A DNA stretch of 64,000 nucleotides from Pseudomonas mendocina. GTDB taxonomy: Bacteria > Pseudomonadota > Gammaproteobacteria > Pseudomonadales > Pseudomonadaceae. Positions 1 to 64,000 of the stretch are shown piece after piece. Each line of letters begins with the position of its first letter. Positions within the stretch are counted from its first letter, which is position 1. Location of the stretch: NCBI GenBank assembly GCA_037482215.1, contig CP148074.1, positions 2,418,001 through 2,482,000 on the forward strand. Direction: 5' to 3'. The notes beneath the pieces are model-generated. The model was not told the origin of the DNA. It made no database searches and saw only the letters and a program-made list of their open reading frames with translations. Made by a program: the position numbers and the translations under genes.

Positions 1-416
1 AAACCGACCCAAAATTGCTTGGAAACGTCCTGCGAGAATAGGCCGCTGGTGAACAAGCCTGTCCATTCATTGGCGCGGGGCCAGAGGTAATCCAAACCCA
101 CGAAATATGAGAGAGCTTCCGCTAAGCCTGCGTCCCGCCCTGCTCTTAACAGTCGAATGGTGGCGCTTCGCCCAAGATGTACGCCTGGGGTGTTCCAAGC
201 CTTAGCTAGCGTCTTCGCGACAGGCAAGGATGGTCTGCCTGACCGCATGGCATCCCAAACCACCTCGCGAGAGGTATGAAGCAGTTTGTAGACAGCGCCG
301 AGTGAAGGCAGTAATGCACTGTTTCCAACAACCCTGATGGTTCTCTCACCATCATCCAGAGATTGAAGGTGCTCATAGAGTTCCTCTGGCGACAGGCTTG
401 CAAACAAGCGATCCAT
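1..416 (-). CDS. Unrecognised protein, 3' end cut off by the window edge
   Basis: Reading leftwards from the ATG at 416, the frame stays open for about 138 codons to position 1, so the C-terminus is missing. It begins MDRLFASLSPEELYEHL and continues as ordinary soluble protein sequence rich in Leu, Ala and Arg, with no membrane segment or motif that I recognise. No strong ribosome site is visible upstream. It lies beyond the 3' end of tRNA-Pro, next to three tandem 11-bp repeats, so it probably belongs to an integrated element inserted at that tRNA rather than to the core chromosome. It is not recognisable as an integrase. Function unknown. Confidence 0.6.
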   Translation of the reverse strand, partial: MDRLFASLSPEELYEHLQSLDDGERTIRVVGNSALLPSLGAVYKLLHTSREVVWDAMRSGRPSLPVAKTLAKAWNTPGVHLGRSATIRLLRAGRDAGLAEALSYFVGLDYLWPRANEWTGLFTSGLFSQDVSKQFWVG

Positions 417-506
417 GCAGTTTCCCTTGCCCCAAAACGATTCAGGTAGCGATCCCTGCGCAGACAGACATACTCAACGTATGCCCGCGCAGCCAGACTA
501 GAGGGG

Positions 507-539
507 TTTTGCTGGAATTTTGCAGGAATTTTGCAGGAG
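507..539. repeat. Three tandem 11-bp direct repeats near tRNA-Pro
   Basis: Three contiguous units read TTTTGCTGGAA, TTTTGCAGGAA and TTTTGCAGGAG. They end 54 bp from the 3' end of tRNA-Pro. The same layout (three contiguous 11-bp units, 57 bp from the tRNA end, same orientation, terminator between) occurs beside the prophage integrase at tRNA-Val. One-turn spacing suits arm-type integrase binding sites. That role is inferred. Confidence 0.75.
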
Positions 540-545
540 CCAGAA

Positions 546-582
546 ATAAAAAAATCCAGTCACCGCTAAGTGACTGGATTTT
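546..582 (-). terminator. Rho-independent terminator after tRNA-Pro
   Basis: A perfect 12-bp stem (551-562 with 571-582) and an 8-nt loop are followed on the minus strand by a run of T residues. It lies just downstream of tRNA-Pro and would end its transcript. Confidence 0.85.
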
Positions 583-593
583 GTAGGGTTTTT

Positions 594-670
594 TGGTCGG
601 GACGGAGTGATTCGAACACTCGACCCCTTGCACCCCATGCAAGTGCGCTACCGGGCTGCGCTACGCCCCG
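594..670 (-). tRNA. tRNA-Pro(GGG)
   Basis: The minus strand folds as a full cloverleaf with acceptor stem CGGGGCG and an encoded CCA end at 594-596. The anticodon stem CTTGC/GCAAG encloses loop ATGGGGT, giving anticodon GGG, which reads proline CCC codons. The T arm has GGTTCGA-type features (GTGTTCGAATC). It follows the MerR-type gene, as in P. aeruginosa. Its 3' side probably serves as an attachment site for an element extending off the left edge. Confidence 0.95.
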
Positions 671-748
671 ACGATGTTTCCGACTTTTCGAAAACGTCTA
701 AGACTATACTATAAGCTTCTGAATTATGGAAACTTTTTTGAATAGTCG

Positions 749-1105
749 TTACTTCTTAAGAACCATCAGCACATCTTCAAGCTCGGTGATCATTTGTTTG
801 ATCAACTGCTTGTATTGAGTGCTGTCGTCTTTAGCTTCATCACCGGACAATCGTTGCCGAGCCCCACCAATGGTGAAGCCCTGATCGTACAGCAATGCAC
901 GAATCTGCCGGATCATCAGGACATCCTGACGCTGGTAATAGCGTCGATTTCCACGCCGTTTGACCGGATTGAGCTGAGGGAACTCCTGCTCCCAATAGCG
1001 CAATACGTGTGGTTTTACAGCACACAGCTCACTGACCTCACCTATGGTGAAGTACCGCTTGCCGGGTATCGTGGGCAGTTCGTCGTTATGACTTGGTTCC
1101 AGCAT
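749..1105 (-). CDS. MerR-family transcriptional regulator (PA2737-like)
   Basis: A small (118 aa) DNA-binding protein. The N-terminal half carries a winged-helix MerR motif ([20 protein letters not shown], then RYWEQEF, then [17 protein letters not shown]), and the C-terminal half is a short helix with no effector domain or metal-binding cysteines. I place the start at the ATG at 1105, preceded by AGGGTTGAGG, rather than at the upstream in-frame TTG. The gene overlaps the end of ihfA by 20 nt, so the two are probably co-transcribed and translationally coupled. Homologues next to ihfA are widespread in gamma-proteobacteria and poorly characterised; the regulated genes are unknown. Confidence 0.9.
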
Positions 1106-1388
1106 AAGCCTCAACCCTGGCTTTAAGTTTCTGGCCGGGACGGAAAGTCACGACACGGCGAGCCGTGATCGGAATTTCCTCCCCTGTTTTGGGATTACGA
1201 CCGGGGCGCTGACGCTTGTCGCGCAAATCAAAATTACCGAACCCCGAGAGTTTGACCTGTTCGTTAAGCTCCAGCGCTTGGCGGATCTCTTCAAAGAACA
1301 GCTCCACCAATTCCTTGGCTTCCCGTTTATTCAGGCCCAGCTCTTCATACAGACGTTCTGCCATCTCAGCTTTCGTCAGAGCCCCCAT
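1086..1388 (-). CDS. ihfA: Integration host factor subunit alpha
   Basis: A 100-aa HU/IHF-family protein beginning [17 protein letters not shown] and carrying the family signature [20 protein letters not shown] on the DNA-intercalating arm. IHF-alpha pairs with IHF-beta to bend DNA sharply at specific sites, acting in transcription, replication and phage site-specific recombination. The prophage here has a lambda-type integrase, which typically needs IHF. The gene starts 3 nt after the pheT stop and overlaps the MerR-type gene downstream, the conserved pheST-ihfA order. Confidence 0.98.
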
Positions 1389-1391
1389 ACG

Positions 1392-3770
1392 CTACTTCCT
1401 TAACGTGGCGTTGAACCTTTGTTCCAGGGAGGTGAGGATATTCTGCGTTGTGGTGCTCACCTCATCGTCATTAAGAGTGCGCGATGGATGCTGCCAGGTC
1501 AAGCCGACTGCGATACTTTTTCTATCAGGATCAATGCCTTTTCCTACATAAACATCAAACAGCTTGAGGTCTGTCATCCATTCCCCTGCTGTTTCACGAA
1601 TAGTATTCAGCAGGCTCTGAGCCGGAACATCGTGATCTACCAGTAATGCGAGGTCACGACGCACTTCTGGGAACTTAGAAAGTTCCTGGAATTTTGGCAT
1701 TTGCCCACGCGTGATTTCGCTTAACAGCAGTTCGAACATGAACACAGTCTGGTCCAGATCCAACGCTTTGGCCAACTCCGGATGAATCGCACCCAAGTAG
1801 CCCACCAGCTCACCTTCACGCTCAATGCGTGCGGTCTGACCCGGATGCAATGCTGGGTGCTCGCCCGGCACAAACGCAAAACTTGCTGCTGCACCGGCGC
1901 TTGCCAGCAGCGCTTCTACATCTGCCTTTACATCATAGAAATCTACAGTCTCACGCCCATGAGCCCACGCCTCAGGCAGACGACCACCACAGACGACACC
2001 CGCGAGCATCGGCTCCTGCTTCAATTCATCAAGCTGACCGACAAAACGCAGGCCGCTTTCGAACAGGCGAACACGAGATTGCTGGCGATTGAGGTTATGC
2101 TGCAGCGCCTTTACCAAGCCTGGCCACAGTGACGAACGCATTGCAGCCATATCAGCCGAAATCGGGTTTGCCAGCATTAGCGGCGCTACACCAGGACTGA
2201 ATAGTTCAAATAGTTTCGGATCGATGAAACTGTAAGTGATCGCCTCCTGATATCCACGAGCGACTAGCAGTCGACGCAGTACTGGCAGATCAACCGTGGC
2301 CTCTGCTTTCGCCTGTGGGGCAAGTCGTGCCTGCGGGTAGCGCACCGGCAGACGGTTATAACCATAGAGGCGCCCCAGTTCCTCGATCAGATCCACCTCG
2401 ATACTGATATCGAAGCGATGGCTTGGAACTGTTACTTGCCACTGCCCCTCACCTGCCACAGCGACAGACAAGCCAAGCCCAGACAGCAGTTGCTCAATTT
2501 CAGAACCCTCCATACGCAGGCCGAGCATCTGCTCGACGCGCTCAGCACGGAGTGTAATCGGGGCAATCTGTGGCAGATGCTCTTGACTTGCAGCTTCTAC
2601 GACCGGCCCCGCCTCACCACCTACGATATCCAGAAGAAGCGCTGTTGCGCGCTCCATGGCTTCGCGAGCCAGCTGCCAGTCAACACCACGCTCATAGCGG
2701 TGCGATGCATCAGTATGCAAGCCGTAGGAGCGCGCCTTGCCTGCAATGGCAATGGTGTCAAAGAAAGCGCTCTCCAGGAAGATGTCCTTAGTTGTAGCGC
2801 TAACACCACTGTGCTCGCCCCCCATAACACCGGCGATTGCCAGTGCACGCTGGTGATCAGCAATAACCAAGGTATCGGAACGCAGAGTAACTTCCTGACC
2901 ATCCAGCAGAACCAGTTTCTCGCCCACTTCTGCCATTCGCACACGAATACCGCCATTGATCTCGGCAAGGTCGAATGCATGCAGGGGCTGGCCCAGCTCA
3001 ATCATTACGTAGTTGGTAATATCAACCGCCGCGTCGATGCTGCGGATATCAGCACGGCGCAGACGCTCAACCATCCACAAAGGCGTTGGGCGGGAAAGAT
3101 CTACGTTACGAATGATCCGGCCAAGGTAGCGTGGACAGGCATTGGGCGCCAACACTTCAACGCTGCGGACCTCTTCGTGCGCCACGGCAACACTGGCGAC
3201 TTGCGGGCGTGTTACAGGCGCGTTGTAGAGTGCACCTACTTCACGTGCCAGACCGGCAAGAGACAAGCAGTCACCGCGGTTCGGCGTCAGATCAACTTCG
3301 ATGCTGGCGTCATCCAGCTGCAGATAAGCACGGATGTCTTCGCCAACCGGCGCATCAACTGGCAACTCCATTAATCCGTCGTGGTCATCACTGATTTTCA
3401 GCTCAGAAGCCGAGCACAGCATGCCGTGGGACTCAACACCACGTAGTTTTGCCTTCTTGATTTTGAAGTCGCCAGGAAGCCCTGCACCAATCATGGCGAA
3501 AGGGATCTTGAGGCCGGGGCGCACATTCGGTGCGCCACAGACGACCTGAAATGTTTCGCTGCCGTTGCTCACCTGACATACGCGTAATTTATCGGCGTCA
3601 GGGTGTTGTTCAGTGCTCAGCACTTCACCCACAACTACGCCACTGAACTGTCCAGCCACCAGCTCAACGCTGTCGACTTCCAGCCCAGCCATAGACAAAC
3701 GAGCTACCAACTCATCACGGGAAACCTGAGGGTTCACCCAGCTGCGCAGCCACTGTTCACTGAATTTCAT
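1392..3770 (-). CDS. pheT: Phenylalanyl-tRNA synthetase beta subunit
   Basis: A 792-aa protein, the normal length for bacterial PheT. The N-terminus (MKFSEQWLRSWVNPQVSRDE) is followed by an EMAP/tRNA-binding-like domain at about residues 40-150, the B3/B4 editing region (about 210-380), the B5 domain (about 400-475), a catalytic-like core and the C-terminal ferredoxin-fold anticodon-binding domain (from about 700). With PheS it forms the alpha2-beta2 enzyme charging tRNA-Phe in the cytoplasm. It lies 42 nt downstream of pheS and 3 nt upstream of ihfA. Confidence 0.98.
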   Translation of the reverse strand: MKFSEQWLRSWVNPQVSRDELVARLSMAGLEVDSVELVAGQFSGVVVGEVLSTEQHPDADKLRVCQVSNGSETFQVVCGAPNVRPGLKIPFAMIGAGLPGDFKIKKAKLRGVESHGMLCSASELKISDDHDGLMELPVDAPVGEDIRAYLQLDDASIEVDLTPNRGDCLSLAGLAREVGALYNAPVTRPQVASVAVAHEEVRSVEVLAPNACPRYLGRIIRNVDLSRPTPLWMVERLRRADIRSIDAAVDITNYVMIELGQPLHAFDLAEINGGIRVRMAEVGEKLVLLDGQEVTLRSDTLVIADHQRALAIAGVMGGEHSGVSATTKDIFLESAFFDTIAIAGKARSYGLHTDASHRYERGVDWQLAREAMERATALLLDIVGGEAGPVVEAASQEHLPQIAPITLRAERVEQMLGLRMEGSEIEQLLSGLGLSVAVAGEGQWQVTVPSHRFDISIEVDLIEELGRLYGYNRLPVRYPQARLAPQAKAEATVDLPVLRRLLVARGYQEAITYSFIDPKLFELFSPGVAPLMLANPISADMAAMRSSLWPGLVKALQHNLNRQQSRVRLFESGLRFVGQLDELKQEPMLAGVVCGGRLPEAWAHGRETVDFYDVKADVEALLASAGAAASFAFVPGEHPALHPGQTARIEREGELVGYLGAIHPELAKALDLDQTVFMFELLLSEITRGQMPKFQELSKFPEVRRDLALLVDHDVPAQSLLNTIRETAGEWMTDLKLFDVYVGKGIDPDRKSIAVGLTWQHPSRTLNDDEVSTTTQNILTSLEQRFNATLRK

Positions 3771-3812
3771 CCTGCTCTCCTCAACTATTCGGTTACGTTC
3801 ATGCGGTTCGCG

Positions 3813-4829
<1,017 letters not shown>

Positions 4830-4848
4830 TTAAAGACTCCAGATACGA

Positions 4849-4882
4849 AATAGGGGAAGAGCTTGAAGGCTCTTCCCCTATT
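4849..4882 (-). terminator. Strong hairpin between rplT and pheS (terminator or attenuator)
   Basis: A perfect 14-bp stem (4849-4862 with 4869-4882) and a 6-nt loop lie in the 95-nt gap. The minus strand has only a short T-rich tail, so it may be a partial terminator or an attenuator separating infC-rpmI-rplT from pheST. No Phe-rich leader peptide is visible, unlike E. coli pheM. Confidence 0.6.
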
Positions 4883-4924
4883 GGTGACGTTTAGCACCGG
4901 GCGAGCCCGGAGATTGTCAGGGAC

Positions 4925-5281
4925 TTAAGCCAGTACGGCTTTCGCTTTCTCGACAATCGCAGCAAACGCCGCTTTTTCGTTCACTGCCAGATCGGCCAGA
5001 ACCTTGCGATCGATCTCGATGGACGCTTTTTTCAGACCAGCGATCAGACGGCTGTAAGACAGACCGTTAACACGAGCACCAGCATTGATACGAGCGATCC
5101 ACAGAGCGCGGAACTGACGCTTACGCTGACGGCGGTCACGGTAGGCGTATTGGCCTGCCTTGATCACAGCCTGCTTGGCAACGCGGAATACGCGTGAACG
5201 CGCACCGTAGTAGCCTTTAGCGAGTTTCAGAATTTTTTTGTGACGCTTACGAGCGATAACGCCGCGCTTAACACGAGCCAT
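4925..5281 (-). CDS. rplT: 50S ribosomal protein L20
   Basis: A 118-aa basic protein of standard length ([20 protein letters not shown] at the start, the signature [20 protein letters not shown] in the middle). L20 binds 23S rRNA early in large-subunit assembly and in enterobacteria also represses translation of its own operon. It is 26 nt downstream of rpmI in the conserved infC-rpmI-rplT cluster. Confidence 0.98.
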
Positions 5282-5307
5282 GAGTAATTTCCTCTAACCT
5301 TGACCGA

Positions 5308-5502
5308 TTAACGAACGCGCAGCATGCGCGCCACTTTTGCTACGTCAGACGGGTGAATCAGGCTGCTGCCCCGCAGTTGACGCTTACGCTTGGTGGACAT
5401 TTTGGTCAGGATGTGGCTCTTGAAAGCGTGCTTGTGCTTGAAGCCAGTAGCGGTTTTAAGAAAACGCTTGGCTGCACCACTCTTAGTTTTCATCTTTGGC
5501 AT
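5308..5502 (-). CDS. rpmI: 50S ribosomal protein L35
   Basis: A 64-aa very basic protein, [20 protein letters not shown] onward, the usual L35 size. I use the ATG at 5502 because family members begin [10 protein letters not shown]; a longer in-frame start would add seven unrelated residues. Between infC and rplT, as in most bacteria. Confidence 0.97.
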
Positions 5503-5562
5503 GTTCGGATACTCCGCATTCAATTGATAAACATAACCGCAAGGCCTGCCGTGCCCTGGTGG

Positions 5563-6114
5563 TTACTTCTTCTTTTTGGGGGCGATGACCATTATTAGCT
5601 GGCGTCCTTCCATCTTCGGATGCTGTTCAACAGTACCGTATTCAGCAAGGTCAGCTTCAACCCGCTTCAACAGTTCCATGCCCAGCTCCTGATGCGCCAT
5701 CTCACGACCACGGAATCGAAGTGATACCTTGGCCCTGTCCCCATCGACAAGGAAACGTACCAGGTTGCGTAGTTTTACCTGGTAATCCCCTTCTTCCGTC
5801 CCTGGACGAAACTTAATTTCTTTAACCTGAACCTGTTTCTGGTTCTTTTTCGCAGCCGCAATCTGCTTCTTCTTCTCGAAGAGAGACTTGCCGTAATCCA
5901 TGATGCGACAAACCGGAGGCGTTGCATCAGCAGAGATCTCTACAAGATCTAGCTTGGACTCATCCGCGATTCTAAGCGCTTCATCAATCGAGACGATGCC
6001 AATTTGCTCGCCGTCAGCGCCAATTAACCGAACCTCGCGTGCCGAGATATTCTCGTTGATCGGGGCTTTCGGTGCAGCTCGTTTATCTTGTCTCATATCA
6101 CGCTTAATAATAAT
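5563..6114 (-). CDS. infC: Translation initiation factor IF-3 (AUU start)
   Basis: IF-3 controls start-codon fidelity and subunit dissociation. The protein has the N-domain ([20 protein letters not shown]), a lysine-rich linker ([15 protein letters not shown]) and the C-domain ([33 protein letters not shown]). The first ATG is at 6096, but IF-3 genes conserve a rare AUU start used for autoregulation. Three tandem in-frame ATT codons lie at 6114, 6111 and 6108, giving [11 protein letters not shown] as in other Pseudomonas IF-3. The first ATT overlaps the thrS stop; the GGAG at 6117-6120 sits very close to it, so the exact ATT used is uncertain. Confidence 0.95.
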
Positions 6115-8036
6115 TACTCCAAACCTTGGCGACCACGCCGGGAAATCGCCTGTGCGAGCAGTTCAGTAAATTGGGTGACGGGCATAGAGCCTAAGTCAGC
6201 GCCTTCACGAGTGCGCACAGCGACAGTTTGCGTCTCTACTTCCCTATCTCCAATAACCAGAAGATATGGAACCTTGAGCAAAGTATGCTCGCGGATTTTA
6301 AAGCCTATCTTCTCGTTTCTCAAGTCAGCCTTGGCACGAAAACCGCTTTGATTGAGGCTTTTTTCAACTTCAAGGGCAAAATCAGCCTGCTTATCCGTGA
6401 TATTCATCACCACAGCTTGGGTCGGAGCAAGCCAAGCAGGGAACGCACCCTCGTAGTGCTCGATCAAAATACCGATAAATCGCTCGAACGATCCAAGAAT
6501 GGCACGATGCAACATAACTGGCACTTTGCGCGAGTTGTCCTCAGAGACATAGCTGGCTTCAAGGCGCTGCGGCATGTTCGGATCGTACTGCAGCGTACCA
6601 CACTGCCAAGCACGCCCCAGACAATCCAGCAAAGTAAACTCAATCTTAGGACCATAGAAAGCCCCCTCGCCCGGCAAATACTCCCAAGGCAGGCCGGCCT
6701 CATTTAGAGCATCAGCCAGCGCCTGCTCAGCGCGGTCCCAGAACGCATCATCACCCACGCGCTTAGCTGGGCGAGTAGAAAGCTTCATCTGGATGTCGGA
6801 GAAACCAAAGTCAGAGTAAACCTGCAAAGTCAGCTTAATAAAGTCAGCCGCTTCTTTTTTGACTTGCTCTTCAGTGCAGAAGATGTGCGCATCGTCCTGA
6901 GTAAAGCCACGCACACGCATAATGCCGTGCAAGGCTCCCGAAGCTTCGTTGCGGTGACAGGAACCAAACTCTGCCAAACGCAGTGGCAGCTCACGGTAGC
7001 TCTTCAGCCCCTGGTTGAAGATTTGAACGTGACATGGACAGTTCATCGGTTTGATCGCGTAGTCGCGGCTTTCCGATTCTGTGGTGAACATGTTGTCAGC
7101 GTAGTTACCCCAGTGACCCGACTTTTCCCAAAGGATGCGGTCAACCACTTGCGGGGTGCGTACTTCTTGGTAGCCATTTTCGCGCTGAACACCACGCATG
7201 TACTGCTCAAGAACCTGATAGATAGTCCAGCCGTTCGGGTGCCAGAAAACCATGCCTGGCGCTTCTTCCTGGGTATGGAACAGGTCTAGGCGCTTACCGA
7301 TTTTACGGTGATCGCGCTTTTCAGCTTCCTCAATGCGCTGGATATAAGCACCCAGTTGCTTCTTATCCGCCCACGCTGTGCCGTAGATACGTTGCAGCTG
7401 TTCGTTTCTAGCATCGCCGCGCCAGTACGCGCCTGACATCTTGGTCAGCTTGAATGCTTTAAGGAAGCGAGTGTTAGGCACGTGCGGACCACGGCACATG
7501 TCCACATACTCTTCGTGGTAGTACAAGCCCATCGCCGTTTCATCCGGCATGTCGTCAATAAGACGCAGCTTGTAATCTTCACCGCGAGACTTAAAGACTT
7601 CAATCACCTCAGCACGCGGCGTCATCTTCTTAATGACGTCGTAATCTTTGTCGATCAGCTCACGCATGCGCTGCTCGATAGCAGCCATATCCTCTGGCGT
7701 AAAAGGACGCTCCGCGGCGATATCGTAGTAAAAACCTTCATCAATGACAGGCCCGATCACCATCTTGGCGGATGGGAATAGCTGCTTGACGGCATGCCCC
7801 ACAAGGTGAGCACAGGAGTGACGGATAATTTCGACGCCTTCCTGATCTTTTGGGGTAATGATCTGCAGGGTTGCATCGTCAGTTATCAGATCGCAAGCAT
7901 CGACCAATTTACCGTTGACCTTGCCGGCCACCGTGGCCTTGGCCAGCCCCGCACCAATGGACTGAGCCACTTCTAATACGGATACGGGTTGATCGAAAGT
8001 ACGCTGACTACCGTCGGGAAGAGTAATGATGGGCAT
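6114..8036 (-). CDS. thrS: Threonyl-tRNA synthetase
   Basis: A 640-aa class II synthetase of normal length: N-terminal TGS domain ([20 protein letters not shown]), the second editing domain with the HxxxH-type sequence [14 protein letters not shown], the catalytic core ([13 protein letters not shown] zinc ligand region, [41 protein letters not shown] motif region) and the C-terminal anticodon-binding domain. I start at ATG 8036, preceded by GGAGAGGAGGCGCC, rather than at an upstream in-frame alternative codon. It heads the thrS-infC-rpmI-rplT cluster and directly follows the tRNA-Val locus. Confidence 0.98.
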
Positions 8037-8239
8037 GGCGCCTCCTCTCCTAGTGGTGACCTCTACCAAAGGCCACGTGGGTTGGGATGAGCCAGTAAAT
8101 GATTCGGCGGTATACCTGCCTTACAGTGGCAGGAGCTTTAGCCAACCAGAACCGAACCAGAGTCACTGGAAGTTGTAAACGCAGTACTTTAGCAAAGAGA
8201 TGCAGGCCTGCGTGCGTGAATTGCCTTGTTTTTCAGGCA
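8037..8239. other. thrS upstream region
   Basis: About 200 nt between thrS and the tRNA-Val terminator. It should hold the thrS promoter and leader, but I see no convincing -35/-10 pair. A small hairpin (TTGCCT...AGGCAA, 8221-8240) abuts the terminator. Confidence 0.4.
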
Positions 8240-8270
8240 ATAAAAAAGGGTCGCAATAGCGACCCTTTTC
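8240..8270 (-). terminator. Original host terminator of tRNA-Val
   Basis: An 11-bp stem (8244-8254 with 8259-8269), 4-nt loop and T-run on the minus strand. It sits 10 bp beyond the left tRNA-Val fragment, so it is the terminator the tRNA used before prophage insertion; the intact tRNA now ends in a phage-supplied terminator at 53.85 kb. Confidence 0.85.
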
Positions 8271-8279
8271 TACCAAATA

Positions 8280-8325
8280 TGGTAGGCACGATTGGACTCG
8301 AACCAACGACCCCCACCATGTCAAG
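8280..8325 (-). repeat. attL: displaced 3' half of tRNA-Val
   Basis: These 46 bp match 53903-53948 exactly and contain the tRNA-Val CCA end, T arm and the 3' side of the anticodon arm through the anticodon loop. They mark the left junction of the prophage. The match ends at 8326 (A against G), after which three more bases agree. Confidence 0.95.
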
Positions 8326-8358
8326 ATGGCGGCAAGGCGCACCTAACCAATTGAATCA
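8326..8358 (-). other. Degenerate 5' half of a tRNA on the phage side of attL
   Basis: On the minus strand the phage DNA next to attL still resembles a tRNA 5' half: ATTCAATTGGTTAG matches the D arm of tRNA-Val in most positions and CCATC can pair with GGTGG of the anticodon stem (one G-T pair). An insertion between D and anticodon arms and a non-pairing acceptor strand make it non-functional. Confidence 0.5.
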
Positions 8359-8372
8359 CAAGGAAAAAAGGT

Positions 8373-8397
8373 CAAATCCGTGTGATTTAGAACACGG
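8373..8397 (-). terminator. Possible terminator at the end of the late operon
   Basis: A 6-bp stem (CCGTGT/ACACGG) with an 8-nt loop lies about 55 nt beyond the Rz stop, followed on the minus strand by a T6 run after a gap. Weak. Confidence 0.3.
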
Positions 8398-8452
8398 CTA
8401 AAGTACACGAAAAATCAATAACTTACGAACTGTATTTTCCTACAGTTGTTAG

Positions 8453-8944
8453 CTATTTGGGCTTTATCGAATCGTAAGCCTTCTCGCACGCACGCCCCGC
8501 TACTCCACGCCCGTCAGCGATTTCTGCATATCCTGCAGCAGCCTCTCCAATCCTGCCGAGCATGTCGGATCGCACTCTGGCGTCACGCTCGGCTGTCTCG
8601 CTGAGCTGGGCAGTGATGGAATTTCCACATTGCACCGCACGTCGCTCTGCTGCTCTGAAAAGAGCTGACAGCCGGTCAAGCTCAGACTGAGCGCGATCAG
8701 CATCAGCGCGGTACTTCTGCTTTTCTTCGATTGCATGTCGATCGACCTCTTCCAGTTCTTTCTCTATGCGCCTGCGTTCTGCCAGCGCCGACTCTGCGGC
8801 CTCCTTTGCCGCCCGCTCTACTCCCTCCCGATATTCCGCAAACTCCCCACGAACATCAGAAAGCCTGCTGTCTTGAATCAGCACCAGCACGGACAGCCCA
8901 AGGCACGCCCAAGCCCAAACCGGCACAGCACGCAGCCAGCTCAC
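8453..8944 (-). CDS. Inner-membrane spanin (Rz-like)
   Basis: A 163-aa protein with one N-terminal membrane segment (about residues 8-24, VWAWACLGLSVLVLI) and a long charged coiled-coil periplasmic part (about 30-125), the standard i-spanin design. With Rz1 it fuses inner and outer membranes in the last step of lysis. It overlaps the lysozyme-like gene by 4 nt and contains the Rz1 gene entirely within it in another frame, which strongly supports the call. Confidence 0.88.
   Translation of the reverse strand: MSWLRAVPVWAWACLGLSVLVLIQDSRLSDVRGEFAEYREGVERAAKEAAESALAERRRIEKELEEVDRHAIEEKQKYRADADRAQSELDRLSALFRAAERRAVQCGNSITAQLSETAERDARVRSDMLGRIGEAAAGYAEIADGRGVAGRACEKAYDSIKPK
8500..8736 (-). CDS. 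Outer-membrane spanin lipoprotein Rz1, nested in Rz
   Basis: A 78-aa lipoprotein with a basic start (MQSKKSRSTALMLIALSLSL) and a lipobox LTGC (Cys22), followed by a Ser/Pro-rich mature part. It lies wholly inside the Rz gene in a different frame, as in several phage spanin pairs. The predicted role is an outer-membrane partner of Rz. Confidence 0.85.
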   Translation of the reverse strand: MQSKKSRSTALMLIALSLSLTGCQLFSEQQSDVRCNVEIPSLPSSARQPSVTPECDPTCSAGLERLLQDMQKSLTGVE

Positions 8945-9426
8945 TGGATTACCTCACGAACGGCAGCGGCATAGTTGCCCGGCCACTTCTCTGGGTGCGG
9001 CTTTCCGGGGCGCCAAGTGCGAATGTACAAATCCCACGCGCCCTGGGGGTCATTCGCTTTCGGCAGGCGCTTCGGATCAGACCAGAGCAGCAGTCGCGCA
9101 AACGCAGCAGCGAGCACGTCATCAATGATGATCGCTATCATCACCGCCTCAGGTGAAGGCTGAACGCCACGCACACCACACACGCGCACAGCAATATCAC
9201 GGGTCGCTGGGTGGTTTAGCACTCCGCGCACCCCGCCCCCTTGCTCAAATTGCCACAGCCCGCGAGCCGGCCCTTTCGGCCACTGGCGGCGGCGCTGCTC
9301 TGGATCTTCTTGCCGAGTAATGGCCAGCAGCATTACTTCAGCCTCAGGGCTGCTCATGTTCGCTGGCAAAAGTGCAAGCGCAGGCGCAATCGCCCGCTGC
9401 CGAATGTCGGCGAGGGTCATCTTCAT
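8941..9426 (-). CDS. Probable endolysin (lysozyme-like fold)
   Basis: A 161-aa soluble protein. The stretch RQEDPEQRRRQ followed by PARGLWQFEQGGGVRGV has the pattern of lysozyme-like/transglycosylase domains, with a Glu early (Glu41 of QED) and a GLWQ-type substrate loop. Similar proteins are common beside Rz in Pseudomonas and Burkholderia prophages and often remain annotated as hypothetical. It overlaps Rz by 4 nt. Its start follows GGAGAAAAGT, inside a terminator-RBS module also found before the tape measure gene. Peptidoglycan cleavage is inferred from family pattern and position. Confidence 0.7.
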   Translation of the reverse strand: MKMTLADIRQRAIAPALALLPANMSSPEAEVMLLAITRQEDPEQRRRQWPKGPARGLWQFEQGGGVRGVLNHPATRDIAVRVCGVRGVQPSPEAVMIAIIIDDVLAAAFARLLLWSDPKRLPKANDPQGAWDLYIRTWRPGKPHPEKWPGNYAAAVREVIQ

Positions 9427-9439
9427 ACTTTTCTCCGGG

Positions 9440-9466
9440 CAATAAAAAACCGCCCCTAGGGCGGTG
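9440..9466 (-). terminator. Terminator just upstream of the endolysin gene
   Basis: A 7-bp GC stem (ACCGCCC/GGGCGGT) with a 3-nt loop and a T6 run on the minus strand, immediately followed by the endolysin ribosome site. About 25 bp of the T-run and RBS side are shared with the module at 20.8 kb. Confidence 0.8.
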
Positions 9467-9650
9467 TATGAACATCAGGCGCTGAGCGCTAAAGGAGTCA
9501 CCCCTGGGCATGCTGGTAAACATGTGCCCGGCAGCGCCAGGCTGCCAATCAGCCAAAGCCTTCCTATTCCTGGGCGGCGTTTAGGGAATTAACTTCATCA
9601 ATTATGTAAACTCTGCAGCGCTATCGAATCGGCATCCAAGCAGGAGCAGC

Positions 9651-11597
9651 ATGAGCAATCCAAACATTAAATATCGCCCCGACATAGATGGGCTAAGGGC
9701 GCTTGCAGTAACCGCCGTTGTGATTTACCACGCTTTCCCATCACTTCTGCCTGGAGGATTCGTTGGGGTAGATGTGTTTTTTGTGATATCAGGATTTCTA
9801 ATAGGAACAATCCTCTTAAAAAGCATGGATCGAGGCTCATTCAGCTTCTCCGACTTTTATTCGCGCCGGATCCGAAGGATATTTCCAGCACTAATAACTG
9901 TGCTCTTGTTCTGTTTAATAGCTGGGAATTTCGTATTACTTGATGATGAATATCGACATCTAGGAAAGCAAATAGCTGCTGGGTCTGCATTTATTGCAAA
10001 CTTTTCTTTCTGGAGTGAAAGTGGTTATTTCGATACAGCCGCCGAATTAAAGCCACTTCTTCACTTATGGTCACTTGCAATCGAGGAGCAGTTCTATTTG
10101 CTTTGGCCTTTGCTGCTATGGGCAGGGCTTAGACTGCGCGCAAAGCCTTTATTTTTGACTGTATTGATCGCACTAATATCTTTCGCTATCAACTTAATAC
10201 AAATAGAAAGCAGCCCAATTGCTGCGTTTTTCCTGCTACCTAGTCGTGCATGGGAGCTTTTAGCTGGAAGCCTACTCGCGTGGATTGTTTTACAGAGCTG
10301 GTGGGCAACTGAAAAAAGCACATTACGAGCAAATATTGAGAATTTCGCCAGCATATCTGGGTTGATTCTAATCGCATGGTCTATGTTCTTTATTAAGGCG
10401 TCTGATGCATTTCCTGGCTGGTATGCTGTAGCCCCGGTACTTGGATCAGTGCTGCTGATCTCTGCGGGCCCCAAAGCGCCATTGAATAGAATCCTCTTTT
10501 CAAACAAGGCAGCAGTATTAATTGGCCTGATAAGTTTCCCTATCTATCTCTGGCACTGGCCACTACTTTCATTTGCTCGCATTATTGAAGGAGATATTCC
10601 TGCAGCCGAGATTCGTGCTACAGCCGCAGCACTTTCAATACTACTAGCTTGGCTTACATACAAGCTCATCGAAAAGCCATTGCGCAAAGCAGAGAGCAGT
10701 AGACCACTTGTAGCTGTACTTCTATCGACAATAGCTGTCATCGGCTCTATAGGTTTATATATTTTTATTAGTAACAACAACTCACACCAGGATGAATTAA
10801 AATCCGCCCTATCTGAGGCAAAAAGCAATTGCGATAAAGTTTTCCCTAAGTGGTCTAAGATAACGGACAATCCGTGCAGGATGCAAAGAAAGTCAGAAAA
10901 TACAGTTGCATTAATAGGAGACTCACATGCAGGTCACCTATATTTAGGCCTCAGCGAAATGATGAGCAATGACAATGGTGTAGCTGTTTTTCCTGCTAGT
11001 TGTGCAGCTCCATTTATAAACATAGCAACAGCACAAAAAGATACAAGAGCGCGAGAGGTGAGGAAGGATGCTTACAAGCTTATAAATAGCGCCTACGAAT
11101 ACATATTGAACGACTCAAAAATAAAGCTAGTGATACTTGCACACAGCCCAAGATGCTCATATAACGATGCAGCTGACAAAGAAAATCCGAGCGAAGTTAG
11201 CTACATTAAAGCACTTGAGAGTGGAATGCGGCGCACTCTTAAAAAACTAACAGAGTCCGGTAAAACTATCATTATAGTTTTCGATAACCCATATCTACCG
11301 CACGACCCTCAGCTTTGTGAGACAAGGCCATTCAGGCTGACGAATAAGCAAGATAAATGTTCATTCTTGAGATCAGATTTCGAGAAAATGATCCAATTCT
11401 CTGCTTATCGCTCACTCACAGAGAAGGTACTGAAGGACTTCAAAGAAGTAAGAACAGTTGATCTTTCAAGCGCTCTATGCGACCAAATGTCTTGTTTCAT
11501 AGCAAAGGACGGCACCGTTCTCTATAAAGACAGAGGACATCTAAACGATAGTGGCTCAAGATTTGTTGCACCTGCCATCATGAGGGCCGCTCAATAA
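9651..11597 (+). CDS. Membrane O-acetyltransferase with SGNH domain (serotype conversion)
   Basis: A 648-aa acyltransferase-3/SGNH fusion of the OafB type. The N-terminal part (to about residue 375) is a multi-span membrane domain opening with YRPDIDGLRALAV and containing FFVISGFLI and LWSLAIEEQFYLLWP. The C-terminal periplasmic part has the SGNH nucleophile block IGDSHAGHL (about 421-429) and the DRGHLN catalytic Asp/His near 630. Such enzymes O-acetylate O-antigen or other envelope sugars. It is the only plus-strand gene in the late region, has lower GC than its neighbours, and lies between tailspike and lysis genes, a classic site for a lysogenic-conversion gene. It should be expressed independently of the lytic programme. 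The exact sugar target is unknown. Confidence 0.9.
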   Translation: MSNPNIKYRPDIDGLRALAVTAVVIYHAFPSLLPGGFVGVDVFFVISGFLIGTILLKSMDRGSFSFSDFYSRRIRRIFPALITVLLFCLIAGNFVLLDDEYRHLGKQIAAGSAFIANFSFWSESGYFDTAAELKPLLHLWSLAIEEQFYLLWPLLLWAGLRLRAKPLFLTVLIALISFAINLIQIESSPIAAFFLLPSRAWELLAGSLLAWIVLQSWWATEKSTLRANIENFASISGLILIAWSMFFIKASDAFPGWYAVAPVLGSVLLISAGPKAPLNRILFSNKAAVLIGLISFPIYLWHWPLLSFARIIEGDIPAAEIRATAAALSILLAWLTYKLIEKPLRKAESSRPLVAVLLSTIAVIGSIGLYIFISNNNSHQDELKSALSEAKSNCDKVFPKWSKITDNPCRMQRKSENTVALIGDSHAGHLYLGLSEMMSNDNGVAVFPASCAAPFINIATAQKDTRAREVRKDAYKLINSAYEYILNDSKIKLVILAHSPRCSYNDAADKENPSEVSYIKALESGMRRTLKKLTESGKTIIIVFDNPYLPHDPQLCETRPFRLTNKQDKCSFLRSDFEKMIQFSAYRSLTEKVLKDFKEVRTVDLSSALCDQMSCFIAKDGTVLYKDRGHLNDSGSRFVAPAIMRAAQ

Positions 11598-11605
11598 TTC
11601 TGATA

Positions 11606-11632
11606 ATTGCGCCCCTATATCTAGGGGCGCAA
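11606..11632. terminator. Hairpin between convergent acetyltransferase and tailspike genes
   Basis: A near-perfect inverted repeat around GCGCCCCTA...TAGGGGCGC (11-12 bp stem). It lacks a clear T-run on either strand but is well placed to stop transcription from both sides. Confidence 0.6.
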
Positions 11633-11663
11633 TAAATTACGAGAGGTTAGTCAAAATAAAAAA

Positions 11664-14000
11664 TCATCGAGTTACCCTCACTCTTAATACTCCGGCATTC
11701 AGATCAATTGCAGCCCCGCTTCTGTTTCTCAATCTAACTGTTACCACTCCTGAGGAGGAGACGTATGCGTCTAATTCAATGACGCCAACTGATTGGCTAA
11801 AAGCCACTTGGACAAAATCCCCCATCGCGGCGCCTGCAACTGGGATGGTTGTCGTGATTTCTGAGTTTGCTGCAATGCTTGGAGGGTCATAGGCAACTGA
11901 CTCGCAAAGCTCCGTGCCGCCCTCAACGCGCCAAGCGCTTGCAGCCCTAACAATCCTGATAATCTTGCCATCGTATCCGAAGTCACCCCGGTACAGCGCA
12001 TCTCGTCCGCCAATTGAAAATCCACCTGACTTTATGCGTATAGCTCCATCCGCAGTCCCGGACAGCACCATAAGGTTAAAAGTAAACCCTTCCGGCAAAG
12101 AAGGTAGGCTGTTGATCACTACCTCACCAGCGTCAGAGCCTGACGTTGTATATGTCCATCCAAACTTTGGAGTCCAAGTAACCGATCCATTGTTTATATC
12201 TTTTGAGCCTGCATCAGATACAAGGCCTGCGCCTGAACCTATACCTCTTGTTCCTTGAATTCCTTCCGCCCTATATTTTCCGTCCTGTGAGTCTCTTCTT
12301 ATCCTAATCAAGCGATTTCTATAGTTACCATATCCGACAATATCTAAAGAACCATCACCTGGAGCATAGTTCGACTGAGCCGGGATAAGTATTGCCGCGC
12401 TCGCACTATCGCTACGCACTTGCAAAAAGAACTCATTCGCAGTCTGAGAAAGAATCTCTAGATTTACAACATTCGTTCCAGAAACAGAATATATTGCCCC
12501 CTCATATGGAGTTATTGAAACATTCCCACTTACAAGATTAAGTCTTGGCGAAGAATCATGTAAACCTTGATAAGCGAAAGAGGATACACCGGCAATCCTA
12601 GATCTTATGTAGTTTTGATCGAACTCAGGATATTCTGATACTGAAATCACAGTTCCATGCCGATGAAGAGAGGTGGCATTTATAAATCTCTGCCCAGTAA
12701 ACACAGAGAAATTATCAGTATCAACAAAGGCAGTTGCCCCAAGCTCAAAGTGATCAAAATAAATACGATATGAGTTATTTACTTTCGTTATACAAGGGCC
12801 TTCAACGCCATATACTGGTATTTTCCCTTCTAGTGTCCAAGCTCCATCAATAGAACCTGACGAATACAAATAAATATACTTATCATATTCGTTTTTTATT
12901 GCCATATGTAAAGTTGATCCAACAGCTATAATAGCCGGATCAATCTTGTTGCCAGCGTCACCTTGGATAGCAATCTCAATAGGAGCATCAAATTGCATAT
13001 CTTCAAGGCTTGTGCATTTTGAGTAAAATGGACGAAAGAAAGGTACAATCAATCCATTTACATCAGCTGCATCTGCTGCATATCTAAGAGATATTAGAAT
13101 GTAAAGATCATCGTCGTGCTCAAACCATTCTGGAGCCCAAATTCTATTGCAAGGTACGCTTCCGCCAGGAGCGCTGGTTGTATTACTGCAAACTGGAGAA
13201 GACCCTAGATTTGCATAATGGATAGACCATGATACAAGGTCCTTGCTTTTCCAAACAGCAAAGTCATGACTTCCTGCCTGATAATTTGTCACAGCTATAT
13301 AAAATGTCCCGTCCTTGTAATATATCGACGGGTCTCTTCCTGAAAATGAATCACCATTTGTTGTCATCGGCGAAACAATTCTTGAAAAATTAGCACCATC
13401 TAGTGACGCATATAGACTTATTGATGTGTCTGTGTTGTTTCTAAAAAACGATGATAGGTAAAGATTGCCTGCTGAAACTGCATACGACCCACTAAGATCA
13501 TTTGCCATTTCTTGAACCGTTCCATATGTTCCGCTTGGCTTCCTTATAGAAACAAGAGAAGCACCTTCGCCATCTAAGCTTGAAGCAAGATCCTGCCTTA
13601 GAGTATCGTCAGCGCTGAAAGCTACGAACTTTGACTGCTCGGCGGCCCAGTTTCCAGATGTCACATACGGAAGCTCTGTGCTGACAGCGACACGATATGC
13701 TACGCCATCTTTGATCATGTACTGATTGCGAAGCGTGAATTCAAGGCCCGGCTCGTAGTCACCTATAAAGACATAGCCTGACGCGCTGAGAAACTGTAAA
13801 AACTCCTCTCTAAGCGCAATCTGCTGAGATGCGAAATCGCTCTCCATCCCCTTGAATGTCTTGCGGGCCTTGCCGAGTCGATCAACCCACGAATTTTCTT
13901 CGCTATTCAATGCAAGGTCAGCGTTTGCGACGTTGTCGTGAAAGTCGCGTGGGTCTACTGAGCCATCTGTGCCTATTGGGTTTCGAGTGTTGTAGCGCAT
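11664..14000 (-). CDS. Tailspike/tail fibre with GH43-like beta-propeller
   Basis: A 778-aa receptor-binding protein. Residues 1-140 resemble phage tail-attachment N-termini (coiled region, then YVFIGDYEPGLEFTLRNQYM). From about 210 to 460 there is a five-bladed-propeller glycosidase pattern with spaced acidic sites: GRDPSIYYKDGTFYIAVTNY (about 220), NKIDPAII (about 352) and YGVEGPCITKVNNSYRIYFD (about 400), matching the GH43-type Asp/Asp/Glu arrangement. The C-terminal third is beta-rich and probably trimeric. It likely binds and trims surface polysaccharide. The neighbouring O-acetyltransferase gene may alter the same sugar. Enzyme activity is inferred. Confidence 0.75.
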   Translation of the reverse strand: MRYNTRNPIGTDGSVDPRDFHDNVANADLALNSEENSWVDRLGKARKTFKGMESDFASQQIALREEFLQFLSASGYVFIGDYEPGLEFTLRNQYMIKDGVAYRVAVSTELPYVTSGNWAAEQSKFVAFSADDTLRQDLASSLDGEGASLVSIRKPSGTYGTVQEMANDLSGSYAVSAGNLYLSSFFRNNTDTSISLYASLDGANFSRIVSPMTTNGDSFSGRDPSIYYKDGTFYIAVTNYQAGSHDFAVWKSKDLVSWSIHYANLGSSPVCSNTTSAPGGSVPCNRIWAPEWFEHDDDLYILISLRYAADAADVNGLIVPFFRPFYSKCTSLEDMQFDAPIEIAIQGDAGNKIDPAIIAVGSTLHMAIKNEYDKYIYLYSSGSIDGAWTLEGKIPVYGVEGPCITKVNNSYRIYFDHFELGATAFVDTDNFSVFTGQRFINATSLHRHGTVISVSEYPEFDQNYIRSRIAGVSSFAYQGLHDSSPRLNLVSGNVSITPYEGAIYSVSGTNVVNLEILSQTANEFFLQVRSDSASAAILIPAQSNYAPGDGSLDIVGYGNYRNRLIRIRRDSQDGKYRAEGIQGTRGIGSGAGLVSDAGSKDINNGSVTWTPKFGWTYTTSGSDAGEVVINSLPSLPEGFTFNLMVLSGTADGAIRIKSGGFSIGGRDALYRGDFGYDGKIIRIVRAASAWRVEGGTELCESVAYDPPSIAANSEITTTIPVAGAAMGDFVQVAFSQSVGVIELDAYVSSSGVVTVRLRNRSGAAIDLNAGVLRVRVTR

Positions 14001-14104
14001 GACTTCTCCTTATCCCGTAATTCTGGGGCGGACTATTTCGCCAGAGCGCAGTCAACCCTCCCGACGGGCGGGTGACTTCGGCGTATTTATTTAGGGTGTG
14101 TTAG

Positions 14105-14569
14105 TTAGTGCTTGGGCCAGATTCGATTCATGATCACGTCAAGCATGCTGCGGCCATTAAGCTCCCAGTACATCGGCATGAGCCACCAGTCGCCAGCTAT
14201 CAGTGGTCGCTTGTCGATCACGATTTCTGCTGAGATTTTCTGCATTCTTGGGCCTGACGGGTTAGGCCCCGAGTACATGCCGGTGAACTGGCAGCGGTAA
14301 TCAGCAAGCACGCCGCTGTATTTGAGCGGTATCTGGAACCAGTCAGCCCCGTCAGCTATCGCCCCCGCAAACCACGCCTCAAATATCTGCGCCTCTTCAT
14401 TGCTGAAAAGCCACTCTATTGAAACCGTGGTTATTGGGGATGAAGTCCATCGCCGGTTGCGCGGCAAGCCCTTGAGCCGGTCGGTGCGAATTATCGTGTT
14501 TTCATGCTGATAGCTTCGCGATCCAACCAGCCCTAGAGGCAGTGTTTCCGGGTACTTAGGCAGGGGCAT
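14105..14569 (-). CDS. Tail-tip module protein, function unknown
   Basis: A 154-aa protein (MPLPKYPETLPLGLVGSRSY onward) with no membrane segment. I prefer the ATG at 14569 (GGATGA five nt upstream); an in-frame ATG at 14578 is also possible. Either start overlaps the end of the J-like gene. Position between J and the tailspike suggests a baseplate or tip component. Contains aromatic-rich stretches (EAQIFEAWFAGAIADGADWF). I do not recognise a named domain. Confidence 0.75.
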   Translation of the reverse strand: MPLPKYPETLPLGLVGSRSYQHENTIIRTDRLKGLPRNRRWTSSPITTVSIEWLFSNEEAQIFEAWFAGAIADGADWFQIPLKYSGVLADYRCQFTGMYSGPNPSGPRMQKISAEIVIDKRPLIAGDWWLMPMYWELNGRSMLDVIMNRIWPKH

Positions 14570-17558
14570 TGTTATCATCCACGTAGAGTTCATCGGTGTA
14601 CTCGACGGCGACGATCTGGCACTTACCATCAGAGTTTGCCGTTATCTCACTGACCATTGCCGGGTATTCGATCCTTTCGGCATCGCCGAACAAGAGCGTT
14701 GCGGGCTCTATCTCAAGCGATGTTATGGGCACAAAGTCCAAGTCCGGAATGCGGATCACCGTGTCAGTGACTTTGATTGGCGTATAGAGCGGAGTTGCTG
14801 AGCCATCATGTCGCCGCACTCGCACGCGAGGGTTTGCAATTCCGCTCCAGTCAAGTGGCTCGCTTAATTCAAGCATGTCGCCATCCACAGACCAGATAAG
14901 CGCCGACTGGCTCTCGCCTACCGCGTCTTCTGAAAGGGCGATTCGGTCAATAAACTCGCAATTCAGAGCATCAAGTTCTGTCTCGGCCGTATAACTCCAG
15001 CGCTGCAGTCGATGCTTGCGAAGTTGGCGCATGCCGATTCTCCAGGCTCTTGTTCGACCTGTAACGCCATCCAGTTTGATTTTCTCAACCTTGAGAGCGG
15101 CAACCTGTCCAGGCATCCGGCACTCAACATTGTCAATCGACCACGTTTCTTCATTCAAAAACTCAACGTCAACGCCATCGTAGTCGTCGGGGCTGATTGC
15201 TGATAACTGGCTTTCAAGTTCCTTCGTGAACTGAATTGGCGAGAAGACTTGAGTCGGCATGCTCTGCACGCCCTCTCGTTTTGCCGAGATTTTTGCGTCG
15301 CTGATTGTCAGATGAGACATTCCGGCAGCAAACATGCCCTGCAAAACGTCGCGCGCTGCAGACTGCACTGAGTGTTGGTGGTCGTAAGTTTCAGAACGTG
15401 GCCCCCAGAACGCCTGGGCAATAGCACCAATTGCGCTCTTGTCGATATCTGCAACAGTCAGACCGAGATCGTGCGCAACGTAGTAAACAGCATCCTCGAT
15501 TGCGCGAGTAGGCGCATCATTTAGTACGCGAATACACTCTACGCTAACCTTATTTTCTGACTGCTGGCTCAGGCGGTCTCCGCCGCGCACAGCCATTGTC
15601 ATAACAGTCACGTCGTCATACTTGGACGGAGCAGGAAGGCGTGAACGCAAGCCGTACCAGTTGATCGCGTCACGGTGCATGTTCCACTGCTGGACCGCAG
15701 TAAGTCGCCGCATCCTGACCTGCGGACGCATTGCGTACGGAAGTTCAGTTCTCATCGTGAATCCGATCTGGTCGGCAGTCCTTCCCGTGTGCGTCCACGG
15801 CACATCAGTCCAGGCGCCTCCGACAGATGCATCACGATACTGCATAAGGACATCGAGGCGATAATCGTAAAAACGCCCCTTTTTGTCAGTTGCTCCAATC
15901 CCTTGCGGCAAAAACAGATCCCACTCAATGACATCTGTTTTTTCGTTTTGCGGGCACGCCATGAACGGACCAACCCAGCTTATATTGGCAGCTCCTGCGC
16001 CGTCCGTGCTGATAACTTCGTCAGTCAAATAGCGGTTTGCCCAGCCTGTCCAGCCTGCATCTACTGATCCGGTATCTGTCAGCCTGTTAACCGTGATGCT
16101 TGTAGGTGTTATAGCTGTGATCTGGTGCTGAAACCCTCTATATCCGAAAGCAATGCGCCTCCCTCCTTCTGTCATCCCGGTGGCTGGCGCGCCGCTCTCA
16201 AAGTTAAGCTCAATGTATGCATCTTGGCCGGGCGATCCTCCGCTTGAGGCGGTACCAACGGTGAATGTTGGCGAGGCCCCGAATGCAGAGACTGGAAGCC
16301 CGCTTGATGTGATAGCCCCGCCTTTATATGGACTGGATGGCTCAACAATTCGAATGCGGCCGGAGCTATCCTGCGCAACAAGACCAGAACCAGACAGCTG
16401 GTCAGTTATCGACGAAATTATCCCGCTCATATTGACGTAATTCGACGTCAACTGAATTGTCTTCGTTACCCCCCTAAAGGTTACCGTGAATACAGCGGGG
16501 CTTGATGTGAAGTTGTAAGTGGTCGGCGATGCGCTACCGAGGACAGCAGAAGGTGAGCCTCCGGTGCCTGGGGTTGGTGCAACGGCTGGAGAGTATGCAC
16601 TGATTACATAATTACCATCTTCATCACCTGCAAGAGATACCCTCATACCTACAAATGGCGCAAGATCTGAAAATACGCCAGAAAATCTACTACGCCCTCC
16701 AGCTCCTGTAGATACCACTACAGGCTGAGGCAGCGCCACTGAGAGAACCAGGCCGACATTCCACGACCCAGGGAATTCATCTTGGCCATCAACTGTTGAC
16801 AACGTCTTTCCTGACACCATAACAGTTGAAATATTGGCATTTGAATCAGTGCTATTTGTACTAGCTAGGTCAAGTCCTATTCCTGTTGTTGTGCCACCAA
16901 CTTCAGTGACAACATGCCAAAACTCTGCAAGAGGGTCGCCTGCAACGCTATCGCCTGGTTCATGTATCTGATAGACAACATCATCACCGAATACAGATAT
17001 AGGTGTTTCGCAGATCTTCACGCCGTTTGGAAGGAGTTGATACTTCCCGACTCCGATGCACACGCAGAAGCAGTTGAACTGCTCTCGGCGATTAACGAAG
17101 CGCTTGAACGGAGGCATGATGTAGTCTGGATAAATTCGCTGGTACCCAAAAGATTCACGAATTACTTGGTTGGCCCTTGGCTGATTTGCCTTTGCTGTGG
17201 CCATGTCCAGATCATCACCCTGGCTCTGGGTAGCGCTTGATCCTGACTTTGGCATGTTCATGTACATGTAGATGGACATGACAACGGAAATGGCTACGGC
17301 TGCCCAGTAGATGATGGTGCCAATTCCTACCCCGGCATACATGTTGGGGTATATACGCACATCGTCTTCAGGCTGAACGGTGATGCTGAAGTCAGCAATC
17401 GTGACGCCGTTCACGTCAATATTCACCGGCTGCGTTTCGCGCTCGGATATCTCTTGCCCAACAACGCTTGTCAACCATTCATCAAGGCGCACAGGCCCGC
17501 CTATCTCGTGCCGCTCAATCGGCTCGCCTTCCATCCGGCTCGGGTAAACGCTGATCAC
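14556..17558 (-). CDS. Tail tip/central fibre protein (lambda J-like)
   Basis: A 1000-aa protein. The first about 75 residues look like a ubiquitin-like/MoaD-type fold, followed by a hydrophobic stretch (about 76-103, VGIGTIIYWAAVAISVVMSI), similar to lambda gpI, so this may be an I-J fusion. The remainder is beta-rich with segments typical of tail-tip attachment proteins (PPFKRFVNRREQFNCF, DVIEWDLFLPQGIG). It probably forms the distal tail hub and holds the tailspike. It overlaps the NlpC/P60 gene by 4 nt and the small downstream protein by 14 nt. Confidence 0.85.
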   Translation of the reverse strand: MISVYPSRMEGEPIERHEIGGPVRLDEWLTSVVGQEISERETQPVNIDVNGVTIADFSITVQPEDDVRIYPNMYAGVGIGTIIYWAAVAISVVMSIYMYMNMPKSGSSATQSQGDDLDMATAKANQPRANQVIRESFGYQRIYPDYIMPPFKRFVNRREQFNCFCVCIGVGKYQLLPNGVKICETPISVFGDDVVYQIHEPGDSVAGDPLAEFWHVVTEVGGTTTGIGLDLASTNSTDSNANISTVMVSGKTLSTVDGQDEFPGSWNVGLVLSVALPQPVVVSTGAGGRSRFSGVFSDLAPFVGMRVSLAGDEDGNYVISAYSPAVAPTPGTGGSPSAVLGSASPTTYNFTSSPAVFTVTFRGVTKTIQLTSNYVNMSGIISSITDQLSGSGLVAQDSSGRIRIVEPSSPYKGGAITSSGLPVSAFGASPTFTVGTASSGGSPGQDAYIELNFESGAPATGMTEGGRRIAFGYRGFQHQITAITPTSITVNRLTDTGSVDAGWTGWANRYLTDEVISTDGAGAANISWVGPFMACPQNEKTDVIEWDLFLPQGIGATDKKGRFYDYRLDVLMQYRDASVGGAWTDVPWTHTGRTADQIGFTMRTELPYAMRPQVRMRRLTAVQQWNMHRDAINWYGLRSRLPAPSKYDDVTVMTMAVRGGDRLSQQSENKVSVECIRVLNDAPTRAIEDAVYYVAHDLGLTVADIDKSAIGAIAQAFWGPRSETYDHQHSVQSAARDVLQGMFAAGMSHLTISDAKISAKREGVQSMPTQVFSPIQFTKELESQLSAISPDDYDGVDVEFLNEETWSIDNVECRMPGQVAALKVEKIKLDGVTGRTRAWRIGMRQLRKHRLQRWSYTAETELDALNCEFIDRIALSEDAVGESQSALIWSVDGDMLELSEPLDWSGIANPRVRVRRHDGSATPLYTPIKVTDTVIRIPDLDFVPITSLEIEPATLLFGDAERIEYPAMVSEITANSDGKCQIVAVEYTDELYVDDNNAPA

Positions 17559-17923
17559 AGGTAATACTCCACACGCGTGTATTTGCGTTCAAAAGCGCCA
17601 ATTGATGAGTGGGTAGTGTTCTTGCCCGGGTTTATTTCGAGCACGCGAAGCTGCTGATCAGCTTCGATCACGACAGCGATGTGTTGAACGATCCCAAGGC
17701 GCCAGCAAAGGACTATTGCCCCTGGTTGAGGTTTGCACGGCTTGCAATCGGGAATGTGCTTAACGGCGGCCGCGTGCATTGCTGAGCCCTTTCGAACAGC
17801 GCCGTAGTCTGGGAGTGCAGGCATTCCCAGCTTTTCGCGTACAGCCAGCACAAGCCCGTAACAATCGAATCTTGGGTATTTACGTCCGCCCTCGACGTAC
17901 TGGCAATGCATGAACTCATTCAT
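17555..17923 (-). CDS. NlpC/P60 cysteine peptidase of the tail tip (lambda K-like)
   Basis: A 122-aa protein with catalytic Cys21 in FDCYGLVLAVRE and His81 in GIVQHIAVVIE, the NlpC/P60 pattern. Tail-tip proteins of this family cleave peptide bonds in peptidoglycan during DNA entry. I use the ATG at 17923, which overlaps the stop of the preceding gene (ATGA), rather than a longer in-frame start. Position upstream of J fits gpK. Confidence 0.85.
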   Translation of the reverse strand: MNEFMHCQYVEGGRKYPRFDCYGLVLAVREKLGMPALPDYGAVRKGSAMHAAAVKHIPDCKPCKPQPGAIVLCWRLGIVQHIAVVIEADQQLRVLEINPGKNTTHSSIGAFERKYTRVEYYL

Positions 17924-18384
17924 AGGTAAGTCAGTCCTCTGAATTTGTTCAGCGTGTAAAGTCGGCGCGGCCATGCCGTGTTGAGCAAATCGAAGTAGCC
18001 CGCAGTGATCTGTAGCTTGCCGTTCGTAATCGTTGCGCTCTTCATTGCAAACTGAAGCGGCCTTTGGGCGTCAGTCGACGGGTTATCGCTTGTGAACTGC
18101 CGAAAAGTCACCACAACTTGCCGTTTAGCCCTTTGCGCATCACGCAATAGCTTTCCGGGTATGCCTGACGTGTTGTCGATAGCAACAACCAAGTTCTGGG
18201 TGCCTGTGGCGCTGCGTTTGGGTATGGCGATATCAATACCAGCCCCCTCGAACTCCACGCCGCCAAGGATCATGTTTTCAAAGCCCTTCACCAGCCGGTA
18301 AGTCTGCACGCCGTCCGAGATCGTCACGGTGTCGTAGATGATCTCGTTACCACCTGATGCGTAGAGCCTGCGGAGAATACTCAT
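17920..18384 (-). CDS. DUF1833-type minor tail protein
   Basis: A 154-aa protein (MSILRRLYASGGNEIIYDTV...) matching my memory of the DUF1833 family found between tape measure and NlpC/P60 genes in many siphophages, at the place of lambda L/M. Probably part of the tail tip assembly around the tape measure C-terminus. Overlaps both neighbours by 4 nt, so the three are translationally coupled. Confidence 0.75.
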   Translation of the reverse strand: MSILRRLYASGGNEIIYDTVTISDGVQTYRLVKGFENMILGGVEFEGAGIDIAIPKRSATGTQNLVVAIDNTSGIPGKLLRDAQRAKRQVVVTFRQFTSDNPSTDAQRPLQFAMKSATITNGKLQITAGYFDLLNTAWPRRLYTLNKFRGLTYL

Positions 18385-20807
18385 CCCGCCGCCCTCCTTG
18401 ACCCTGTTATTCCGTTAACCATCCTTCCAACAGGTCCGCCCTGGTACCCGTCGTTCACTACCACGTCAATAATGAAGTCGCGGTCTTGCATCCGACTTGA
18501 CGCTGTAGCTGTCGCCCCAGAAGCGTTGTTATGGATATTCACGATCACATTAGGCATTCCGCCATCGTTCGCGGATACGGCATCCTTGTTGCTGATAACT
18601 TCGCCGCGAGTGTTGGCCATCATGTACTGCTGGCCGTTCGTTGAGTTCTGCCATATTTCCGGCGCCCCGGTTTCGTTGATTCGGTACATCTGCCCAGCCT
18701 GGGTTGGGCCGCCGAGGGCGCGGCCCGGCATTGCAATGCTTCCGATTGTGGAAATAATTGATCCGGTGGCGGACGCAACAGAGGCCATGGCCGATAAGTT
18801 TGCTGGCCACGTTAGAGACGCGGCAGCAGCAATGCCCTGCTGAATTTTGATAGCAGCATCAGCCAGCGCGAAGGCTTTGGAGGCCGCAAACATGGCCTTG
18901 TAAAGACCGGACTGTTCTCCGGCAAAGGCAGCAGTAGCGCTAGCAAGCTCGCCGAACAAGTTTTGGCCAGTGGCCAGCAAAACCTGATTCTTGGCCTGCT
19001 CGATTTGCTCAAGCCTGTCCGCGTGCTCTTGAGCCATCGCTTGCTCTTGAGCTTGGTAGCCGCCAATTACCTCTATACGAAGCTGCTCGGCTTCGCGAAG
19101 GCGGGCCATTTGCGCCTCATAGCGCTTGATCTCTTCAGCTTCTTCAGCAGCATAGCGGGCATACTGATTGTCGAACTCTCCGCCTGAAAGTGGGCTAACG
19201 TCTCCGCGAACATATGCCGTGGGGTCGTCGCCAAACTTTGCCCTACGCTTCTCTTCTGCTGCAGCCGCATCTTCTGCGGCCTTGGCCTGCTGGTCGTAGG
19301 CATCAATCAGAGCGCGAGCCGTAGCTGCCTGCCTGATTTGGGCATCCGTGGCTCCGTCAAGCTGGAGCGTATAAAGCTCAAGCTCGGTTTTCGACATGCC
19401 AAGGGTTTCAGCCTCAAGCTCTAGCGACTCAATGCGCTTCTTGATGGCGTCTGCGGTTTTTTGCTCTTCTGACTTCCCAGAGCCGCCGGGCCTTGATGCA
19501 GTAGGCGCAATCGCACTAACGACGCCGCTCGCTTTTGATTTTGGCGGTTCGATATTCGGCACCGCCACCGGAGGCTTGCTCTGCTGTTCTTTGTAGAAGT
19601 CATCAATCATTCGCTGGGTGGCAGCGATGTTTGTCTTTATTTCTTCCTCGCTGAAAAAAGCTACAGCTTGCCCTTTCCCGCCAATGCGCAGCCGCTTCAG
19701 TGGATTGCTGAGCATTTCTTGATAGGTTTCAAGCTGTTCTTGCAGTCTAACGATATCGTCACCGGCAGCCCCGCCCAGGGCAGCAGCAATGCTCTCTGCG
19801 GCCCAACGAACTACGTCTACCGTCTGCTTAGCACCGCTTATGATGGCGTTAAGGGCGGCGACAACTCCGCCAGCAAGATCCTGGGCAGCCTTAATCGTTT
19901 CAGGGTCTTGCAGTGCATCGGCTAGTAGCGCGACGTTCTCAGTAAGAATGCTGCTTGCGCCGCTTGATTCATTCATCTTTCCGATGAATAAGGTCATGCT
20001 GTTTTGCAGCTTCACAAAGGCATCATTGACGGACGTCTCCATTTCGTCCGCCATGGCCTTGTTTTCGTCGCGACTGCGGCGCAGCCCCTCGTTAAGCGCC
20101 TCTACCGAAAGTTTGCCGGTGGCGCCTAGATTCCTGATTTCCTCAGCAGAGCGCCCGGTCGCCTCCGCGATTCCGTTCACGATAGATGGCGTAGCTGCCA
20201 TGATTGAGGCCCAGCCATCAGCCTCGACCTTGCCTTTCATGAGCGCCTTAGAATAGGCGTCCATCGCAGTAGTCGCCTGATCAGCGCGCGCAGCATCGCG
20301 CACCAGGGCGTAAGAGAATGAATCGGTAATGTCCAATACGTCATCAGTGGTATAGCCAAGATCGCGCAGCGTGTCGGCTGTCGCCAGATACACCTCCTGC
20401 GCCTCGCTCAGCGCCCGGTAGGTGCCGTTAGCCGTTTGCAGCAGGCGGGCCTGAACCTTCTCGTATTCATCTGCGCTGTCAGTTGCATTACGAATGCGAC
20501 TAGCCATCTGGCCGTACTGATCAGACATCGCAATAGCGGCCTGCAGGGTACGCATAGACAGATAAGCAGCAACCACCTTTGTCAGGCCTGAGTAAGCAGA
20601 GGTCTGCGCATTGACCTGCTGGTTAGCTGACCTAATTGAAGAGGCCAGCTTGTTCATGCGGGCGTTTAGACTGCTTGCAGAAGCATCCGTCTTGCCCATT
20701 GAGCGCTGAGCCTTGCCCAGGGCTGCATCAACGTCATTCGTGCTATTGACCAGCTTCGAAGCGTCCGCCTCTACTTCGTAGTAGATGGAGCCAACTTTCT
20801 CGGACAT
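18381..20807 (-). CDS. Tape measure protein
   Basis: An 808-aa helical protein. The N-terminus (MSEKVGSIYYEVEADASKLV) and the block MSDQYGQMASRIRNATDSAD with later TTAMDAYSKALMKGKVEADG match the tape-measure N-terminal domain. There are hydrophobic stretches and an Ala/Glu-rich coiled-coil at about 500-620. It sets tail length and is ejected into the cell envelope. Length implies a medium siphovirus tail. A terminator lies just before the start codon. Confidence 0.93.
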   Translation of the reverse strand: MSEKVGSIYYEVEADASKLVNSTNDVDAALGKAQRSMGKTDASASSLNARMNKLASSIRSANQQVNAQTSAYSGLTKVVAAYLSMRTLQAAIAMSDQYGQMASRIRNATDSADEYEKVQARLLQTANGTYRALSEAQEVYLATADTLRDLGYTTDDVLDITDSFSYALVRDAARADQATTAMDAYSKALMKGKVEADGWASIMAATPSIVNGIAEATGRSAEEIRNLGATGKLSVEALNEGLRRSRDENKAMADEMETSVNDAFVKLQNSMTLFIGKMNESSGASSILTENVALLADALQDPETIKAAQDLAGGVVAALNAIISGAKQTVDVVRWAAESIAAALGGAAGDDIVRLQEQLETYQEMLSNPLKRLRIGGKGQAVAFFSEEEIKTNIAATQRMIDDFYKEQQSKPPVAVPNIEPPKSKASGVVSAIAPTASRPGGSGKSEEQKTADAIKKRIESLELEAETLGMSKTELELYTLQLDGATDAQIRQAATARALIDAYDQQAKAAEDAAAAEEKRRAKFGDDPTAYVRGDVSPLSGGEFDNQYARYAAEEAEEIKRYEAQMARLREAEQLRIEVIGGYQAQEQAMAQEHADRLEQIEQAKNQVLLATGQNLFGELASATAAFAGEQSGLYKAMFAASKAFALADAAIKIQQGIAAAASLTWPANLSAMASVASATGSIISTIGSIAMPGRALGGPTQAGQMYRINETGAPEIWQNSTNGQQYMMANTRGEVISNKDAVSANDGGMPNVIVNIHNNASGATATASSRMQDRDFIIDVVVNDGYQGGPVGRMVNGITGSRRAAG

Positions 20808-20821
20808 GCTTTTCTCCGGGC

Positions 20822-20846
20822 AATAAAAAACCCGCCGAAGCGGGTC
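20822..20846 (-). terminator. Terminator between tail chaperone and tape measure genes
   Basis: A 6-bp stem (ACCCGC/GCGGGT), 4-nt loop and T6 run on the minus strand, followed at once by GGAGAAAAGC and the tape measure ATG. The T-run/RBS half is nearly identical to the module at 9.42-9.45 kb. It may lower tape measure expression relative to the tail tube, or depend on antitermination. Confidence 0.8.
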
Positions 20847-20858
20847 TTGTGCAATTCG

Positions 20859-21467
20859 TTACGCCGAAAGGCGTTTTTTGCGCTTCTCCAGCACCTTGTC
20901 ATGCCAGTCCAGCGCAGCCTCAGCCTCTTCGATAGTCGGAGCCTTCGCACCTGGCGAATCGCTTTCGGCCTGCGGGAATTTGGCCCGCAGCGCCCCAACA
21001 AGGCTGGTCATAGTCATATTCCACGCCTCTGCCTCGGAAACCCCAAGGTGAGCCATGGCAACCGCTACATGGTCACGGGCAACAAATTCTGCCGTGTACT
21101 CACGATCTTCATCTGACTTAACAGGAAGCGGCGGAAGCGCCCCTATAACGCCGTGTTTTAGTAGGCAGCGGGCCAGCGGGATAATGTGCGCAGGGTCGGC
21201 TTTCTTCAGTACATACTTGAAGCGCTCGTTGTAGTAACCGAACACCTCTGTAACGTCCTCTTCAGTGCATGCATGGATGACTTCAAGGGCGTCTCGAAAT
21301 TGGCTGTGCTGGTGGACCTTTGTAAGCGGGTCGCCCATCACGTTTGCAAACAGGGAAACGATCTCTGACGGACTGCCGAGCTTACTCATTGCGTACAGTG
21401 ATGGACGCAGCCGATAGCAGTGATCGCCAACATGCACGCCGATCTCGCCAATCTCGGTAAGGATCAT
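20859..21467 (-). CDS. Tail assembly chaperone-position protein (DUF6246-like)
   Basis: A 202-aa protein between tail tube and tape measure, the position of tail chaperones. The start ATG at 21467 gives MILTEIGEIGVHVGD, has GGAG six nt upstream and fits the family; an upstream in-frame ATG has no ribosome site. RLRPSLYAMSKLGSPSEIV is typical of the DUF6246 group in Pseudomonas phages. The end has AAAAAA in GCGCAAAAAACGCC, but I see no convincing frameshift product. Confidence 0.75.
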   Translation of the reverse strand: MILTEIGEIGVHVGDHCYRLRPSLYAMSKLGSPSEIVSLFANVMGDPLTKVHQHSQFRDALEVIHACTEEDVTEVFGYYNERFKYVLKKADPAHIIPLARCLLKHGVIGALPPLPVKSDEDREYTAEFVARDHVAVAMAHLGVSEAEAWNMTMTSLVGALRAKFPQAESDSPGAKAPTIEEAEAALDWHDKVLEKRKKRLSA

Positions 21468-21508
21468 TTCCAACTCCAAAGGGTGCGCCTTCCATGGCGC
21501 CATGGCAA

Positions 21509-22501
21509 TTAAGCCGTTACTTCGACCTGCACGGTCTTGATCACGCCCGGGGCAAAGGTGCTGCGGATTGTGATAGTGGTTTCGCCCTCAGCTACGCCGG
21601 TGACCAAGCCTGAAGCGCTCACGGTGGCAATGGCTGGGTCGCCAGTGATGTAACTCAGGCCTTGCGGTGCAGTCGCAGGCAGAACCGAAGCGGTCAGCTG
21701 CTGGGTTGCGCCATCAGCCACAGACACTGCCGCCGGACTAACCTCGATAGCGCTAGGATTGCTGACAACAGTTACAGCGCAGGTGTCAGAGATAGCCGGG
21801 TTATCCACGCTCTTGGCGGTGATGGTTGCAGTGCCCAACGCATTGGCGCTAACCACGCCCGTGATCAGGTTTACGGAGGCAACAGCCGGGGCGCTCGACT
21901 CCCAGCGCACGTTCTGATTGGCCTGGGCTGGGGCCACAACAGCCTCAACATCATAGGTTTTACCTGCTGCCAGGGTCAGAGCTGCTGGAATGACCTCGAC
22001 AGCGGTCGGATCTGGAGCATTGACATCTGGCGTATCTTCAACGATCAGACCGAAGTCAGAGGATGTCGCCTGCGCCTCGAAACTGTATTCGACAATGTTG
22101 TCGTGCGGCGCGGTGCGACCACAGTTCGTGATGATCATAAATGCGGTGAAAGTCAGGTCCGGGAACGTCAAGCGCACCCATGCAACAGGTTGACCGTCCG
22201 TTGCTTCCGGACTGATCACATGCTTGGTCAGCTCAAGCAGTGGCGCATAACCAGCGCCGCCGACCTTCAGGGTACCGCTGCCGGAAATGCTCATGGTCTG
22301 GTAGGTGGCCAGATTTTCGCGAAGCGCACCAACAGAGTCATCGGCGGTCGCGTCGGTGGTTTCCCACTCGATAGACAGCTCCTTGTTGCGCATTGCACTT
22401 ACACGCTGCCACTCACCTTCCGACGGGATGCGATCACCGCAGCCAATGCTGTATTCCAGAATCACATCGCGACCGACGATTTTCGTCTTTTTGCAAGCCA
22501 T
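21509..22501 (-). CDS. Major tail (tube) protein with two Ig-like Big_2 domains
   Basis: A 330-aa protein. Residues 1-165 form the tail-tube part (MACKKTKIVGRDVILEYSIG, SIEWETTDATADDSVGALRE). After an Asp/Pro linker come two tandem bacterial Ig-like domains: about 167-245 (VEVIPAALTLAAGKTYDVEA, NVRWESSAPAVASVNLITG) and about 252-330 (IEVSPAAVSVADGATQQLTA). Such domains decorate the outside of siphovirus tails and may stick to cell-surface sugars. Like other tube genes it should be among the most expressed late genes. Confidence 0.88.
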   Translation of the reverse strand: MACKKTKIVGRDVILEYSIGCGDRIPSEGEWQRVSAMRNKELSIEWETTDATADDSVGALRENLATYQTMSISGSGTLKVGGAGYAPLLELTKHVISPEATDGQPVAWVRLTFPDLTFTAFMIITNCGRTAPHDNIVEYSFEAQATSSDFGLIVEDTPDVNAPDPTAVEVIPAALTLAAGKTYDVEAVVAPAQANQNVRWESSAPAVASVNLITGVVSANALGTATITAKSVDNPAISDTCAVTVVSNPSAIEVSPAAVSVADGATQQLTASVLPATAPQGLSYITGDPAIATVSASGLVTGVAEGETTITIRSTFAPGVIKTVQVEVTA

Positions 22502-22514
22502 GTAGGCCTCCTAA

Positions 22515-22883
22515 TTAAAATAGAACTTGAAGGTCCAGGCTGTACCAAGCCCGGTTTTCGGTTGTGTAGCCGGGGCCTACCGGCTCCCCTATTGCCCGCA
22601 CAGAGGCGGCCCCACATGGCAAGCTGTCACCTAGGGCGGCCTGCACAAGTGATTCGATGTGCTCTGTTATTGCTACGGAGTGCTCCCGACCATTGCGTGG
22701 GCCAAGCAGGATCACGCGGTAGCGCTGACGGCGGTCTTCAACGTCTGGGCCGGGACCTCCGTTCTGATGGATCGCGGCTATCCAAACATCCTGCAACTCA
22801 GGGCCGTCCATCCACTGCCCACGGCTGTACTCGTATGAGTCGCCCAGCACAGAGCGCACCCAATCGACGAATGAGTCGTACAT
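22515..22883 (-). CDS. Tail terminator-like protein
   Basis: A 122-aa protein (MYDSFVDWVRSVLGDSYEYS onward) just upstream of the tail tube gene, the usual place of the lambda U-type tail terminator. Contains QRYRVILLGPRNGREHSVAI. The call rests mainly on size and synteny. Confidence 0.6.
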   Translation of the reverse strand: MYDSFVDWVRSVLGDSYEYSRGQWMDGPELQDVWIAAIHQNGGPGPDVEDRRQRYRVILLGPRNGREHSVAITEHIESLVQAALGDSLPCGAASVRAIGEPVGPGYTTENRAWYSLDLQVLF

Positions 22884-22884
22884 A

Positions 22885-23280
22885 TCAGACCCTGTAGTGC
22901 TGTTTCAGGATTGCCGGAATGGCTGGCTTTACTTCTTCAAAGCCTTTTTTGAGGAAGCCAGGCTCTGCGTTCGGGTCCCAGTAGTCGCCGCCACCGCTTT
23001 CGCGTGGCTGCCCCTTGAGCGTGCCGGGCGCATCGTGAACGGCGGCAGCATATGCAGCCGTGTAGCCGACATTCCCCTTAACGCCGTTTTTGGTGACTTC
23101 CATTTGCGGGTAATACTGGCTGTTAACCAGGTTGCTGGTGTCGATGGGCGTCATCTTCTGGGCAATGCCTGCGCCCTGACTCAGGATTGCGAACACGGCA
23201 CCTTCAGATACGCCATCGGCAATGTGGTCAACCTTCTGCTTGAACCCTTTGCGGACGCGCTCTATTCCTTTAACGGGCAT
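22885..23280 (-). CDS. HK97 gp10-like tail completion/neck protein
   Basis: A 131-aa protein with a basic N-terminus (MPVKGIERVRKGFKQKVDHI) and the segment MTPIDTSNLVNSQYYPQ followed by VGYTAAYAAAVHDAPG, the pattern of HK97-gp10-like neck proteins that adjoin the tail terminator. It is separated by 1 nt from each neighbour. Confidence 0.75.
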   Translation of the reverse strand: MPVKGIERVRKGFKQKVDHIADGVSEGAVFAILSQGAGIAQKMTPIDTSNLVNSQYYPQMEVTKNGVKGNVGYTAAYAAAVHDAPGTLKGQPRESGGGDYWDPNAEPGFLKKGFEEVKPAIPAILKQHYRV

Positions 23281-23281
23281 A

Positions 23282-23620
23282 TCAGGTCACCAATAGAAAG
23301 TCAGGCTCTTCATTGAAGAACGACATATCCCAGTTCGTCACCGACCTGATCTCTTCCCAGCCGTCAGAGCCGTCGAACTGGATCAGGTCGCGGTATTTCG
23401 GGCGCTTGTCTTCGGTGTAGATCATGTGGCGGGAGACAAACTCAGTCCCTCTCGCCCCACTCTGCCCACCTGTCTCGCGCACCATTTCGTTCTTGGCCTC
23501 CCAAGTACAAGCGATCTCGTACTCAGGGCCATAGGTGATCTTTTGGGTCATCAGGTCGATCTTCACGAAGGGGCGGACTGTTGCCGTGTTCGTGTACGAC
23601 CACGCGGCTGTCTCGCTCAA
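23282..23620 (-). CDS. Head closure/neck protein (TTG start)
   Basis: A 112-aa protein (first residues M-SETAAWSYTNTATVRPFVK with a TTG start). The TTG at 23620 has GGGAGG six nt upstream and overlaps the preceding stop as TTGA. The gene lies in the head-tail connector run; the fold is not recognised, so stopper/head-closure is inferred from synteny. Confidence 0.6.
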   Translation of the reverse strand: MSETAAWSYTNTATVRPFVKIDLMTQKITYGPEYEIACTWEAKNEMVRETGGQSGARGTEFVSRHMIYTEDKRPKYRDLIQFDGSDGWEEIRSVTNWDMSFFNEEPDFLLVT

Positions 23621-24003
23621 TTGCAGCCTCCCGTGGCAACCCAAAGGCCCGCATGTGCTGGTTTGGTTGGATCTGGCGGAATTAGCTCAGTGGCGCAGCC
23701 GTGTTTATCAAGGCCGCGCAACAATGACAGAGTGCCGCGCCAGCGGTCGGCGAACTGCTGATAGCGGAATGAGCGCGAGGCGCCAGATGGAGCTGTCTGC
23801 GAACTCAGGTACTTGTCGCCCTGCGCCAGCGCCATCAGACCCACCAGATACACCTGTATCAGCAGCGCCGTTCCCGCCGGGTAGTTCGCATCAAGGCACT
23901 CGTTAATGCTGTTGGCATTATCTACAAGCGCCTGCAAAACAAAGCCAGGCAGCGTGATTCCGAGTGTGCTCAGGTACTCTTTCGCCTGCTCAGTGGTCAG
24001 CAT
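23617..24003 (-). CDS. Head-tail adaptor-like protein
   Basis: A 128-aa mostly helical protein (MLTTEQAKEYLSTLGITLPG) resembling the small helical head-tail connector proteins that follow the capsid gene. Tail sequence TELIPPDPTKPAHAGLWVAT. Function from synteny and helical pattern. Confidence 0.6.
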   Translation of the reverse strand: MLTTEQAKEYLSTLGITLPGFVLQALVDNANSINECLDANYPAGTALLIQVYLVGLMALAQGDKYLSSQTAPSGASRSFRYQQFADRWRGTLSLLRGLDKHGCATELIPPDPTKPAHAGLWVATGGCN

Positions 24004-24085
24004 GTCGGACTCCAGAAATTCGCGGCCATGGGCCAGAAACGACTAGGCCACCCGAAGGTGGCCATAGTCGAGGTGGTGCGGTTGG

Positions 24086-24352
24086 TTAGCCTTTCAGCGG
24101 ATCGCCGTCAGGCAGCAGAGCTGCAAGCTCTTCTGTGGCTGCCTTGCCGTCGAACTCGATGCCTAGCTCTTTCAGACGCTTGGCAATGTCGCCTTTCTTT
24201 GGAGCCTTGACCGGTGTCGCCACCTCAAGACTGGCCACGCCCTCGCTAAGTTGGCGAACATTCGATTCGAGCGCAGGGTTAACAGCATCCAACTCGACCA
24301 CGTCACCAGCTTTAACGCCGAACCATGGGCGGATCACTTCAAACTTAGGCAT
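24086..24352 (-). CDS. Small head-region protein with C-terminal SAP/HeH-like helix pair
   Basis: An 88-aa acidic protein. The first 40 residues are a beta-rich motif (FGVKAGDVVELDAVN); the last 35 (KKGDIAKRLKELGIEFDGKA) look like a HeH/LEM-type helix-extension-helix found in several phage head-completion proteins. Located 12 nt after the capsid stop. Confidence 0.6.
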   Translation of the reverse strand: MPKFEVIRPWFGVKAGDVVELDAVNPALESNVRQLSEGVASLEVATPVKAPKKGDIAKRLKELGIEFDGKAATEELAALLPDGDPLKG

Positions 24353-24364
24353 GATCTACCCTCC

Positions 24365-25456
24365 TTATGCCAGGTTAGCGCCGTAAACCACGCCGGAACG
24401 GTTCGCACCGTCGCGGGTGATCTGCATGCCCATTGCCGACATCATTTGATAGTTGAAATTGGTCTGAGGCAGCGGGCGCGGCAGAGGCACATCGCCGAGA
24501 GCCATGCCGACCAGTGGAGTGATGACATCCTGGCGGCGCTGATAGCCCAGGAACTCGTTACCAGACAATGCGTAAGACTGCTGGATTTCGCGAGCCGGGA
24601 TGAACGCACGGATGACGTCGAGCACAGAGCCGCCAGTCAGCATCTGAGTGCCGCCGATAGTGACTGTTGCAGGCTTGTTCAGGTTCGCCATGATCTGCGG
24701 CGAGAACCACAGGATGTCGTACACATCGACGAAGTTGGAACGCTGAGCTTGGCCCAGCGCGCCGGTAGTGAAGAATGCAGCCAGATCAGCCTGGCTTGCG
24801 GTGGTCAGGTCGATGTTCACACCGCCAGCACCAGTGCCAAGATTGATCTTGATGGTGTTGCGGTGGTTCTTGATGCCCTGACCTGCCTTGCCGTCCACGT
24901 TGACCTTGCTGCTGCCGCTCAGCGCATAAGCAACAACCTGCTTATAGAACTTGCGCAGCTTGGCGCGACGCGAGTCCAGAACGAGGTCAACGCCAACGCT
25001 GCGCTGGCCTTCCGCATGGCGCCAGTTGACACCATAGCCAGCCGTGAACACAGGAATCGGGTCACCATCACCCGCATAGTCGGTATGGTCGAAGCTGTAA
25101 GGAGCCTGACCGTCGATGCTGATCGCCACATCGTCAGCGATATCGCCAACAGCTTGGTACATCTTCACGGTTTTGCCGATTGGCAGAACAGTTTGCACGC
25201 GCAAGAGATCGTTCACGATCTCCATGCCGGTTTCCTGATCGCGCATCTGAATGGTCTGGCGGTCGATTTCCTTCCAGAAATCTTGGTTCGGGACCAGACC
25301 GCTGTTCACGTGTAGCATGTTCGGGCTCATGAGTGCGCGGTTCGCGTGAATCATGGCCTCATGCTGCTGAGCAAGGATACTCCGGTTAGCCTGAAGCTCT
25401 CGGAAGTGCTCCATCAAAAGCGGGTGATCTGCGATGCTTTGTTGGGTAAGAAACAT
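24365..25456 (-). CDS. Major capsid protein
   Basis: A 363-aa protein directly after protease/scaffold and decoration-like genes, the usual capsid place. It begins MFLTQQSIADHPLLMEHFRE and contains VVAYALSGSSKVNVDGKAG and FLGYQRRQDVITPLVGMALG, matching my memory of the DUF6260-type capsid proteins of Pseudomonas siphophages (HK97 fold expected). No N-terminal delta domain is obvious, in line with a separate scaffold product. Confidence 0.85.
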   Translation of the reverse strand: MFLTQQSIADHPLLMEHFRELQANRSILAQQHEAMIHANRALMSPNMLHVNSGLVPNQDFWKEIDRQTIQMRDQETGMEIVNDLLRVQTVLPIGKTVKMYQAVGDIADDVAISIDGQAPYSFDHTDYAGDGDPIPVFTAGYGVNWRHAEGQRSVGVDLVLDSRRAKLRKFYKQVVAYALSGSSKVNVDGKAGQGIKNHRNTIKINLGTGAGGVNIDLTTASQADLAAFFTTGALGQAQRSNFVDVYDILWFSPQIMANLNKPATVTIGGTQMLTGGSVLDVIRAFIPAREIQQSYALSGNEFLGYQRRQDVITPLVGMALGDVPLPRPLPQTNFNYQMMSAMGMQITRDGANRSGVVYGANLA

Positions 25457-25468
25457 GCTCTGACCTCC

Positions 25469-25912
25469 TTAGGCCACGGTCACGCTGTCAGCGCGAACAC
25501 GAATGCGGATGAAATCGACGGCTGCGGTGGTCACATCGTCCTGAATGTAGCCAATGACCTTGTAGGTTCCTGCTGTTGCCGGGACTGGAATGGCCAGACC
25601 GGAAGCGCTGACGGTAACCGCTTGATCCTTTTTGTAGGTGCCAGCAGCCATGCGAACGGCGAACTCGCGCCCCTCTTCCAGATAGCTGCCCACAGCCGAA
25701 TGGCCGGACGGGATCTGATCGGCAATGCCCAGGCCCTCATGCTCAGCAGCGCCCAGCACGTACAGACGGCCAACCACTGCGGAAGCCTGGGCGAACAGGT
25801 CACTACCATTGATCACTGCGAAAGTGCCGGGATACAGAGCTGCCGCAGTTTTGCGGGTTTCAGTCTTGTACAGCGACTGACCATCAATGTTTACGCGACG
25901 GTAACGAGGCAT
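25469..25912 (-). CDS. Probable head decoration/stabilisation protein
   Basis: A 147-aa beta-rich protein (MPRYRRVNIDGQSLYKTETR, later GTYKKDQAVTVSASGLAIPV and GTYKVIGYIQDDVTTAAVDF) between the scaffold and capsid genes, the position of lambda gpD and DUF2190-type proteins. Predicted to coat the capsid. Confidence 0.65.
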   Translation of the reverse strand: MPRYRRVNIDGQSLYKTETRKTAAALYPGTFAVINGSDLFAQASAVVGRLYVLGAAEHEGLGIADQIPSGHSAVGSYLEEGREFAVRMAAGTYKKDQAVTVSASGLAIPVPATAGTYKVIGYIQDDVTTAAVDFIRIRVRADSVTVA

Positions 25913-25917
25913 GTCGT

Positions 25918-26274
25918 TTACTCCTTCGGCAGGTTGGCGACATCGGCGGCCAGGCCGGTCTTGGCTTGCGATGCGTTGGCGCCGATCTGCTCAGCACTGC
26001 CGCACTGCTTGTACATTTCGCGCAGCGGTTCGCCGGACAGGCTGTTGGCGACCACCTCGCCGAACTTGGCCTTAACGGCTTCGCGCATCTGATCTTCTTC
26101 TGCACGCTGGTTTGCGGTCAGGGACTCAGCCAGGGCTTGCTGGTTTGCGGAAATGGTTGCTACTTGCTCGGTAACCGGCTTGATGGCGTCAGCCATGGCC
26201 TGACCGATGTTTGCTGTTACAGCTTTGCTGATTTCATTGGTCAGCTCGGCCTTTTCTTCTGGAGTCAAAGGCAT
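25918..26274 (-). CDS. Internal in-frame scaffold protein
   Basis: The ATG at 26274 inside the protease gene is preceded by AGGAGG with a 5-nt spacer, the best ribosome site in the head region. It would give a 118-aa protein starting MPLTPEEKAELTNEISKAVT with heptad-like helices. The arrangement copies lambda C/Nu3 and other nested protease/scaffold genes. Separate production is inferred. Confidence 0.7.
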   Translation of the reverse strand: MPLTPEEKAELTNEISKAVTANIGQAMADAIKPVTEQVATISANQQALAESLTANQRAEEDQMREAVKAKFGEVVANSLSGEPLREMYKQCGSAEQIGANASQAKTGLAADVANLPKE

Positions 26275-27192
26275 ATCGCCCTCCTGCTGGTTTGTTGCAG
26301 GCCGGGCCTGCGGTTTAAAAATCTTCTTGATGCTGTTGGCAACTACTGTCACCCAGCTTTCCTGACGCTGAACTGGCGTACCGGTGGCGTCGAAAGTGAT
26401 CTTTCCGCCTTCATCCTTGTAGCCAAACACCTCTGCATTGCCGCCGTTGCGAATGATTACGGCCTGGGTGTCGGTGAAGTCAGCGACCCATGCGTAGTCA
26501 TCTGGATTGCTGGCAAATTGCTGCTTGGCTGCACGATCAAGACGCTGCTCGCGCTCGCGGAACGATTCGCCGATCAGGGCGCCGGAGTTGGCCTGCAATG
26601 GATGGGCTTGGTCGGCATTCACCATCAAGCCCACGCCTTGCTCTGGGGTGGCTGCGCCTACTTCGTGCAACAGGATCGCGTCGTGATCCATGGAGCTGAT
26701 TTCCGCAACCCACTCAGCGCCCATTGCCCGCTGCTGGTCGTTGGCCTCCATGCGCTCAAGGAATGCAGCAACGCTGGTGTGAATCGGCGGGACGTCATCA
26801 CCGCGCTCGATTGCCTCAACGCGCTCCAGCAGCTCGCGACCACCCTCGCTGTTCCGGGCAAACTCAACATCCACCCACTTTTCCAGATAGATGCGGTTGC
26901 CGGACTTCTTGACGTTGCGGTTCCAAGCGCCGATGTGGCCTACGTTGATACCCTCGGGCGAGAAGGCAGAAACGAACTGACCGTTAACAGTCGGATGGCC
27001 AAGCGGCGCCAGCGTGCCCTCAAGTCCCGCATAGTGCTTGTCGATCTGCTCTGCGGTGTACAGTCCACCATTCATCACCACGTTTGCCGGTAGCGTGTAG
27101 CTGGGCAGAATGATGTGCGGGCGACCGTTGTAGTCTTCGCGGCGGATAGACTTGCTGTTCACCTGGGTGGTGATGTTTACCTGAATGGGCAT
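25918..27192 (-). CDS. Prohead protease fused in frame to scaffold (DUF2213-like)
   Basis: A 424-aa protein. The N-terminal about 170 residues (PIQVNITTQVNSKSIRREDY, PLGHPTVNGQF, PIHTSVAAFLE) match DUF2213, a phage head maturation protease family with a probable catalytic His/Ser pair. The C-terminal about 120 residues are charged and helical, rich in Glu, Lys and Gln, as in scaffolds. An internal strong start produces the scaffold alone. I use ATG 27192 (GAGG seven nt upstream); the preceding stop lies 2 nt away. Confidence 0.8.
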   Translation of the reverse strand: MPIQVNITTQVNSKSIRREDYNGRPHIILPSYTLPANVVMNGGLYTAEQIDKHYAGLEGTLAPLGHPTVNGQFVSAFSPEGINVGHIGAWNRNVKKSGNRIYLEKWVDVEFARNSEGGRELLERVEAIERGDDVPPIHTSVAAFLERMEANDQQRAMGAEWVAEISSMDHDAILLHEVGAATPEQGVGLMVNADQAHPLQANSGALIGESFREREQRLDRAAKQQFASNPDDYAWVADFTDTQAVIIRNGGNAEVFGYKDEGGKITFDATGTPVQRQESWVTVVANSIKKIFKPQARPATNQQEGDMPLTPEEKAELTNEISKAVTANIGQAMADAIKPVTEQVATISANQQALAESLTANQRAEEDQMREAVKAKFGEVVANSLSGEPLREMYKQCGSAEQIGANASQAKTGLAADVANLPKE

Positions 27193-27194
27193 GA

Positions 27195-28124
27195 TCAATC
27201 CTCTTTGGCCCACGGGCCTTTGCCCTTGGCCTTCATGACTTCTTTGTTGCGCTTGGCTCGCTCGATGATCTGCGGCACCAGCGGCTTGCCGTCATCGCCC
27301 ACCAGTACAGATACCGTGCTGCACTTGCAGTTGATCGAATTGCCGTTCTGACTCCACCATTCGCGCTGTTCGTCAGTGGTGTGCAGCGTTGCGTGCCTGG
27401 CTGCATGCGTGGCCCGAGTTGTCGGGCTTAGCGCGGACATGTGCATTTCGAGCGATGTGAGCCCGTATCGGTCGGCTGCGTAGTCGATCTCATCCATGCG
27501 CGCCCTGCGTAGGGCTGTGGTGATCTCTGTCCGGGCTATGCGGCTTGCACGCCTCGCCTCAATACCAGCCTGCTCGGTTAGGTTCTTGGCAACCTCACGC
27601 GGGTTAATCCCTCGACCTATTCCGTCGGTCAGGACGCGAGCCATATTTGCCCTGATCTCCCCGCTAAGCCACCGCATTTCCTCAAACTCACTTGCCGCGA
27701 TAAGCGCTATTCGGTTGAGATATGGGGTGGATCTGATCACGCTTGCCAGTGACTGCTGACCGCCTGCGTAAGCCGCCGATTGCCGAGCAAGGTTCGCGTA
27801 CTGCTGGCCAGTGCCGCGCTGGTAAGCGACTGAAACGTAGGTCGCAAAGAACCAGACGTTTTGCTCTCCGCCCTCCAACAGCTGCGCCTCAACCTCCCGC
27901 CCAGCCCCGTCGAGAACCGAGCTAAGCAGGAAGGCGTCAATGGCGAATGTGTAGCGCTTATTGACTACAGGCTCAGCCGGAATGCGATTGAGCCCGGCAA
28001 TGTATGCATCCCTGATCCTTCTGATTCGGCTCGCAAAGTCGTTGATTGCGCCCCGCTCAAGCCGGTCAACCCCTGTTGGATCAGCTGGATTTGCCGGTAG
28101 GATCGGCGCTCTTCGCATCGTCAT
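27195..28124 (-). CDS. SPP1 gp7/MuF-like head morphogenesis protein
   Basis: A 309-aa minor head protein after the portal gene. The C-terminal half has the MuF-type pattern RASRIARTEITTALRRARMD, then SPTTRATHAARHATLH and NGNSINCKCSTVSV (the Cys-rich end of the domain). It is thought to sit at the portal and assist DNA injection. Overlaps the portal gene by 44 nt if started at 28124; a start at 28118 is also in frame. Confidence 0.85.
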   Translation of the reverse strand: MTMRRAPILPANPADPTGVDRLERGAINDFASRIRRIRDAYIAGLNRIPAEPVVNKRYTFAIDAFLLSSVLDGAGREVEAQLLEGGEQNVWFFATYVSVAYQRGTGQQYANLARQSAAYAGGQQSLASVIRSTPYLNRIALIAASEFEEMRWLSGEIRANMARVLTDGIGRGINPREVAKNLTEQAGIEARRASRIARTEITTALRRARMDEIDYAADRYGLTSLEMHMSALSPTTRATHAARHATLHTTDEQREWWSQNGNSINCKCSTVSVLVGDDGKPLVPQIIERAKRNKEVMKAKGKGPWAKED

Positions 28125-29457
28125 CCTCCGGGTCGTTATCTGGCAGCGGCTCAGGCAGCTCGTCAGGCTCGTAGCCCGCCGTTTCGCGTATCTCGCTCGC
28201 GCTGAAATACTCAGCGCCGCCGCCCAGGCTCTTCTCGTTGATCTCTGCCAGCGTCTTGGAATTGGCCAGCATTTCAGCTTTCGCCGGAACGGTCAGGTCA
28301 TCCCAAATAGCCGTGAACTTGGCTTTCGTGTCGATGAGCTTGATTCGCATCAGATGAGCAACGAAGTCGTTAATTTCGCGGGTTAATTCACGAACTCGCC
28401 TTGCCTGACAGCGCGCATTGAAATACTTCTGATCTTCAGAACTGGCTCGTTCGCCGGTCTGCATGCCAACAAGAACCTTGGTAGGTATATCCAGCGCTGC
28501 GGAAATTGTCTGAAGGTTGATGTTGTAGGTTGGCGTTGGGTCTGGCACCGCCGACACCAATGGCGTGGTTGTAGCGCCCTGCGTGATCAGCATGAGGTCA
28601 TTGCCTCGGTTGACCTGCCTGGCGGCGTCGTTGAACTTCACCTGAAGCTCATCAAGCCCAACCCCGTAAATAGCGGCAATCCCAGCAAGATCCACCTCTT
28701 TGTCGAAATTTACGTTGAGCTGTCGTGAAGCATTCTTGAGGAAAGACTCACCGCTACCGCCCTCTACCTTCTCAATACTGACGAAGTTGTTATAGGCAGG
28801 CTCAAGGAAGCCGATGGCGTCCGATGCGTAGTCACCGAGGATAAATACGCGGTCTGGGTGAATCTTGCGGTCGCTGACATGTCCGCCAGGCAAAACCTCT
28901 CGATATGTCCACTCTTTGGGCTTGCCGTAATTCTCTGACTTAGTGTCTGTTTCCAGCTCTCCCGGCTGAAGACTGCAAGCCCACGCGGGGATCACCTTAA
29001 CAAGTTTGCTTTTGCTGCCAACCACAGGCTGATCCCAGCCGTTGCTGTCATTAATTTGCAGCAGCAAGCCAGAGTAGCGCCCTACCAATCGTCGCTTGTC
29101 AGACTCGAAAAAGTTATACCAAAGGGCGTTATTGAATATCTCGGAGACGGTTTTCTCCCACTTCGTTGTATTTTTTGTGCGATCCCTTTTCCCTTCACCC
29201 TCGATCACCTCAGGATCAGTAGACCAGCACTTGTCGGTGATCTTCTTTACTGCACCAAACGCCAGCCCGCCACGACGGTACAGGCTCATAAGCTGGCCAA
29301 AGTCTACCGTTTTAGGGAATCCGTATTCACACCATGCTTGCGGGCGCTTGTCGTCGATAGCTCCAGCAACGCCGTAAGCGCTTGCCATTGCCATGCGCGA
29401 CCGAGCCATAGCCTGATCAAGGGCATGGTTAACCGCCAGGGTGAGATTGTCAGTCAT
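28081..29457 (-). CDS. Portal protein (DUF1073 type)
   Basis: A 458-aa protein with features of the DUF1073 portal family: RRGGLAFGAVKKITDKCWST near the start, IHPDRVFILGDYASDAIGFL in the middle and KVLVGMQTGERASSEDQKYF followed by a helical C-terminal part and an acidic tail. It forms the dodecameric DNA gate of the head. Between large terminase and the MuF-like gene, as expected. Confidence 0.88.
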   Translation of the reverse strand: MTDNLTLAVNHALDQAMARSRMAMASAYGVAGAIDDKRPQAWCEYGFPKTVDFGQLMSLYRRGGLAFGAVKKITDKCWSTDPEVIEGEGKRDRTKNTTKWEKTVSEIFNNALWYNFFESDKRRLVGRYSGLLLQINDSNGWDQPVVGSKSKLVKVIPAWACSLQPGELETDTKSENYGKPKEWTYREVLPGGHVSDRKIHPDRVFILGDYASDAIGFLEPAYNNFVSIEKVEGGSGESFLKNASRQLNVNFDKEVDLAGIAAIYGVGLDELQVKFNDAARQVNRGNDLMLITQGATTTPLVSAVPDPTPTYNINLQTISAALDIPTKVLVGMQTGERASSEDQKYFNARCQARRVRELTREINDFVAHLMRIKLIDTKAKFTAIWDDLTVPAKAEMLANSKTLAEINEKSLGGGAEYFSASEIRETAGYEPDELPEPLPDNDPEDDDAKSADPTGKSS

Positions 29458-29656
29458 TGCGTAATTCCGTCCTGAGTATCAATCCCGGCCTGTCGTCCGG
29501 CCTTACAAGCTCAACTGTCGATTGCTCCGGGTCGCGCCAGATCAGCGTCCCTTCAGCGCCAGCATTGTCAGCGGCTACCGTGCGAGCACATGAAAGGCAG
29601 CGGGCACGAACAACCACCGCCTGACCGTTGCGGGCGGTAAGTATGAAAATGGCCAT
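29450..29656 (-). CDS. Small protein between terminase and portal, unknown
   Basis: A 68-aa protein (MAIFILTARNGQAVVVRARC) with a CLSC pair. Its start overlaps the terminase stop by 1 nt and its end overlaps the portal start by 8 nt, so it is probably translated in the operon. No family recognised. Confidence 0.55.
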   Translation of the reverse strand: MAIFILTARNGQAVVVRARCLSCARTVAADNAGAEGTLIWRDPEQSTVELVRPDDRPGLILRTELRND

Positions 29657-31119
29657 TAGCGCATTCCGGGGAGAAGGATGCCGACAGGCGTTGACCCGCC
29701 AAGCTCTGTTAGTGCGTAAACCATCGCGTCCAGGCGATCTGGCGACTTCTTCGCCGTTGCCGGTACGTATTCCATTAGCTGGTTTTCAAGGGTGTACAGC
29801 GCCCCAGCATGCGACACACGCCCTTGCTCATACAGGGCTGATATCGGTTCGGCTCGGGCAAATTTGCCCTTACTGGCGTGAACTCGAATGATCCGGCCCT
29901 TGAACCCTGCGTTGCGAAGAGTTTCCTCTGCCATGTCGCCGCCCTGGTTCGTCTCAATGACGATGGCGTCAGCGCTGTGCTGCTCATATGCAGCCATAGC
30001 CTTCTTAGCCCAGCCAGCCGGTGAGTACTTGCCGCTGTAATCTCCATCAACAGAGAACACGCGCTTATCGCCAGCCCCATATGAGCTGGCCGCAACAATT
30101 CCTGTTTCGTCGCTCTCGTCGCTGTTTGTGGCCTGCGGGTCGATAGCGACAACCGTTCGGTGCCGGTCTTGGTTAATCTGGAGCGCGTGAGCCGCTGCAA
30201 TAAGCTGCTCAGTCCACAGCGCGCCTTCCGTATTAAACCGGCGAGGCCTCTGCATGTATTGCGCTTCAGCGGTTCTGCGGTGTGCAAACAGTGCAGTCCT
30301 GTGGCTTTCGTTGTGCTTGAAAGGCCAGAGCCAGCCATCAGGCAGGCCGTGATCAATAGGAATGCCATGCGTGTTTTCCGCCAGGTACGATTCGCTGTTG
30401 TCGATGATCACCGGCAGATTCAGATGGTGCCACTTCTCGCCAGATCCACCGCGCAACAAGTAACCACTCAGGTCGTGGTAGTGAATGCGCTGCATGATCA
30501 CTACCATCGGAGTCGTTTCGACAGCGAGGCGGCTTTTGATTGTTTCGTTGAAGCGGTTATTCACCCCATCCCGCACGACTTCGCTATATGCATCATCTGG
30601 CTTAACTGGGTCGTCGATGATCAGCGCGCCCTGCCAGCCCGGCTCCATGTGCCCAGCTCGGAAGCCGGTCACCTGACCAGCCGCAGACGATGCATAAACG
30701 CCGCCGCCGTTCTCAGTCCACCACATAGCCTTGCTGTCTGCGTCATCGCGCAGACTCATCGGCCACATAGCCTGATAAGCCGATGACTTAACCATCGCCC
30801 TGGCCGTACTGGAGTTGAGCAGAGCCAGATTGTGCGAGTAAGACAGGTGCATAAACCGGGCGCGGTTGTTCAGCGCCAGCCCCCTGCCGATCATGTTGAT
30901 CGTTGCGAGCTCTGTCTTTGTGTACCCAGGCGGAACGTTAATGATTAACCGCTGGATCTCGCCACTAATAACCCGATCAAGCGTTTCCTGAATGACCCGG
31001 TGATGCGGCGCAACGATCATCTTTCCGCCAGTACGCTGCTTGAAAAAGTAGCGTGCGAAGTAAAGCCCCTCCTCCTCACACTCAACCTTTCTAGCCAGCG
31101 TAATGGCGTCAGCAGTCAT
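29656..31119 (-). CDS. Terminase large subunit
   Basis: A 487-aa packaging motor. Walker A-like VPPGYTKTEL is at about residues 62-71, Walker B-like GALIIDDPVK near 165, a motif III-like Thr-rich segment follows, and the RNase H-fold nuclease begins near 320 (VVAIDPQATNSDESDE) and runs to SPDRLDAMVYALTEL. I use ATG 31119, preceded by GAGAAAG inside the small terminase end; a longer in-frame start lacks support. Confidence 0.93.
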   Translation of the reverse strand: MTADAITLARKVECEEEGLYFARYFFKQRTGGKMIVAPHHRVIQETLDRVISGEIQRLIINVPPGYTKTELATINMIGRGLALNNRARFMHLSYSHNLALLNSSTARAMVKSSAYQAMWPMSLRDDADSKAMWWTENGGGVYASSAAGQVTGFRAGHMEPGWQGALIIDDPVKPDDAYSEVVRDGVNNRFNETIKSRLAVETTPMVVIMQRIHYHDLSGYLLRGGSGEKWHHLNLPVIIDNSESYLAENTHGIPIDHGLPDGWLWPFKHNESHRTALFAHRRTAEAQYMQRPRRFNTEGALWTEQLIAAAHALQINQDRHRTVVAIDPQATNSDESDETGIVAASSYGAGDKRVFSVDGDYSGKYSPAGWAKKAMAAYEQHSADAIVIETNQGGDMAEETLRNAGFKGRIIRVHASKGKFARAEPISALYEQGRVSHAGALYTLENQLMEYVPATAKKSPDRLDAMVYALTELGGSTPVGILLPGMR

Positions 31120-31693
31120 CTTTCTCCAGCATTTCGCGGCGGGCTTGCTTGTATTCTTCTTTCGAGAGAGCAGCAACAGCTACCGGCCCGCCATTAGGCC
31201 CGGAAACTTCGTGCTTGGTTGCCGACTCCCATCCCTGCAGCTTCGCCAGTTGCTGAATGGCCTGCAAGGGCGAGTGAGTCTTGATCTTGATTCCGTCTTT
31301 CGTGGCGCTCAGCTCAGCAATGGCTGATAGCTTTTTAGGGTCTTGCAGGGCTGAATCTTTGATCTTCCATGACGCCTGGATGACAGGCTGCCCATCCTGC
31401 TCTCCAATCTCGTATGTGCCGAACTCAACCAGGTCCGACAGATCAGTACGAGCGAACAAGGAAAGCCGCTCAAGAGCCTCTTGCCGCGACATTACAGCAG
31501 CAGATACAGCGGCCTGATTAAGCTCGGCCAGCCTTTGGGCAACCTTTGGGTGAGACAGCATCTTGCTCGCCTCTTCCCAGACCTGCTTTTCCTTCATTCG
31601 AGCCGCACTGTATGACCTTCTGTACGACTCGCTGGCATTACCCGTTTCGAGGTAAGCCAAACAGAAGGCCTCCTGTTTTTGGGTTAGCGCCAT
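31109..31693 (-). CDS. Terminase small subunit
   Basis: A 194-aa DNA-recognition subunit of the Terminase_2 type: MALTQKQEAFCLAYLETGNA with the HTH-like GNASESYRRSYSA, SKMLSHPKVAQRLAEL, and a helical middle with MSRQEALERLSLFA. It overlaps the large subunit by 11 nt. The packaging start site is probably in or just upstream of this gene. Confidence 0.9.
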   Translation of the reverse strand: MALTQKQEAFCLAYLETGNASESYRRSYSAARMKEKQVWEEASKMLSHPKVAQRLAELNQAAVSAAVMSRQEALERLSLFARTDLSDLVEFGTYEIGEQDGQPVIQASWKIKDSALQDPKKLSAIAELSATKDGIKIKTHSPLQAIQQLAKLQGWESATKHEVSGPNGGPVAVAALSKEEYKQARREMLEKDDC

Positions 31694-31731
31694 TGGGAGA
31701 TACCTTTAAAACCCTTCGTAGTCGTCACACA

Positions 31732-32139
31732 TCACAGCCCGGCCTTGTTCTTAGCATTCAGAACAACTTCCACAATCTCTGTGATCTCGCGATTCTTCTT
31801 GCCTTCGCTCCAGGCGAACAGTGCCCGGACTATCACCCATGCAGGCAGGCCGCACAGGAATACGACGCCGCCAATAGCGATCATCCCTGCATCGTCCTGC
31901 GCCCAGTGGGCAATCTCTAACCAGCGCACAAGGAATGCGCCGCCACCGATGCTTCCCACCAGCGTGCTGATCATTGCCACCACGAACTCACGGGGGCTTT
32001 TCGGCAGCGTCATAGCCATTACGACCACGGCTGCAAGGATGGCCATCGCACCAAACGCGCCGAGCTTATAGAGCGCGATACCACCGACAGCGGTCAACGG
32101 ACCCGGCTCTGACATAAGTTGAACGCCTGTATGTTTCAT
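31732..32139 (-). CDS. Holin-like membrane protein
   Basis: A 135-aa protein with three hydrophobic segments (about 25-43 AFGAMAILAAVVVMAM, 54-71 AMISTLVGSIGGGAFLV, 86-107 IAIGGVVFLCGLPAWVI) and a charged tail (WSEGKKNREITE). The start has GGGAGG upstream. As first gene after the late promoter it fits a holin, although lysozyme and spanins lie 22 kb away at the other end of the late operon. Confidence 0.7.
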   Translation of the reverse strand: MKHTGVQLMSEPGPLTAVGGIALYKLGAFGAMAILAAVVVMAMTLPKSPREFVVAMISTLVGSIGGGAFLVRWLEIAHWAQDDAGMIAIGGVVFLCGLPAWVIVRALFAWSEGKKNREITEIVEVVLNAKNKAGL

Positions 32140-32343
32140 GAGGCCTCCCGGCGTAGCCAGGTGGTGTATTTAGATCCAGCACGCACGCGCAAGCATCCGC
32201 CGTATGGCAAAGAGCATGACGGGGGCTGGATGTTCAGGAATAAAAGACCCGCACGATTTGTGATTGCACGAAGGCAGAGGCATGGCGGGTTAAGAGCCCG
32301 TGAAGGAACAAAACACGGACTGGTCGCACACTGGCACGGAAAC

Positions 32344-32378
32344 GAAAAAGCCCCGGCATTTCTGCAGGGGCTTCGTTG
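32344..32378 (-). terminator. Terminator downstream of the late promoter (tR'-like)
   Basis: Hairpin AAGCCCC/GGGGCTT, extendable with a bulge to an 11-bp stem, then T5 on the minus strand. It lies about 30 nt after the predicted late start site, the place of a Q-sensitive terminator. Confidence 0.75.
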
Positions 32379-32415
32379 TATTTCATCATGACGCAGTTAC
32401 GTCAGCATGTGGAAA

Positions 32416-32444
32416 AAGGTACGCCAGCCGCACGGGAATGTCAA
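32416..32444 (-). promoter_or_regulatory. Candidate late promoter (PR'-like)
   Basis: On the minus strand a consensus -35 TTGACA (32444-32439), a 17-bp spacer and a weak -10 TACCTT (32421-32416). It lies immediately after the Q-position gene and before a terminator and the holin/terminase/structural genes. Confidence 0.65.
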
Positions 32445-32461
32445 TACGTTATAACGATGCC

Positions 32462-33163
32462 TCACGCCGCCTCTTTCAACTCTGCCACGACAGCTGCAAC
32501 CGGCTGGAGTGCCAGCTTGTCTATGTCGTTGCAAACCTCGGCCATCATGTCGACTACTGATTGCCAGTCACGATCCCAGCTGCTGCTTCTTAGCTTGACT
32601 CCATATACATCATTAAGCGCCGCACGGAATGCCTCGGGCGTGGGTGTTGGGTCAATACCCGCGCTCATGCCGCCCTGGTGCATACGGCGATACCGATGCA
32701 GGCATATCTTGGCGACATAGAAAGCCTTTTCGCGCTTCTCAGCCGTGACACGCACGCCATGATAGATGCGTCGGGTTTCGTACCACTCCCAAACCAGTTG
32801 CTCTGCTGCCTCCATGTCGTCAATCGTGGCGATTGGGCTGTACATGTGATTGCCGAACGCACGCAACCCAGGCGACAGGCTTGATACTGCTTTCTGTATG
32901 TGGCCAGCCAGTGCCCGATCAACCAGCTTTGACGCCGAATTAGTGCGCCCCACTCTGTCCTGCTTAGCCGGTGGACAGTAGATGTGCTGCGTCCATGTGC
33001 AGGGGCGGCCAAATTCATCTACATCAGCAATCTTGCGCTTGATGAAGCCGCCAGCCTCGACAATGCCAAGCTCTGCTTGCTCAGCCATCATTGAGGAAAT
33101 GCTGTCCCAGCGCTCATAGAATGCCGCTGACCATGCTTCGCGTGCCGACCGTAGCTGCATCAT
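32462..33163 (-). CDS. Q-position protein, putative late antiterminator
   Basis: A 233-aa protein (MMQLRSAREAWSAAFYERWD onward) with a central HQ segment (NHMYSPIATIDDMEAAEQLV) and a helical basic region with YVAKICLHRYRRMHQGG that could bind DNA. I do not see the zinc motif of lambda/82 Q. It is the last gene of the early leftward operon, directly before a promoter-terminator pair that looks like PR'/tR', so antitermination is the likely role. Overlaps the Lar-like gene by 4 nt. Confidence 0.6.
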   Translation of the reverse strand: MMQLRSAREAWSAAFYERWDSISSMMAEQAELGIVEAGGFIKRKIADVDEFGRPCTWTQHIYCPPAKQDRVGRTNSASKLVDRALAGHIQKAVSSLSPGLRAFGNHMYSPIATIDDMEAAEQLVWEWYETRRIYHGVRVTAEKREKAFYVAKICLHRYRRMHQGGMSAGIDPTPTPEAFRAALNDVYGVKLRSSSWDRDWQSVVDMMAEVCNDIDKLALQPVAAVVAELKEAA

Positions 33164-33474
33164 TCCGAAGCCCTCGGCCAGATATTCAAGCCGCTCTCAG
33201 CATTAGCATCGTAAAGCGCTCTGTTTTTACTTGTGCGCTCATTCCAAGCCATAGCTGCTGCCAGCTTTAGTTCATTCAGGTCGCTCTCATCATCGTAAGC
33301 ATCCAGCGTTGGGCCTTGAGCTCCGCACTCATGGCAGTAGACAAACACCTGAGCGCCGACGCCGGAGCACTCTGCAAGCGCTGCAACTACAACGCCATCG
33401 GCGCTATCAACAGCCATAACGCATGGAGGCCCCTCACAGAATGGGCATGGATTCATCTTGATTGGCTCGATCAT
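33160..33474 (-). CDS. Lar-like restriction alleviation protein
   Basis: A 104-aa protein with the Lar pattern: MNPCPFCEGPPCVM near the start, VYCHECGAQGP, then LAAAMAWNERTSKN. The two CxxC pairs probably bind zinc. E. coli Rac Lar reduces restriction of unmodified DNA by type I enzymes. Overlaps both neighbours by 4 nt (ATGA). Confidence 0.8.
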   Translation of the reverse strand: MIEPIKMNPCPFCEGPPCVMAVDSADGVVVAALAECSGVGAQVFVYCHECGAQGPTLDAYDDESDLNELKLAAAMAWNERTSKNRALYDANAESGLNIWPRASE

Positions 33475-33698
33475 TCCGAAGCCCCCTGTCCTTTCTTGTT
33501 TTCCAGCTCAATCAGCAGATCGATGTAGTGCTTGGCCTTCTCCAGATCAGCAATGCCGTTCTTCTTGCGCCAGCGGGAGACGTATTTGATTACATTGCCC
33601 TCGAAGTACCCGATTCCGTTTGCGTGGATGTATTCGACTGGCTGGATTGGCTGGTCTTTGTAGTGGGCGCCGCCGACTTGGATATCCAGTGCACTCAT
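33471..33698 (-). CDS. DUF3310 protein
   Basis: A 75-aa protein with the DUF3310 signature VGGAHYKDQPIQPVEYI, GNVIKYVSRWRKKNG and LEKAKHYIDLLIELE. Related proteins include phage T7 and other nucleotide-metabolism-linked small proteins of unclear role. Coupled to both neighbours by 4-nt overlaps. Confidence 0.85.
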   Translation of the reverse strand: MSALDIQVGGAHYKDQPIQPVEYIHANGIGYFEGNVIKYVSRWRKKNGIADLEKAKHYIDLLIELENKKGQGASE

Positions 33699-34288
33699 GC
33701 CACCCCCCTCTTCAGTTCACGCACCAGCGCCCGGTAATGGGCTTTGATGGCCTTGATTTCGTCTACCGTGTACTTCTTCGGCTCATGCGGGCCTTCCAGC
33801 CACTCAACGGCCTCCAGCCCGATCTTGCGCACCAGGTTGATTCGGTACTCCACTACGTTGCCGCTCATGTGGTTATTGCAGGGGGCGCATTGCTTGTGGA
33901 CGTTAAGCGGCTCAAAGCGCAACTCAGGAGTGCTGCCAACTGTCCGGTAGTGGCCCGCGTGCCACTGGCCCTGGTGGTGACGCCCACAGCTCACGCACGG
34001 CAGCTGGGCATCACGCGCACGCACCCAGGCATTGAATGCAGTCTGCGCCTCACGCAGGTAATCGCCGCGCGACTTGATCCGCTCCTTGGCCGCCTTGATT
34101 TCCCGGCGCTCGACCTGGGCCAGCGCCTTGCGCTCCTTGTCCTGTTTCGCCCGGGCGATAACCAGGCCGCACTCAGGGCCGCACCAGGTCTGGAAGGTCT
34201 GGCTCGGCACAAACGGCGCTCGACAGGTACGCACCGCGCACTTCTTCGGCTTGCTGCTGATCGCCTTCAGGGGCTTGCGGGAGGCCAC
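33695..34288 (-). CDS. ninG: NinG/Rap recombination protein
   Basis: A 197-aa protein with the NinG arrangement: basic N-terminus, two Cys pairs (CAVRTCRAPF, CGPEC), a charged helix, then CVSCGRHHQGQWHAGHYRTV and NVHKQCAPCNNHMSGN, an HNH-like zinc fold. Lambda NinG/Rap is a structure-specific nuclease for recombination intermediates and fits with the RecT/exonuclease genes at 45-47 kb. Confidence 0.9.
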   Translation of the reverse strand: MASRKPLKAISSKPKKCAVRTCRAPFVPSQTFQTWCGPECGLVIARAKQDKERKALAQVERREIKAAKERIKSRGDYLREAQTAFNAWVRARDAQLPCVSCGRHHQGQWHAGHYRTVGSTPELRFEPLNVHKQCAPCNNHMSGNVVEYRINLVRKIGLEAVEWLEGPHEPKKYTVDEIKAIKAHYRALVRELKRGVA

Positions 34289-34289
34289 C

Positions 34290-34796
34290 CTACAGCCCTT
34301 TCAGCAATGACTGAAGCTGGCGCAGCTTATCCAGCGCCTCTGCATCCTTCCCTTCGCACTCCCTGAGCGCAGCAGCAGCATCGTCAACTCGGTCAGCGAG
34401 CAACTTGAAACGGCTAGCAAAATGACTCGCGCAACTGCGCACCTCTTCGCCTATCTGCACTAGCATTTCATGCACATTCACATCGGAGCCATGCGTAATC
34501 TCGGCCTCTACTGGCGGCACAGCTGCCGGTGCCTTAACAGGCTGCGACGCCGCTGCTGCGTAATCCTGCAGTGATCGGCGCTGATACCTGTCCAGTCCGA
34601 CACGCTTGATAAGCCCAAGATCAACCAGATCAACAAGGCTTTCCTCGATAATCTTCCGGTCACTAAGGCCGCTATCTCGCCTGACGTTCTGAGCGATCTG
34701 ATGCACCTGGTGTGCCTCAGAAACAGGAACGCAGTGGTAAACCTTCTTGCTGTTTCCGGCCAATGGATGACCGCCAATTTTCAAAACTGCACTCAT
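34290..34796 (-). CDS. Unknown nin-region protein with helical C-terminus
   Basis: A 168-aa protein. The first 75 residues (SEAHQVHQIAQNVRRDSGLS, IIEESLVDLVDLGLIKRVGL) look like a winged-helix domain; the last 50 form a probable coiled coil (LRECEGKDAEALDKLRQLQS). It overlaps the DUF1367 gene by 4 nt. No family recognised; a DNA-binding role is possible. Confidence 0.65.
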   Translation of the reverse strand: MSAVLKIGGHPLAGNSKKVYHCVPVSEAHQVHQIAQNVRRDSGLSDRKIIEESLVDLVDLGLIKRVGLDRYQRRSLQDYAAAASQPVKAPAAVPPVEAEITHGSDVNVHEMLVQIGEEVRSCASHFASRFKLLADRVDDAAAALRECEGKDAEALDKLRQLQSLLKGL

Positions 34797-35380
34797 GCAA
34801 AGCTCCCCATATGATCAGCCGCCGCCATCGCGTCAGCCTCGGTTTCAAAGTGCGCCGACAACACCAACCGCCAGCAAGCGTTGAACACATCGCGATAAAG
34901 CGGCTCGAAAGCCGTGTCGTCCATCGCCGCCCAGCTGATCGACTTGCGTTCTTTGCGCACACCACCAGGCGTTTGCACCAGGTTGTAATGACCGGCCTCA
35001 ACAGTGATCCAGTCGCGGAATGCTTCACGGCTTTTCTCAACTGCCGGGAAGCGCTCGGCTCGCTCAGACTCAAGCTGTGCGATGTACGCATCAACGGCGA
35101 TATTGAGCTGGCCGGGACGATTATTCAGCTGCTCGAAATACCGCTGCAGGCCGCGAATACCTCGCAGTTCCTGCTGGGGCACCAACCCGCCTTTCGGCTC
35201 CCAGTACTCCCAAGCAAGATCCAGCATTGCGAAGAACTTGTTGTGGAAGGCTGCGTTGCGCATCTTGCGAAACTCGCCATGAATGACCTGGCCATGCTTC
35301 CACTTGCTGATCAGCTCGCGGTCGGCGTCGGTAGCCGGAACCAGGCCCTGGCCGCTGCGCATGAGTGCGATTTCAGCCAT
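34793..35380 (-). CDS. DUF1367 protein
   Basis: A 195-aa protein. The start ATG at 35380 gives MAEIALMRSGQGLVPATDAD, then ELISKWKHGQVIHGEFRKMR and NKFFAMLDLAWEYW, matching DUF1367 of lambdoid nin regions. An upstream in-frame extension of 43 residues is not family-like. Function unknown; often next to NinB/NinG-type recombination genes. Confidence 0.8.
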   Translation of the reverse strand: MAEIALMRSGQGLVPATDADRELISKWKHGQVIHGEFRKMRNAAFHNKFFAMLDLAWEYWEPKGGLVPQQELRGIRGLQRYFEQLNNRPGQLNIAVDAYIAQLESERAERFPAVEKSREAFRDWITVEAGHYNLVQTPGGVRKERKSISWAAMDDTAFEPLYRDVFNACWRLVLSAHFETEADAMAAADHMGSFA

Positions 35381-35579
35381 TGCGAACCTCGACCAGTTGC
35401 CCGATATCCCCAGCAGTGCGGCGCATTTCAGCGAGGATGTAGCTCGCATGCTCAAACGACAGCGCGTAGAAGTAAGAACTGAACCTGCCGTCCGGCGTTG
35501 AGTACTCAAAGCTGAACAGCGCCCAGGTCTTTCCGTCCTGAATGACTGAAAGCGGCAGAGTTACGGCGTTTTTAGCCAT
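35373..35579 (-). CDS. Small nin-region protein, unknown
   Basis: A 68-aa protein (MAKNAVTLPLSVIQDGKTWA, FSFEYSTPDGRFSSYFYALS) overlapping both neighbours by 8 nt. Reads as a compact alpha/beta protein. No family recognised. The ATG at 35579 is favoured over a longer in-frame start that would run deep into the neighbour. Confidence 0.6.
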   Translation of the reverse strand: MAKNAVTLPLSVIQDGKTWALFSFEYSTPDGRFSSYFYALSFEHASYILAEMRRTAGDIGQLVEVRNG

Positions 35580-35937
35580 GGCGAACCTCCACCATCCCAG
35601 CGCCCTCGCAGCGCTCGCACTCATGACGCTGGTGCTCGTAACCGCTGCATTCTGGGCATGGGCGCTTGGGCTGCTCCAGCTTATCCGCCTTGCTCAGATA
35701 GCTTTCGAGGGGATGGGCTACCCGCACAGGCTCAACCGGAACGATGCGCTGATTTGATGGAGCCAGCGCCTTGGCCGCCTCAGTCATGACCAAGCCCTTC
35801 CCGTCACATACATGGCACCAGCGGCGCTCCAACTCATACCCGCGGCAGTGAGTGCACTTACGCAGCAGGGGCTGACGATCACTACGCAGCCGGTCCGCCA
35901 GCTCGCGCTCTGCGCTGCAAAGTTCGATATCAGTCAT
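35572..35937 (-). CDS. Small protein with two DnaJ-type zinc knuckles
   Basis: A 121-aa protein with two copies of the DnaJ Cys-rich pattern: CTHCRGYELERRWCHVCDGK at about residues 28-47 and CPECSGYEHQRHECERCEGA at about 93-112. Each has CxxCxG spaced from a second CxxCxG. A J domain is absent. Similar zinc-knuckle proteins occur in nin regions; the partner is unknown. Confidence 0.7.
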   Translation of the reverse strand: MTDIELCSAERELADRLRSDRQPLLRKCTHCRGYELERRWCHVCDGKGLVMTEAAKALAPSNQRIVPVEPVRVAHPLESYLSKADKLEQPKRPCPECSGYEHQRHECERCEGAGMVEVRHG

Positions 35938-36122
35938 GCCTTACGCTCCGCGGCTTCAGCGATGACAGCAATCCGCTCCATGCGCTCAACAGCCTGGTCA
36001 GCCAGGTTTCGCCGATCGGCCTCGTCAATCACTGGGATGCACACGAAACCAACACCAGCCTTAGCCAGGTCGCATGCGACTTTTAGGGATGCGCGCAGGT
36101 CTTTTTTGCTTGCTCGGTTCAT
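35934..36122 (-). CDS. DUF1382-like small protein
   Basis: A 62-aa protein (MNRASKKDLRASLKVACDLA, then GVGFVCIPVIDEADRRNLAD) similar in pattern to DUF1382 of lambdoid phages. It overlaps P and the zinc-knuckle gene by 4 nt each. Function unknown. Confidence 0.65.
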   Translation of the reverse strand: MNRASKKDLRASLKVACDLAKAGVGFVCIPVIDEADRRNLADQAVERMERIAVIAEAAERKA

Positions 36123-36760
36123 GCTTTCCCCCTTAACGCAGCGCGCATCTCTTGCAGTGCCGAAACACCAACTTCTGGAGTCACCACACTGACCTTCTCC
36201 GGTAGCGCCTTCGGCACTTCACGCAACGGCTCACCATTCGCGCACATGCGCACCGTCACCTCGTAGGCTCGCTCAAACAGCGGGCGACTCTTGCTCTCCG
36301 GCAGCATGCGCAACTCGTAAAAGCCAGCCTCGCAGGCGGCGTGATACACAGCGGGGTGAATACGGGAGCTATCAGCGCCGGGGTATGCGATTTCGCAGGC
36401 TTGTCGATATGCTCTATCAATAGACGGCAGCCCCATGGAGTAAGCGCTTGGCGAGCACAGCTTGCGGAACTCGGGCGCACTTGGCGGCCAGTCGTCACCG
36501 CGCTGAGTCAGCACAGACAATCCCACAGCGATTTGCTGCCCACTCAGGCCAGCCAGTGCCGACGCCCATGCATGCGATTGATCAGCCGACACGCCGAAAC
36601 TCGCCGTCCAGCGGTGGCCGTACAGCTCCGCCATTTTCGTCCAGAGTACATCCAGCAGTTTCTGACTGAGCCTCTGCGGCTTCTCGCTCTGCGATGGCTT
36701 GCTTGACGCGATCTGCGGCCGAGAGAGTGCGGACGCCACTGCTTGCTGGGCGGTTTTCAT
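36119..36760 (-). CDS. Replication protein P-like helicase loader
   Basis: A 213-aa protein directly after the O-type initiator. The central part (LWTKMAELYGHRWTASFGVS, WASALAGLSGQQIAVGLSVL, DWPPSAPEFRKLC) is characteristic of lambda P-like proteins that load host DnaB. The ATG at 36760 makes a 179-nt overlap with O; the conserved helix starting near LSQKLLD shows that at least about 90 nt of overlap is real. The ribosome site is weak, suggesting coupling to O. Confidence 0.8.
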   Translation of the reverse strand: MKTAQQAVASALSRPQIASSKPSQSEKPQRLSQKLLDVLWTKMAELYGHRWTASFGVSADQSHAWASALAGLSGQQIAVGLSVLTQRGDDWPPSAPEFRKLCSPSAYSMGLPSIDRAYRQACEIAYPGADSSRIHPAVYHAACEAGFYELRMLPESKSRPLFERAYEVTVRMCANGEPLREVPKALPEKVSVVTPEVGVSALQEMRAALRGKA

Positions 36761-37481
36761 GGCGAGATACCTGCTGCGATTCTGGGAAGACGCCCGACCA
36801 GCCGTTTTCAGTGGACAGGTCTACGACTGCGGATGGATTGGCGTGGCCTTGGAGTTTTTTAGCGATCAGGTTGCAGGCGTGCTGAGTCAGCGCCTTGCCT
36901 TTGCCTTTGCGCATTTCGCAGAAGCCAGCCCACGATTCGTCACTGACACCATCGGGCTTGCAAGTCAGCGGATCGAACTTGGTCGGGCGAGCCGTGCGAG
37001 CCTTAGCTTTATGATTGGTATCCTGATTACTGGTATCCTGATTTGTCGGAGATTTTTCCGACCCTAGATCGGATTTTTTTCCGACCTTGCTCGGATTTTT
37101 TTCCGACCCTGATCGGATTTTTTTCCGACCTGCCGAAGTGCTAGAGGACGGATATTTTTCCGACCCGTCTTGCTTGCGGTTCCATTCCTTACCTTTCTCG
37201 GTCAGGCGCACTAATGTGATGTTTGAGGTGTGGGAGAGCTGCACGGCGCCAGCCTCTGCCAGCTGTTTGAGCAGCCGGTAAGCGGTGTCCGGCTTGTCAG
37301 TCAGAAGCGGCAGCTCTTCGACGATCTTGGCCTTGCTGATCGCAAAGAAAATACCATCAGGCGTCTCTACGGGATTGCACCAGCTTGGGCATTCGTATAC
37401 GAAGGCAAACAGCATGGCTTGCTGAGCATTAAGTCCCCACTCAGCTGCCTTGGCCTGATTGATGGTTAGGGTGTACTGCAT
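36582..37481 (-). CDS. Replication initiator (lambda O-like) containing the origin
   Basis: A 299-aa protein. Residues 1-100 form a winged-helix (LNAQQAMLFAFVYECPSWCN, KAKIVEELPLLTDKPDTAYR, LLKQLAEAGAVQL). A Ser/Lys-rich linker at about 105-145 is encoded by five iterons, and the C-terminal part (from about 170) has DGVSDESWAGFCEMRKGKGK and a helical end for interaction with P. As in lambda, the initiator binds repeats inside its own gene to start phage replication. Confidence 0.85.
   Translation of the reverse strand: MQYTLTINQAKAAEWGLNAQQAMLFAFVYECPSWCNPVETPDGIFFAISKAKIVEELPLLTDKPDTAYRLLKQLAEAGAVQLSHTSNITLVRLTEKGKEWNRKQDGSEKYPSSSTSAGRKKIRSGSEKNPSKVGKKSDLGSEKSPTNQDTSNQDTNHKAKARTARPTKFDPLTCKPDGVSDESWAGFCEMRKGKGKALTQHACNLIAKKLQGHANPSAVVDLSTENGWSGVFPESQQVSRHENRPASSGVRTLSAADRVKQAIAEREAAEAQSETAGCTLDENGGAVRPPLDGEFRRVG
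37046..37167. repeat. Five iterons: probable phage replication origin
   Basis: Five 20-bp repeats of the form TCGGATTTTTTTCCGACCNN start at 37046, 37069, 37091, 37113 and 37148 (the fifth begins with A and is more diverged, as is the first). Each contains an inverted TCGGA/TCCGA pair. Spacing is 23, 22, 22 and 35 bp, about two helical turns. They lie in the linker-coding part of the O-like gene, as in lambda ori. Confidence 0.9.
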
Positions 37482-37843
37482 TAGGCACCCCCCATCTGTT
37501 CAAAAAAGAACTCATGGTTTTCATCTGCGCCAATTGCATCAAAAGCACCAATCCTTAAAAGGTATTCGGCTTGAGCCTGCCCAAAGATTGTCTCCCCTGT
37601 GGCCGCTTTTACTGCACTGAATGTGCGGAACTGCTCTAGGGTTTTCTTGCCTTTACTGCCATTGCAGGACATGCAGGCGGCTAGCAAATTGCCAATTTCA
37701 TTACTGCCACCAAGGGCTCTAGGGGTTACGTGATCGATAGTGAACACACCCTCATTAACTAGGCCGGCGCCGCAATATGCACAGTTACCCATTGTCTTTT
37801 GAAGGACAGCCATTTTTTTATTGAAAGACAGAGGCTTGGCCAT
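37481..37843 (-). CDS. HNH endonuclease
   Basis: A 120-aa protein with two zinc CxxC pairs (NCAYCGAGL, AACMSCNGSKG) and the HNH core FTIDHVTPRALGGSNEIGNL. Inserted between the Rha-type gene (overlapping its stop as TGATG) and O (overlap TAATG). Most packaging HNH proteins sit near terminase, so this one is more likely a replication-region nuclease or a homing-type passenger. Confidence 0.85.
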   Translation of the reverse strand: MAKPLSFNKKMAVLQKTMGNCAYCGAGLVNEGVFTIDHVTPRALGGSNEIGNLLAACMSCNGSKGKKTLEQFRTFSAVKAATGETIFGQAQAEYLLRIGAFDAIGADENHEFFFEQMGGA

Positions 37844-38574
37844 CACGCAGCCCACTTCATCGATTCAGCAGCCCACAGCCCAGCAACGTACTGCACACCC
37901 TTCGGAGTGAACTTGGCCTGAGTGAATGCGTGAGAGTTGTGTTCGCAGGTTCCTGTTTTGACTTCAAATCGGCCAGCGTCTGTGTGCTGGGCGTATGGAG
38001 TCAGTACGCCACCCAGGTAGTACATAACGCCTTTATCCAGCAGCAGCTGGCGCAGGCGGCGCTCATTGGCGCTAAGCAGCTTGGCGAGCTGGCGGAAGCC
38101 GATAGAGCCAGTTGATTCAACGTAGCGCTCTACAAACTCAACCTTGGGCGCGGCCAGTTGAAGTGCGGCGGCCTGCTGCTCAATCAAATCGGCCTGATCA
38201 GCAGCAAGGCGCAGGGCTTGCGAGAGGGTTTGCGGTACTTGCGGGGCTTGTTGATCCTCAAGCTCCATCCAGCGCTTAATAATTGCGTAACGGACGGAAA
38301 CGCTGTACCCAGAAACCAGCGTCAAAGTAAGACTCTTTGGCAGCTTGAAATAAGAAGTGTATCCGCGAGCATCCTTTGTCTCTTCGACATGATCCAAATC
38401 TGGATCATCTTTGAGCGCCTCAAGCATGGTGCGAATATCGCGAATTACATGGGCGTGCGTTTTCTCGGTCAGCTCAGCGATTTCCAGCGACGACATACGC
38501 GCCACGTTTTCGCCCTGCATGATTTCGTGGCGCGTCACCTGTACACTGTTGCTGCCTATGGCCTGTGAATGCAT
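37843..38574 (-). CDS. Rha-type antirepressor with KilA-C/ANT domain
   Basis: A 243-aa regulator. The N-terminal Rha domain spans about 25-115 (VARMSSLEIAELTEKTHAHV, RDIRTML, TLTLVSGYSVSVRYAIIKRW). The C-terminal ANT domain (about 140-243) has SIGFRQLAKLLSANERRLRQ, LLLDKGVMYY and FTPKGVQYVAGLW. Such two-domain proteins act as antirepressors or early regulators. The ATG at 38574 has GGAG six nt upstream, so I prefer it to a slightly longer start. Confidence 0.88.
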   Translation of the reverse strand: MHSQAIGSNSVQVTRHEIMQGENVARMSSLEIAELTEKTHAHVIRDIRTMLEALKDDPDLDHVEETKDARGYTSYFKLPKSLTLTLVSGYSVSVRYAIIKRWMELEDQQAPQVPQTLSQALRLAADQADLIEQQAAALQLAAPKVEFVERYVESTGSIGFRQLAKLLSANERRLRQLLLDKGVMYYLGGVLTPYAQHTDAGRFEVKTGTCEHNSHAFTQAKFTPKGVQYVAGLWAAESMKWAA

Positions 38575-38597
38575 AATGTTCTCCACTTGTTGTAGGT

Positions 38598-38634
38598 AAA
38601 GCCCCGGTCGATTGGCGTTGCTCGGGGCTTTTTT
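38598..38634 (+). terminator. Hairpin between small cro-operon genes
   Basis: AAAGCCCCG/CGGGGCTTT stem (9 bp), 16-nt loop. The T6 run is on the plus strand; the minus strand, along which the cro operon runs, has only three T. It may block antisense transcription or act as a weak tR1-like site. Confidence 0.55.
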
Positions 38635-38643
38635 GTGCCTGTC

Positions 38644-38787
38644 TTATGCCCTTTTCAGGGCCTCTTTTTTGGGCTTAATCGGGACAACATCCCCCGCTTT
38701 ACCCCCCAGCTTTGTCTTCCCTTCTGCGATTTTCCGTGCAGCCTTCCCTGCTGCTTCGGTCACTACTTCTTGTTGCGTCTGCGTCAT
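38644..38787 (-). CDS. Small lysine-rich protein, unknown
   Basis: A 47-aa protein (MTQTQQEVVTEAAGKAARKI, then lysine-rich, ending LKRA). The ATG at 38787 has GGGGGA seven nt upstream. It fills an otherwise empty gap in the cro operon. The basic composition suggests nucleic acid contact; nothing else can be said. Confidence 0.5.
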   Translation of the reverse strand: MTQTQQEVVTEAAGKAARKIAEGKTKLGGKAGDVVPIKPKKEALKRA

Positions 38788-38817
38788 GAGCTGATCCCCC
38801 GACCAAAATGTTTCTCT

Positions 38818-39120
38818 TTAGGCCCTCAATTTCTCTGCAGACTGCTCAGTAATGGCAGTGCGGAGTTCGCGGATTGACTCGCGGAGAAGCTGGGAAACAA
38901 GTTCGGTCGGAGTGCAGTTGAAATGAGCAGCGATATCGTCAGCACCGCCCTTGCCGGTGATCTGCGCCAGAGCATCAAGCCCGGCCTCTACAAGCTCACG
39001 GGCAAGCACGGAATGCTGCATTCCGAGCTGTCGGGCTGCTTTACGCAGTTCGGTATCCCGGTCGTAACTCAGGCGAACACGGGTCAGCTGGTCGCGGCGG
39101 TCGTTAGGGTTGTCGTACAT
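38818..39120 (-). CDS. Small DNA-binding-like protein after cro
   Basis: A 100-aa protein (MYDNPNDRRDQLTRVRLSYD) with a possible ribbon-helix-helix (TRVRLSYDRDTELRKAARQL) and a helical C-terminus (TELVSQLLRESIRELRTAIT). AGGAGG lies five nt before the start. It has the position of a CII-like regulator but not its sequence. Role inferred from place. Confidence 0.65.
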   Translation of the reverse strand: MYDNPNDRRDQLTRVRLSYDRDTELRKAARQLGMQHSVLARELVEAGLDALAQITGKGGADDIAAHFNCTPTELVSQLLRESIRELRTAITEQSAEKLRA

Positions 39121-39129
39121 GGAAGCCTC

Positions 39130-39339
39130 CTATGCGACAGCCTGCGGAATGCTCGGGCGCAGGTCGCGCGCCTTCACTGCACCGCTGGTGATAATTTCGG
39201 CGCGCATTGCAACCTCGGCAGTGCATCCGTGCAGGCCTCGCACCCAGCCGCTAACTGTGCCCTGCTTTACGCCCAGCGCCTCGGCAGTCGCCTGCTGCGA
39301 CCCGAAGTGCGAGACAAGTTTTTCAAAGTGAGTGCTCAT
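39130..39339 (-). CDS. Cro-like repressor
   Basis: A 69-aa protein (MSTHFEKLVSHFGSQQATAE) with the YdaS/Cro-type helix-turn-helix SQQATAEALGVKQGTVSGWV. It is the first gene of the leftward early operon, opposite cI. I use ATG 39339, preceded by GGAGAATC; longer in-frame starts run into the operator. Confidence 0.9.
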   Translation of the reverse strand: MSTHFEKLVSHFGSQQATAEALGVKQGTVSGWVRGLHGCTAEVAMRAEIITSGAVKARDLRPSIPQAVA

Positions 39340-39354
39340 GATTCTCCGCCCATA

Positions 39355-39417
39355 TAAAGGGATGCCTTTATGGTATGCACAGGCATTCCTTTTTGCAACC
39401 ACAAAGGCTGCCCTTTA
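39355..39417. promoter_or_regulatory. CI/Cro operator cluster (three sites)
   Basis: Three related imperfect palindromes lie between cro and cI: O1 TAAAGGGATGCCTTTA (39355-39370), O2 ACAGGCATTCCTTTTT (39379-39394) and O3 CAAAGGCTGCCCTTTA (39402-39417). O1 covers the PR start, O2 the PR spacer, O3 the PRM spacer, the lambda-like arrangement. The consensus AAAGGNATGCCTTT recurs at 42.24 kb. Confidence 0.8.
39370..39398 (-). promoter_or_regulatory. PR-like promoter for cro operon
   Basis: Minus strand -35 TTGCAA (39398-39393), 17-bp spacer, -10 TACCAT (39375-39370), each matching consensus at 4 of 6. The start should fall inside O1, allowing repression. Confidence 0.6.
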
Positions 39418-39421
39418 AATT
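39393..39421 (+). promoter_or_regulatory. PRM-like promoter for cI, sharing its -35 with PR
   Basis: Plus strand -35 TTGCAA (39393-39398, the same self-complementary hexamer as PR), 17-bp spacer, -10 TAAATT (39416-39421). The start would fall at or next to the cI ATG (39429), giving a leaderless message as in lambda. Confidence 0.55.
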
Positions 39422-39428
39422 GGTAACC

Positions 39429-40067
39429 ATGGAACTTAAAGATCGCCTTAAGCAGGCAAGAAAAAGAGCGGGACTAACCCAGGCTGAGCTGGCGACAATG
39501 GCTGGCATCAAGCAGGCGTCCGTTTCTGAGATAGAGCGCGGCCTAACAAGGACTAGCGGACACCTTGTCCGACTGGCTCAAGTCTGCGGCGCAGACCCTA
39601 TATGGCTTGCAACTGGCGAGGGCGCGATTACCGACGCCATGAGCAACGTCGAGCCCGGCCCTGCAATCACTTCGCAGTTCAAAGCCGTGAAGATCGTTGG
39701 TACAGCCCAGATGGGCAGCGAGGGCTACTGGTCTGAACTTGATGAAGGCGAAGGCTTTGTGGATGTGCCGTCCAGTGATCCAGATGCTTACGCGCTACGC
39801 CTGCGCGGCGACAGCATGGCCCCTGCAATTCGCTCGGGATGGATTGCAGTCATTGAGCCGAGCCGGGATCTGGTGCCGGGGGAGTACGTCATGATCCGCC
39901 TGCACGATGGAGAAAGCATGCTCAAGGAGCTGCTGTACTCAAACGACCATGAGGTCAGTGTCATGTCGATCAATGACGCCTATGGTCGACGGACAATTCC
40001 GGTTGAGCAGATAGAGGCCATTCACTATGTTGGTGCGATTGTGCCACCTAGCAAACTTAGGGTTTAA
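39429..40067 (+). CDS. CI-type prophage repressor (S24 family)
   Basis: A 212-aa repressor. N-terminal HTH at about 5-60 (LKQARKRAGLTQAELATMAG, IKQASVSEIERG), linker, then an S24/LexA-like domain with nucleophile Ser129 in RGDSMAPAIRSGW and Lys166 in ESMLKELLY. The Ser-Lys pair suggests RecA-stimulated self-cleavage, although no canonical Ala-Gly or Cys-Gly bond is obvious (the region reads GTAQMGSEGYW). ATG 39429 is chosen because the HTH begins right after it; no strong ribosome site is present, in line with a leaderless transcript. Confidence 0.92.
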   Translation: MELKDRLKQARKRAGLTQAELATMAGIKQASVSEIERGLTRTSGHLVRLAQVCGADPIWLATGEGAITDAMSNVEPGPAITSQFKAVKIVGTAQMGSEGYWSELDEGEGFVDVPSSDPDAYALRLRGDSMAPAIRSGWIAVIEPSRDLVPGEYVMIRLHDGESMLKELLYSNDHEVSVMSINDAYGRRTIPVEQIEAIHYVGAIVPPSKLRV

Positions 40068-40185
40068 TCGTGCTAGCAGATCAACGGACGCAAGTCGGCA
40101 ATGATCTTAAGAGTAACGCCTCGTTTGGACGTGTATTCCACTAACTACAAGACGACTAATGCTTCGAGCCTAGGGAATCACGCTA
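40068..40185. other. Gap between cI and the HipA-like gene
   Basis: 118 nt without a terminator or clear promoter, so cI transcription probably continues into the HipA-like/DUF3037 pair. Confidence 0.4.
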
Positions 40186-40924
40186 GTGCCTGAAATTGTT
40201 ACTGCCACCGAGATTATTAGACAAAGCCATCAGGGCTATTCGATTAAGCCCTTTATTATAAGAGCCGAGGACGGGCTAACTTACTTTGTTAAGGGCCTTA
40301 ATAAAGCTGGGGGCCCTGCCCTAATCTCAGAAGCTCTAGGGGCTGAACTAGGTATGCTAATTGGGCTGCCCATCCCTGAGTGGAGGCTCATGCACATCCC
40401 TGAAGAGCTGATCGAATTCAGCACAATTCCAGATATTCAAGATCTTAGGGGTGGACTTGCATTTGCATCACAGTCTGTCGATAACGCGACTGACGTCACT
40501 CTAGCTAGCATCCAAAGAATTCCCGTTGACTTGAAAGCTACTCCTTTTCGACTGGTGGGTTAGAAATGAGGATCGAGTACTTGGGGATAAAGGTGGCAAT
40601 GTAAACCTCATCCTTGACTCAAGAGGCAACCTCTGCGTTATTGACCACAACCTAGCCTTTGACATGGCCTTCAACAGCCATGATTTTTTGAATGGACACG
40701 TTTTCCGTGAGGTGAGACCTCATTTTCGAGATCTTGTAATCCGTCAGGATTTCATGAGAATGCTTGACTCGGCGCTTGAGAATTGGGGTAGGATTGTCAG
40801 CTTTTTACCCGAAGACTGGCTATATCGAGACAGTGATCATATTGATCTGACTCAGCCTACACTAGCAGCTAGGCGCGCCATGCTTGACCTGTTTACGGAA
40901 GAGCAGTTTTGGAGTGAGTTATGA
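40186..40924 (+). pseudogene. HipA-like (HipA_2-type) kinase gene split by one frameshift
   Basis: Two reading frames together make one HipA-like kinase of about 246 residues. The first (GTG 40186 to a stop at 40561) encodes the ATP-binding lobe: FIIRAEDGLTYFVKGLNKAG, SEALGAELGMLIGLPIPEWR. The second frame, open from about 40540 to the stop at 40924, encodes the catalytic part FDWWVRNEDR, NVNLIL and CVIDHNLAFD, the Asp/Asn and IDH-type motifs of the family, then a helical end. The shift lies near 40530-40545 (TTGAAAGCTACTCC). It could be inactivating, a sequencing error or programmed. The last codons overlap the DUF3037 start as ATGA, so the two genes were built as a coupled pair. It lies directly downstream of cI and should be expressed in the lysogen. 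Confidence 0.75.
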
Positions 40925-41757
40925 AACTCGTCTGTAACTATTCCATCTTGCGGTTCCTGCCTTACCCTGAAACAGGCGAATTCGTCAATATTGGCGTCGT
41001 TTTGATTGCTAATAACGGGGATTTTCGGTTCAAAATCGAGAAGAAGCGCCAACGCGTTACAAGTTTTTTCCCAACCCTTGATGCCCAAATATTCGTCAGG
41101 GCTCGGCGCGAAATTGAGGCAGAACTTGATAGGCTCAGCTCTTACTGTGTCTCCAATCGAACCAACCTATCTATTCTAATTTCTACGTTCCAGCATCTGA
41201 TCCATCCTCGTGAAACCATGATGAGATTCAGCGATGCTGGCACACTGCGAATGGATAATGCTGATCAAGCCTTGACTAAGCTTTTCGATCACTACGTGAA
41301 TCACAGCTTCGCCACCAAGGAGTACCAAGAGGCCGTCCTTGAGAGACAGCTCGGGAAGCTGCTGAGCGCTAGAAATTTGAAACAGCGATACAGCGAAGGA
41401 AGACTTGGCTCAAACGATTATCAGGTCAAATTTCCATTCGTTATGATGAATAATGGCGTGGCTGTCCAAGCCCTGAAGCCAATACACCTTGGGCATGATG
41501 AGTCAGGCAAAATAATTGATCACGGCGACGCCTGGATATCCAAATTACGACGCCTTAAGTCTGCTGACCGACTTGCCCAAGACACACTGTTTATCGCAGC
41601 CCCACCAGAAAGTGGTAAACCTAAACTGCTGAAGGCTTATGAAGAAATTTGCACAGAGCTGGAGTCCTACCCTAGCGTAAGGGTAGTGAGTACAGCCTTA
41701 GGTAACGACGACAGAATTATTGATCAGATCAAGAAGAATTCCCCTTCCTTCCATTGA
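40921..41757 (+). CDS. DUF3037 protein, partner of HipA-like kinase
   Basis: A 278-aa soluble protein. The N-terminal about 130 residues match DUF3037 (KLVCNYSILRFLPYPETGEF, VNIGVVLIANNGDF, SFFPTLDAQIFVRARREIEA). The rest contains LLSARNLKQRYSEGRLGSND and a C-terminal DRIIDQIKKNS. HipA_2-type kinases and DUF3037 are frequently adjacent; function of the pair is, to my knowledge, undefined. Overlap of 4 nt with the kinase frame implies translational coupling. A good terminator follows, closing a cI-kinase-DUF3037 unit. Confidence 0.8.
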   Translation: MKLVCNYSILRFLPYPETGEFVNIGVVLIANNGDFRFKIEKKRQRVTSFFPTLDAQIFVRARREIEAELDRLSSYCVSNRTNLSILISTFQHLIHPRETMMRFSDAGTLRMDNADQALTKLFDHYVNHSFATKEYQEAVLERQLGKLLSARNLKQRYSEGRLGSNDYQVKFPFVMMNNGVAVQALKPIHLGHDESGKIIDHGDAWISKLRRLKSADRLAQDTLFIAAPPESGKPKLLKAYEEICTELESYPSVRVVSTALGNDDRIIDQIKKNSPSFH

Positions 41758-41765
41758 CCTATTTC

Positions 41766-41789
41766 AAGCCCGCCTAGTGCGGGCTTTTT
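41766..41789 (+). terminator. Terminator after the DUF3037 gene
   Basis: AAGCCCGC/GCGGGCTT stem of 8 bp, 5-nt loop, T5 run on the plus strand, 9 nt after the stop. Ends the immunity-side operon. Confidence 0.9.
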
Positions 41790-41873
41790 ATACCTGCCTC
41801 ACAGCTTGCCCACCTTTACACTTTACATTCCTAATTTTAGTTTTCTTCCTATAGCGACATCACGCAACTACCT

Positions 41874-41893
41874 TACTGTATATAAAAACAGTA
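41874..41893 (+). promoter_or_regulatory. LexA (SOS) box
   Basis: TACTGTATATAAAAACAGTA is an almost perfect LexA site: CTG and CAG separated by 10 bp with flanking TA on both sides. It stands before a small open frame at 42020 and the PL-like promoter, so it probably makes a small unit SOS-inducible. Confidence 0.85.
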
Positions 41894-42019
41894 AAAGCAA
41901 GAAGACACCCATCATGCCGTACTCAGCGCGCCCGTAACTCATCAGCGCCAAATCTCCTCATACCATCGCCTGTTGCGCCGCGTTAATCACTTGCTGACCA
42001 CGCCACGCGCCCGCCGCGA

Positions 42020-42178
42020 ATGCCAGGCGAACCTCTCTCCCTCCCCGATGACCTCCCTGAAGACTGGGAGCGCCTGCTTGAAGAAATCGAGCAGGACGAA
42101 TGCGCAAAGATGATCAAGCGCTCGGATGGCAGCGTTTGGTGTGCTGGAAGGCTCAAGGCTCACTTAGACAGTCTTTAA
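42020..42178 (+). CDS. Small acidic protein downstream of an SOS box
   Basis: A 52-aa protein beginning MPGEPLSLPDDLPEDWERLL and ending in DGSVWCAGRLKAHLDSL. No strong ribosome site is seen at this ATG, and about 130 nt separate it from the SOS box, with a 7-codon ATG frame at 41914 in between. The protein-like composition and the LexA box support a real SOS gene. Function unknown. Confidence 0.45.
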   Translation: MPGEPLSLPDDLPEDWERLLEEIEQDECAKMIKRSDGSVWCAGRLKAHLDSL

Positions 42179-42218
42179 AATAAAGCGGAACCGCTAAAGA
42201 GAATCCTCGAATGAAAAA

Positions 42219-42259
42219 AAAAGGTAAACCTGTTGACCTTAAATAAAGGTATGCCTATA
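42219..42259. promoter_or_regulatory. OL-like operators
   Basis: Two sites match the immunity operators: TAAAGGTATGCCTATA (42244-42259; 13 of 16 as O1) and the weaker AAAAGGTAAACCTGTT (42219-42234). They overlap the spacer and -35 side of the promoter below, so CI should silence the rightward early operon. Confidence 0.75.
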
Positions 42260-42261
42260 TT
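42233..42261 (+). promoter_or_regulatory. PL-like early promoter
   Basis: -35 TTGACC (42233-42238), 17-bp spacer, -10 TATATT (42256-42261), the best promoter match in the early region. It fires toward recT, integrase and the small genes and carries operator sequence in its spacer. Confidence 0.8.
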
Positions 42262-42303
42262 TGACTCCAACACGAAGCCAAACAGCTTCAGGCCGAAAGG
42301 CCA

Positions 42304-42316
42304 CGCTCTTTAACAA
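42304..42316 (+). promoter_or_regulatory. boxA antitermination element
   Basis: CGCTCTTTAACAA, about 35-40 nt after the predicted start site, matches the ribosomal-operon and nut boxA. A 6-bp stem-loop (42330-42335 with 42345-42350, GCTGGC/GCCAGC) follows. It probably recruits NusB/NusE for processive antitermination through the long leader. Confidence 0.7.
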
Positions 42317-42520
42317 ACTAGACCGCCGAGCTGGCCGATGCATAGCCAGCGGACGTACCGCGCAACGGTACGCAGTGCACGACCTACATGTCGTCACTGG
42401 GCATAAAACCTCATTCGGAGGGCGCAGCTGGATAGGCTGCGTAGTGGCAAGTACGTGTACGACCTAGGCGGCAAGACTCCGGGCACACGAAAAACCACTG
42501 ACGGGAAAGCGACCGTTGGC
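42317..42520 (+). other. Structured early leader, no gene seen
   Basis: About 200 nt after boxA with several short inverted repeats (for example GGCGCAGCTGGATAGGCTGC) and no convincing plus-strand gene. Together with the next 720 nt it forms an unusually long leader before the first good plus-strand gene at 43245. Confidence 0.4.
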
Positions 42521-43045
42521 CTATGCAAGAGAAAGAGAATACCGGCCTGCCTTGAGCGGGCCGGATGCTCTCAAGTCGCCTTTATTAGGGGACTTGGAAG
42601 TATTAGCGCACTTTCCGGTACCTGGCGCGCCACCCGGAACGAGAATTACGCTTGAGTATTCGGTTGGTTTATCGGAGCGTGGACCCGGCACCAATTCGCG
42701 GAGGCGCAAGTAGCAAGTCTTGCAAAGATGGCCGTAATCGTATTCTTCTGCTTCAGATAGAACAGCCCTGCACTCCGCGCACTTAGCTGCCAACCTCACC
42801 GGATTATTGAGAGCCTCAATAGCCTGCGCCCTTATCTCTCTCAGTCTTCGACGCTCAGCCGCTGAAGGGCGATTTGCCAAACGCTCCGCTCTGCGCCTTT
42901 CACGCTCTTCGTTTTTTGCAGCGAGCGCTTTTCTACGCTCTTCGCGCTCGCACTTCTTGTTCACCGCCTGAAATGCCCGGCGCAACTCTCTAGTTAGTCT
43001 GTCAATGACGACATCTGGACCGTCCGGGGTTGCATTGTCGCTCAC
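42521..43045 (-). CDS. Charged protein with zinc motif, antisense to the early leader
   Basis: A 174-aa frame on the minus strand. GTG 43045 has AGGAG six nt upstream. The N-terminal two-thirds is a basic coiled coil (REERRKALAAKNEERERRRA), followed by CAECRAVLSEAEEYDYGHLC with KTC, a CxxC-x14-CxxC zinc finger. The last about 50 residues are low in structure and may be spurious beyond the zinc finger. It would be transcribed against PL. Real-looking but unidentified. Confidence 0.5.
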   Translation of the reverse strand: MSDNATPDGPDVVIDRLTRELRRAFQAVNKKCEREERRKALAAKNEERERRRAERLANRPSAAERRRLREIRAQAIEALNNPVRLAAKCAECRAVLSEAEEYDYGHLCKTCYLRLRELVPGPRSDKPTEYSSVILVPGGAPGTGKCANTSKSPNKGDLRASGPLKAGRYSLSLA

Positions 43046-43244
43046 TCTCAACTCCTGTCAGATGAAAGAACTCAAGAGTCGCTAATTGAGGAAGGCAACG
43101 CAAGATCAGCTGATGGCAAGTAATCAGCAACTGACAGCCAGATGATCCACGCGCCAGCGAGCCAGTAGCCCTGGCGCGAGCAATGCCCGTTTTCCTCGAT
43201 GCCCTTGGTGACAGGGGTATCTGGGAAGACAACAAGAGGAGAAA

Positions 43245-43454
43245 ATGAGTGTTATTGATATTGATTTCGAGGCTGGAGGTATTTCCCTTGAGCCTCTTAG
43301 TGGTAACTGGATTCGTGTTGAGGCGAAAGAAGCTGATGTTAAGCAGATTCTCAATTCGTTCGATCTCACAATGATCGTAGAGCACTACGGCGCTAGCGAT
43401 CTTCTTGAAGAGATAGGCGAAGCGCAAGCAAAAGAACATTTCGAGATCGAATAA
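43245..43454 (+). CDS. Small acidic protein, first early gene after PL
   Basis: A 69-aa acidic protein (MSVIDIDFEAGGISLEPLSG, ending KEHFEIE). The ATG has GAGGAG about five nt upstream. First convincing plus-strand gene of the operon. No family recognised; small acidic early phage proteins are often host-takeover or anti-defence factors, but nothing here shows which. Confidence 0.75.
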   Translation: MSVIDIDFEAGGISLEPLSGNWIRVEAKEADVKQILNSFDLTMIVEHYGASDLLEEIGEAQAKEHFEIE

Positions 43455-43464
43455 CCCTTCACTT

Positions 43465-43487
43465 CTGCCCATTCACTGAGTGGGCAG
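43465..43487. terminator. Hairpin after the small acidic gene
   Basis: CTGCCCA/TGGGCAG stem (7 bp) with a 9-nt loop 10 nt after the stop codon, no T-run. Could stabilise the message end. Confidence 0.4.
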
Positions 43488-43502
43488 CGGGAAGACAAGC
43501 CA

Positions 43503-43533
43503 AGTGGTTTGTTCCATTTTGGAACATACCACT
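43503..43533. repeat. 13-bp inverted repeat
   Basis: AGTGGTTTGTTCC (43503-43515) and GGAACATACCACT (43521-43533) pair with one mismatch around an ATTTT loop. There is no T-run. It could be an operator for a dimeric regulator or an RNA hairpin. Confidence 0.7.
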
Positions 43534-44084
43534 CAGCGCAACAAGATCCCGCAAACACGACACGGGATGCCGCCTCTGATAACAGGAGTATGACGGGGTT
43601 CAGTGGGGTTCAGCGCCCTGGCAATAAGCTGCCAATGCCCTCGGTGAGGGTGTATTGGGGATGGCTTTAGTGGAGTACAGCGGATAAAACCAACGGACTA
43701 ACCATTAGAGCCGTCCACCAATGCAGTGAGCAAGGCTGAATCAAGACAGTTCGGAGCATTAGCGACCACACGGGCCACTGACCGCATAGAACGGCGCGGG
43801 ATTTGTTCAGCTCCGGCCACTGCATTAAGCGCCGACGGAGTTCGGGTGAGGACTGGCCTAACCAGTCTGCCCTATCAACTATCAAGCATTCCTTGACAGT
43901 TGCCCTGCATGACCAATTTCCCGGCATCAGGAAAATGGTTTCGCACGTATTCGCAACATCCTCTCCCGGTTCGCCGGGGTTCTTTCTCACATAGATCGCA
44001 CCGGCAGGCGTCAGGCTGGCTATTCGCCCGGCTTGGTCACCGGGTCTGGCGCCTGACCAGTGCGATTTCACCGAGGAATCAATC
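43534..44084. other. 550 nt without a convincing gene
   Basis: No plus-strand frame of useful length with a ribosome site. A 26-codon frame at 43590 (AGGAGT two nt before ATG) is possible. GGGGTTCAGT is followed directly by a second GGGGTTCAG. A long minus-strand frame crossing this region has no ribosome site and overlaps the next real gene. A non-coding RNA is possible. Confidence 0.4.
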
Positions 44085-44399
44085 ATGGAAATTCGACAGA
44101 TCATAGATTCGCTGAGTGAAGCAATTGATGCAGGTGATGCCGATGTGATTGAGCGATACGCCGAGCACTGCGCAGAAGGCATGAATGAGCTGGGCGAGCT
44201 TCTCTGCATTGCAATCATCGAAATGGATCGCCCGCAGTGGCTGGCAGTTATGTCCGTGACCTCGCAGAAAACGCCGAAGCTGGCCGATGCCCTTGAGGCA
44301 ATTGAGCGCCATATCGACCGAGAGCGCCATGCCTTCATCGGAAAGCGCGCAAATCTCGGACGAAGCAGAAGAGGAAGCCGCAGTCCGGTCCGAATTTAA
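44085..44399 (+). CDS. Small helical early protein, unknown
   Basis: A 104-aa protein (MEIRQIIDSLSEAIDAGDAD, HCAEGMNELGELLCIAIIEM) with an acidic helical N-terminus and a basic end (KRANLGRSRRGSRSP). Preceded by CCGAGGAATCAATC. No family recognised. Confidence 0.7.
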   Translation: MEIRQIIDSLSEAIDAGDADVIERYAEHCAEGMNELGELLCIAIIEMDRPQWLAVMSVTSQKTPKLADALEAIERHIDRERHAFIGKRANLGRSRRGSRSPVRI

Positions 44400-44420
44400 T
44401 TCTGGGCTACGGAGGGTGTC

Positions 44421-44705
44421 ATGAGCACATCCGACTGGCAGAAAGCCAAGGCTGCAGAGCTTGTTGAGTACTACGTCGAGCAGATAAAGCGCTCTGAGTT
44501 TCCAGAGCCAAATCTGTGCCAAGGCATGATCGAAATGGCCTACGCCACCGCCCTTCTTGATGATGAGCAGTACGGCTACTGGACCAGGCTCACAGAATTG
44601 GCGGTTCAAGAGCGGCGCGCCGAACTTCGTAAGATCAGGGGTGCGCGCATTCGTACCAAGAAACCTCAAGCGAATAAGAACAATGCAATTCGGAGGGCGT
44701 CATGA
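44421..44705 (+). CDS. Small early protein, unknown
   Basis: A 94-aa protein (MSTSDWQKAKAAELVEYYVE, MIEMAYATALLDDEQYGYWT), acidic first, strongly basic at the end (KKPQANKNNAIRRAS). GGAGGGTGTC precedes the start. Its stop overlaps the next start by 4 nt. No family recognised. Confidence 0.7.
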   Translation: MSTSDWQKAKAAELVEYYVEQIKRSEFPEPNLCQGMIEMAYATALLDDEQYGYWTRLTELAVQERRAELRKIRGARIRTKKPQANKNNAIRRAS

Positions 44706-44833
44706 AAGCCATCTACCCAACCATCGAAGCCGCCATTCAAGCCCTGCAACAGCGGGGCTTTTTATTGGTGGCTGAGCTTCCGAAGGCAATCAAGATTGAG
44801 CGCCGCAATGGGCGCTGTGTGGTGACTGTATGA
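44702..44833 (+). CDS. Micro-protein, unknown
   Basis: A 43-aa protein (MKAIYPTIEAAIQALQQRGF, LLVAELPKAIKI) preceded by CGGAGGGCGTC; overlaps both neighbours by 4 nt (ATGA), which supports translation. Confidence 0.6.
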   Translation: MKAIYPTIEAAIQALQQRGFLLVAELPKAIKIERRNGRCVVTV

Positions 44834-44934
44834 CCACAAATCAGCGCGCCCGCCGCCACGCAATCTGGCTCAACGGCTTTCTGATGATCGCCCTCTTCCT
44901 GATCGTAACGATCATCGGCCCAAGCCTGGGCTAA
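44830..44934 (+). CDS. Single-span membrane micro-protein
   Basis: A 34-aa protein with a basic start (MTTNQRARRHAIW) and one hydrophobic helix (GFLMIALFLIVTIIGPSL). It overlaps the preceding gene by 4 nt. Similar to the small membrane proteins encoded in early operons of many temperate phages; role unknown. Confidence 0.55.
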   Translation: MTTNQRARRHAIWLNGFLMIALFLIVTIIGPSLG

Positions 44935-45089
44935 TCAATCGCAAAGCTCATGTAGGTGCATTAAATGGATGAAAGCCTTATTCCAAAGGACCTGCTCATT
45001 TAATCGCAAATGCAGAGCTAACACCTTCCCTATCAATCTCTACTGCTGCGTCATGCGCGGCATGCTTCTGCGCGCATATCGAGGTAGCC

Positions 45090-46007
45090 ATGAGCAACGC
45101 AATAGCAACCATAACAAATGACATTTACGGAACTCGCGATTCGTTCGCTGCCGTCCTCACAGATCAGAGTATTAACTTTGACCGCGAGGCAGGGTTTGCG
45201 ATTCAGGCCATCAGCGCAAACGACTACATCACTAAGGTTGCATCCAATAACCGGCAGTCAGTAGTCAATGCAATTGCAAATATTGCAGCAATCGGCATCA
45301 GCCTGAACCCAGCGACTAAGCAAGCGTACCTGGTGCCGAGAGACGGCAAGATTTGTCTTGATATCAGCTATATGGGGCTGATGGATCTCGCCATCGCATC
45401 TGGCTCTATTCGCTGGGCTAAGGCAGAGCTTGTATATGCGACTGACTCCTTTGAGCTGAACGGATACGACAACCCTCCTGCCCATAAGTACAACCCATTC
45501 AGCCAGGATCGCGGCGAAATTGTTGGTGTTTACGTGGTCGCAAAGACTGCGGATGGCGACTATTTAACCGACACTATGACGCTTGCGGAGGTGTACGCAA
45601 TCCGTGACCGCTCAAGCGCATGGAAGGCCTGGGTTAAGGACAAGAAGAAATGCCCGTGGGTCACGGACGAGGGCGAAATGATCAAAAAGACCATGGTCAA
45701 GCGTGCGTCCAAATACTGGCCCATGACGCCGCGTCTTGAGCAGGCGATTCATCACCTCAATACAGATGCTGGAGAAGGAATTGATCTGACCGGGAAGCAG
45801 GCTGCAAATCCTGACTTTACCGCCTCATGGGTCGAAAAGGTCAATGCATCCGAGTCGGCAGAGGTTCTTCAGATGGTCTGGAAGCAGGCTGTTGAATCTG
45901 CCAGGGGAGCAGGAGATAAGCAGGCCTATGAACTGATAAAGGCTGCTGTTCTTGAGAGGCAGGCATACCTGAAAAATAACGCACCAATTGAAGGGGTGGC
46001 TCAATGA
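45090..46007 (+). CDS. recT: RecT single-strand annealing protein
   Basis: A 305-aa RecT-family recombinase ([56 protein letters not shown]). It coats single-stranded DNA and promotes annealing during phage recombination and circularisation. Its stop overlaps the exonuclease start by 4 nt, the usual RecT/exonuclease pairing. Confidence 0.93.
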
Positions 46008-46792
46008 TCATTATTAATTGCGAGCAAGGCAGCGCTGATTGGCATGCTGCTCGGGCTGGCTGCATCACCGCAAGCATGTTTGGCGTTGCTCGCTCCAAGG
46101 TCAACTGCCTAACAGAGCAGCAGCGCATTTACGTAGAGGCCATTCAGTCAGGCGCAGCTCAAAAAGAAGCGCTGGATCTTGCTAAATACAAGGCAGCTCC
46201 AAAAGCAGAGGCCGTAACCAAGGCTCTAGCTGGCGAGAAGGTTGGCGAGTTTTCCGATGCAGCTAAAAACTACGCATTTCGCCTTGCAATCGAACGCATC
46301 AGCAAGCAGCCGCTTGATGAAGGATTTGAAACCTACTCTATGCGCCGCGGGCATGAGCTGGAGCCTGAGGCTCGAATGGAGCACGAGTTTCAGACGGGGC
46401 TTATCGTCCAGCGCGCTGGGTTCGTTACCACCGAAGACGGATGCTTTGGGGCTAGCGCTGACGGCCTAATCGATAAAGACGGTGGCAGCGAATACAAGTG
46501 CTTCATGAATCCTGAAAGGCTCCGCGCCTTCCATATCGACAATGACGCCAGTGAGATTTTTGATCAAGTGCAGGGATGCATGTGGATCACTGGGCGCAAG
46601 TGGTGGCACATCGGCCTTTACTGCCCAGCCCTAAAGCCTGTAGGTCGTCAGCTCTGGTGGAAAGAGTTCAAGCGGGATGAGGATTACATCGAGCGCCTTG
46701 AGGCTGATCTGCTGGAGTTCAAGCTTCTGGTTGATCAGTACGAAGCCGAGCTTCGCAATCCTATCGAGACACAACAGAAGGAGGCCGCCTAA
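46004..46792 (+). CDS. YqaJ-type recombination exonuclease (lambda Exo/RecE partner)
   Basis: A 262-aa nuclease of the YqaJ/lambda-exonuclease family: [20 protein letters not shown] at the start, [16 protein letters not shown], then [20 protein letters not shown] (Asp...Glu-x-Lys of the PD-(D/E)XK site) and [15 protein letters not shown]. It resects double-strand ends to feed RecT. Ends one base into the ssb start. Confidence 0.92.
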
Positions 46793-47286
46793 TGGCCCGT
46801 GGAGTCAATAAAGTCATTCTGGTCGGCACCTGCGGCCAAGATCCTGATACGCGCTACCTGCCTAACGGAAATGCGGTAACCAACCTGAGCCTGGCCACCA
46901 GCGAGCAGTGGACCGACAAGCAGACCGGTCAGCGTGTCGAAAAAACTGAATGGCACCGCGTTGCCCTGTTCGGCAAGGTCGCTGAAATTGCCGGTGAGTA
47001 CCTGCGCAAAGGCAGCCAGGTCTATATCGAAGGCAAACTGCAAACCCGCGAGTGGGAAAAGGACGGTATCAAGCGTTACACCACCGAAATCATCGTGGAT
47101 ATGCAGGGCACGATGCAGCTGCTTGGGGCGCGCGGAGATGGAGAAGGAACTCCACGGCAGCAGCGGGCGCGGCGCGAATCAGGAAACGGTAACGAGACCC
47201 GTCCGGCGGAAAATAGTCGGCCTCAGCAGTCAGCGCCGCAGCCAGAGCCAGACTACGACGACTTTGATGATCAGATCCCATTCTGA
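46792..47286 (+). CDS. ssb: Single-stranded DNA-binding protein
   Basis: A 164-aa SSB. The OB fold occupies about residues 1-110 ([59 protein letters not shown]). A Gln/Pro/Arg-rich linker leads to the acidic tip [11 protein letters not shown] that contacts host repair proteins. Completes a RecT-Exo-SSB recombination set. Confidence 0.96.
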
Positions 47287-47293
47287 GGTAGCC

Positions 47294-47842
47294 ATGGATA
47301 TTGTTGAGCAATGCGTTGAGTCGTATCGGCGGCTCAAGAATCTGAAACTGGCCGGCGCTGAGATTGGTATCCCCTGGCAGACGGTTTATATCCATCTCAA
47401 GACCGCTGGTGAACCGGTCACTGGTGACAAAGCGCGGTACGGCTCTGACTCAGACAGGCTAGCCGCTCGCGCAGAGCGGCTGTTTGCTGAACTGGTGCCC
47501 GAGGCAGTCAACATGAACGGGAAGAAATTCCAAGCAAAAATGGACTTCCAAGTTGGGGGTTGGGGCGTTGACGTAAAAGCCTCGCGCCTCAACACGTCGA
47601 ACCGGAACAGCAAAACTAAGCGCTGGGCTTTTGGAGTTAAGAAGCAAGAATCAGTCGCGGCGTTCTTCGTTTGCTTTTGCATGGCAGATGACGACAGCTT
47701 GCAGCATGTCTTGCTGATACCCGGCGAGATTGCGAGGACATACCAGACAATCTCGGCGGCTCAGTCTGGCAGCAAGTGGCTGGACTACAAGGTTGAGCCT
47801 GACGAACTGGCTCCTTTCTTCGAAAATCTGTTGGCAGCATAA
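47294..47842 (+). CDS. Predicted endonuclease-like protein with HTH
   Basis: A 182-aa protein. The first about 40 residues (LAGAEIGIPWQTVYIHLKTA) form an HTH. The centre (FQAKMDFQVGGWGVDVKASR) has the Asp...x-V-x-Lys form of a PD-(D/E)XK nuclease, followed by RWAFGVKKQESVAAFFVCFC. The ATG at 47294 follows GAGGTAGCC. Related early-region proteins are mostly unannotated; nuclease function is inferred. Confidence 0.6.
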   Translation: MDIVEQCVESYRRLKNLKLAGAEIGIPWQTVYIHLKTAGEPVTGDKARYGSDSDRLAARAERLFAELVPEAVNMNGKKFQAKMDFQVGGWGVDVKASRLNTSNRNSKTKRWAFGVKKQESVAAFFVCFCMADDDSLQHVLLIPGEIARTYQTISAAQSGSKWLDYKVEPDELAPFFENLLAA

Positions 47843-47882
47843 GGGCTCTTCGGAGCCCTTTTCTTTGCCAAAACGGTGACGC

Positions 47883-48524
47883 ATGAGCAATGCAGATGTT
47901 GGGCGCCGCACTCTCAAGCGCCTTCCGTGGACTGCCGAGCATGATGCCCAGCTTTCAGAGCTTTACAAAACCAAGCCCATCACTGCGATAGCGCAAGCAA
48001 TGGGAAGAACCTCTGGATCAATTTTCAACAGAGTGCAAAAGCTCGGCTTGAAGCGGTCGGATGAATACAAGCAGCTTTCTGGGTGTGGGCGGTTCAAGAA
48101 AGGTGGAGCCCCATGGAACGCCGGAATGAAGGGCTGGAATGCAGGCGGAAAATCCAAAGACACCCAATTCAAGCCTGGCAATGTCTCCAGCACCTGGCGG
48201 CCTATTGGTGCTGAGCGAGTCAGCAAGGACGGAATCTTGTACCGAAAGGTGGCCGACACGCGAAACAAGAAGGTGGACTGGCGGCCAGTGCATGAACTGA
48301 TCTGGGAAGAGCATCACGGGCCGATCCCTGAAGGAAATTTCGTCATCTTCATTGATCGCAACCGCAGCAACTTCGCGATTGAAAACCTTTTAGCTGTACT
48401 CCGCTCGACTGGGCAGCGCAACAGGGGACGCAGATATGGCCCCGAGTACCGGCAACAGTCACCCTGGGTTGGTTCAATGAAAAATAAGAAAGTCGAAAAT
48501 GAAAGACGTGACCGAATTTCGTGA
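47883..48524 (+). CDS. HNH endonuclease with Myb-like N-terminus
   Basis: A 213-aa protein. Residues 10-60 resemble a SANT/Myb HTH (PWTAEHDAQLSELYKTKPIT), followed by an NUMOD-like linker (FKKGGAPWNAGMKGWNAGGK) and the HNH core (VHELIWEEHHGPIPEGNFVI, FIDRNRSNFAIENL) in which the second His is replaced in the usual way by the N/R context. Typical of freestanding phage homing-type endonucleases. It overlaps the next small gene by 26 nt. Confidence 0.85.
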   Translation: MSNADVGRRTLKRLPWTAEHDAQLSELYKTKPITAIAQAMGRTSGSIFNRVQKLGLKRSDEYKQLSGCGRFKKGGAPWNAGMKGWNAGGKSKDTQFKPGNVSSTWRPIGAERVSKDGILYRKVADTRNKKVDWRPVHELIWEEHHGPIPEGNFVIFIDRNRSNFAIENLLAVLRSTGQRNRGRRYGPEYRQQSPWVGSMKNKKVENERRDRIS

Positions 48525-48738
48525 GTTCCTGGGCGAAACAATGCGCAAGGTGCTCAGTGGTGAGGCAACTGTAGATCAAGCAAAGGCTATCTCTATGGTT
48601 GCAGCTGAAATCAACGCATCAACGCGCAATGAAATTGAGCTAGCCCGAGCAACTGACGGTGACTTCAAGGGAACCGGCTTCATTGATGTTACGCCGCGCC
48701 CTCAGCAACGGGCAGCTATTCAAGGAGTTCGCTCATGA
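48499..48738 (+). CDS. Small early protein, unknown
   Basis: A 79-aa helical protein (MKDVTEFREFLGETMRKVLS, VDQAKAISMVAAEINASTRN) ending VTPRPQQRAAIQGVRS. Helical pattern resembles other phage proteins annotated as hypothetical beside HNH genes. Coupled to the next gene (ATGA). Confidence 0.65.
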   Translation: MKDVTEFREFLGETMRKVLSGEATVDQAKAISMVAAEINASTRNEIELARATDGDFKGTGFIDVTPRPQQRAAIQGVRS

Positions 48739-48995
48739 ACGCAGATATCCAAATTCGCGACCCGCTGCGTAATGAGCTGGCTGCAAAGATGGCCGAGTTT
48801 GAAGCAAAGCGCGGGCCGGTAGTGACTATGCCAATCGTTCAGCGCTGCGATAAGCACTCGTATAACAATCGTATTGTTACCGACTCACGGGCCGCACGTC
48901 GCGGAAATGAAGCAGCACCTAGCCAGATGCCTCTAGCCAAGCGCGGCACGCGGCAGGCCCGGCAGCGCGCCATGTTACGCGAGGTCTGGAAATGA
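48735..48995 (+). CDS. Small basic early protein, unknown
   Basis: An 86-aa protein (MNADIQIRDPLRNELAAKMA, basic C-terminus RGTRQARQRAMLREVWK). Overlaps the previous gene by 4 nt. An 18-codon frame follows at 48992-49048 with the same ATGA overlap and may be translated. No family recognised. Confidence 0.6.
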   Translation: MNADIQIRDPLRNELAAKMAEFEAKRGPVVTMPIVQRCDKHSYNNRIVTDSRAARRGNEAAPSQMPLAKRGTRQARQRAMLREVWK

Positions 48996-49166
48996 AAACC
49001 CGCAAACGCTCAATTCCAGCAAACGAACTGGCTCAGCTTATGAGCTAAGGCAGGTCGGAATTTCATGGAAGTGCATAGGGATCGGCCTTGGTCGCCATCC
49101 AAGCCATCTGCGTGACTCTCTGTGTTACGCGACACAGCACGGTATCACTCATGCGGGGCAATAGCC

Positions 49167-49469
49167 ATGGCGCTAAAACAATCCGAGCGCGACGCCCGTA
49201 CAGCAGCAAAACGCGCCGCGAATGCAGAAACAGAGCTTCGCCACCGAGTGCGCCCTGGCATCAAGGCCAAGCTGGTCGATCTTATGCAGTGGCACGGAAT
49301 CGAAGAACAGGCCGAGGCAATCCAGTTGCTGATCATGAATGCGCACTCGCTCGGGCCTGAAGGTTCTGGCGCACTTCTACAAGTACCGCGCCACGAAATC
49401 ACGATAAGCGAAAACGTGGCGCGGAAGTTAGAGGCTTATACGGAGGATGGAGAGGATGAGCGAGATTGA
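49167..49469 (+). CDS. Small early protein, possible DNA-binding
   Basis: A 100-aa protein (MALKQSERDARTAAKRAANA), very basic first, with an amphipathic middle (PGIKAKLVDLMQWHGIEEQA) and an acidic tail (LEAYTEDGEDERD). The helical centre is reminiscent of ribbon-helix-helix proteins. I use ATG 49167; an upstream in-frame start lacks a ribosome site. Confidence 0.6.
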   Translation: MALKQSERDARTAAKRAANAETELRHRVRPGIKAKLVDLMQWHGIEEQAEAIQLLIMNAHSLGPEGSGALLQVPRHEITISENVARKLEAYTEDGEDERD

Positions 49470-49770
49470 GAAGGTTGAGGTGGTGGCATGGTCTGTTATG
49501 GAAAGACCGGACGAGTTTAATGGCTTTGAGTGCAGGCAAAGGGTTACAACTATCAAACCTTCTCGTGCGGCTAAGTCGTTTGAGCTAATGACCGTCGCCC
49601 AGCATGAGCGCATTGTCGAGCAGTACAAGAAGGGCAGCAAAGAGCTTTGCGAGGCATTAAGGGCTCTGCTGGATGACACACAGCATGCCGGCCACGACTG
49701 TGAAGATATCCGATGCCCGGTAGCTAAGGCTGTTGCAGTACTTTGGATAGCCGAAGGCGACCAGCCATGA
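49456..49770 (+). CDS. Small early protein, unknown
   Basis: A 104-aa protein (MSEIEKVEVVAWSVMERPDE) with a central helical segment (FELMTVAQHERIVEQYKKGS) and late Cys/His positions (HAGHDCEDIRCPVA). GGAGG at 49442-49446 fits ATG 49456 better than the in-frame ATG at 49447. The FELMTVAQHERIV element recurs in phage proteins that read 'LMTVAQHER', often of unknown role. Confidence 0.65.
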   Translation: MSEIEKVEVVAWSVMERPDEFNGFECRQRVTTIKPSRAAKSFELMTVAQHERIVEQYKKGSKELCEALRALLDDTQHAGHDCEDIRCPVAKAVAVLWIAEGDQP

Positions 49771-49910
49771 CTGACAAGCCCACCGACAACTACCCGCCAC
49801 TCGACTCCCCCGCCCTTGTCGGCAATACGAAATTCGATACCGGCGTATCAAGCAAGCTGGTAGTGAAGCAGCTCAGCGGAACTGTATTCGCAGCGCCATC
49901 CTTTTCCTGA
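49767..49910 (+). CDS. Possible micro-protein, unknown
   Basis: A 47-aa frame (MTDKPTDNYPPLDSPALVGN) whose ATG overlaps the preceding stop (ATGA). No recognisable motif. Included because of the coupling and position. Confidence 0.4.
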   Translation: MTDKPTDNYPPLDSPALVGNTKFDTGVSSKLVVKQLSGTVFAAPSFS

Positions 49911-49982
49911 TGCCGGGGTTGCTGAGTTAAGGGCTTCAATCGAAGCGATGCAGAGCGACAAGTAACCGACAAGGAGAAAGCC

Positions 49983-50327
49983 ATGCACCCAGAAAGCCCA
50001 AATGGCATATGGACTTCGCTCGGCTACTCAATAGAGCGCGGCAGTAAAGGAAGCCGAACCATCCGCCGCCCTGATGGCAGCGTCGTTGATATTGAGCGCC
50101 AGCCTGGTAATGACCATTACACGGACGAGCTTGCAGCGGCAAAGGCAGAGCGCGCAAAGCGCTTGCTGCCCCTCGGGCCAGAAGAGTGTCAGTCAGCTCA
50201 GCCTGATCTAGCCACCCGCCCTCCTTCCCAGCCTGATGCTGCGGGACGGGCAACCTTAGACATAACAACATATTCACGCCGCTGGCGAGGATCAATCATG
50301 CCTGACCAACTTACAGGGGCGTCATGA
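49983..50327 (+). CDS. Small early protein, unknown
   Basis: A 114-aa protein (MHPESPNGIWTSLGYSIERG, GSRTIRRPDGSVVDIERQPG). AAGGAGAAAGCC precedes the ATG. The N-terminal part looks like a small beta domain; the C-terminal half is Pro/Ala-rich. No family recognised. Confidence 0.6.
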   Translation: MHPESPNGIWTSLGYSIERGSKGSRTIRRPDGSVVDIERQPGNDHYTDELAAAKAERAKRLLPLGPEECQSAQPDLATRPPSQPDAAGRATLDITTYSRRWRGSIMPDQLTGAS

Positions 50328-50491
50328 GCCGTCCCACCTTCTGCCGACACTCAGGCAAGCAAATGCCATGCGATTGCTTGGCCTGCACTCCACCGGATCA
50401 AAGCCATGACCGAAGAACAGCTACACGCGCTGTACATGCAGCGCATGAACCAGAACCAGTACGCCATGATGTTGCAAAGGGCAAAGAATAA
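50324..50491 (+). CDS. Possible Cys-rich micro-protein
   Basis: A 55-aa frame whose ATG overlaps the preceding stop (ATGA). The first 30 residues (MSRPTFCRHSGKQMPCDCLA) are Cys/His-rich, as for a small zinc protein; the second half overlaps another frame and is less convincing. Confidence 0.35.
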   Translation: MSRPTFCRHSGKQMPCDCLACTPPDQSHDRRTATRAVHAAHEPEPVRHDVAKGKE

Positions 50492-50510
50492 GGGAAGTCG
50501 GAATGAGTGA
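50406..50510 (+). CDS. Possible helical micro-protein
   Basis: A 34-aa frame (MTEEQLHALYMQRMNQNQYA) overlapping the start of the Ead-like gene by 8 nt. The composition looks protein-like, but it shares DNA with the frame at 50324; at most one of the two is likely to be important here. Confidence 0.4.
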   Translation: MTEEQLHALYMQRMNQNQYAMMLQRAKNKGSRNE

Positions 50511-51286
50511 GAAAACAAAAATCCTCCGAGGATTGGCAGAAAAAGCTAGCGCAGGCCCATGGTTTCCGTTCACTGGAGGCAATAAGTCAATCTGCGCAGT
50601 TTTTGGGCCTAAAGAATGCAGCCAGGGCGTTGGAACAATCATTAACTGGCCTGGATTTGATAGCGCTGACTGTTCCAAAAAGCAACGAAAAGGCCAATAC
50701 CAGATTTATCGCGGCAGCAAATCCGAGCGCGATCATTGAGCTGTTAAACGATATTGATTCTGCTGCCGATGAAATCGACCGCCTTGCCGCCGAGAATGAG
50801 CGGCTGCGCGAACAGCATGACAAGTCGTGGCGTCGCGCTGGCATTGCGGAAGAAAATCTCAGAAGGCGCTATTCGAGCTGGAAGCGCTGAGGCAGCAGGA
50901 GCCGATTGGCGTAGTGCGCAAAGCATACGAATCCGGTGGTGTAACTTTCATTGGCGAGCTGAAAGCTAGCGCAATCATTGATGGAGTGGATGAAGGCGCG
51001 TCTTTGTACGCGGCCCCGCCCATCTCCGGGCTGGTTGAGGCGCTGGAGGGATAATCCGATTGCCCAGACGAGCGGAGTGGTGCTGAGCAATGCCCGCCTT
51101 ACCTCGGCTGTGGACGCCGCAATGGTGGAGATGCAGAACATCAGTCCGCCGCTTCGCCGTAGCGAATGTGCCCGGTTGATACATGCTGCGCTATCCCGCC
51201 TCAACCAGCAGCCTGCCAGCGGTGGCGATGATCTGACTGCATCGGACTTGATCGCAGCCGCCGCCCACCGCGCCAATAGGGGGTGA
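50503..51286 (+). pseudogene. Ead/Ea22-like gene broken by about three frameshifts
   Basis: Pieces of one Ead-like protein lie in successive frames. Frame 1 from ATG 50503: MSEKTKILRGLAEKASAGPW to about INWPGFD. Frame 2 from about 50690: NTRFIAAANPSAIIELLNDI, EIDRLAAENERLREQHDKSW. Frame 3 from about 50865: KALFELEALRQQEPIGVVRK to PPISGLVEALEG (stop 51054). Back in frame 2: QNISPPLRRSECARLIHAAL to the stop at 51286. The FIAAANP block and the PPLRRSECxRLIHAAL end are Ead hallmarks. Three indels near 50650-50690, 50865 and 51045 suggest decay, or clustered sequence errors. Confidence 0.7.
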
Positions 51287-51289
51287 GTG

Positions 51290-51388
51290 ATGGATGTGTT
51301 TGCGTGGGTATTGAACTCAATCGGCTGCTTTTTGGTTGGCTGGGGTGTTCATGGTGTGTATACCGCATATAAGGCTAGACGCCCATGA
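51290..51388 (+). CDS. Membrane micro-protein
   Basis: A 32-aa single-span frame (MDVFAWVLNSIGCFLVGWGV, then basic KARRP). The stop overlaps the next ATG. Preceded by GGGGGTGAGTG. Function unknown. Confidence 0.5.
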   Translation: MDVFAWVLNSIGCFLVGWGVHGVYTAYKARRP

Positions 51389-51504
51389 CCACCATCATCA
51401 CCCTCACCCTTTCCGCAACCATAATCCTCGGCCTGCTCACTGCCTGCGCCCTACTCAAAGCCGGGGCCGAGTACGACCGAAACGCTGAGCGCGACGCTCA
51501 GTAA
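51385..51504 (+). CDS. Membrane micro-protein
   Basis: A 39-aa frame with one hydrophobic helix (IITLTLSATIILGLLTACAL) and a charged tail (AEYDRNAERDAQ). The helix ends in LLTAC, so a lipoprotein is possible. Overlaps the previous gene (ATGA). Confidence 0.5.
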   Translation: MTTIITLTLSATIILGLLTACALLKAGAEYDRNAERDAQ

Positions 51505-51553
51505 TCCCCTTCCCTTACAACTTCAACTGCCGGTAACGGCGGGAGGTAGTGCT

Positions 51554-51973
51554 GTGTCTGAAATGAAATCAATCCCAGTCAGTGAACTGACTGGCGCTGC
51601 GCTGGACTGGGCGGTGGCGCTTGCGCTTGGCTGGAAGATGCGCCGCGTTCCAAGGGATATCGACGGGAATCATGGCGGAGAGGTGCTAGCACCTCCAGAC
51701 CTAAGCAAGGACTTCCAGTGGCCGCCGCGAGGGTGGATAGCGCCTTGGTATTTCATTCGCCCGTGGTCTAGTGAATGGGCGCAAGGCGGCCCACTGGTTC
51801 ATAAATATCAGATTGAGCTGAAGTGGATGGGCGTGGACGGCAAGGCCATGTGGTGGATGGCAGGCCATGAGGGCATCGCCATCAAGCAAATAGGTGACAC
51901 GCCGCTCATCGCTGCCTGCCGCGCAATCGTGGCCAGCAAATTTGGCGACACGGTTGAAGTCCCATCGAACTGA
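51554..51973 (+). CDS. DUF2591 protein (GTG start)
   Basis: A 139-aa phage protein with the DUF2591 pattern: SIPVSELTGAALDWAVALAL at the start, the middle SSEWAQGGPLVHKYQIEL and the end TPLIAACRAIVASKFGDTVE. GTG 51554 has GGGAGG seven nt upstream. Function unknown; common in early regions of temperate phages of Pseudomonas and enterobacteria. Confidence 0.8.
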   Translation: MSEMKSIPVSELTGAALDWAVALALGWKMRRVPRDIDGNHGGEVLAPPDLSKDFQWPPRGWIAPWYFIRPWSSEWAQGGPLVHKYQIELKWMGVDGKAMWWMAGHEGIAIKQIGDTPLIAACRAIVASKFGDTVEVPSN

Positions 51974-52018
51974 TCAACGCCTAACAAGACCCGGCCCAGC
52001 GCCGGGCAAGGAACCAAC

Positions 52019-52345
52019 ATGACAGAACGCGAAATGCTTGAGCTGGCGGCGAAGGCGGCGAGCATCAAGATCAAATTCTTCAACTCAGATGGCGATGCCG
52101 TAGTGCAGTGTGGCGGCGGCGGGCCTGAGAGTTGCATAGTCAACGCATGGAACCCGGCACAGTATAAAAGCGATGCACTAGCGCTAGCGGCGACCCTCAA
52201 GTTCACAGTCGACTTTGAGCGAGGCGTAGTTTGGGGCGCTGGCGATCTTGACATGACAAAGCTGGGCACAGCATCACCCGATGATCCTTACATGTGTCTC
52301 GCTATCACGAGTGCCGCAGCAGAGATCGGCAAGAACATGCCTTGA
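52019..52345 (+). CDS. Small phage protein, unknown
   Basis: A 108-aa protein (MTEREMLELAAKAASIKIKF, NAWNPAQYKSDALALAATLK, ending AAAEIGKNMP). The opening and closing helices match a widespread uncharacterised phage family read near integrases and DUF2591 genes. AAGGAACCAAC precedes the ATG. Confidence 0.65.
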   Translation: MTEREMLELAAKAASIKIKFFNSDGDAVVQCGGGGPESCIVNAWNPAQYKSDALALAATLKFTVDFERGVVWGAGDLDMTKLGTASPDDPYMCLAITSAAAEIGKNMP

Positions 52346-52423
52346 GCAATTCAGGGCATCCAGCAACAACCCCCCCTCTAAAACATCATTCAACCCTGCA
52401 CACGCAGGGCGGAGAGTGTTTCT

Positions 52424-52657
52424 ATGGCTAAGATAATTTCTCAGATCACAGCAAGTTTGCCCCGTCTGATGGAAGTCGGGGAATATCGAAAACTGCGCTA
52501 TGCCGGTGACAAGCCAAGCCTCCAGCAGCTCAAACGCTGGATTGAAGAAGGCGAAGTGATCGGCGAAATCAAAGGCGGCATGTATTTCGTTGACCTTAAC
52601 TCGGAGCTGGTCGGCTCCAACGATCCACTTCTACATAAGATGATGGCGGTAAGCTGA
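52424..52657 (+). CDS. Excisionase-like protein
   Basis: A 77-aa protein directly before the integrase. The pattern YRKLRYAGDKPSLQQLKRWI, EEGEVIGEIKGGMYFVDL is that of a small winged-helix/MerR-type excisionase (Xis) that binds DNA beside att sites. Only one base separates it from int, as in many temperate phages. Confidence 0.75.
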   Translation: MAKIISQITASLPRLMEVGEYRKLRYAGDKPSLQQLKRWIEEGEVIGEIKGGMYFVDLNSELVGSNDPLLHKMMAVS

Positions 52658-52658
52658 T

Positions 52659-53801
52659 ATGAGTCCTCCGCGCCCCCGCACCAGCCGCAATCGGAACCTG
52701 CCGGAGAACCTGTACCCAAACGGGAAGTACTGGCAGTACCGCAATCCGATCACCGGCAAAAAGATCAGTATCAACAAGCCGCTAGCGGAGGCAGTCAAGC
52801 TGGCGCGGCTGGCAAATGCCAAGCTGGCACCGCTGATGGCTGACGATGGCGAGCTGCTGCAGCTGCTGACCGGCGAGCAAGCACCAAAGGTAAAGCTGTT
52901 GCTTGAGCGTTTCGCGGAAGAATACTTGCCGGGCCGCAAGCTGGCCGAGTCAACATTGAAGGAAACCCGGATCAAGTTAGAGCGGTACCGGGCTGACCTG
53001 GGCGAACGGATGATTGGCCAAATTGATGTTCTGGCCATGGCCGAATACCTCGACCAGTTCACAAATAACGCATACACCAAGCATCGGGCGCTGTGGGTGC
53101 AGATTTTTGCATTCGCCGTGGCAAAGGGCATGGCTGAGCGGAATTGCGCAGAGCTGACCCTGCAGAAGAAAGAGGCGGATAAAGTTCGCCAGCGGCACAC
53201 CATTGAGGGCGTGCAGAAGATTCTTGATGCTGGCACCACTCCGGCATGGCTAAAGCGTGCCATCCGCCTGGCTCTGCTGAGCCTGCAGCGGCGTGAGGAT
53301 CTTGTTACCTGGGAGCGGACAGCCGTCGATATGAAGAGGAACGTGATCAGGGTCAGCCCCGGTAAGACTGAGAACTACGACACCCCTATTCACTTGGAAA
53401 TCGAAATGGGGCCGGACCTGCGGGCTGTTGTGCAGGAATGCCTGTCAGAACCCATCGCCAGCCCTTTCCTTCTCTGCTACCGCCCGAAGGCGCGCAAGCG
53501 GGAACAGATCGAGGCCAAGGCCCACTGGTCAGCCATCACTGACGACTACCTGACCAAGGAGTTCAAGAAAGCCCGCGACCTCGCTGGGGCGTATGACCAT
53601 ATCGAAAACCCGAAAGCCCGACCAACGGTGCATGAATTGCGCGCACTTGGAGCTTGGCTATACGAGCAGCAGGGGTTCGCGACTGAGTATGTGCAGGTAC
53701 TGATGGGGCACGCAACGCCAGAAATGACCGCGTACTACCAAGACGGTCACGAGCAGAAGGAGGTGATTTACCAGCAGGTGAAGGCGGGTTTAAAACTTTG
53801 A
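52659..53801 (+). CDS. int: Tyrosine-family prophage integrase
   Basis: A 380-aa recombinase. N-terminal arm-binding domain (NRNLPENLYPNGKYWQYRNP), core-binding SAM-like domain at about 80-165, and a catalytic domain with Arg about 210 (LLSLQRREDLVTW), His-x-x-Arg about 324-327 (VHELRALGAWLYEQQG), the GH dipeptide and nucleophile Tyr about 358 (MGHATPEMTAYYQD). It carries out integration at and excision from tRNA-Val. It reads toward attR, about 100 bp away, with tandem arm-like repeats between. Confidence 0.95.
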   Translation: MSPPRPRTSRNRNLPENLYPNGKYWQYRNPITGKKISINKPLAEAVKLARLANAKLAPLMADDGELLQLLTGEQAPKVKLLLERFAEEYLPGRKLAESTLKETRIKLERYRADLGERMIGQIDVLAMAEYLDQFTNNAYTKHRALWVQIFAFAVAKGMAERNCAELTLQKKEADKVRQRHTIEGVQKILDAGTTPAWLKRAIRLALLSLQRREDLVTWERTAVDMKRNVIRVSPGKTENYDTPIHLEIEMGPDLRAVVQECLSEPIASPFLLCYRPKARKREQIEAKAHWSAITDDYLTKEFKKARDLAGAYDHIENPKARPTVHELRALGAWLYEQQGFATEYVQVLMGHATPEMTAYYQDGHEQKEVIYQQVKAGLKL

Positions 53802-53812
53802 CCGGGTTTTCG

Positions 53813-53845
53813 TTTTCCCAAAATATTCCCAAAGTTTTCCCAAAA
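53813..53845. repeat. Three tandem 11-bp repeats beside attR (probable Int arm sites)
   Basis: Contiguous units TTTTCCCAAAA (53813-53823), TATTCCCAAAG (53824-53834) and TTTTCCCAAAA (53835-53845), 57 bp from the tRNA 3' end and just after int. One-turn direct repeats fit arm-type integrase binding sites. Confidence 0.85.
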
Positions 53846-53875
53846 CAAAAAAGGCGACCCGTATGGATCGCCTTC
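53845..53875 (-). terminator. Phage-supplied terminator for tRNA-Val
   Basis: Minus-strand hairpin AAGGCGA...TCGCCTT with a T6 run, about 28 bp beyond the tRNA 3' end. It replaces the original host terminator now displaced to 8.24 kb. Confidence 0.8.
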
Positions 53876-53902
53876 TAAGCCCCGCCCTAAGCGGGTTGCA
53901 AC

Positions 53903-53948
53903 TGGTAGGCACGATTGGACTCGAACCAACGACCCCCACCATGTCAAG
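53903..53948 (-). repeat. attR: tRNA-Val 3' half
   Basis: Exact 46-bp copy of attL (8280-8325), from the CCA end into the anticodon stem. Marks the right junction of the 45.6-kb prophage. Confidence 0.95.
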
Positions 53949-53979
53949 GTGGTGCTCTAACCAACTGAGCTACGTGCCT
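53903..53979 (-). tRNA. tRNA-Val(GAC), rebuilt at attR
   Basis: Full cloverleaf on the minus strand: acceptor AGGCACG pairing with CGTGCCT, D arm with AGTTGGTTAG, anticodon stem CCACC/GGTGG around loop TTGACAT (anticodon GAC), T arm and an encoded CCA. The 5' half is host DNA and the 3' half (53903-53948) is the attR core brought by the phage, so the tRNA stays functional after integration. Confidence 0.97.
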
Positions 53980-54164
53980 GCTGTGGGTGCGCATTCTACT
54001 GAGCCGCGCATGGGTGTCAACAGATTTTTTCGCTAACTCTCTGAATAATTGAAATTTTTACCACTTGAGCTTCACTGCATCTTTTGATTTGGGCCACTAG
54101 CCGGCCATTTTTAACTCAGGTAGGATCAGCTTACTCGTAAAAAATAAAGAACAGAGGTTGCAAA

Positions 54165-55448
54165 ATGGCGCACACACCCTACCCACAATCCTATTATGCG
54201 GCATCGGCCAACCCAGTCCCGGAACGCCCCGAGCTCAACGGTGAAGTAGAAACAGATGTGTGTATTGTCGGCGCTGGCTATACCGGCCTATCGACCGCCA
54301 TCGCCCTGCTCGAAAACGGCTTCAAAGTTGTAATTGTCGAGGCCGCAAAGGTTGGCTTTGGCGCCTCAGGCCGTAATGGTGGCCAGATCGTTAACAGCTA
54401 TAGCCGGGACATTGATGTCATCGAACGCAGTGTCGGTGCGAAACAGGCCAAACTCCTCGGCGACATGGCCTTCGAAGGCGGTCGCATCATTCGTGAGCGC
54501 ATTGCCAAATACAACATCCAGTGCGACCTGAAAGACGGCGGCGTATTCGCAGCTAACACGCCCAAGCACATGAAGCATCTTGAAGCCCAGAAAAAGCTAT
54601 GGGAACGCTACGGCCACACCCAGCTAGAGCTGATGGATGAGAAACGCATCCGCGAAGTTGTAAACACAGACCTCTATGTAGGCGGCATGCTCGACATGAG
54701 CGGTGGCCATATCCATCCGCTGAATCTCGCCTTGGGCGAAGCAGCAGCCGTTGAATCACTTGGTGGGGTCATCCATGAGCAAAGCCCCGCCACACGCATC
54801 GACCGCGGTGCAAACCCTGTTGTACACACGCCGAAGGGCCGTGTTAAAGCGAAATTCGTCGTGGTAGCCGGCAATGCTTACCTAGGCAACCTGCTTCCTG
54901 AGCTTTCGGCCAAGTCGATGCCTTGTGGCACACAAGTGATTACCACAGAGCCGCTGTCTGACGAAGTTGCACAATCTCTGTTACCGCAGGATTACTGCGT
55001 TGAGGACTGCAACTACCTGCTCGACTACTACCGACTTTCCGGCGATAAGCGCCTGATCTTCGGCGGCGGCGTGGTCTATGGCGCACGTGATCCATCTAAC
55101 ATCGAAGCCATCATTCGCCCGAAAATGCTGAAGACCTTCCCGCAGCTTAAGAACGTGAAGATTGATTACGCTTGGACCGGCAATTTCCTGCTGACACTTT
55201 CGCGCCTGCCTCAAGTCGGACGCCTAGGCGATAACATCTACTATTCCCAAGGCTGCAGCGGTCACGGCGTGACCTATACACACTTGGCTGGCAAGGTACT
55301 GGGCGAGGCCCTGCGTGGTCAGGCTGAGCGCTTTGATGCATTTGCTGACCTTCCGCACTACCCCTTCCCTGGCGGTCAACTGTTCCGCGTACCATTCACA
55401 GCCATCGGCGCTTGGTATTACTCACTGCGAGATAAGTTCGGCATCTGA
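54165..55448 (+). CDS. FAD-dependent amine/gamma-glutamylputrescine oxidoreductase-like (PuuB/PauB type)
   Basis: A 427-aa DadA/glycine-oxidase-like flavoprotein. N-terminal Rossmann motif VCIVGAGYTGLSTAIALLEN at about residues 31-50 binds FAD; ASGRNGGQIVNSYSRDID is typical of gamma-glutamylputrescine oxidases; the C-terminus has RLPQVGRLGDNIYYSQGCSG and GHGVTYTHLAGKVLGEAL. It likely oxidises a primary amine or gamma-glutamylated polyamine to an aldehyde and ammonia. First host gene to the right of the prophage, close to a chemoreceptor of possible amine specificity. Confidence 0.88.
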   Translation: MAHTPYPQSYYAASANPVPERPELNGEVETDVCIVGAGYTGLSTAIALLENGFKVVIVEAAKVGFGASGRNGGQIVNSYSRDIDVIERSVGAKQAKLLGDMAFEGGRIIRERIAKYNIQCDLKDGGVFAANTPKHMKHLEAQKKLWERYGHTQLELMDEKRIREVVNTDLYVGGMLDMSGGHIHPLNLALGEAAAVESLGGVIHEQSPATRIDRGANPVVHTPKGRVKAKFVVVAGNAYLGNLLPELSAKSMPCGTQVITTEPLSDEVAQSLLPQDYCVEDCNYLLDYYRLSGDKRLIFGGGVVYGARDPSNIEAIIRPKMLKTFPQLKNVKIDYAWTGNFLLTLSRLPQVGRLGDNIYYSQGCSGHGVTYTHLAGKVLGEALRGQAERFDAFADLPHYPFPGGQLFRVPFTAIGAWYYSLRDKFGI

Positions 55449-55456
55449 GGTTGAAC

Positions 55457-55487
55457 AAAAACGGCACCCATAAGGTGCCGTTTTTTG
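55457..55487. terminator. Bidirectional terminator
   Basis: AAAACGGCACC/GGTGCCGTTTT stem (11-12 bp), 5-nt loop, T6 on the plus strand and A/T-rich on the other, between the convergent oxidoreductase and lipoprotein genes. Confidence 0.9.
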
Positions 55488-55501
55488 TTGTGGGGATAAG
55501 G

Positions 55502-56194
55502 TTACAGGCGAAAATCCGGCCAGTGTGCCCGCGCTGCCGACACACCACGCTGAACCGCTAAATCCCGTCCCTGCATCTGCAGCTCCCGCAAAGCACTCAT
55601 CCAAGTTTCACGATCAGCCTGTGCAGGCAGATTATTCGCCGGCAGGATAACGACAGCCCACCGCCCGGCCTCAGCCCACGCCTCATCAAAGTCACTTAAC
55701 CTCATGTGCAAACGGCGCACATTGCCTCTGCGCAGCACCACAGTCCGCTCCCGCTGATCGTAGCCAACAAGCAAAGCGAACTCGCCTCCAGGCCCGGAAA
55801 ACGTTTTATCCAGCTGTACTAATACTGGAAACCCGCCTGCAACTTGCTGAATCAGCGCATCCAAACTCGTTGCAAGTGGGTAGACCACCTGATCATAAGA
55901 TCCAGCGACAACTGCAAGCGCTTTTCGTGGCTCCTGCCCACCAGCCAGATCTGATAAACGCTGCTTAACCACGCCTGGCGTCGTCAGCACACTGTGATGA
56001 TTCAGCAGTGCAGCCAGTGCAGAGTCCCCACCTGAAGGATCATTAAGATAAAAAAACGGGACATCCACCAATTCGACGCGCTCTGGCAATGAGCCTGTTT
56101 CAGGCTTTAACTGTGGGCCTGAGCTGCAGGCAACACTCAAAACCAACAGCAGCCCAACAGGTATCACCTTGGCAACACTTAACCATCCAGCCAT
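55502..56194 (-). CDS. Lipoprotein with degenerate C39-peptidase-like domain
   Basis: A 230-aa exported lipoprotein: signal peptide to the lipobox LSVAC (Cys23). Mature residues about 45-160 resemble a peptidase C39-like domain (VPFFYLNDPSGGDSALAALL, then FPVLVQLDK and GEFALLVGYDQRERTVVLRR). At the position of the usual catalytic Cys (QxxCGPAALA) the sequence reads SGGDSALAALL, and GEFALLVGYD has Glu where the catalytic His (HYVVVxGYD) is expected. It is therefore probably an inactive, binding-type relative. Function unknown. Confidence 0.75.
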   Translation of the reverse strand: MAGWLSVAKVIPVGLLLVLSVACSSGPQLKPETGSLPERVELVDVPFFYLNDPSGGDSALAALLNHHSVLTTPGVVKQRLSDLAGGQEPRKALAVVAGSYDQVVYPLATSLDALIQQVAGGFPVLVQLDKTFSGPGGEFALLVGYDQRERTVVLRRGNVRRLHMRLSDFDEAWAEAGRWAVVILPANNLPAQADRETWMSALRELQMQGRDLAVQRGVSAARAHWPDFRL

Positions 56195-56308
56195 GAATCC
56201 CTCGCTAAATTGGATATACCCACTTCATGTTTACAGTGTGGCAGTCAGAACTACCTATGACATCTGTAACGAGACATTGATTGCGTAACAACACACGATC
56301 TCAGCCCA

Positions 56309-56346
56309 ATAAAAAAGGGTTGCTGATTTACCGGCAACCCTTTTAA
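56309..56346 (-). terminator. Terminator after the NhaC-type transporter gene
   Basis: AAAAGGGTTGC/GCAACCCTTTT stem of 11 bp, 10-nt loop, T6 on the minus strand. Confidence 0.9.
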
Positions 56347-56362
56347 AACAGGTGGATTATGC

Positions 56363-57679
56363 TTACAGCGTCATAGCTGCTATCCAGCCAAACACCAACA
56401 GCGGCAAGTTGTAGTGCAGGAAGGTCGGCACCACGCTGTCCCAAATATGATTATGCTGGCCGTCAACGTTCAGTCCCGCCGTTGGGCCAAGGGTTGAGTC
56501 TGAAGCTGGAGAGCCTGCATCACCCAGCGCACCGGCAGTACCGACAATACTGAGGATGGCGAGCGGACTAAAACCGAGCTGCACACCCAATGGAACGAAA
56601 ATAGCCGCGATGATAGGCACAGTCGAAAATGACGAGCCAATGCCCATGGTCACCAGCAGGCCCACCAACAGCATGACCAGAGCCCCCATGGCTTTGTCAT
56701 GACCGATCAAGGTCGCCGAACTGTCCACCAGCGTCTTTACCTCGCCAGTTGCCTTCATCACTTCTGCAAAGCCTGCCGCAGCAATCATAATGAAGCCAAT
56801 CATGGCCATCATTTTCATGCCCTCGGTAAAAAGATCATCCGCTTCTTTCCAGCGAACCACTCCAGACACCGAGAAGATGATAAAGCCAGCCAAAGCACCG
56901 ATGATCATCGAGTCCAGCCAAAGCTGGACCACAAAGGCCACCACAATAGCAGCCACTGCCACCAGTAAAGTCTTCGGATTGTACTGAGTGCCTACCCGCT
57001 CAGCCTTCTCCACCTTGCTCATGTCGTATACACGTTTTTTACGGTACGAAAACAAAGCGATCAGCAGCCCAACAACCATCCCTATAGCTGGAATCGTCAT
57101 GGCATGAGTAACGTTCAAGCCCGTCGTATCGACACCATTATTGGCGACATTTGCGACTAAAATTTCGTTCAGGAAGATGCCACCGAAGCCCACCGGAAGA
57201 AACATATACGGTGTGATCAGGCCGAAGGTCAGCACACAGGCAATCAACCGGCGATCAATCTGCAGCTTGGTTAGCACATACAACAGTGGCGGGATCAGCA
57301 GCGGAATGAATGCGATATGAATGGGCAGAATGTTTTGAGAAGAAACTGCGACTACCAGTAATACGCAGATAAGACTCCACTTCAGAAGCCCCGCCCCTTG
57401 CTCGTGCCGCTTATCAACCATCACAAGCACTTTGTCTGCGAGTGCATGGGCAAGGCCTGACTTAGCGATTGCGACCGCAAAGGCACCCAATAAAGCATAA
57501 GACAGGGCAACCGTTGCGCCACCACCTAAGCCTTTATTAAAGGCTGCAAGGGAAGCTTCAAGCCCTAAACCACCAAGCAAGCCGCCAGCCAACGCCCCCA
57601 CAATCAGGGCAACCACAACATGTACGCGGCATAGGCTCAGAATCAGCATAATCCCGACCGCCGCAACCACTGCGTTCAT
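56363..57679 (-). CDS. Na+/H+ antiporter-like (NhaC-type) transporter (PA2653-like)
   Basis: A 438-aa inner-membrane protein with 10-12 hydrophobic segments. Characteristic stretches are [60 protein letters not shown] and [20 protein letters not shown], the substrate-site loops of the family. The ATG at 57679 (GGAG seven nt upstream) is preferred to the TTG one codon earlier. The neighbouring chemoreceptor and amine oxidase suggest an amino-acid or amine substrate rather than simple sodium exchange; this is inferred. Confidence 0.8.
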
Positions 57680-57911
57680 CAAATCACTCCAGCATTAATG
57701 AGACTGTCAAGGCCTAAAACCTCAACAAGTTGGTGCGCCTAAGCGGCGAAGGATCGGTACTCTGCACAATGCAGACTGAGCTGTCAAAAAACAAAAGTGT
57801 ACTTTCGTACCTTATAATAGATACCAAGGTACACCCAATGCCGCTCCCGTCTTAAAGAAACTGAATAGACAGTCGATACTACAACTGACGAATAATATTG
57901 AAGGCCATCCC
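57680..57911. other. Divergent regulatory region
   Basis: Between the transporter (minus) and chemoreceptor (plus). Contains a GTACxxxxCGTAC-type inverted repeat, a TATAAT at about 57815 and a second GGTACACC. No good -35 lies 17 bp upstream. A shared regulator site is possible. Confidence 0.4.
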
Positions 57912-60059
57912 ATGCGACTGAGCAGTCTCTCCATACAAATGAAGATTACGTTGCTTGCAGGCTTATGCTTACTCGCAATCGTCACAGTCCTTGAAGGCCT
58001 TACGGTTTATCAAGCCTCTAAAAACTCTCAATTAGTGCTGAGCTCAAGCTCAAATATGCTCACTGAGGCGGCACGGGCGCGCATGCACGCCCGCGCTGAA
58101 ACAGAAACCCTCAAGGTACAGCGCTTCTTCATGGATGCGTACCAATATGCATCCAGCACAGCCGCCCAAATCAGACTTATCCGTGAACAAGCAAACCAGC
58201 ATGCTTATGATCCTTATTCGGTTCGAGAGGAACTGAATAAAAGGGTTAAAGAATCATTGCTTAAAAACGACTCGCTATTGGGCGTTTACTTGGCATTTGA
58301 ACCCAATGGCTTGGACGGCCAGGATCAGGTATTCGTTGATCAACCGACGCTCGGCGGTAATGATATCGGCCGGTTCGCGGTGTACTGGATGCAAGGCGAT
58401 AACAACCAGTTGAGCCAGGAAGTCATGCAGGAAGAAAGCATGATCGATGCCACACCGGGCATCACGGGCACGCCGTTTAACGCTTGGTACACCTGCCCCA
58501 TCCAGACGGGCCAAGCCTGTTTGATTGAGCCCTATCTCGACGGCGCCAATGACGGTGAGAAAGTTTTAATGACAAGTATCGCCATGCCCATTGAGGAAGG
58601 CGGTAAGGTTGTTGGCGTGCTCGGCGTTGATATTGCACTGGACAAGCTACAAACCCTCAGCGTTGAAGGCCACAAGGAACTATTCGACGGCACCGGGCAC
58701 ATCAGTATTGTCAGTCCTCTCGGCTATTTGAGCAGCTATAGCCGTGATCAGTCCTTACTCGGCGAGAAACTGGACAAAGCGTTTGCAGGTCAAAGCAATG
58801 CTATTACCAGCCTCATCGCATCAGAACAAACTTCGCTAACGATGGAAAATGGCATGCTTCGGGTTGTCTACCCGATGCGTCCAATCCCAACAAGCAAGCC
58901 TTGGGCTGTTGTAATTGACGTCCCTGAGAGCACGCTTCTTGCCCCTGTTCTCGAACTGACCCAACAGATGGACAGCAATAGCGCTCGCAGCACACTCGTT
59001 TCATTGTTCATCGGCCTTGCTGCGGTTATCGTGGGTATCCTTCTAATTTGGCTCATGGCCCGAGGCGTCACCCGCCCAATCATGACGCTGGCCAGCATGC
59101 TTAAAAACATTGCCAGCGGTGAAGGTGATCTCACCAGCCGGCTGCATTATTCACGCAAAGACGAACTGGGCGAGTTGGCAAATTGGTTTAACCGTTTCCT
59201 CGATAAACTCCAGCCCATCATTGCGGAAGTCAAACAGAGCGTTCAAGACGCTCGTAAGACTGCTGATCAATCGGCCGTAATCGCCAACCAGACCAGCAAC
59301 GGCATGCAGCAACAGTTCCGTGAAGTTGACCAGGTGGCAACAGCATTTCAAGAGATGAGCGCCACTGCGCATGATGTTGCCAACAATGCCGCACAAGCTG
59401 CCGACTCTGCTCGTAACGCAGACCAAGCAAGTAAAGAAGGCATGATTGTCATTGCCCAAACAACTTCAGCCATTGAAGTGCTCGCCAACGAAATGAACGT
59501 GGCCATGCAGGAAGTTGAAGGGCTCGCTGAGAGCAGCGAAAAGATTGGTACAGTTCTTGAGGTTATTCGATCAATTGCTGAGCAAACCAACTTGCTGGCC
59601 CTTAATGCAGCCATTGAGGCTGCCCGTGCCGGTGATGCTGGGCGTGGTTTTGCGGTCGTTGCTGATGAGGTTCGCAACCTAGCTAAACGCACTCAGGACT
59701 CAGTCGAAGAGATTCGCCTAGTGATTGAAGGCCTGCAGAGCGGAACTAAAGAAGTTGTCGATACCATGCACAGTAGCCATCGCCAGGCTCAGAGCAGTGT
59801 TGAGCAAGTGGAACAGGCTGTGGATGCACTGAATCGCATCAACCAAGCTGTCAGCCTCATCACTGACATGAATATGCAGATCGCCAGTGCGGCGGAAGAG
59901 CAAAGCTCTGTTGCCGAAGAGATCAACCGCAACGTCGCTTCAATTCGTGATGTAACCGAAGCTATCTCTGCTCAAGCTCAGGAGTCAGCTCAGATCAGTC
60001 ATGACCTGAACAAACTGGCCAATAATCAGCAAGCATTGATGGATCAGTTCCGCGTTTAG
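57912..60059 (+). CDS. Methyl-accepting chemotaxis protein with large periplasmic sensor (TlpQ-like)
   Basis: A 715-aa chemoreceptor: TM1 at about 11-31, a periplasmic dCache-like sensor to about 355 (FNAWYTCPIQTGQACLIEPY, GGKVVGVLGVDIALDKLQTL, RVVYPMRPIPTSKPWAVVID), TM2 about 358-380, HAMP to about 432, then the methylation/signalling helices with the conserved tip EQTNLLALNAAIEAARAGDA and GRGFAVVADEVRNLAKRTQD. There is no CheR-binding C-terminal pentapeptide (ends LMDQFRV). Length, domain order and neighbourhood match PA2654/TlpQ, a polyamine/histamine receptor in P. aeruginosa; the ligand here is unproven. Confidence 0.93.
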   Translation: MRLSSLSIQMKITLLAGLCLLAIVTVLEGLTVYQASKNSQLVLSSSSNMLTEAARARMHARAETETLKVQRFFMDAYQYASSTAAQIRLIREQANQHAYDPYSVREELNKRVKESLLKNDSLLGVYLAFEPNGLDGQDQVFVDQPTLGGNDIGRFAVYWMQGDNNQLSQEVMQEESMIDATPGITGTPFNAWYTCPIQTGQACLIEPYLDGANDGEKVLMTSIAMPIEEGGKVVGVLGVDIALDKLQTLSVEGHKELFDGTGHISIVSPLGYLSSYSRDQSLLGEKLDKAFAGQSNAITSLIASEQTSLTMENGMLRVVYPMRPIPTSKPWAVVIDVPESTLLAPVLELTQQMDSNSARSTLVSLFIGLAAVIVGILLIWLMARGVTRPIMTLASMLKNIASGEGDLTSRLHYSRKDELGELANWFNRFLDKLQPIIAEVKQSVQDARKTADQSAVIANQTSNGMQQQFREVDQVATAFQEMSATAHDVANNAAQAADSARNADQASKEGMIVIAQTTSAIEVLANEMNVAMQEVEGLAESSEKIGTVLEVIRSIAEQTNLLALNAAIEAARAGDAGRGFAVVADEVRNLAKRTQDSVEEIRLVIEGLQSGTKEVVDTMHSSHRQAQSSVEQVEQAVDALNRINQAVSLITDMNMQIASAAEEQSSVAEEINRNVASIRDVTEAISAQAQESAQISHDLNKLANNQQALMDQFRV

Positions 60060-60114
60060 TGGGTCTTTCGTTCCACAAAAAGCCCGACGCTGTTTTATTA
60101 TTGTGTACTTCACC

Positions 60115-60143
60115 AACAGGCTGCCCAACGCAGCCTGTTTTTT
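60115..60143 (+). terminator. Terminator after the chemoreceptor gene
   Basis: AACAGGCTGC/GCAGCCTGTT stem of 10 bp, 5-nt loop, T-rich tail on the plus strand; 18 nt before the next gene. Confidence 0.9.
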
Positions 60144-60160
60144 ATGTCCCGGAGGAATTA

Positions 60161-60757
60161 ATGCTAAAAGTCGCTTTGGTTGCAGGCTCCAGTCGTACTG
60201 ACAGCCAGTCCGGCAAAGTTGCCCGCTTTTTGCGTCAGCGCCTGATTGAACAAGGCCATACCAGCGCAGAACTGAGCCACGTTATTGACCTGGGAATGGC
60301 TCCCCTGCCCTTGTGGCCAGCGGAAGATACCGGCCCTTGGAGCCTTTACAGCCAGCAGCTAAAAGACGCTGATGCAGTAGTGATCATTTCCCCCGAGTGG
60401 AACGGCATGGCCAGCCCGGCCATTAAAAACTTCTTCATTTATGCCAGTAAGGCAGAGTTGGCACACAAACCAGGTTTACTGGTGGGGGTGTCATCAGCAG
60501 TCGGTGGTTCTTATCCGATCAGCGAACTGCGCGCCTCAGGGTACAAAAACTGCCGTCTTTGCTACCTGCCGGAGCACTTGATCATTCGTGGTGTAGAGAA
60601 GGTTATGAACACGCCACATGCCAGCAGCGAGGAAGATCAACGCTTGTACCCGCGCGTTGATTACGCCTTAGACATCTTAGTCAAATACGCCAAGGCATTA
60701 GCTCCCGTTCGTGCGCAAATTGATCTGAGCAACCCCGCGTTCACCAACGGCATGTAA
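60161..60757 (+). CDS. NADPH-dependent FMN reductase-like flavoprotein
   Basis: A 198-aa flavodoxin-fold protein. The N-terminal VAGSSRTDSQSGKVARFLRQ binds FMN phosphate, and SPEWNGMASPAIKNFFIYAS matches the PEYNxxxxxxLKN signature. The ATG at 60161 has GGAGGAATTA directly upstream, so I reject a longer in-frame start that would cross the terminator. Probably a cytoplasmic NADPH:flavin or quinone reductase; substrate unknown. Confidence 0.88.
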   Translation: MLKVALVAGSSRTDSQSGKVARFLRQRLIEQGHTSAELSHVIDLGMAPLPLWPAEDTGPWSLYSQQLKDADAVVIISPEWNGMASPAIKNFFIYASKAELAHKPGLLVGVSSAVGGSYPISELRASGYKNCRLCYLPEHLIIRGVEKVMNTPHASSEEDQRLYPRVDYALDILVKYAKALAPVRAQIDLSNPAFTNGM

Positions 60758-60765
60758 TACAGGGT

Positions 60766-60789
60766 GGCGCACCTGATATCAGGTGCGCC
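60766..60789. terminator. Perfect 24-bp palindrome between convergent genes
   Basis: GGCGCACCTGAT and its exact reverse complement abut, covering the last codons of the sensor kinase and lying 9 nt after the FMN reductase stop. Without a T-run or loop sequence, but placed to end both transcripts or to bind a regulator. Confidence 0.6.
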
Positions 60790-62101
60790 TCACGGGCAAT
60801 CTGACCACAACTTTCAAACCGCCCCACTCGCTTTCGTCGAGCTGCAGTTCGCCCTCCCAAGCATCAACGATGTCACGAACAATACCCAGGCCCAAGCCAT
60901 GTCCTGCCACCTGCTCATCCAGCCTGGCGCCGCGGCCAATGACTTGCTCGCGCCGTTCAGGAGCAATTCCCGGCCCGTCATCCTCAATAATCAGCTCAAA
61001 CGCTTGCTGATCACGCAATATAGCTAAACGCACTTGGCTGTCCGCCCATTTGCAAGCGTTATCCAACAAGTTGCCTAAAAGCTCTAACAAATCCTCACGA
61101 TCCCACGGCAAACGCATGCTGGTATCAGCCTGCCAACTTAGATCCAAATGGTTACCGTGAATCATATTTAAGGTGGCAAATAACTCTGGCAACTCCCTAC
61201 CGCAATCGAAGTAAGCCCCAGGCAGTACATCGCCAGCCAGCCTTGCACGCCCTAACTCTCGGGCGATTCTCTGCTGAATATTTTGCAACTGGGAAACCAA
61301 CCCGTCGTGCAACTCTGGCAATGCCTTAATTTCCTCGCGAGAGGTCAAGCTCACCAATACAGCCAGCGGCGTTTTTAACGCATGCCCAAGATTACCCAAG
61401 GCATTACGTGAGCGCTTAAGCGTATCTTCGGTGTGCGCGAGCAAATGGTTAATTTGTGCAACCAGAGGTTCAAGCTCCTCTGGAACGGTCTGGTCAAGCT
61501 GACTGCGGTCTCCCTCTTGCAGCTGCATAATCTGCTGACGCGTGGTTTCAAGGGGCCGCAGCGCCCTGCCAACCAACACACGCTGCATGATGACGAGCAA
61601 CACCAAAGCCAGCACGCCGAGCCCAAGTACCATTTTCTGGATACGGCTGAAGCTGTCGAGGATGGGGGTATAGTCCCGCGCAACATGAATGGTGATCTTC
61701 TGTCCAAACCGCTGATAGTCAGCGCGATAAACCAACCACTCCTGCCCTTGTGGGCCATCAGCTAGCTCTTCTTGCAGACCGGGCTCGTGAGCCATACCCA
61801 GCTCGCGATCCCACAGAGAGCGCGATCTCCAACTCTGATCGGCAAAATCGACACGAAAATATAACCCTGAATACGGCCGCTTATAGGCTGCACTCATGCG
61901 ACGGTCGTCTAACTGAATTCTGCCATTGGCATCGCGCATCATTGCACTTAGGATCCCCTGCGCCTCGTCCTGCAAGCCTGCGTGGATGTAGCTGCGCAGA
62001 TTGCGGTCAAACAACCACAGGCTTCCTTGAGCCAATAACAGGCCGACAATCAGAACGACGCACACCAAGCCCAAGCTCAATGAGCGTTGAATAGACCTCA
62101 A
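60779..62101 (-). CDS. Sensor histidine kinase (BqsS/CarS-like)
   Basis: A 440-aa membrane kinase: TM1 about 9-30, periplasmic region about 31-155, TM2 about 157-177, HAMP, phosphoacceptor His240 ([16 protein letters not shown]), N box ([16 protein letters not shown]), G1 EDDGPGI and G2 GHGLGLGIV. Downstream of the response regulator with a 4-nt overlap, and near PepSY genes, which matches P. aeruginosa BqsS/CarS (Fe(II)/Ca2+ responsive). The RExxE motif described for BqsS is not obvious in this periplasmic part; the closest is DRELGMAHE. Confidence 0.85.
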
Positions 62102-62766
62102 ACTGCAGTCCCTGCGTAGCGATAACCCTGACCACGGCGCGTTTCAATGATGTCGCGCCCCAATTTTCGACGCAGGTGATTAACGTGCACCTCAAGGACG
62201 TTCGAGTCCCGCTCGGTTTCACCATCGTATAGATGATCTGCAAGATGGCTTTTCGACAGAATCTGCCCCGGGTGCAGCATGAAATAACGCAATAACCGAA
62301 ACTCAGCCGCTGTCAGCTGAATTTCTCCATCGCTGTTTCGGACGGTTTGCCGCCCTTCATCCAGTTGTAAACCAGCAGCCTCAAGTTGTTGTTGGTTTGC
62401 CAAGCCTTTCGCTCGGCGCAACAGGGACTGTATGCGCAGCAATAATTCCTCAGGATGAAATGGCTTGGTTAGGTAGTCGTCCGCCCCCGCTTTAAGGCCT
62501 TCAATGCGCTCAGCCCACGAATCGCGTGCTGTGAGGACGAGCACGGGTGTACTCAGTTGAGCGGCGCGCCACTCTCCCAACACATCCAATCCAGGCTTGC
62601 CTGGCAGCCCAAGATCCAAAACGATTAGATCGTAAGGTTCAGTGAGCCCCTGGTACGCGGCATCGCGACCATCAGCCAACCAATCAACTGCGTAACCTTG
62701 AGCTTTTAGGCTCGCTTGCAGTTCATCTGCCAGCTGTACATTGTCCTCCACCAAAAGCAGGCGCAT
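62098..62766 (-). CDS. OmpR-family response regulator (BqsR/CarR-like)
   Basis: A 222-aa regulator. Receiver domain with acidic pocket MRLLLVEDN, phosphoacceptor Asp51 ([10 protein letters not shown]) and the TKPF lysine; winged-helix effector domain from about 125 ([40 protein letters not shown]). Overlaps the kinase by 4 nt and the PepSY gene by 1 nt, so all four genes form an operon. Candidate binding sites lie upstream at 63.44 kb. Confidence 0.92.
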
Positions 62767-63074
62767 CAGTCCTCCACTTCGTCCTTGATCACCGCGCCGG
62801 TCGAAGCCGACAGTTCGATTTCGCGAACGACGCCATCGCTCGTGACTAACTCAACTTCATACTTGAGGACGCCATCGTCGTCCTCTAACTCAGCCTCAAG
62901 CAATACGGCGCCGGGGTGCCTCGCTAGAGCTGCCTGCATCAATTGATCAAGCGGCAGGATCAGCCCCTGCTGCCTGAGGCGCAAAGCCTGATCCTGATCC
63001 AGGTCACGGGCGCCTGACACAGTGCAGACCAACATCAGCAGCAGTGCACAGCACCCTAGGGCCGTATATCTCAT
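62766..63074 (-). CDS. Small exported PepSY-domain protein
   Basis: A 102-aa protein: signal peptide ([20 protein letters not shown]), then a PepSY-like domain ([40 protein letters not shown]). The mature part is very acidic. PA2658-like by context. In P. aeruginosa such proteins accompany BqsRS; a metal-buffering or regulatory role is plausible, not shown. Confidence 0.85.
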
Positions 63075-63382
63075 TAATCGTCTCGTTTATTTCTCAGAAT
63101 CTGCCCTGTAACGGCATCTACATCCACGTCCCATTTAACGCCCTGGGCATCACGTACTTCAGCCTGATAAACCAGCCGCCCGGCCTCGTCTTCAAGCTCC
63201 GTATATTCTGCCTTGCCACCGGCATGCTGGGACAGTGCCGCAGCAGTCAATTCTGCAACCGGTTTAATTTTACCGGCACTTTGCAACTGCAGGGCCTCAT
63301 CCAAACCAATGTCACGCGCCTGAGCAAGTCCGGCGGTGAGTGTTAAAGCAGCAACGGTAAACAGCGCAGTCAGTTTATTCAT
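63074..63382 (-). CDS. Small exported PepSY-domain protein
   Basis: A 102-aa protein: signal peptide ending ...GLAQA (MNKLTALFTVAALTLTAGLA), then a PepSY-like domain (LEDEAGRLVYQAEVRDAQGV, KWDVDVDAVTGQILRNKRDD). First gene of the four-gene operon and a sequence relative of the next one, probably by duplication. PA2659-like by context. Confidence 0.85.
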   Translation of the reverse strand: MNKLTALFTVAALTLTAGLAQARDIGLDEALQLQSAGKIKPVAELTAAALSQHAGGKAEYTELEDEAGRLVYQAEVRDAQGVKWDVDVDAVTGQILRNKRDD

Positions 63383-63434
63383 TTCACTATCCTTTGAAGG
63401 TTGCTTTCAACGAGTGCCAAGATACAGCTGCAGA

Positions 63435-63461
63435 CTTAACTGAAACTGAAAATGACCTGAA
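63435..63461 (-). promoter_or_regulatory. Three 11-bp-spaced repeats: candidate BqsR-type operator
   Basis: CTTAA (63435-63439), CTGAA (63446-63450) and CTGAA (63457-63461) are each separated by 6 bp. On the operon strand this reads TTCAG-N6-TTCAG-N6-TTAAG, close to the TTAAG-N6-TTAAG site reported for BqsR. It lies 53-79 nt upstream of the first PepSY start. Confidence 0.6.
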
Positions 63462-63549
63462 ATCCCCCAAACAGTACAGGTCCATATCACTGTTCAGCGA
63501 ATGAATGCCTGCGTTCTATAATCCGCTGCTTATGCAACGGAGTAACCGC

Positions 63550-64000
63550 ATGAGTGGGATTCAAATCAAGTACCCGGCACTGACAATTAAAGCGGGTAAA
63601 CGCGCCTTTGCACGGATATGCGAACAAGGCCTGCAAGCCGCCGATGTTTCAACGATTCCTGGCGCCGCCGGGGGACCCAAGCCACTGGGTTTGCAAGGCC
63701 TTGATTTGGCGCTATTTGGTGAGTGGCTGCCACGCGCCCCTCGTGCGCGCACACTGATCGGCGCATCGATCGGCTCTTGGCGCTTCGCAAGTGCCTGCCT
63801 ACCAGACCCTGTGCAGGGCTTACGTCGACTGGCCGAGCTCTATACACATTTGCAGTTCAACAAAAAATCTACCCTCGCAGATGTCAGCAATGCATGTACA
63901 GAGATGCTCAATCAATTGCTGAATGGCCAAGACGCAAGCATTCTCAGCAACCCTAACTACCGGCTAAACGTCATGGTGGTTAAAAGCTTGGGGCTACTGG
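63550..64000 (+). CDS. Patatin-like phospholipase, cut by the window edge
   Basis: About 150 residues are visible. ATG 63550 has GGAG seven nt upstream; an in-frame ATG at 63532 is an alternative. Motifs: the oxyanion-type PGAAGGPKPLGLQGLD and the nucleophile elbow GASIGSWRF (Ser of GxSxG), as in patatin-family hydrolases. The catalytic Asp region would lie beyond the edge. Divergent from the PepSY/BqsRS operon, as near PA2660. Lipid substrate unknown. Confidence 0.8.
   Translation, partial: MSGIQIKYPALTIKAGKRAFARICEQGLQAADVSTIPGAAGGPKPLGLQGLDLALFGEWLPRAPRARTLIGASIGSWRFASACLPDPVQGLRRLAELYTHLQFNKKSTLADVSNACTEMLNQLLNGQDASILSNPNYRLNVMVVKSLGLL

What the first reader, a model, noticed from the sequence alone, without database searches (positions are those of the whole stretch)
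40186..41757. HipA-like kinase plus DUF3037 pair at the lambda rexAB position
Seen: right after cI, in the same direction and with no terminator between, lie a HipA-like kinase and a DUF3037 gene that overlap by ATGA and end in a strong terminator. Known: rexAB, a phage-exclusion pair, sits at this place in lambda, and many prophages put defence or exclusion genes here because PRM is on in lysogens. HipA-family kinases phosphorylate translation factors and arrest growth. Inferred: this pair is an abortive-infection or persistence module, with DUF3037 as partner, substrate or control. I know of no defined function for the HipA_2/DUF3037 pair.
Basis: partly seen in the sequence, partly recalled or inferred. 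Interest (0 to 1): 0.85.

Follow-up and report, generated by a model that had tools for sequence, protein, structure and literature searches.

The report
Broken HipA-DUF3037 defence pair in prophage
A virus lying dormant in a bacterial chromosome carries a known kind of two-gene anti-virus system beside its master repressor, but in this copy the kinase gene is split, so probably only the partner protein is made whole.

Summary
The pair is real and lies just downstream of cI in a prophage (8280-53952, tRNA-Val). But the "HipA-like kinase" is not one gene: 125 codons are in one frame and the rest, with the catalytic and metal-binding residues, in another. The 29 close relatives checked all keep it in one frame of 247-249 codons; the window copy is 5 nt shorter than most. 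DUF3037 (40921-41757) is intact.

The pair has a defined function in print: PADLOC PDC-M66, also DS-6 or HipAD, an anti-phage toxin-antitoxin system with the kinase as toxin and DUF3037 as neutraliser (passages). Phage PhiR5_1 is annotated cI-HipA-HipD at the same place. Of 77 upstream ORFs scanned in viral contigs, 65 match Peptidase_S24, so the rex-like position is usual.

Verdict: a known system at a known place, here with a disrupted kinase. Kinase-driven exclusion is unlikely; DUF3037 may remain as an orphan antitoxin.

Noticed beside it: the next operon's leader holds an rrn-type boxA and a ~225-nt RNA with strong covariation, with no Rfam match there.

The parts
39414..40067 (+). cI-type repressor (HTH + Peptidase_S24); first gene of the presumed operon
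   Evidence: Pfam HTH_3 and Peptidase_S24; PHROG transcriptional repressor
40186..40563 (+). hipA 5' piece, 125 codons, GTG start, HipA_2 positions 2-109
40553..40924 (+). hipA 3' piece in another frame, HipA_2 positions 116-239, holds the kinase signature residues; first usual start codon only at 40664
40921..41757 (+). DUF3037 gene (HipD-like neutraliser), 278 aa, intact, ATGA overlap with the hipA end
   Evidence: PF11236 E 1.9e-22, PDC-M66B E 2.1e-22, phrog_5137
41766..41786 (+). terminator hairpin (8-bp stem) followed by a T-run
   Evidence: fold -14 kcal/mol, z -2.95
8280..8329 (.). left attachment repeat of the prophage
   Evidence: 46 bp exact, 50 bp at 98% to 53903-53952
53903..53952 (.). 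right attachment repeat, within tRNA-Val
52659..53801 (+). integrase
   Evidence: PHROG integrase E 3.4e-34

Best explanation
This is the cI-linked HipAD (PDC-M66, DS-6) locus of a ~45.7-kb prophage, with its kinase (toxin) gene disrupted by a net 5-nt loss and its DUF3037 (antitoxin) gene intact. In intact relatives the kinase is held in check by DUF3037, and infection presumably frees it to block a host function and abort the infection; target and trigger are unknown. The genes lie on the repressor's side with no terminator in between, so they are probably transcribed with cI in the lysogen. Shown here: position, split kinase, intact partner, one-frame relatives. From papers: the kinase is needed for defence and loss of DUF3037 is toxic. 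Inferred: the window copy makes a dead N-terminal fragment and a whole DUF3037, gives no kinase-driven exclusion, and at most leaves DUF3037 as an orphan antitoxin.
For: Two frames covering complementary halves of PF20613. One-frame hipA with ATGA overlap in 29 of 29 close relatives (start codons chosen nearest to 744 nt) and in 80 of 80 viral loci found through DUF3037 (L134; 27 plus 53 from the capped best 80 of 116). Window stretch 739 nt against 744-750 nt. Invariant N129, D131, R132, N140, N142, D155, H156, N157 of the kinase fall in the out-of-frame piece. cI-adjacent place in 65 of 77 scanned loci and in PhiR5_1. Defence and toxin-antitoxin roles: PMC13092281 and PMC12548924 (passages). 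Complete-looking prophage. Lower G+C (46-48%) than cI (55.5%).
Against: No reads and no independent sequence of the same allele: the nearest DUF3037 relative found is 74% identical. The split kinase still keeps 74 of 77 invariant columns, so the break is young at most and could be an error. The window protein lacks the DUF1829 domain that the paper names for DS-6B, so equal function with DS-6B is not certain. Expression from the repressor promoter is inferred only.
Confidence: 0.8

Rival explanations
1. Assembly or sequencing error: the real gene is intact and the lysogen carries a working HipAD system.
For: No read data; the two pieces are well conserved (74 of 77 invariant columns); no other copy of this allele was found.
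Against: The net difference to most relatives is 5 nt, unlike the common one-base homopolymer error (general knowledge). The genome is one contig, 100% complete, and the ten large prophage genes scanned are open.
Confidence: 0.07
2. Orphan antitoxin kept for its own sake: the prophage lost its kinase but keeps DUF3037 to neutralise HipAD kinases of other elements (anti-defence or anti-addiction).
For: DUF3037 intact with 106 of 110 invariant columns. In chromosomes 14 of 77 testable DUF3037 loci lack a complete hipA, while all 18 strong, stop-free HipA_2 genes in the order and class searches have an adjacent DUF3037.
Against: hipA is about as well conserved as DUF3037 here (3 of 77 against 4 of 110 columns lost), so retention may only mean that the break is young. 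The own genome has no second DUF3037 and no HipA_2 match other than the two pieces. Ten weak HipA_2 matches over the cut-off have no DUF3037 match in the same genome, so the pairing is not universal.
Confidence: 0.12
3. Ribosomal slippage near the junction yields some full-length kinase, so the system is still active at a low level.
For: The 3' piece is open and conserved; the frame change equals a +1 shift, and a UUU-C run of the kind recalled from known +1 sites lies at the junction (sequence; the motif is recalled, not tested).
Against: No close relative is split (29 of 29 in one frame), so there is no conserved slippage signal; the product would also differ in length from the 247-249 residues of relatives.
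Confidence: 0.03

Closest known systems
HipAD / DS-6 (E. coli; PMC13092281, passages; Brenes and Laub 2025 cited there, not held) and Escherichia phage PhiR5_1 HipA-HipD
   Same: HipA-type kinase followed by an overlapping DUF3037 gene, directly after cI in a prophage
   Different: Kinase split here; DUF3037 proteins only 30.7% identical to PhiR5_1's; no DUF1829 match
PADLOC candidate PDC-M66 and the Retron-Sda1 HipA/DUF3037 pair (PMC12548924, passages)
   Same: Same two families; window DUF3037 matches PDC-M66B at E 2.1e-22
   Different: The N piece matches PDC-M66A only weakly (E 0.0082; the 3' piece was not run there); no retron gene noted, but none was searched for
Lambda RexAB and P. putida RexABpp (PMC12894663, passages)
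   Same: Exclusion genes downstream of a cI-type repressor in a prophage
   Different: Different protein families: Pfam gives HipA_2 and DUF3037 only
HipBA type II toxin-antitoxin
   Same: HipA-type kinase as toxin
   Different: No HipB-like HTH partner; the partner is DUF3037 and follows the kinase

Membership tests
HipAD / PDC-M66 / DS-6 | HipA_2 kinase encoded in one open frame | tested here: not met
   Two frames
HipAD / PDC-M66 / DS-6 | DUF3037 partner directly downstream | tested here: met
   PF11236 E 1.9e-22, ATGA overlap
HipAD / PDC-M66 / DS-6 | Matches to both PADLOC models PDC-M66A and PDC-M66B | tested here: inconclusive
   M66B E 2.1e-22; M66A E 0.0082 for the N piece; 3' piece not run
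HipAD / PDC-M66 / DS-6 | DUF1829 domain on the partner, as the paper names for DS-6B | tested here: not met
   Only DUF3037 at E up to 0.01
HipAD / PDC-M66 / DS-6 | Kinase-dependent phage defence; DUF3037 neutralises the kinase | not testable with these tools
   Needs plaque and growth assays
HipBA toxin-antitoxin | HipB-like HTH antitoxin partner | tested here: not met
   No HTH family on the DUF3037 protein in Pfam at E up to 0.01; the upstream HTH gene is the S24 phage repressor
RexAB | Position downstream of cI on the same strand | tested here: met
RexAB | RexA and RexB protein families | tested here: not met
   Pfam matches are HipA_2 and DUF3037 only

The most novel reading that the evidence does not exclude
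A prophage that has lost its own HipA-type kinase keeps the DUF3037 partner in its repressor operon as a stand-alone immunity protein that disarms HipAD kinases of resident or rival elements: an orphan antitoxin turned anti-defence gene at the rex position. DUF3037 genes without a complete hipA in chromosomes (14 of 77 testable loci) would be further cases.
Probability: 0.12. Interest if true: 0.55.

Novelty: new member of a known kind. Interest (0 to 1): 0.22.

Why it matters
It shows that a defence system tested in E. coli sits at the same cI-linked site in many viral contigs, and gives a natural copy in which only the neutraliser is whole. If orphan DUF3037 proteins disarm HipA-type kinases, that would be a simple route to counter-defence; if not, this is ordinary loss of a costly toxin. 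It also warns that profile matches alone would have counted this copy as an active defence system.

Tried and rejected
Phage records: the two closest by DNA that I fetched (L002, L003) show no HipA or DUF3037 relative of the window; by protein, 3 phage and 21 plasmid records carry a DUF3037 relative. E. coli genomes: no DNA match to the DUF3037 gene. Solved structures: no HipA_2 relative at E up to 1 and one chance-like DUF3037 match at E 0.036. Whether the kinase erodes faster than DUF3037 gave no signal: mean residual -0.62 sd for the window, -1.35 to +0.76 for intact copies. The 'kinase lost, partner kept' asymmetry is suggestive only. In the order and class searches 25 genomes have a DUF3037 match; 4 lack an intact HipA_2 beside it (G000, G480, G556, G653), G854 has both genes in fragments and G882 is below the cut-off. 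All 18 strong HipA_2 genes without a stop have an adjacent DUF3037, but 10 weak HipA_2 matches over the cut-off (8, 2) have no DUF3037 match in their genome; I take these for other kinases and left them out of the 18. In viral contigs neither gene was broken in loci not cut by a contig end; these lists are capped (best 80 of 116 and best 80 of 167) and share contigs. The chromosomal set is the best 80 of 299; L119 (no DUF3037 ORF) and L072 and L112 (contig edge) were dropped, leaving 77. In the upstream census 77 of 80 viral loci were scanned, taking the longest same-strand ORF of 80 aa or more within 900 nt; L136, L158 and L160 were left out, and near-identical contigs were not merged. Two of ten paper searches were not used.

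Full report
What is there. The window is from an unnamed 4.76-Mb single-contig genome, most likely Pseudomonas: all 19 phage records with DNA similarity to the region are Pseudomonas phages. The finding lies inside a prophage bounded by a direct repeat (46 bp exact, 50 bp at 98%) at 8280-8329 and 53903-53952, the latter in tRNA-Val. Among the genes scanned are an integrase, terminase, portal, tape measure, tail protein, RecT, exonuclease, SSB and an O-like replication protein, so it looks complete; lysis genes were not checked.

The pair. A cI-type repressor (39414-40067) is followed after 118 nt by HipA_2 sequence and then a DUF3037 gene. No terminator-like site or run of four T lies in the gap, and a hairpin terminator follows DUF3037. 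The G+C of the pair, 46-48%, is below that of cI (55.5%) and the window (53.9%), as is common for cargo genes. I infer that the pair is transcribed with cI; there are no expression data.

The kinase is split. The frame starting at 40186 stops after 125 codons and covers PF20613 positions 2-109. Positions 116-239 are in another frame that ends at 40924. In the 29 close relatives checked (27 viral loci and two genomes, 20 of the 29 non-redundant at 95%) hipA is one frame of 247-249 codons with an ATG start, chosen as the start nearest to 744 nt, and a 4-nt overlap with DUF3037. The 80 viral loci found through DUF3037 all have a one-frame hipA of 242 codons or more (L134). The window stretch is 739 nt against 744 nt in most relatives, a net loss of 5 nt, and it uses GTG where relatives have ATG. 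The invariant residues N129, D131, R132, N140, N142, D155, H156 and N157 (numbering of L010) are present but out of frame, and no ATG, GTG or TTG in that frame comes before 40664. The 125-codon product therefore lacks the residues that make a HipA-type kinase work (general knowledge of the fold). The break looks young: 74 of 77 invariant columns are kept, against 106 of 110 in DUF3037.

What it is. PADLOC lists the pair as candidate system PDC-M66, and the window DUF3037 matches PDC-M66B at E 2.1e-22. Papers, read as passages only, report that the pair defends. DS-6, renamed HipAD, loses defence when a predicted catalytic residue of the kinase is mutated (PMC13092281; outline and abstract). 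In the Retron-Sda1 operon deletion of HipA removes defence and deletion of DUF3037 is toxic, while the retron parts are dispensable against the phage tested (PMC12548924). The prophage paper by Brenes and Laub is not held; I know it here only from a reference list and as cited in passages. Escherichia phage PhiR5_1 is annotated Cro, cI, HipA toxin, HipD antitoxin, Kil, Gam, the same arrangement as here, with 30.7% identity in the DUF3037 protein.

Distribution. DUF3037 occurs in 14 of 390 genomes of the order and 12 of 369 of the class, one of the 12 below the curated cut-off. A relative of the window protein occurs in 10 of 298 genomes of the genus, the own genome included. It is a rare accessory gene. 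Of 77 upstream ORFs scanned in viral contigs (80 loci, 3 left out), 65 match Peptidase_S24 and 58 HTH_3, so the cI-adjacent place is usual. Of 73 further loci found through the kinase, 72 carry DUF3037, and the other (L230) is cut by the contig end. In 77 testable chromosomal loci, 14 lack a complete hipA by my profile beside an intact DUF3037. This fits a toxin that can be lost and a neutraliser that is harmless alone, but the reverse sample is small: 18 of 18 strong HipA_2 genes have DUF3037 beside them, while 10 weak matches over the cut-off do not.

How it most likely works. In intact copies the kinase is the toxin and DUF3037 holds it in check; infection frees the kinase and growth stops. 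Target and trigger are unknown. In this copy only DUF3037 is likely to be made whole, so kinase-driven exclusion is not expected. The chief doubts are an assembly error (a 5-nt difference is not the usual kind) and ribosomal slippage (no close relative is split). The most novel reading left open is an orphan antitoxin that protects against HipAD of other elements.

Beside the finding. After the terminator a promoter-like site (42233-42261; one search found 2 such sites where 3.3 are expected by chance) leads into an exact rrn-type boxA word at 42305 (with two mismatches allowed there is 1 match against 4.8 expected, so the word alone proves nothing) and a stretch that folds well (z -4.9, 0 of 100 shuffles). 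By position this is the start of what would be lambda's PL operon. A 22-nt core occurs in 51 viral contigs. In 47 of 51 boxA starts exactly 22 nt before the core, and a cI-like ORF lies upstream on the same strand within 4 kb in 28 of 51, or 27 of the 39 with at least 1500 nt upstream (recounted from its rows). On 25 sequences (window, L002 and 23 of 49 usable regions kept at under 90% identity) 18 of 37 pairs show changes on both sides; 0 of 500 shuffles reach this and slid structures give 1 to 3. On one measure, further pair types, 21 of 500 shuffles reach the observed value. Rfam has no match to this stretch at E up to 1; its one weak match in 38000-46000 lies elsewhere, at 41715-41792, below the gathering score. 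Two literature searches, seen as listings, did not show such an RNA. A nut- or put-like antitermination leader is my guess. It deserves its own study more than the pair does.

Noticed in passing
window 42292-42541 (+), promoter-like site 42233-42261: Leader of the operon after the pair: exact rrn-type boxA at 42305 and a ~225-nt structured RNA. Core in 51 viral contigs with boxA 22 nt before it in 47; 18 of 37 pairs with changes on both sides in 25 sequences, 0 of 500 shuffles. No Rfam match there. Candidate antitermination leader RNA of Pseudomonas temperate phages.
   Followed up: partly
window 9651-11597 (+): Acyltransferase (AT3) fused to an SGNH domain next to the left att site: by its domains a possible surface-sugar acetylase, a usual kind of lysogenic conversion gene (recalled).
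   Followed up: no
L061, L093, L115, L263: Further hipA genes with an in-frame stop (L061, L263) or in two frames (L093, L115) beside an intact DUF3037 in chromosomes.
   Followed up: partly
L009-L030, L122-L133, L148-L154, L166 (several loci), + strand downstream of DUF3037: A boxA-like word is found on the same strand downstream of the pair in many viral loci, followed in several by other well-folding leaders that do not align with the window's RNA.
   Followed up: partly
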